Assembly: GCA_947629065.1 (NCBI GenBank)
Contig: CANRCH010000014.1
Location: 1 to 18,906, forward strand
Origin: an uncultured Aliarcobacter sp.
GTDB lineage: Bacteria; Campylobacterota; Campylobacteria; Campylobacterales; Arcobacteraceae
DNA length: 18,906 nucleotides
Direction: 5' to 3'
Under the pieces are notes generated by a model. It saw only the letters and a list, made by a program, of their open reading frames with translations. It was not told the DNA's origin and searched no databases. Shown piece by piece: positions 1-18,906 of this stretch. Positions within the stretch are counted from its first letter, which is position 1; every line of letters begins with the position of its first letter. The translations under genes and the position numbers were made by a program.

Positions 1-1
1 C

Positions 2-745
2 GCAAAAGATTGTGGAGCTGATATTGTTTTAGAGTGTACGGGAGCATATTTAACAAAAGAGTCTTGTCAAGTACATATTGAAAATGGTGCTAAAAAAGTA
101 TTAATGAGTGCACCTGCAAAAGATGATACAAAAACTTATGTTATGGGTGTAAATGAAAATACTTATGAAGGTGAAAAAATTGTATCAAATGCATCTTGTA
201 CAACAAACTGCCTTGGACCAATAGCAAAAATTATTGATGATGCATTTGGAATTGAAAAAGGATTAATGACTACAATTCACTCATATACAAATGATCAAAA
301 TATCTTAGATGTAAAACACAAATCAGATAAAAGAAGAGCAAGAGCAGGTGCAGCAAATATGATACCAACAAGTACAGGTGCTGCAAAAGCTATGAAATTA
401 ATTATGCCACAACTTGATGGTAAACTTCACGGACAAAGTGTAAGAGTTCCAACTCCAAATGTATCAATGGTAGATGTAAACTTTATAGTAAAAAAAGATA
501 CTACAAAAGAGGAGATAAACGAGCTTTTTACAAAAAAATCAAAAGAATTAGCAGGAATTGTAGCAGTAGATAATGATATGCTAGTATCAAGTGATATTGT
601 TGGAAATACAAACTCAACAATTGTTGCTACAGATTTAACACAAGTAATTGGTGGAAATATGATAAAAGTTATGAGTTGGTATGACAATGAGTGGGGTTAT
701 TCATCAAGACTTGTTGATTTAGCAGTTTATATCTCAAATAAATAA
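2..745 (+). CDS. gap: Glyceraldehyde-3-phosphate dehydrogenase, 5' end missing
   Basis: The enzyme oxidises and phosphorylates glyceraldehyde 3-phosphate to 1,3-bisphosphoglycerate with NAD(P)+, in the cytosol. The reading frame is open from base 2, so the gene begins before the window. The visible 247 residues cover the end of the cofactor domain and the whole catalytic domain; about 85 N-terminal residues, including those that set NAD/NADP preference, are not here. The catalytic signature SNASCTTNC (cysteine at visible residue 66) is intact, followed by HSYTNDQ with the catalytic histidine, the phosphate-binding STGAAKA stretch and the C-terminal [10 protein letters not shown]. The methionine at 104 is internal, because the family sequence continues upstream of it. 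pgk follows after 8 bases, so gap probably heads the pgk-tpiA-fabI transcript. Identification is firm; the symbol (gap or gapA) is a naming choice. Confidence 0.97.
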
Positions 746-753
746 GGAAAAAT

Positions 754-1956
754 ATGTTACTTCAAGAGCTTAAAAATATAGATATTACAGGTAAAAAAGT
801 ATTTATTAGATGTGACTTTAATGTTCCTGTCGATGAGTACAATAATATTACAGATGATAGAAGAATAAAAAGTGCTTTAAATACTATTAGATATTGTATA
901 GATAATGATTGTTCAGTTATCTTAGCTTCACACTTTGGAAGACCAAAAAATGGTTTTGAAGATAAATTCTCACTTTTACCAATTGCAAAAAGACTTCATA
1001 TTTTACTAAATCAAGAGATAAAACTAGCACCAAATGTTGTAGATGATGCAACATTGAAAATGGCAAAAGAGTTAAAAGCTGGTGAAATTATGCTTTTAGA
1101 AAATATGAGATTTGAAGCTGGTGAGACTAAAAATGATGAAGAATTAAGTAAAAAACTAGCTTCAATGGCTGAAGTTTATGTTAATGATGCTTTTGGAGTT
1201 TCTCATAGAGCACACTCTTCAGTTGAAGGAATTGCAAAATATTTCGATAAAGATCACAAAGCTGCTGGATTTTTACTAGCAAAAGAGATTAAATTTTTCC
1301 ATCATATAGTTGAAAATCCGAAACGACCTTTTGTATCTATTGTTGGTGGTTCAAAAGTATCTGGAAAACTTGAAGCACTATATAATTTAGTTCCAAAAGT
1401 TGATAAAATAGTTATTGGTGGTGGAATGGCATTTACATTCTTAAAAGCACAAGGATATGAAATTGGAAAATCTTTAGTTGAAGAGGATCTGATTCCTGAA
1501 GCTTTAAAAATAATGGAACTAGCAAAAAAAGAGGATACAAAACTATACTTACCTGTGGATGTGGTTGTAGCTGAAGCTTTTGATGCTGAAGCAATTGCAA
1601 AAATTGTTACAGCACAAGAGATACCTGCAAATTGGATGGGATTAGATATAGGACCTGCAACTGCACTACTATTTAGTGAAGTTTTAAGTGATGCAAATAC
1701 TATTTTATGGAATGGACCAATGGGGGTTTATGAGATGGAAAAATTTGCAAAAGGGAGTACAAAAATATCTCACGCAGTAGCTAGTTCTTATGCTACAACT
1801 GTTGTTGGTGGTGGAGATACAGCTGATTTAGTAAGAATAACTGGTGATGAAGATGATATGACTTTTATAAGCACAGGTGGAGGAGCTTCACTGGAGCTTA
1901 TTGAAGGAAAAATATTGCCAGGTGTAAAAGCTTTGGTTATTGAGGAAAACAAGTAA
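754..1956 (+). CDS. pgk: Phosphoglycerate kinase
   Basis: Transfers phosphate from 1,3-bisphosphoglycerate to ADP, the first ATP-forming step of lower glycolysis, and runs in reverse in gluconeogenesis. The 400 residues match the usual bacterial length. The N-terminal substrate-binding motif RCDFNVPVD is at residues 19-27, followed by the DDRRIKSAL segment. SHFGRPK, the [14 protein letters not shown] stretch and GGSKVSGKL are all present, as are the nucleotide-binding C-terminal GGGDTADLV and [14 protein letters not shown]. The ATG at 754 has an AAGGA ribosome site 5 bases ahead, overlapping the gap stop region. tpiA starts on the base after the stop codon, which implies translational coupling. 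Nothing looks altered in the active site. Confidence 0.98.
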
Positions 1957-3495
<1,539 letters not shown>

Positions 3496-3496
<1 letters not shown>

Positions 3497-3623
3497 ATAA
3501 AGCTTAGCTTTTGGCGAATTTCTTCGTTGAAGAAAGATTTTTTAAATGCTCATTTACTATTAGTAAACTCGCAAAAAAAATCTTCCTTCGCCTTGAACTT
3601 CATCCAAAATTTTAAGCTTTATT
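3496..3623 (+). repeat. Fold-back element 1 (128-bp imperfect palindrome)
   Basis: Sequence seen: outer 11-bp perfect inverted arms (AATAAAGCTTA at 3496-3506 with TAAGCTTTATT at 3613-3623); a second arm TTTTGG (3509-3514) with CCAAAA (3604-3609); an inner 15-bp arm with one mismatch (3529-3543 with 3575-3589); and a tip hairpin TTTACT/AGTAAA (3553-3558, 3562-3567) with loop ATT. Between the paired parts lie boxes that recur in the neighbouring element: TCTTCGTT (3521-3528), CTCA (3549-3552), CTCG (3568-3571) and GCCTTGA (3590-3596). The left arm begins on the last base of the fabI stop codon. It could act as the fabI terminator, a structured RNA or a miniature fold-back mobile element. The structure is certain at sequence level; its role is unknown. 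Confidence 0.85.
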
Positions 3624-3628
3624 AAAAG

Positions 3629-3836
3629 AATGTATCTTTTTCAACACATAGAATTAGTTTTTTACAATTTTAAGAACTTTTTAGAGTTTTTAAAATTATA
3701 AAAATAGATTTAAAAATAGAATGGATATTTTTAGGCAAAATCAAGGCTTGAAAAATCTTAAGTAAACGAGCTTACTTTGGTGTAAGTGAGTGCTTAAGAT
3801 TTTTTGTAAACGAAGATTTTGACAAAAAGATACATT
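3629..3836 (-). repeat. Fold-back element 2, inverted relative to element 1
   Basis: Sequence seen: outer 13-bp perfect arms (AATGTATCTTTTT at 3629-3641 with its complement at 3824-3836); CAAAATC (3736-3742) with GATTTTG (3815-3821); a perfect 12-bp arm AAAAATCTTAAG (3751-3762) with 3793-3804; and a tip hairpin CTTAC (3771-3775)/GTAAG (3782-3786). Read on the minus strand it shows the same ordered boxes as element 1: TCTTCGTT (3816-3809), CTCA (3790-3787), CTCG (3770-3767) and GCCTTGA (3747-3741), at spacings within two bases. Its left flank carries about 94 extra bases (3642-3735) between the outer and inner arms, against 2 bases on the right. The lysA ribosome site starts 4 bases beyond the right arm. 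Confidence 0.82.
3666..3697. other. Small stem-loop nested in fold-back element 2
   Basis: AATTTTAAGAAC (3666-3677) pairs with GTTTTTAAAATT (3686-3697) at 11 of 12 positions around an 8-base loop. It lies in the asymmetric part of element 2 and is very AT-rich. It could be a weak terminator, a remnant of the original fabI-lysA spacer, or chance complementarity in AT-rich DNA. Confidence 0.4.
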
Positions 3837-3850
3837 TTAGAAGGATAAAA

Positions 3851-5056
3851 ATGAATATAGATTTCAAAGCATTAGCAAAAAAGTATAATACACCATATTA
3901 TGTATATGATTTTGACCACATTACAAAACAGTACACAGAGTTAAAAGACTCTTTTAGAGCAAGAAAATCTTTAATTGCATATGCAGTTAAAGCAAATTCA
4001 AATTTAAGTGTAGTAAAACATTTGGCAAACCTAGGAGCTGGTGCAGACTGTGTTAGTATTGGAGAAGTTAAAAGAGCTTTAAAAGTTGGTGTTCATCCAT
4101 ATAAAATAATTTTTTCAGGTGTTGGAAAAAGTGATGATGAGATTAAAGAAGCACTAGAACTTGGAATTTTGATGATAAATGTTGAAAGCGCAGCAGAACT
4201 AGATAGAGTTGAAATAATCGCAAAAGAGTTAGGAAAGGTTGCTAGAATCTCTATTAGAGTAAATCCAAATATAGATCCAAAAACTCATCCATATATCTCA
4301 ACTGGACTTCATGAAAATAAGTTTGGAGTAGATATTGATACAGCTAAAAGAATGTATATTCAGTGTAAAAATAGTGATAGTTTAGATCCAATTGGAATTC
4401 ATTGTCATATAGGTTCACAATTAACAGAACTTGAACCAATAAAAGAGGCTATAAATATTGTTGCAAATTTAGTGCGAAATTTAAAAGCAATTAAAATAGA
4501 ACTATCGTTTTTTGATGTTGGTGGAGGGCTTGGAATTGTATATAAAGATGAAGTTTTAATAAATACTTATGATTATGCACAAGCTGTTTTAGACTCACTT
4601 TTTGGGCTTGATGTTACAATTGTTTGTGAACCAGGAAGATTTATTGTTGGAAATAGTGGAGTTTTTGTTACAAAAGTTTTATATGAAAAAATAAATGGAG
4701 ATAAAAGATTTGTAATTGTTGATGGAGCTATGAATGATCTTTTAAGACCTGCACTTTACGATGCATATCATAGAATTGAAGTATTAAACGAAAACAAAGA
4801 TTTAAGTGATTGTAATGTAGTAGGTCCTGTTTGTGAAAGTGGAGATTTCTTTGCGAAAAATATTGATCTTCCTACTACACAAAATGGAGATTTAATTGCA
4901 ATTTATAGTGCAGGGGCTTATGGATTTACAATGAGTAGTAACTATAATACAAGAGGAAAAGTTGCTGAAATTTCACTTGAAAATGGAAATGATAGATTAA
5001 TAAGAAGAAGAGAGAGTTTTGAAGATTTAATTGCACACGAAATTGAGTTTATATAA
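3851..5056 (+). CDS. lysA: Diaminopimelate decarboxylase
   Basis: A PLP enzyme that decarboxylates meso-diaminopimelate to L-lysine, the last step of lysine synthesis. The 401 residues match the family. The N-terminal alanine-racemase-like barrel carries the PLP lysine (Lys47 in YAVKANSN), HCHIGSQ at 184-190, the phosphate-binding glycines VGGGLG (223-228) and EPGR (260-263). The C-terminal beta domain supplies CESGD (328-332, active-site cysteine) and the GAYG tyrosine (about 357). The ATG at 3851 has AAGGA at 3841-3845. Upstream is the long fold-back region, so it either has its own promoter there or is read through two large hairpins. pheA follows after 12 bases. No lysine-riboswitch-like layout is recognisable upstream. 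Confidence 0.97.
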   Translation: MNIDFKALAKKYNTPYYVYDFDHITKQYTELKDSFRARKSLIAYAVKANSNLSVVKHLANLGAGADCVSIGEVKRALKVGVHPYKIIFSGVGKSDDEIKEALELGILMINVESAAELDRVEIIAKELGKVARISIRVNPNIDPKTHPYISTGLHENKFGVDIDTAKRMYIQCKNSDSLDPIGIHCHIGSQLTELEPIKEAINIVANLVRNLKAIKIELSFFDVGGGLGIVYKDEVLINTYDYAQAVLDSLFGLDVTIVCEPGRFIVGNSGVFVTKVLYEKINGDKRFVIVDGAMNDLLRPALYDAYHRIEVLNENKDLSDCNVVGPVCESGDFFAKNIDLPTTQNGDLIAIYSAGAYGFTMSSNYNTRGKVAEISLENGNDRLIRRRESFEDLIAHEIEFI

Positions 5057-5068
5057 TAAGGGCAAAAT

Positions 5069-6145
5069 ATGAGTGAAAGTGGTTTAAACGAAATTAGAAA
5101 CAAGCTTGATAGCATAGATAACAAGCTTCTTGAACTATTAAATGAAAGAATGGAATTAGTTCATCAAGTAGGAGTTATAAAAGCACAAAGTGGTGGAGCT
5201 ATTTATAGACCTGAAAGAGAAAAATCTATTATTGATAGACTTGAAAAGATAAATAAAGAAAAAAATGGTTTTTTAAATAGAAGTGCTATTGAAGCACTAT
5301 TTTTAGAGATTTTTGCAATTTCAAGAAATTTAGAACTTCCTGAAAATATTGGTTATTTAGGACCAAAAGGAAGTTTTACACATCAAGCAGCAGAGAGCCG
5401 TTTTGGGGCTATGAGTTCTTATGTTTCAATCTCTTCTATAAAAGGGATATTTAAAGAGTTAGCGTCAAAAAAAGTAAAATATGGAGTTGTTCCAATAGAG
5501 AACTCTTCAAATGGAATAGTAAATGACACAATAAATGGTTTTACAAATTTTGATTCAAAAATAGTTGCAGAAGTTGTACTAAATATTCATCATACATTGG
5601 CAACTACTTGTGATAAAATAGAAGATATAAAAAAGATTTATTCAAAAGATATAGCTTTTGAACAGTGTAGAAAATTTTTAAATAATTTTGGACTTGATGA
5701 AGTTGAACTAATTCCCGTTGAAAGTACAACAAAAGCAGCAAAATTAGCAGCACTTGAACCAAATAGTGCTGCAATTTGTGCTCATGTTGCTGCAAAACTA
5801 TATAATCTTCCAATATTATTTGAAAATATAGAGGATAAAGACAACAATAAAACAAGATTTTTTATTTTAAGTGATTTTGAAAATGCACCAAGTGGAAATG
5901 ATAAAACTTCACTTCTTGCAAAATTTCCAGATGAGCAAGGGGTTTTAGTAAAATTCTTAAACGATTTAAATGATGCAAAAATAAATCTAACAAAGATAAA
6001 ATCACATATAGTTGAAGGTGATTCAATATTTTTTATAGATTTTGATGGACATAAAGATGATGATAATATTAAAAGAGTGCTTGAGAAACATAAGAGTAGT
6101 GTTAAAATATTAGGTTCTTATGTAAAAGAGATAAAAGATATTTAA
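5069..6145 (+). CDS. pheA: Bifunctional chorismate mutase / prephenate dehydratase (P-protein)
   Basis: Converts chorismate to prephenate and then to phenylpyruvate, the committed route to phenylalanine. Three domains are visible in 358 residues. The AroQ chorismate mutase (about 1-90) has Arg10, Arg27, Lys38 and Arg50-Glu51 in the expected places. The prephenate dehydratase (about 94-270) opens with GYLGPKGSFTHQAA at 95-108 and has the PIENSSNGIV segment and TRF (262-264). The C-terminal ACT domain begins at about 288. The ACT domain has GVLV (291-294), matching the GALV motif, but KSHI (311-314) stands where the phenylalanine-binding ESRP motif normally is, so feedback control may differ. 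The ATG has an AAGGGC site ahead; lysA ends 12 bases upstream and hisC starts 32 bases downstream. Confidence 0.96.
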   Translation: MSESGLNEIRNKLDSIDNKLLELLNERMELVHQVGVIKAQSGGAIYRPEREKSIIDRLEKINKEKNGFLNRSAIEALFLEIFAISRNLELPENIGYLGPKGSFTHQAAESRFGAMSSYVSISSIKGIFKELASKKVKYGVVPIENSSNGIVNDTINGFTNFDSKIVAEVVLNIHHTLATTCDKIEDIKKIYSKDIAFEQCRKFLNNFGLDEVELIPVESTTKAAKLAALEPNSAAICAHVAAKLYNLPILFENIEDKDNNKTRFFILSDFENAPSGNDKTSLLAKFPDEQGVLVKFLNDLNDAKINLTKIKSHIVEGDSIFFIDFDGHKDDDNIKRVLEKHKSSVKILGSYVKEIKDI

Positions 6146-6177
6146 ATAAAAAAGACGAAAGAAAAAAAGGAAATTAA

Positions 6178-7281
6178 ATGGAATTTAATAAAGTTTTAGA
6201 AGATGTTTCAATATATGAAGCTGGAAAACCTATTGAATTGGTTGTAAGAGAGTATGGAATAGATCCAAAAGATGTTGTAAAACTAGCTTCAAATGAGAAC
6301 CCTTTTGGATGTTCACCAAAAGTTATTTCAAAAGTTGAAAGTATTGTAAAAAATATGTATCAATATCCAGATGACTCTATGTTTGAACTAAAAGAAGCAT
6401 TAGCAAAAAAATACAAAGTTGAAAGTAAAAATATTATTATTGGTTCTGGAAGTGATCAAATTTTAGAGTTTTGCGTACATGCAAAATGTAGTAGCGATTC
6501 AAAAGTTTTAATGGCAAAAACAACTTTTGCTATGTATGAAATTTATGCAAAGCAAACAGGTGCAAAAATATTAAAAACGCAGTCGGCACAACATAACTTA
6601 CAAGAGTTAAGTGATTTATATAAAAAAGAAGGTGCTGATGTTATTTTCCTTTGTATTCCAAACAATCCTTTAGGAGAGTGTATAGGAAAAGATGAAGTTT
6701 ATGAGTTTCTAAAAACAGTTGATAAAAATACACTGGTTGTTGTTGATGGTGCTTATATGGAGTTTGCTAGGTATAAAGATGCTACAAAAGCTATTGATCC
6801 TCAAGATTTGATCACGAAATTTCCAAATACGGTATTTTTAGGAACTTTCTCAAAAGCTTATGGATTAGGTGGAATGAGAGTTGGTTACGGAATAGGTCAA
6901 GAGAATATTATAAATACTTTTTACAAATTAAGAGCACCTTTTAATATTACAACTTTAAGTTTGGCTGCAGCTATTGAGGCTTTAAAAGATGAAGAGTTTG
7001 TACAGAATTGTATAGCTAAAAATTTTGAAGAGATGAAAAGATATGAAGATTACATAGTAGCAAAAGGATTAGATTATATCCCTTCATATACAAACTTTAT
7101 TACAATAATGTTAAAAGATTATAACTCAAAAGAGGTTTCACAAAAACTTCTACAAAGAGGAATGATTGTAAGAGATTTAACAGGATATGGTGTAAATGCA
7201 ATTAGAGTTACAATTGGAACAAATGAACAAAATACAAAACTATTCAAACTACTTGATGAAGTTTTAGAAGAGTTAAAGTAG
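6178..7281 (+). CDS. hisC: Histidinol-phosphate aminotransferase
   Basis: A PLP class I/II aminotransferase that converts imidazole-acetol phosphate to histidinol phosphate in histidine synthesis; members of this family often also accept aromatic keto acids. The 367 residues match HisC. Visible signatures are LASNENPFG (37-44), IIGSGSDQIL (about 87-96), PNNPLG (161-166), VVDGAYMEF (about 188-196) and the PLP lysine Lys226 in TFSKAYGLGGMRVGY. The ATG at 6178 follows AAAGGAAATTA. Placement after pheA would let it serve as the phenylpyruvate aminotransferase as well; that is inference from position and family. The lysA-pheA-hisC order resembles that of Campylobacter. dxs follows after 12 bases. 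Confidence 0.95.
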   Translation: MEFNKVLEDVSIYEAGKPIELVVREYGIDPKDVVKLASNENPFGCSPKVISKVESIVKNMYQYPDDSMFELKEALAKKYKVESKNIIIGSGSDQILEFCVHAKCSSDSKVLMAKTTFAMYEIYAKQTGAKILKTQSAQHNLQELSDLYKKEGADVIFLCIPNNPLGECIGKDEVYEFLKTVDKNTLVVVDGAYMEFARYKDATKAIDPQDLITKFPNTVFLGTFSKAYGLGGMRVGYGIGQENIINTFYKLRAPFNITTLSLAAAIEALKDEEFVQNCIAKNFEEMKRYEDYIVAKGLDYIPSYTNFITIMLKDYNSKEVSQKLLQRGMIVRDLTGYGVNAIRVTIGTNEQNTKLFKLLDEVLEELK

Positions 7282-7293
7282 GAGTAAAAAGCT

Positions 7294-9102
7294 TTGAATA
7301 TTGAAGTAAAAGGAAAATCTACAAAAGAGCTTGAAGAGATTGCATCAAAGATACGAGATAGAATAATTGATGTAGTTTCAAGAAAGGGTGGGCATTTTTC
7401 ATCAACGTTGGGTGCTGTTGAATTAACTCTTGGAATGCATTATGTATTTGATGTAGAAAGTGATCCTTTTATTTTTGATGTATCACACCAGTGTTATCCA
7501 CATAAACTTTTAACTTCAAGGTGGGAAGAATTTGAAACAATAAGACAGTTTGGTGGAATGTGTGGATTTACAAAACCAAAAGAGCATAAAGCTGATTATT
7601 TTGTAGCTGGTCATAGTTCAACTTCTATTTCACTTGCTGTTGGAGCTGCTAAATCAATTAAACTAAAAGGTGAGTCTAGAGTTCCAGTTGTGATGATTGG
7701 AGATGGTTCTATGAGTGCTGGAATGGTTTATGAAGCACTAAATGAGCTTGGAGATTTGAAACTTCCTGTTGTAATTATTTTAAATGACAATGAGATGAGT
7801 ATTGCAAAACCAATTGGTGCAATATCAAAATATTTATCAAAAATTTTAGCTGGAAAAACATATCAAAGTTTTAAAGCAAGTGTTGATAAATTTATAAGAA
7901 ATAATATGCCAGAAGGTACAACTTATCTAGCAAAAAGATTAGAGAGCTCTATTAAATTAATAACTCCTGGAATTTTATTTGAAGAGTTAGGAATTGATTA
8001 TATTGGACCAATTGATGGGCATAATATAGAAGAGATTATAGAGACTTTAGAGATTGCTAAATCTATGCAAAAACCTGTAATCGTACACGCAAGAACTGTA
8101 AAAGGAAAAGGTTATAAAATTGCTGAAGGGAAACATGAACACTGGCACGGTGTGGGTCCTTTTAATGTTGAAGATGGAGAGTTTACTAAAAAATCTTCAA
8201 GTAAAAGTGCAACGGCTGTATATTCAGATGCACTTTTAAATTTAGCAAAAAAATATGAAAATGTGGTTGGTGTAACAGCTGCCATGCCAAGTGGTACAGG
8301 ACTTGATAAATTAATTGAAGCTTTTCCAAATAGATTTTGGGATGTTGCAATTGCTGAACAGCACGCAGTTACGTCAATGGCAGCTATGGCAAAAGAGGGG
8401 TTTAAACCATATGTAACTATATACTCTACATTTTTACAAAGAGGATTTGATCAAATAATTCACGATGTTTGTATTATGAACTTACCTGTAGTTTTTGCTA
8501 TGGATAGAGCTGGAATTGTTGGAAATGACGGAGAGACTCATCAAGGAGTTTTTGATATAAGTTTTTTAAGATTTATTCCAAATATGACTTTGTTTGCACC
8601 AAGAGATAATGAAACTTTAGAACTAGCATTAGAGTTTGCATATAATTTAAATTCACCATGTGCTATTAGATACCCAAGAGGTTCTTTTAAAGAGTTAGAG
8701 TTTAAATCAACACCATTTGAACTAGGAAAAGCCGAGGTTTTAAAAGAAGGTTCTAGCAATAAACTATTTATTTCTTATGGTGCAGCTATTTCAAAAGCTA
8801 TTGAGGTTGAAAAACTTCATAGAGAAGATATTACAATTGTAGATTTAAGATTTGTAAAACCACTTGATAGTAAACTTTTAGAAGAATTAGCAAAAAAATA
8901 TGACTCTTGGTATATATTTAGTGATTCCCAAAAATTAGGTGGCGTTGCAAGTGCAATTTTAGAAGAATTAAGTAGATTAGGTATAAATAATATAAAAATA
9001 AAATCTTTTGAGTATGAAGACTCATTTATTGAACACGGTGATACAGCTTGTGTTGAAAACTTTTTAGAATTAACTCCCTTACAATTAGTAAATAAAATAT
9101 AA
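7294..9102 (+). CDS. dxs: 1-Deoxy-D-xylulose-5-phosphate synthase
   Basis: A thiamine-diphosphate enzyme that joins pyruvate and glyceraldehyde 3-phosphate to form DXP, entry to the MEP isoprenoid pathway and a thiamine/PLP precursor. At 602 residues it is close to the E. coli length of about 620. Visible features are His34 in GGHFSS, the SHQCYPHKLLTSR stretch (about 64-76), the GHSSTSIS segment (107-113), the TPP/Mg site GDGSM (136-140) to LNDNEMS (163-169), the cofactor-activating Glu355 in IAEQHA, and DRAGIVGNDGETHQG from 404. Translation must start at TTG 7294: an in-frame stop lies at 7285 and the next in-frame ATG is at about residue 48, inside conserved sequence. The GGAG site at 7281-7284 overlaps the hisC stop codon. 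A good terminator follows. Confidence 0.96.
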   Translation: MNIEVKGKSTKELEEIASKIRDRIIDVVSRKGGHFSSTLGAVELTLGMHYVFDVESDPFIFDVSHQCYPHKLLTSRWEEFETIRQFGGMCGFTKPKEHKADYFVAGHSSTSISLAVGAAKSIKLKGESRVPVVMIGDGSMSAGMVYEALNELGDLKLPVVIILNDNEMSIAKPIGAISKYLSKILAGKTYQSFKASVDKFIRNNMPEGTTYLAKRLESSIKLITPGILFEELGIDYIGPIDGHNIEEIIETLEIAKSMQKPVIVHARTVKGKGYKIAEGKHEHWHGVGPFNVEDGEFTKKSSSKSATAVYSDALLNLAKKYENVVGVTAAMPSGTGLDKLIEAFPNRFWDVAIAEQHAVTSMAAMAKEGFKPYVTIYSTFLQRGFDQIIHDVCIMNLPVVFAMDRAGIVGNDGETHQGVFDISFLRFIPNMTLFAPRDNETLELALEFAYNLNSPCAIRYPRGSFKELEFKSTPFELGKAEVLKEGSSNKLFISYGAAISKAIEVEKLHREDITIVDLRFVKPLDSKLLEELAKKYDSWYIFSDSQKLGGVASAILEELSRLGINNIKIKSFEYEDSFIEHGDTACVENFLELTPLQLVNKI

Positions 9103-9135
9103 AAAACAATCATAATTTGCTATTATAATCAAAAC

Positions 9136-9162
9136 AAATATCCTTTAAATAGGATATTTTTT
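9136..9162 (+). terminator. Rho-independent terminator after dxs
   Basis: A perfect 9-bp stem, AAATATCCT (9136-9144) with AGGATATTT (9151-9159), has a 6-base loop and a run of six T ending at 9162. It lies 34 bases past the dxs stop and should end the lysA-pheA-hisC-dxs transcript. Confidence 0.85.
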
Positions 9163-9190
9163 GTCCTGTATTATAAGTAAAATTTATAAT
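9161..9190 (+). promoter_or_regulatory. Candidate promoter for the cytochrome c peroxidase gene
   Basis: A consensus TATAAT at 9185-9190 lies 18 bases after TTGTCC (9161-9166, 4 of 6 matches to the -35 consensus). It sits just past the dxs terminator and about 85 bases ahead of the peroxidase start. The intergenic DNA is very AT-rich, so other -10-like sites exist; the choice is tentative. Confidence 0.45.
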
Positions 9191-9238
9191 AAAATTCCAA
9201 AAAATGTATAAAATTAATTTTCATTTAATAAATATTAT

Positions 9239-9260
9239 CCTATTATTAACCTATTATTAA
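9239..9260 (+). repeat. Tandem 11-bp direct repeat before the peroxidase ribosome site
   Basis: CCTATTATTAA occurs twice with no gap (9239-9249 and 9250-9260), ending 3 bases before the strong ribosome site AGGAGG at 9264-9269. It could be a regulator site, a 5' leader feature or a simple slippage duplication. Confidence 0.7.
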
Positions 9261-9274
9261 TTTAGGAGGAAAAA

Positions 9275-10300
9275 ATGAAATTAGCAATTTCACTTTCAGT
9301 AATACTTGGTGCAAGTAGTTTATTTGCAAGTCAATCTTTAATCAGTAAAGCAAAAAATGCTGGTCTTGAAGCAATTCCATCAGATAAAGTTACTTTAATG
9401 AAACTTATAGATACAGATAAAAATGATCCGATTACTACAGAAAAAGTAGAATTAGGTAAGAAATTATATTTTGATCCAAGAGTTTCAAGAAGTGGACTTA
9501 TTTCATGTAATACTTGTCACAACTTAGGACTAGGTGGAGCTGATGGTGTTCCTGCAGCTATTGGACATGGGTGGACAGCAAACCCATCACATTTAAACTC
9601 TCCAACAGTTTATAACTCAGTGTTTTTTAAAGCACAATTTTGGGATGGAAGAAGTCCTCACTTAGCAGATCAAGCTCAAGGACCAGTTCAAGCAGGACCA
9701 GAGATGGCTGCACCTCCAGCACTTGTTGAGCAAAGAATTAACTCAATTCCAGCTTATGTAAATGAGTTTAAAGCTGCTTATGGAAATGATGTAAAAGTTG
9801 ATTTTGCAAAAATTACAGAAACAATTGCAACATTTGAAAAAATTCTTGTAACTCCATCAAGATTTGATAAATTCCTTGAAGGTGATGAAAAAGCTTTAAC
9901 AAAAGATGAGCAAGAAGGTCTTCAAACATTTTTAAATAAAGGTTGTACAGCATGTCATACAGGTATTGCACTTGGTGGAACTATGCAACCATTCCAAATT
10001 GCAAACCAATATTCATTTACAAATGTAGGTGATTTTAAAGGTGATGAGAATGGTATGGTTAAAACTCCAACTCTAAGAAATGTTACTGAAACAGCACCTT
10101 ATTTCCATAATGGACAAATTTGGGCTTTAACAGATGCAATTAAAGAGATGGGATCAGTTCAATTAGGAATTGAGATAAATGATACAGATGCTAAGAAAAT
10201 AGAAACATTTTTAAGAGCATTAAAAGGTGATAAACCAGTTATTACTTATCCACAACTTCCAGAATCAACTGCTACAACAGAAAAACCATCATTTGATTAA
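9275..10300 (+). CDS. ccp: Di-haem cytochrome c peroxidase, periplasmic
   Basis: Reduces hydrogen peroxide to water in the periplasm with electrons from small c-type cytochromes. The 341-residue protein opens with a typical signal peptide ending near ASLFA-SQ (about residues 1-19). It has two haem c motifs, CNTCH (78-82) and CTACH (224-228), in the two-domain arrangement of the bacterial CCP/MauG family. Conserved segments include GKKLYFDPRVS (61-71), HGW (98-100), the NSPTVYN and QFWDGRSPHL stretches (108-130), KTPTLRNV (263-270) and APYFHNG (274-280). The AGGAGG ribosome site suggests strong translation. It sits alone between terminators, facing maf. It fits peroxide defence in a microaerophile. 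It is a peroxidase rather than MauG by length and motifs; the electron donor is not shown here. Confidence 0.95.
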   Translation: MKLAISLSVILGASSLFASQSLISKAKNAGLEAIPSDKVTLMKLIDTDKNDPITTEKVELGKKLYFDPRVSRSGLISCNTCHNLGLGGADGVPAAIGHGWTANPSHLNSPTVYNSVFFKAQFWDGRSPHLADQAQGPVQAGPEMAAPPALVEQRINSIPAYVNEFKAAYGNDVKVDFAKITETIATFEKILVTPSRFDKFLEGDEKALTKDEQEGLQTFLNKGCTACHTGIALGGTMQPFQIANQYSFTNVGDFKGDENGMVKTPTLRNVTETAPYFHNGQIWALTDAIKEMGSVQLGIEINDTDAKKIETFLRALKGDKPVITYPQLPESTATTEKPSFD

Positions 10301-10301
10301 T

Positions 10302-10326
10302 AAACTAGAGCTTTTGCTCTAGTTTT
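10302..10326. terminator. Bidirectional terminator between ccp and maf, inside the maf 3' end
   Basis: A perfect 10-bp stem, AAACTAGAGC (10302-10311) with GCTCTAGTTT (10316-10325), has a TTTT loop. On the plus strand it starts 2 bases after the ccp stop and ends in TTTT. On the minus strand it covers the last codons and stop codon of maf and is followed by TTTATT. It can serve both convergent genes. Confidence 0.8.
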
Positions 10327-10868
10327 AAATAGGGAATTAGTTTTTCAATACTCAATCCCATAGCTGTACTTTCAAGCCCTACAACCTCTTTTATATAAGG
10401 TTTACAAAAACCTTCAACCATTATTGCACCTGCTTTTCCAAAACATTCGCCACTATTTAAATAGCTTTCTAAATCATCTTCTTGAAATTTTTCAAAAATA
10501 TATGAAGTGATAGAAATATCTATAAATTCAAAATTAATGCTTTTATAAATCATACAAGTAATTACACTTGTTTTATTTCCACTTTGAAGTTCTAGCATAG
10601 CTTTTGCATCATCATAATCTTTTGCTTTTCGCAAGAGTTTTCCTTCACAAGTAACCACACTATCAGCAACAAGAAGAGGCATATTAAGAACTCCATATTT
10701 AGAATAAAGCTCTTCAAACTTACCTTTTGTTGCAAGAAAACAGAACTCTTTAGGATTTGTTGTTTTTATGCTATCTTCATCAAAGTTTCCACCTTGTTGT
10801 ATGAAATCTATATTAAATGCTTTTAAAATTTTTGCTCTTGTAGGTGAAGATGAACCAAGTCTTATCAA
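10305..10868 (-). CDS. maf: Maf/YhdE-family nucleotide pyrophosphatase
   Basis: Maf-like enzymes hydrolyse non-canonical or selected nucleoside triphosphates to monophosphates plus pyrophosphate, acting as cytosolic house-cleaning enzymes, and have been linked to septum control. The 187 residues fit the family. The N-terminal signature LGSSSPTRAKIL (4-15) includes the substrate-contacting serine and arginine; LLVADSVV (about 65-72) carries the catalytic aspartate in place of the usual ADTVV; and GKAGAI with the following VVGLESTAMGL matches the conserved C-terminal half. Translation starts at TTG 10868, with AAGGAA upstream on the minus strand and no in-frame ATG nearby. Its final codons double as the terminator hairpin. 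The exact substrate class (dTTP/UTP or m7GTP type) cannot be set with confidence by eye. Confidence 0.9.
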   Translation of the reverse strand: MIRLGSSSPTRAKILKAFNIDFIQQGGNFDEDSIKTTNPKEFCFLATKGKFEELYSKYGVLNMPLLVADSVVTCEGKLLRKAKDYDDAKAMLELQSGNKTSVITCMIYKSINFEFIDISITSYIFEKFQEDDLESYLNSGECFGKAGAIMVEGFCKPYIKEVVGLESTAMGLSIEKLIPYLKLEQKL

Positions 10869-10880
10869 AATATTTCCTTT

Positions 10881-10910
10881 TTGTTAATTAAAATAAAATC
10901 ATACTATAAT
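10881..10910 (+). promoter_or_regulatory. Candidate promoter for the membrane protein gene at 10938
   Basis: TTGTTA (10881-10886), an 18-base spacer and TATAAT (10905-10910) lie in the 69-bp gap between the divergent maf and membrane protein genes. A possible opposite-strand -10, TATGAT (10904-10899), for maf lies directly beside it, so the two promoters would compete for the same DNA. Read from consensus only. Confidence 0.5.
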
Positions 10911-10937
10911 ACAAATTTAAAAGAGTAAAGGGGATTT

Positions 10938-12215
10938 GTGCAAACAATCAATAAAACTTCAGGCTTATTAATATTTTTATCATTTATTTTTGCAATATAT
11001 TCATATTTTATTGATGAAAATTTTAAAATTATTTCAGTAGTTTTTATTTGGAGTGCAGCATTTTTACTATTTTTTTCATTAAATAAAAGAAAACTTTTAA
11101 TAATTTTACTAATACTTAGCTTTTTTGCATTTTTAGTAAATTTATATAATGACTATAAAATAGATTATAAAAAAGCATTTGATGTAAACTTGTATCTATT
11201 AATACTTTTGGTTGCAGTTAGCTTCTTAAAACTAATAGCAACACCAAGAAAAGATAAAAATGAAGAGTTACCAAATGGTAAAAAATCATTTCTAAAAACT
11301 TATTTTAGTGTTCATCTTTTTGGCTCTGTTATAAATCTATCAGCACTTTTGATTGTTGCAGATAAAATGTATAAAAAAGCAAAATTAAGCCCTAGTCAAA
11401 TTGTACTTCTTACAAGATCGTTTTCAAGCGATGCGTATTGGTCGCCATTTTTTGTAGCATTTGCAGCAGCAAGTACTTATGCCCCAAATTTAAATACACT
11501 TTATATAATAAGTTTTGGACTATTTTTAGCTTTTTTTGCCTTTTTAATAACATATTTTGAAGCTAAAAAGAAGTTTAATTTAGATAATTTTTATGGCTAT
11601 CCTCTATCTTTTGGAACTTTATATATTCCAATTATATTGGCTATTTTGGTTTTAGTTTCAAACTATTTTTATAAAGATGCAAAAACAATAGTTTTAATAT
11701 CATTTTTTGCTTTTTTACTTACAGTTATAATTTTACCAATAAAAAAAGGCTTTATAAATAGCTTTATAATATTAAAAAATTACATACTAAATGAGATGCC
11801 AAAAATGAGATCAGAGATTTCACTTTTTTTGGTTGCTGGGCTTTTTGGAATTATTTTAGGTTCAATTTTAAGTGGAGTTGGATTTAAATTTCCATTTGAA
11901 GTTTTTGATTATAAAGTGGCATCTTTTATGCTTTTTATATTTATAATACTATCTTTTATAGGAATTCATCCAATTATTTCTATTTCAGTTTTGGGTGATT
12001 TTTTTATAGGAGTGAATGATACACTTTTGGCTATGACATTCTTGATGGCATGGGCAACAACTGTTAGTACTTCACCAATTTCAGGGCTTAATTTAACACT
12101 TAGTTCAAGATATTTATGTGATGCAAAAGAGGTTTTTAAACTAAATATTTTTTATGCAGTTAAAATATATTTTATTTGTGTGCTATTTTTATATTTAATG
12201 GATAGTTTTTTATAG
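10938..12215 (+). CDS. Polytopic inner-membrane protein, probable transporter
   Basis: I do not recognise a precise family. The 425-residue product is very hydrophobic, with about 12-13 probable membrane segments (near 8-24, 30-47, 52-68, 83-100, 124-142, 187-207, 224-244, 250-270, 296-316, 330-350, 363-381 and 400-421). Two polar-in-membrane motifs stand out: SFSSDAYWSPFF at about 161-172, and GIHPIISISVLGDFF followed by a Thr/Ser-rich ATTVSTSPISG stretch in the last third. Such paired Ser/Pro-rich re-entrant-looking segments recall transporters of the ion-transporter (IT) superfamily that carry organic or inorganic anions; this is inference from appearance. It starts at GTG 10938 with AAAGGGG ahead. 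It is divergent from maf and convergent with the NlpC pair, so it is probably monocistronic. Confidence 0.75.
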   Translation: MQTINKTSGLLIFLSFIFAIYSYFIDENFKIISVVFIWSAAFLLFFSLNKRKLLIILLILSFFAFLVNLYNDYKIDYKKAFDVNLYLLILLVAVSFLKLIATPRKDKNEELPNGKKSFLKTYFSVHLFGSVINLSALLIVADKMYKKAKLSPSQIVLLTRSFSSDAYWSPFFVAFAAASTYAPNLNTLYIISFGLFLAFFAFLITYFEAKKKFNLDNFYGYPLSFGTLYIPIILAILVLVSNYFYKDAKTIVLISFFAFLLTVIILPIKKGFINSFIILKNYILNEMPKMRSEISLFLVAGLFGIILGSILSGVGFKFPFEVFDYKVASFMLFIFIILSFIGIHPIISISVLGDFFIGVNDTLLAMTFLMAWATTVSTSPISGLNLTLSSRYLCDAKEVFKLNIFYAVKIYFICVLFLYLMDSFL

Positions 12216-12232
12216 AAGAATAAATAATAAGT

Positions 12233-12258
12233 AAGAAGATTAATTAATAATTCTTCTT
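12233..12258. terminator. Weak stem-loop between convergent genes
   Basis: AAGAAGA (12233-12239) pairs with TCTTCTT (12252-12258) around an AT-rich 12-base loop, between the membrane protein gene and the convergent NlpC/P60 gene and overlapping the latter's last codons. There is no strong T-run on either side, so termination here is only a possibility. Confidence 0.35.
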
Positions 12259-12713
12259 GCTGTCCAATAGGCATTTTTATAAAAAGGTTTATCAAGTTTT
12301 GTAAATTGAATACCTTTAATTGAAGCGTGTAAAAACTCACCATTTCCTGCATAAACACCAACATGTCTATCAGTTTTTCCAGTTTTAAAGAATACTAAAT
12401 CACCTGGTTTTAATTCAGATTTTTTTATTTCAATACCTTCATTTACTTGTGTTCTAGTCGTTCTTGGAAGTAGTACATTGAATTTTTCTTTAAACATTTT
12501 TTGTGTAAAAGCAGAACAGTCAATTCCATTTTTCCCTGTTCCACCCATTTTATAGTCTAAATGTTTCATCTCATTATAAAACTCTGAAAATACTTTTGAA
12601 TTTTTATAGTTTGTCGATTTTAGGCTATTGTAATCTTTTTTTAATTCAGCAGAAAAAAGAGTTGAACTTAAAAGAATAGATATAGAAACTGCAAGAAGAG
12701 ATTTTTTGAACAT
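12240..12713 (-). CDS. Secreted NlpC/P60-family cell-wall peptidase (non-lipoprotein paralogue)
   Basis: NlpC/P60 proteins are cysteine peptidases that cut peptide bonds in peptidoglycan stems or cross-links. The 157 residues consist of a signal peptide (about 1-22, ending LFSA, with no lipobox cysteine), a short linker and an NlpC/P60 domain from about 45. The catalytic set is present: Cys66 in GIDCSAF, His117 in RHVGVY and His129 in FLHAS, with PGDLVFFKTG between. It starts at ATG 12713 with AAGG upstream. It lies 9 bases after a larger paralogue and shares roughly half its domain residues, so the pair looks like a tandem duplication in one operon. Without a lipid anchor it should be soluble in the periplasm. 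The cleaved bond cannot be told from sequence; E. coli Spr/MepS and NlpC are the nearest familiar relatives. Confidence 0.92.
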   Translation of the reverse strand: MFKKSLLAVSISILLSSTLFSAELKKDYNSLKSTNYKNSKVFSEFYNEMKHLDYKMGGTGKNGIDCSAFTQKMFKEKFNVLLPRTTRTQVNEGIEIKKSELKPGDLVFFKTGKTDRHVGVYAGNGEFLHASIKGIQFTKLDKPFYKNAYWTARRIIN

Positions 12714-12722
12714 AATATAACC

Positions 12723-13334
12723 TTACTTAATAATCCTTTGGGCTTTCCAGTAATTTTTCTTAAAATAGGTATTATCAAGTTCTGAAATAGTTACACCTAT
12801 TTTTGTACTTGCATGCATGAATTTTCCATCTTCAATATAGATTCCGACATGATTTGTTCTACCTGTTTTAAAGAAAACTAAATCTCCCATTTGAAGTTCA
12901 TTCTTGCTTATAGTTTTCCCTATATTTATCTGTTCTTTTGTAGATCTTGGTAGTGTCACATTTGAAGAGTTTTTCATAGCTTGTTGTACAAAACTAGAAC
13001 AATCAATTCCTTTTTTAGAAGTTCCACCAAGTCTATATTTTGTACCTTCCCAATCTTTATAGAAACTTAAAAGGTTATTACTAATATTCTCTTTTTTTGA
13101 AACATAGCTATTTTTATTTGTAAAAATATTCTCTTCTTCATCTACTTTTGATTTATTTAGTTTTTTTATATTTTGAGTGTTATTTAAAGAGGCATTGTGA
13201 TGAATTGATGGTTTATAGTAAGGTTCACTATATTTTGACATATCAACAGTTTCTTGACTGGTTTTAACAGAACAACCTGTAAGAAATAGAATATTAAATA
13301 ACAAAATAAAGGATAATTGCCTAGTACTTTTCAT
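12723..13334 (-). CDS. NlpC/P60-family lipoprotein peptidase
   Basis: A predicted outer- or inner-membrane-anchored peptidoglycan endopeptidase. The 203 residues begin with a lipoprotein signal peptide whose lipobox LTGC puts the lipidated cysteine at 21. A low-complexity, Asn/Lys-rich linker (about 30-85) would span from membrane to wall, and the NlpC/P60 domain follows (about 88-203). Catalytic residues are Cys112 in GIDCSSF, His162 in NHVGIY and His174 in FMHAS. ATG 13334 is preceded by AGGTGA. It is the first gene of a two-gene minus-strand unit and has a good promoter upstream. Layout and length resemble E. coli Spr/MepS and NlpC; which of these roles it plays is not decided by the sequence. 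Confidence 0.93.
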   Translation of the reverse strand: MKSTRQLSFILLFNILFLTGCSVKTSQETVDMSKYSEPYYKPSIHHNASLNNTQNIKKLNKSKVDEEENIFTNKNSYVSKKENISNNLLSFYKDWEGTKYRLGGTSKKGIDCSSFVQQAMKNSSNVTLPRSTKEQINIGKTISKNELQMGDLVFFKTGRTNHVGIYIEDGKFMHASTKIGVTISELDNTYFKKNYWKAQRIIK

Positions 13335-13370
13335 AAAATCACCTCATTTAAATATTGAAAAAAACACTTA

Positions 13371-13399
13371 ATAGTATAAGAAAAAAGTAAATATGTCAA
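13371..13399 (-). promoter_or_regulatory. Promoter for the NlpC/P60 pair
   Basis: On the minus strand a perfect TTGACA (13399-13394) is followed, after 17 bases, by TACTAT (13376-13371). This is 37 bases ahead of the lipoprotein gene's ATG. It is the best -35/-10 match in the window. Confidence 0.65.
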
Positions 13400-13417
13400 G
13401 TCTAAAATATTTAAGAG

Positions 13418-13423
13418 TATAAT
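13418..13423 (+). promoter_or_regulatory. -10 element for the lipoprotein-MFS-SIMPL unit
   Basis: A consensus TATAAT lies 25 bases before ATG 13449, with a GGAG ribosome site at 13440-13443. No clear -35 is seen; the position where it would fall overlaps the opposite-strand TTGACA of the NlpC pair, so the two divergent promoters occupy the same stretch. Confidence 0.5.
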
Positions 13424-13448
13424 AAACTTTTATTGTATCGGAGTTGTA

Positions 13449-14003
13449 ATGTATAAAAATTTATTTTTCATAGCTATAATTTTTTTGTTAAATTCATGTG
13501 TTTCTGTAAAAAATCAGAAATTAGATAGTGAATTTAGTAATTATAAAAAGATTTCTACATTTGATTACTGTTCAAACTTTTCTTATATTCAAAATATTGA
13601 TGATTTAAAATATAAAAGACTTTTTATAGAGTATATTTCTATTAAAAGTGATTGTAAATGGAATGGACTATCAAGAGGATATTTTGTTGATCTATTTAGA
13701 GATAATATAAAAGTAAATAGTTTTAAACTAGTAAGTAGAGAAGATTTTTCAAACCTTGAAATAAGTACATATATAATAGATGAACAATACTATATTGATA
13801 TTATAAACAGTTTTGGAGTTTTAGATGATTTGTTAATAATAGATTTTGATGGAATTTATACAGATGAGATTTTAAAATCCTTTGGGAAAAGAAATATATA
13901 TTTAGATAAAAATAGATTTTTTGTTGAATATAACAAATCATTAGTTAGAATGAATTTCTTTAAAACTTATTTTTCAAAAGATAGTGCAAACACTTTTAGA
14001 TAA
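13449..14003 (+). CDS. Putative lipoprotein of unknown function
   Basis: I do not recognise this protein. The 184 residues start with a hydrophobic signal sequence and a lipobox-like LNSC (cysteine 17), so it is probably a lipoprotein, although Asn at that position is less usual. The rest is a soluble domain rich in Asp, Lys, Tyr and Ile, with two further cysteines (41 and 69) that could form a disulphide in the periplasm. There is no repeat, membrane segment or catalytic motif that I can name. It opens a plus-strand unit, with the MFS gene 13 bases downstream and the SIMPL gene 9 bases after that. Its base composition matches its neighbours, and there is no sign of truncation. Confidence 0.75.
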   Translation: MYKNLFFIAIIFLLNSCVSVKNQKLDSEFSNYKKISTFDYCSNFSYIQNIDDLKYKRLFIEYISIKSDCKWNGLSRGYFVDLFRDNIKVNSFKLVSREDFSNLEISTYIIDEQYYIDIINSFGVLDDLLIIDFDGIYTDEILKSFGKRNIYLDKNRFFVEYNKSLVRMNFFKTYFSKDSANTFR

Positions 14004-14016
14004 TTAAGGCTATATT

Positions 14017-15156
14017 TTGAAAAATTTATTAATTATTATTTATGCACTAATTGTGGTTATGTCTGTAATGTATGCAACTCAACCACTTCAACCACTTTTA
14101 GCAACCACTTTTGATATTTCAGTGGTTCAAGCATCTTGGTTTACGGCTGTAATTTTGCTTTTTATGGCAATTTCTCCAATAATATATGGATATATTTTAG
14201 AAAAAATGTGTGCTAAAAAGATGTTAATAAATGCATCTTTTATACTTTTAATTACAAATATATTTTTAGGGCTTTCAAGTTCTTATGAATTTTTCCTATT
14301 TTTTAGAGTTTGTGAAGCCTTGGTAATTCCAGCAATTTTAACTTCTCTTATGAGTATTTTGGCAAATATAGATAAAGAAAATGTAAAATTTAATATGTCT
14401 ATATATGTTGCTGCTACAGTTTTTGGTGGGCTTGTTGGAAGACTATTTTCTGGTTTTATTGCTACAAATTTTTCTTATGAGTATGTTTTTTACTCATTAT
14501 CTTTTGCACTATTAATTTCAATTTATATGATAAAAAAATTAAATTATAGTGGAGATGCTGCAATTATTAAACCAAAACTTGGAGATATTTTAAATATTTT
14601 AAAAGACAAAAGATTTGCAATTGTATATTTTGTGATGTTTTGCGTATTCTTTGTTTTTTCTGGAGTTTTAAATGTCTTACCTTTTAGAGTAAAAGAGATT
14701 TCGCAAAGTGCAACAGAGTTTCAAATAGCTTTACTATATCTTGGATATGGAATGGGAATTTTGGTTTCACTAAACTCTAAAAAAATTGTAAAGTTTTTCA
14801 AAGGTGAGATAAATACAATTTTTTATTCACTAATATTTTTCATATTTTCAATATTTATTTTAACAAATCAAAATATTTTATACCTATTATTACTTATATT
14901 TTTAGTTTGTATTGGAATGTTTACAGCACATACAGTAAGCACTCAATTAGCAAACTCAATGAAAGCTTCACAAAAATCTTTAACATCTGGAATGTATTTA
15001 ACTTTTTACTATTTTGGAGGAGCTTTGGGTTCTTTTATCCCATCAATAATATATAAAAACTATGGTTGGGATATTATGTTGTACTTTTTTACAATTATTC
15101 TACTAATTACTACTATAATAGTGTTTCTAAATAAAGATAAATTTATCACAAAATAA
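14017..15156 (+). CDS. Major facilitator superfamily transporter
   Basis: A 379-residue inner-membrane protein with about 12 hydrophobic segments in the two-bundle MFS layout. The first loop GYILEKMCAKKM (58-69) is a recognisable though degenerate MFS motif A. YATQPLQPLL at the end of the first segment (19-28) resembles the YnfM-like subgroup of drug/metabolite efflux proteins. The C-terminal half has a FVFSGVLNVLPFR stretch and the GGALGSFIPS segment. The start is TTG 14017 with AAGG 7 bases ahead; the next ATG in frame would cut into the first membrane helix. It sits between a lipoprotein and a SIMPL gene with short gaps, implying cotranscription. The substrate is unknown; efflux is inferred from subgroup resemblance only. 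Confidence 0.88.
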   Translation: MKNLLIIIYALIVVMSVMYATQPLQPLLATTFDISVVQASWFTAVILLFMAISPIIYGYILEKMCAKKMLINASFILLITNIFLGLSSSYEFFLFFRVCEALVIPAILTSLMSILANIDKENVKFNMSIYVAATVFGGLVGRLFSGFIATNFSYEYVFYSLSFALLISIYMIKKLNYSGDAAIIKPKLGDILNILKDKRFAIVYFVMFCVFFVFSGVLNVLPFRVKEISQSATEFQIALLYLGYGMGILVSLNSKKIVKFFKGEINTIFYSLIFFIFSIFILTNQNILYLLLLIFLVCIGMFTAHTVSTQLANSMKASQKSLTSGMYLTFYYFGGALGSFIPSIIYKNYGWDIMLYFFTIILLITTIIVFLNKDKFITK

Positions 15157-15165
15157 AGGAGATTT

Positions 15166-15882
15166 ATGAATAACAAGTCACTGTATGTTGTTGCAATTGC
15201 ACTTTTTTTAGGATTATATAGTTTAGGAAGTTTGCTTTCAGGTGCTTTTATTAAAACAAAAGAGTTAGAAAGAACAGTTGTTGTAAAAGGTTTATCTGAA
15301 AAAGAAGTTGATTCAAATAGAGTTATTTGGCCAATAAAAATTTCAGTTTTAGGAAATGATTATAATGAAGTTTCTAAAAAAATTGAAGATGATACGCAAA
15401 AAGTTGTAAATTTTTTAGAGATAAATGGTGTAAAAAAAGAGTTTATATCTGTGGCTTCGCCTGTAGTTCAAGATAAATATGAGTTTGCATATAATGCAGA
15501 TAATAATGTAATTTTTAGATACAGTGTAGCTAGAACAATTATGGTTAGCTCTAGTGATGTAAAAAATATTAAAGAGATAAACTCTAAACTTTTTGAACTA
15601 TCTCAAAATGGAGTAACATTTAAATATGATGAGTGGGATCCAAAAACTGCTGTTGAGTATAGTTATACAAAATTAAATGATATAAAACCAAAAATGATAG
15701 AAGAAGCAACAGCAAATGCAAGAGAAGTTGCAGAAAAATTTGCAAAAGATTCTAAAAGCAAATTAGGAAAAATCAAAAAAGCTACTCAAGGTCAAGTTGA
15801 GATGAAAAGTAGAGATAAAAATAGTGAAGATATTAAAACTTTAAGAGTTGTTGTTACGGTTGAATATTATTTAAATGATTGA
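15166..15882 (+). CDS. SIMPL-domain (DUF541) protein
   Basis: SIMPL/DUF541 proteins (such as E. coli YggE and Brucella BP26) are periplasmic or envelope proteins of poorly known biochemistry; YggE has been tied to oxidative stress tolerance and BP26 forms oligomeric channels. The 238 residues have an N-terminal membrane anchor or uncleaved signal (about 6-28) and then the domain: the opening VVVKGLSEKEVDSNRVIWPI, a middle IMVSSSDVKNIKEI region, the ATANAREVAEKFAKDS helix and a closing LRVVVTVEYYL strand. This is the usual size and order. The ATG is preceded by AAAGGAGA, a strong site. It is the last gene of the three-gene unit and is followed by a hairpin. Confidence 0.88.
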   Translation: MNNKSLYVVAIALFLGLYSLGSLLSGAFIKTKELERTVVVKGLSEKEVDSNRVIWPIKISVLGNDYNEVSKKIEDDTQKVVNFLEINGVKKEFISVASPVVQDKYEFAYNADNNVIFRYSVARTIMVSSSDVKNIKEINSKLFELSQNGVTFKYDEWDPKTAVEYSYTKLNDIKPKMIEEATANAREVAEKFAKDSKSKLGKIKKATQGQVEMKSRDKNSEDIKTLRVVVTVEYYLND

Positions 15883-15887
15883 TTAAA

Positions 15888-15917
15888 TTTAAGAGATAGC
15901 TCTAGCTATCTCTTAAA
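15888..15917. terminator. Bidirectional hairpin between the SIMPL gene and alaS
   Basis: A perfect 13-bp stem, TTTAAGAGATAGC (15888-15900) with GCTATCTCTTAAA (15905-15917), closes on TCTA. It lies 5 bases past the SIMPL stop and 6 bases past the alaS stop on the other strand. The T-tracts flanking it are short, but position and stability fit a shared terminator. Confidence 0.75.
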
Positions 15918-15923
15918 CTATTA

Positions 15924-18479
15924 TTATAAGTTTGCCTTTGCAAATTCCAATGCTGCTTTTTTGGCATCTTCAATTTTACTTATATCTTTTCCACCAGCAG
16001 TAGCAAAATCAGGTCTTCCTCCACCACCTCCACCAACGATTGGTGCAATGTTTTTAATCCAATCACCAGCTTTTATGTCTGTATTTTTACTTCCAGCAAC
16101 TATTAAAACTTTGTCATCTTTTGCTTGAAGAAGTAAAATTGCTACTTTTTCATTTCCATTTTTTGTATCATCAATGATTTTCTTTAAATCACCATTTTCA
16201 ACAATTTCTACAATTAGTTTAACGCCATTTACTAACTCTTCGTTTAACTTTGTAGATGAACTATTTTGTGCATTTGCTAAATCTTTTTTAAGATCTCTTA
16301 TATCATTTTTTAATTTTTTAATTCCAGCAATTAAATCTTGTGATTTTAACTCAGCTTGAATCTCTTCAATTTTATTTAAAGCATCTTTTGTATATTTAAT
16401 AGCACTTGCTCCAACAACAGCCTCTATTCTTCTAATCCCTGCACTAACACCACTCTCTTTTACAATATAAAAGCTTCCAATATCAGCTGCATTTTTTACG
16501 TGAGTTCCACCACAAAACTCAATAGAAACATCTTTTCCAAAACTTACAACTCGTACAATATCGCCATATTTTTCACCAAACATAGCTATTGCACCTTTAT
16601 TTTTTGCCTCTTCAAGTGGTAGTTCTTCTACTTTTCCTTTTAAAGCTCTTGCAATCATAGAGTTTACTAAATCTTCAACTTCATTTACTTGCTCTTTTGT
16701 CATAGCTTTTGGATATGTAAAGTCAAATCTTAATCTTTTATCATCATTAAAACTTCCAGCTTGAGAAACGCTATCTCCTAAAACCATTTTTAATGCACTT
16801 TGAAGTAGGTGAGTTGCACTGTGATGTTTTGCAACTTCATATCTATTTACAACAACAGCTTCAACAACACTATTTTTTGATAATTTTGTGCTATTTTTTT
16901 GAATTTTAGAAAGATTTAATCCATGAAATTTTTGGGTATCTTCAACCATAAAGTTCTCACCATTAAACTCTAAAGCCCCAATATCTCCATTTTGTCCACC
17001 ACTTGTTGCATAAAATGGAGTTTTATCTAACAATATCCAAGCGGTTTGATTTTCTATAGTTTCAACTTCATTGAAATTCTCATCTAAAATTGCTAAAATC
17101 TTAGATTGATAAGTGATATTTTCATATCCAACAAACTCATTTTGTCCATATTTTTCTATTAGAGATTTAAAATCTCCCTCATTTGCACTATCTCCGCTAC
17201 CTTTCCAAGCAGCTTTTGCCATACTTTTTTGCTTATTCATAAGCTCTTCAAATTTATCTAAATCAACATCAAGATTTTTTGCTTTTAACATATCTTGTGT
17301 TAAATCAAGAGGGAAACCAAAAGTATCATAAAGCTTGAATGCAACTTCTCCACTAAATATATCTTTAGTATTTTCTAGCTCTTCATTAAATAGTTCAATT
17401 CCATCTTTAATTGTTTTGAAAAATCTCTCTTCTTCAAGATTTAACTGCTCTTTTATATAAGAAGCTTTCTCTTTTAACTCACTATAGTGTCCACCCATAA
17501 TATCTACTAAAGTATCAACTAAAAGAGCCATAAATGGTTTTCTAAATCCAATTAAATATCCATGTCTTACAGCTCTTCTTAAAATTCTTCTTAAAACATA
17601 AGGACGACCCTCATTTCCAAATAAAATTCCTTGACTTAACATAAATGAACAAGCTCTTAAATGATCTGCAATTACTCTATATGAACCAATTGTCTCTTTT
17701 GAAGCTTTTTTATTTGCAAGAGTTTCAATTTTTTCAATAATTGGTTTAAAGTTTGAAGAGTCAAAGTTGTTTAAAACTCCTTCTTTAATTGCAATTACTC
17801 TTTCAAGTCCCATTCCTGTATCAATTGATGGTTTAGGAAGTGGAAGAAGTTCTCCGTTTTTTGTTCTTTCGTACTGCATAAATACAAGATTCCAAATCTC
17901 TAAAAATCTATCTCCATCTCCACCCATCTTATCTTCAGGGCTTGAAAAATGCTCCTCTCCTTGATCGTAGAAAATCTCACTACAAGGTCCACAAGCACCT
18001 GTATCTCCCATTGACCAGAAATTATCTTTATCTCCAAATCTCATAATTCTACTTGGATCTATATATTTTGTCCAAATATTAAATGCTTCATCATCGCTAT
18101 CATGAACTGTAACCCAAAGCTTTTCTATTGGAAGTGCAAGATTTACTGTAATAAACTCCCAAGCATAAGAGATTGCATCCTCTTTAAAATAGTCTCCAAA
18201 AGAGAAGTTCCCAAGCATCTCAAAAAGTGTGTGATGCCTTGCAGTGTAACCTACATTTTCAAGGTCATTATGTTTTCCACCAGCTCTTACACAAAGTTGG
18301 CAAGAAGTTGCTCTTTTATTCTCTGGTGCTGGAATATTTCCTGTGAAAATATCTTTAAACTGCACCATTCCAGCATTTGTAAACATCAGTGTTGGGTCAT
18401 CTGGAACAAGAGGCATAGATGATACTATATTATGCCCTTTGCTTTTAAAAAATTCTAAAAACTCTTTTCTAATATCCAT
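15924..18479 (-). CDS. alaS: Alanine-tRNA ligase
   Basis: Charges tRNA-Ala with alanine in the cytosol and hydrolyses mischarged Ser/Gly-tRNA-Ala. The 851 residues are close to the E. coli length of 876. The class II catalytic core (about 1-440) includes [15 protein letters not shown], the [19 protein letters not shown] segment and the motif-3 TGMGLERV at about 221-228. The editing domain has its zinc set HSATH (His553, His557) and CGGTHV (Cys656, His660). A coiled-coil-like charged stretch (about 700-735) leads to the C-Ala domain with the six-glycine run [11 protein letters not shown] starting at 816. The ATG at 18479 matches the family N-terminus [11 protein letters not shown]. It is single on the minus strand, divergent from trxA. 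All key residues are present. Confidence 0.97.
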
Positions 18480-18583
18480 TTAATTATCCATAATAAAAAT
18501 TTTTAATATTTTAGCCAAAAAATTATTTACTCTTCATTAGTAAATGTTATAGAATATAAAACAAATCTTAAGTTTTTAAAATG

Positions 18584-18589
18584 TATAAT
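18584..18589 (+). promoter_or_regulatory. -10 element of the trxA promoter
   Basis: The 187-bp gap between alaS and trxA is over 80% A+T. A consensus TATAAT at 18584-18589, preceded by TG, lies 78 bases before the trxA ATG. No convincing -35 is visible, which is common for sigma-70 promoters in Campylobacterota. The minus-strand promoter for alaS must also lie in this gap but cannot be fixed by eye. Confidence 0.5.
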
Positions 18590-18666
18590 CTATCGTTTTA
18601 ATTTTAATAGTTTTTAAGATTAGAAATATTAAGAGAGAATTTTAAATTTTATAAAAAGGATAAAAA

Positions 18667-18906
18667 ATGGGAAAATATATTGAATTAACATCAGCAAACT
18701 TTGAAGAAGTTACAAGTAAAGGTGTATCTATGGTAGATTTCTGGGCTCCATGGTGTGGACCTTGTAGAATGATTGCACCAGTTATTGAAGAATTAGGTGC
18801 AGATTTCGAAGGAAAAGCAAATATTTGCAAAGTAAATACAGATGAAGAGCAAGATTTAGCAGTAAAATATGGAATTAGATCAATTCCTACAATTATTTTT
18901 ATGAAA
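18667..18906 (+). CDS. trxA: Thioredoxin, 3' end missing
   Basis: A small cytosolic dithiol-disulphide oxidoreductase that reduces ribonucleotide reductase, peroxiredoxins and other proteins. The visible 80 residues, of about 105 expected, contain the redox centre APWCGPCRM (Cys30 and Cys33), the buried Asp24 in VDFWAP and the cis-proline Pro74 in RSIPT. The ATG at 18667 is preceded by AAGGA (18656-18660). The window ends in the central strand (IIFMK), so the C-terminal beta-alpha part lies outside. It reads away from alaS. In many relatives trxB follows, but that cannot be seen here. Confidence 0.96.
   Translation, partial: MGKYIELTSANFEEVTSKGVSMVDFWAPWCGPCRMIAPVIEELGADFEGKANICKVNTDEEQDLAVKYGIRSIPTIIFMK

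Follow-up and report, generated by a model that had tools for sequence, protein, structure and literature searches.

What are the two inverted fold-back elements that occupy the gap between a fabI-like and a lysA-like gene of an uncultured Aliarcobacter sp., and what has kept their short sequence boxes while the arms joining these boxes differ? The stretch of DNA analysed, called the window below, comprises 18,906 bases and represents contig C14 of a draft genome of 1.72 Mb. Both elements, E1 and E2, are very probably ERIC/IRU-type miniature non-coding fold-back mobile elements of about 124 bp, carried as 3'-UTR hairpins. Profile match, covariation and stop-codon position were computed for this assignment, the empty sites of E2 were read by eye, and mobilisation as well as an effect on mRNA are what we infer.

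Two fold-back elements between fabI and lysA

The locus contains the following features (window coordinates, strand).

2669..3496 (+), fabI-like gene, product taken to be an enoyl-ACP reductase; E1 directly follows its stop codon
3498..3621 (-), E1, ERIC-type fold-back with TA at both ends; the strand is that of the CAAGGC...GAG box order
3521..3528 (-), second half of the outer internal loop of E1, AACGAAGA
3549..3571 (-), tip of E1: CGAG, TTTAC/GTAAA hairpin, TGAG
3590..3596 (-), outer internal-loop box of E1, TCAAGGC
3629..3641 (+), 13 nt able to pair with the end of E2 that faces lysA, outside E2 as delimited
3664..3699 (+), near-palindromic hairpin of the host ahead of lysA; G015, G026 and G028 show it too, as read by eye
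3717..3839 (+), E2, ERIC-type fold-back with TA at 3717-3718 and 3838-3839
3741..3747 (+), outer internal-loop box of E2, TCAAGGC
3767..3790 (+), tip of E2: CGAG, CTTAC/GTAAG hairpin, TGAG
3809..3816 (+), second half of the outer internal loop of E2, AACGAAGA
3851..5056 (+), lysA-like gene, presumably encoding diaminopimelate decarboxylase; E2 lies just upstream

Read on the plus strand, E1 displays the boxes TCTTCGTT (3521-3528), CTCA (3549-3552), CTCG (3568-3571) and GCCTTGA (3590-3596), and E2 carries them in the same order on the minus strand. The elements are 123-124 bp long. Folding compared with dinucleotide shuffles gave z-scores of -6.5 for E1 and -8.7 for E2, the latter computed over a stretch of 216 nt that is wider than the element, and in each case none of 200 shuffles was as stable. 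The boxes as located, together with these scores, confirm the preliminary description of two fold-back elements with common boxes and differing arms between the two genes. The self-complementary arms reported there are likewise all present: one of 15 nt pairing at 93%, one of 12 nt pairing at 100%, and the pair of 13 nt formed by 3629-3641 and 3824-3836.

The extent of E2 had to be corrected. A span of 3629-3836 had been given, which is too long: model matches and the comparison of relatives place the element at 3717-3839, between the hairpin upstream of lysA and the lysA start, in antisense orientation. Since the outer arm of E2 itself begins at 3717, the segment 3629-3641 is, judged from the sequence, not its left end. 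This segment, situated just past E1, forms a perfect 13-base inverted match with the end of E2 (3824-3836), which could be due to chance or could be the footprint of an E2 once located at the fabI side, as in G028.

A strict pattern of the boxes matched in 5 of 104 Arcobacteraceae genomes, with matches resembling real copies in G000 and G028 only. Since a reversed control matched equally often, the strict pattern alone is non-discriminating; it is folding, profile match and covariation that lift the elements above chance. Elsewhere in the window, two adjacent similar secreted proteins are encoded on the minus strand at 12240-13334, which look like NlpC/P60 hydrolases.

Assignment to the ERIC type

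In the preliminary description no described family could be named. Covariance models point to the ERIC type. Model R2 comprises nine ERIC copies, seven of them named enterobacterial (E. coli, Phytobacter, Rahnella, Raoultella, Pantoea, Candidatus Pantoea formicae and Pluralibacter) and two from viral contigs, with none from Arcobacteraceae. Applied with default filters to the 18,906 bases, it returned exactly two matches up to an E-value of 10, namely E1 (3500-3622, minus strand, 38.8 bits, E 1.7e-8) and E2 (3716-3837, plus strand, 28.4 bits, E 1e-5). Unfiltered, the scores over the window were 38.8 bits for E1 and 28.3 bits for E2, followed by 11.3 bits for the next match.

The stricter model R3, built from five named enterobacterial ERIC copies, gave no match in the window with default filters, while E1 (32.4 bits, E 3.1e-6) and E2 (19.4 bits, E 0.0058) were its top two matches without filters, the next reaching 10.8 bits. 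R3 thus both weakens and supports the naming, and because its filtered search of the window was empty, the match of E2 to the small enterobacterial set is weak. Among 14 hand-chosen loci from Arcobacteraceae and other groups, R2 matched 14 and R3 matched 12, missing L034 and L077 with default filters; at L046 the model match was found at 425-547 or 429-543, away from the copy that had brought the locus in. On the basis of these matches, E1 and E2 are filed as ERIC-type.

ERIC-PCR came into use for typing in the early 1990s. In one publication (PMC10773081), the ERIC primer sequences include GTAAGCTCC and GTAAGTGAC, which are the tip boxes of the elements described here. The inner primer parts GTAAGCTC and GTAAGTGA are found in E2, and E1 has GTAAACTC and GTAAATGA, each differing by a single base, whereas the outer primer parts match neither element. 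E. coli EC4 has a copy (L197) in its ahpC-ahpF gap that, by eye, agrees with each ERIC primer at 20 of 22 positions. With the Phytobacter copy as query, similar places were detected in 4816 of 5426 E. coli genomes; a stretch of MG1655 around the ahpC start, which does not include the ahpC-ahpF gap that holds the EC4 copy, contained no copy at up to four substitutions.

At Rfam gathering scores, neither the window nor 12 further loci matched any family over the element, and ten loci gave no match at E-values up to 0.5; an E-value search yielded four weak matches that lay far below the gathering scores. A blastn search of the window region against plasmids and phages gave no match. Ideas of a relation to REP, YPAL or RSA elements, the latter two known here by description alone, were set aside after the ERIC primer match.

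Distribution of copies

Many further copies exist, which the preliminary description had named as support for a structured family. In a blastn search of 104 Arcobacteraceae genomes, E2 was matched in 19 and E1 in 47. Model R1, built from a hand-chosen alignment of 52 sequences, detected copies in 82 of the 104 genomes and in 18 of 20 genera (E up to 0.001, at most 34 candidates scored per genome), with four copies in the genome of the window. Within Campylobacterota, copies were found in 68 of 249 genomes and 21 of 55 genera (E up to 1e-4, 14 candidates scored per genome).

Beyond this phylum, R1 matched all of 32 genomes preselected for a pattern match. With 112 candidates scored in each genome, the copy number ranged from 1 to at least 112; five genomes held at least 110 copies and two a single one. 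The set includes Chlorobium, Bacteroidales and other Bacteroidota, Pseudomonadota, Clostridia, Mucispirillum, Scalindua, Nitrospirae, Deltaproteobacteria and Verrucomicrobia. By their names these genomes represent nine further phylum-level groups, although many are metagenome bins and single assignments may err. R1 itself contains sequences from most of these groups, so that the survey counts copies and does not test the model blindly.

A degenerate version of the box pattern was found in 13 viral contigs and in at least 119 stretches of named bacterial genomes. Among the latter are L137 and L183, in records named Acidobacteriota and Coriobacteriales, two more phylum-level groups. The viral contigs, 13 IMG/VR records (L064-L076), contain the core, and the copy in L070 adjoins a tRNA cluster; these copies may be host flanks or true phage copies.

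Several arrangements of copies were observed in addition. Inverted twins like those of the window occur at G333:C4:349021-349280, G144:C1:1578560-1578903, G308:C1:841750-842156 and at two more places of G308 with the same scores. The order is minus then plus in the first three, and the other two places in G308 are the same pair read either way. Head-to-tail pairs are present in G185 and G173. In G207, G304, G308 and G336 three copies of identical score are found per genome, as if they were located in multi-copy operons such as rRNA operons. G343, the Nitrosomonadales bin that contains L083, has at least 112 matches in 2.3 Mb; because many of these are near-equal in score and several lie at contig ends, the repeat probably breaks this assembly.

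Folded core and covariation

The 52-sequence alignment consists of 14 rows from loci of the family, one further family row (L152), four viral-contig rows and otherwise named genomes. CAAGGC, the tip boxes and AACG...G are nearly invariant in it, and 26 of 32 predicted pairs display a compensatory change. The outer internal loop is formed by CAAGGC opposite AACGC.G (AACGAAG in the copies of the window), the tip loop by GGAG or CGAG opposite TGA around a TAC/GTA hairpin. It is the core that stays constant, and the arms vary by compensatory change.

For counts within the family, 47 of 54 loci (L010-L063) could be parsed at up to five substitutions, and 7 were left unparsed. In 36 of the 47 parsed copies, 28 of 36 pairs have changed on both sides and 86.1% of cells pair. 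Cells in which both sides of the same pair had changed numbered 175, compared with 51.8 +- 5.9 after shuffling and 35-71 with slid partners. The subset of 17 copies from the fabI locus behaves alike, with 22 pairs changed on both sides and 69 such cells against a shuffled mean of 19.8 (maximum 31) and 7-16 with slid partners. In both sets the shuffles ignore relatedness. Conserved boxes joined by covarying stems, as proposed in the preliminary description, are thus borne out, and the two findings named there as speaking against a structured family, a lack of further copies and arms that are not complementary, are contradicted by the 82 Arcobacteraceae genomes with copies and by the covariation in both data sets.

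The ends are less uniform. By eye, TA is found at both ends of E1 and E2 and at the empty site of E2. Over 83 copies elsewhere, with arms extended automatically, the terminal dinucleotides were mixed, TA/TA being counted 24 times and AG/CT 41 times.

Position relative to genes

E1 and E2 are intergenic. The gene-end position of ERIC is shared, except by E2, which lies antisense before lysA. Of the 47 parsed family copies, 46 have an outer box that starts 4-36 nt past a co-directional stop codon, the exception again being E2 of the window; many of the 46 occupy the same fabI locus and hence are not independent cases.

Stop codons were also counted around 130 distinct copies in L064-L195, which comprise viral contigs, named genomes and L152. 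A sense stop codon of an open reading frame of at least 80 codons was located within 110 nt in 57 of them, and in 38 of the 57 it fell within the terminal arm, 48-61 nt past the tip box. An antisense stop was found in 27 copies (at 30-42 nt in 12), both in 9 and neither in 55. Stops in the arm were TAG in 18 of 51 cases compared with 172 of 822, a weak excess (p 0.022).

History of the fabI-lysA locus

The C-terminus of the fabI-like product (IAWNGTDK, followed by the stop) served as anchor for lining up relatives. Of the 31 genomes of the genus, 29 yielded the lysA locus, whose states were read by eye. Eight genomes (G001, G002, G006, G019, G021, G022, G025 and G029) have an intact E1-like copy after fabI, and two (G012 and G027) a decayed one. 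In G003, G004, G010, G011, G013 and G017 (L238, L256, L251, L239, L240 and L255) a short hairpin with similar outer arms and no core is present, which may be a deletion product or an ancestral hairpin. Other hairpins follow fabI in G005, G007, G008, G009, G015, G023, G024 and G026, and none in G014, G016 and G030. The window has both E1 and E2.

In G028, a copy of E2 with 95% identity is situated at the fabI side in opposite orientation. The site of E2 before lysA consists of just TA in G015, G026 and G028, as read by eye at this one locus. Because of these empty sites and the opposite orientation of the G028 copy, E2 appears to have moved, or to have been inserted twice, since these species parted, and its insertion seems to be recent. 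It is unlikely that an inversion took the adjoining hairpin with it, since this near-palindromic host hairpin has the same orientation in G028, to the extent that its mismatches allow a judgement. Signs of mobility, of the kind named as a check in the preliminary description, are seen at the E2 site. The long retention at fabI fits a host function equally well.

Two further ideas on the origin of the elements were followed. The core might have been inserted into terminator hairpins, as considered for the similar arms of the six coreless relatives (TAGTCA..TGACTA; TAGTTA..TAACTA in G010); this was dropped because several genera have the filled state in common and deletion accounts for the pattern equally well. 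An autonomous partner was sought in a Pseudomonas genome, where 38 terminal-repeat places formed eight convergent pairs spanning 98-264 bp, with no longer pair up to 6 kb, a result that counts against the mobile-element reading. A Chromobacterium genome contained 388 terminal-repeat places.

Which strand folds, and alternative explanations

If the elements are ERIC-type mobile elements as proposed, insertions would be tolerated at gene ends, which would explain why most examined family copies start at or near an upstream stop codon; they would be carried as the 3'-UTR hairpin of that mRNA. Such hairpins would be tolerated and sometimes useful. A putative enzyme that needs the folded core would most likely mobilise the elements in trans, the core would be kept, and the arms could drift by compensatory change. 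Old copies would persist at some loci, such as fabI across several genera, while others would be lost, decay or move. By analogy to ERIC of Yersinia, the copies may affect stability or end-formation of the upstream mRNA; there, ERIC at 3' ends is described to alter mRNA stability through an RNase E site in an orientation-dependent manner (PMC2229807, PMC10969869).

The same position would be expected of a host 3'-UTR RNA element, whose sense hairpin ends or stabilises the transcript as a terminator or RNase processing signal and is kept at orthologous genes, mobility being incidental. This explanation is possible though doubtful. It would account for the 46 sense copies after a stop codon, many of them at one fabI locus, for the compensatory changes among the 17 fabI-locus copies, and for the other or shorter hairpins that, by eye, follow fabI in 14 of 29 relatives instead. 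However, intact, decayed, hairpin-only and absent states occur within one genus, and a consensus scan of 3300-4000 found no terminator-like site. Moreover, the strand antisense to the sense (fabI-like) direction folds better as RNA in 46 of 47 family copies, by a mean of 12 kcal/mol, and the CAAGGC strand is the better RNA fold in 64 of 70 parsed copies of L064-L195; conserved G-A mismatches on the CAAGGC strand contribute part of the difference. Since the host mRNA in the family carries the other, weaker-folding strand, these data suggest that an mRNA hairpin is not the whole reason why the fold is kept, and tend to favour either a folded DNA strand or an antisense RNA.

The former would be a CAAGGC strand that, in single-stranded form, is the substrate which a strand-specific recombinase or transposase recognises, working like attC sites or IS200 ends without belonging to either; this appears rather unlikely. 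The fact that in the family this is not the strand found in host mRNA is in its favour, as are the conserved G-A mismatches and the pairing bias. With symmetric pairing, G-T exceeds A-C on the CAAGGC strand in the outer arms (72 vs 10 in 38 rows from outside the family loci, mostly of other groups, and 34 vs 2 in 14 family rows) and in the main stem of the family (14 vs 2 in the 14 rows, 44 vs 11 in 36 copies). In contrast, the main stem of the 38 rows is unbiased (23 vs 26), and a count over 70 imperfectly parsed copies runs in the opposite direction (36 vs 59). The excess per sequence, 24 to 5, derives from a structure predicted with G-U allowed on the CAAGGC strand and is hence biased that way; related sequences, in addition, share positions. 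The strand signal, clear in the outer arms and the family and absent from the main stem elsewhere, is suggestive only. A structured RNA made from the CAAGGC strand, either antisense or stand-alone, would equally profit from the better fold of that strand, yet promoter-like sites in 3300-4000 number 6 against 3.3 +- 1.8 in shuffles and the Rfam searches of the window and 12 further loci gave no match, which leaves this explanation quite improbable. Membership in the REP/REPIN or IS200 type, considered in the preliminary description, is extremely unlikely: fold-back structure, intergenic location and inverted twin arrangement would agree with it, but about 124 bp compare with 20-40 bp given for REPs (PMC3733652), and the profile match points to ERIC.

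Comparison with known systems

A 2024 review places ERIC in Enterobacteriaceae and Vibrionaceae and cites a 2011 paper on ERIC in Gammaproteobacteria genomes (PMC10969869). For two Arcobacter butzleri genomes, a 2013 study states that ERIC primer sites are absent, and questions ERIC-PCR (PMC3566208). ERIC targets outside enterobacteria have thus been doubted, and ERIC-type elements are present in most Arcobacteraceae genomes examined here; in these copies the inner primer parts are conserved and the outer parts are not. A search of CC-licensed literature gave no report of ERIC-like elements in other phyla; subscription literature lay outside its scope, so that an earlier description is possible. 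A class with common loops in ten phylum-level groups, reaching at least 100 copies in some genomes, would constitute a sizeable amount of unannotated intergenic DNA, and its many natural variants offer a means to establish which structure is recognised, which enzyme mobilises the elements and how mRNA is affected. Tentatively, ERIC may be the enterobacterial corner of a pan-bacterial miniature class, in which the constant part would be the folded core on the CAAGGC strand with fixed internal loops, mobilisation would proceed via the folded single strand, stems and ends would be free to vary if pairing is kept, and insertions at gene ends would favour one orientation since this puts the weaker-folding strand in the mRNA.

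In typical MITEs, the terminal repeats form the constant part, whereas in elements of the E1/E2 type it is the interior core. Correia/NEMIS, RUP and other TA-flanked MITEs resemble them, by description, in TA ends, fold-back structure and lack of coding capacity (PMC2229807). YPAL/RU-2 of Yersinia is likewise palindromic and intergenic, with a proposed role in RNA stability, but differs by the review's description in its length of about 168 bp and in termini without TA (PMC2229807). QMITE2 of Coxiella is described as residing mostly in 3' untranslated regions (PMC10969869). From ERIC/IRU/RU-1, E1 and E2 differ in AT-rich stems, arms of other sequence and the absence of full ERIC-PCR primer sites, and the hosts lie far outside the Enterobacteriaceae and Vibrionaceae named in the 2024 review (PMC10969869). 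Nevertheless, the likeness to ERIC comprises size (123-124 vs 127 bp), the common order of CAAGGC, GAGYTTAC, GTAARTGA and AACG, the imperfect palindrome, intergenic location, TA at the termini of these two copies as read by eye, position at gene 3' ends and the profile match.
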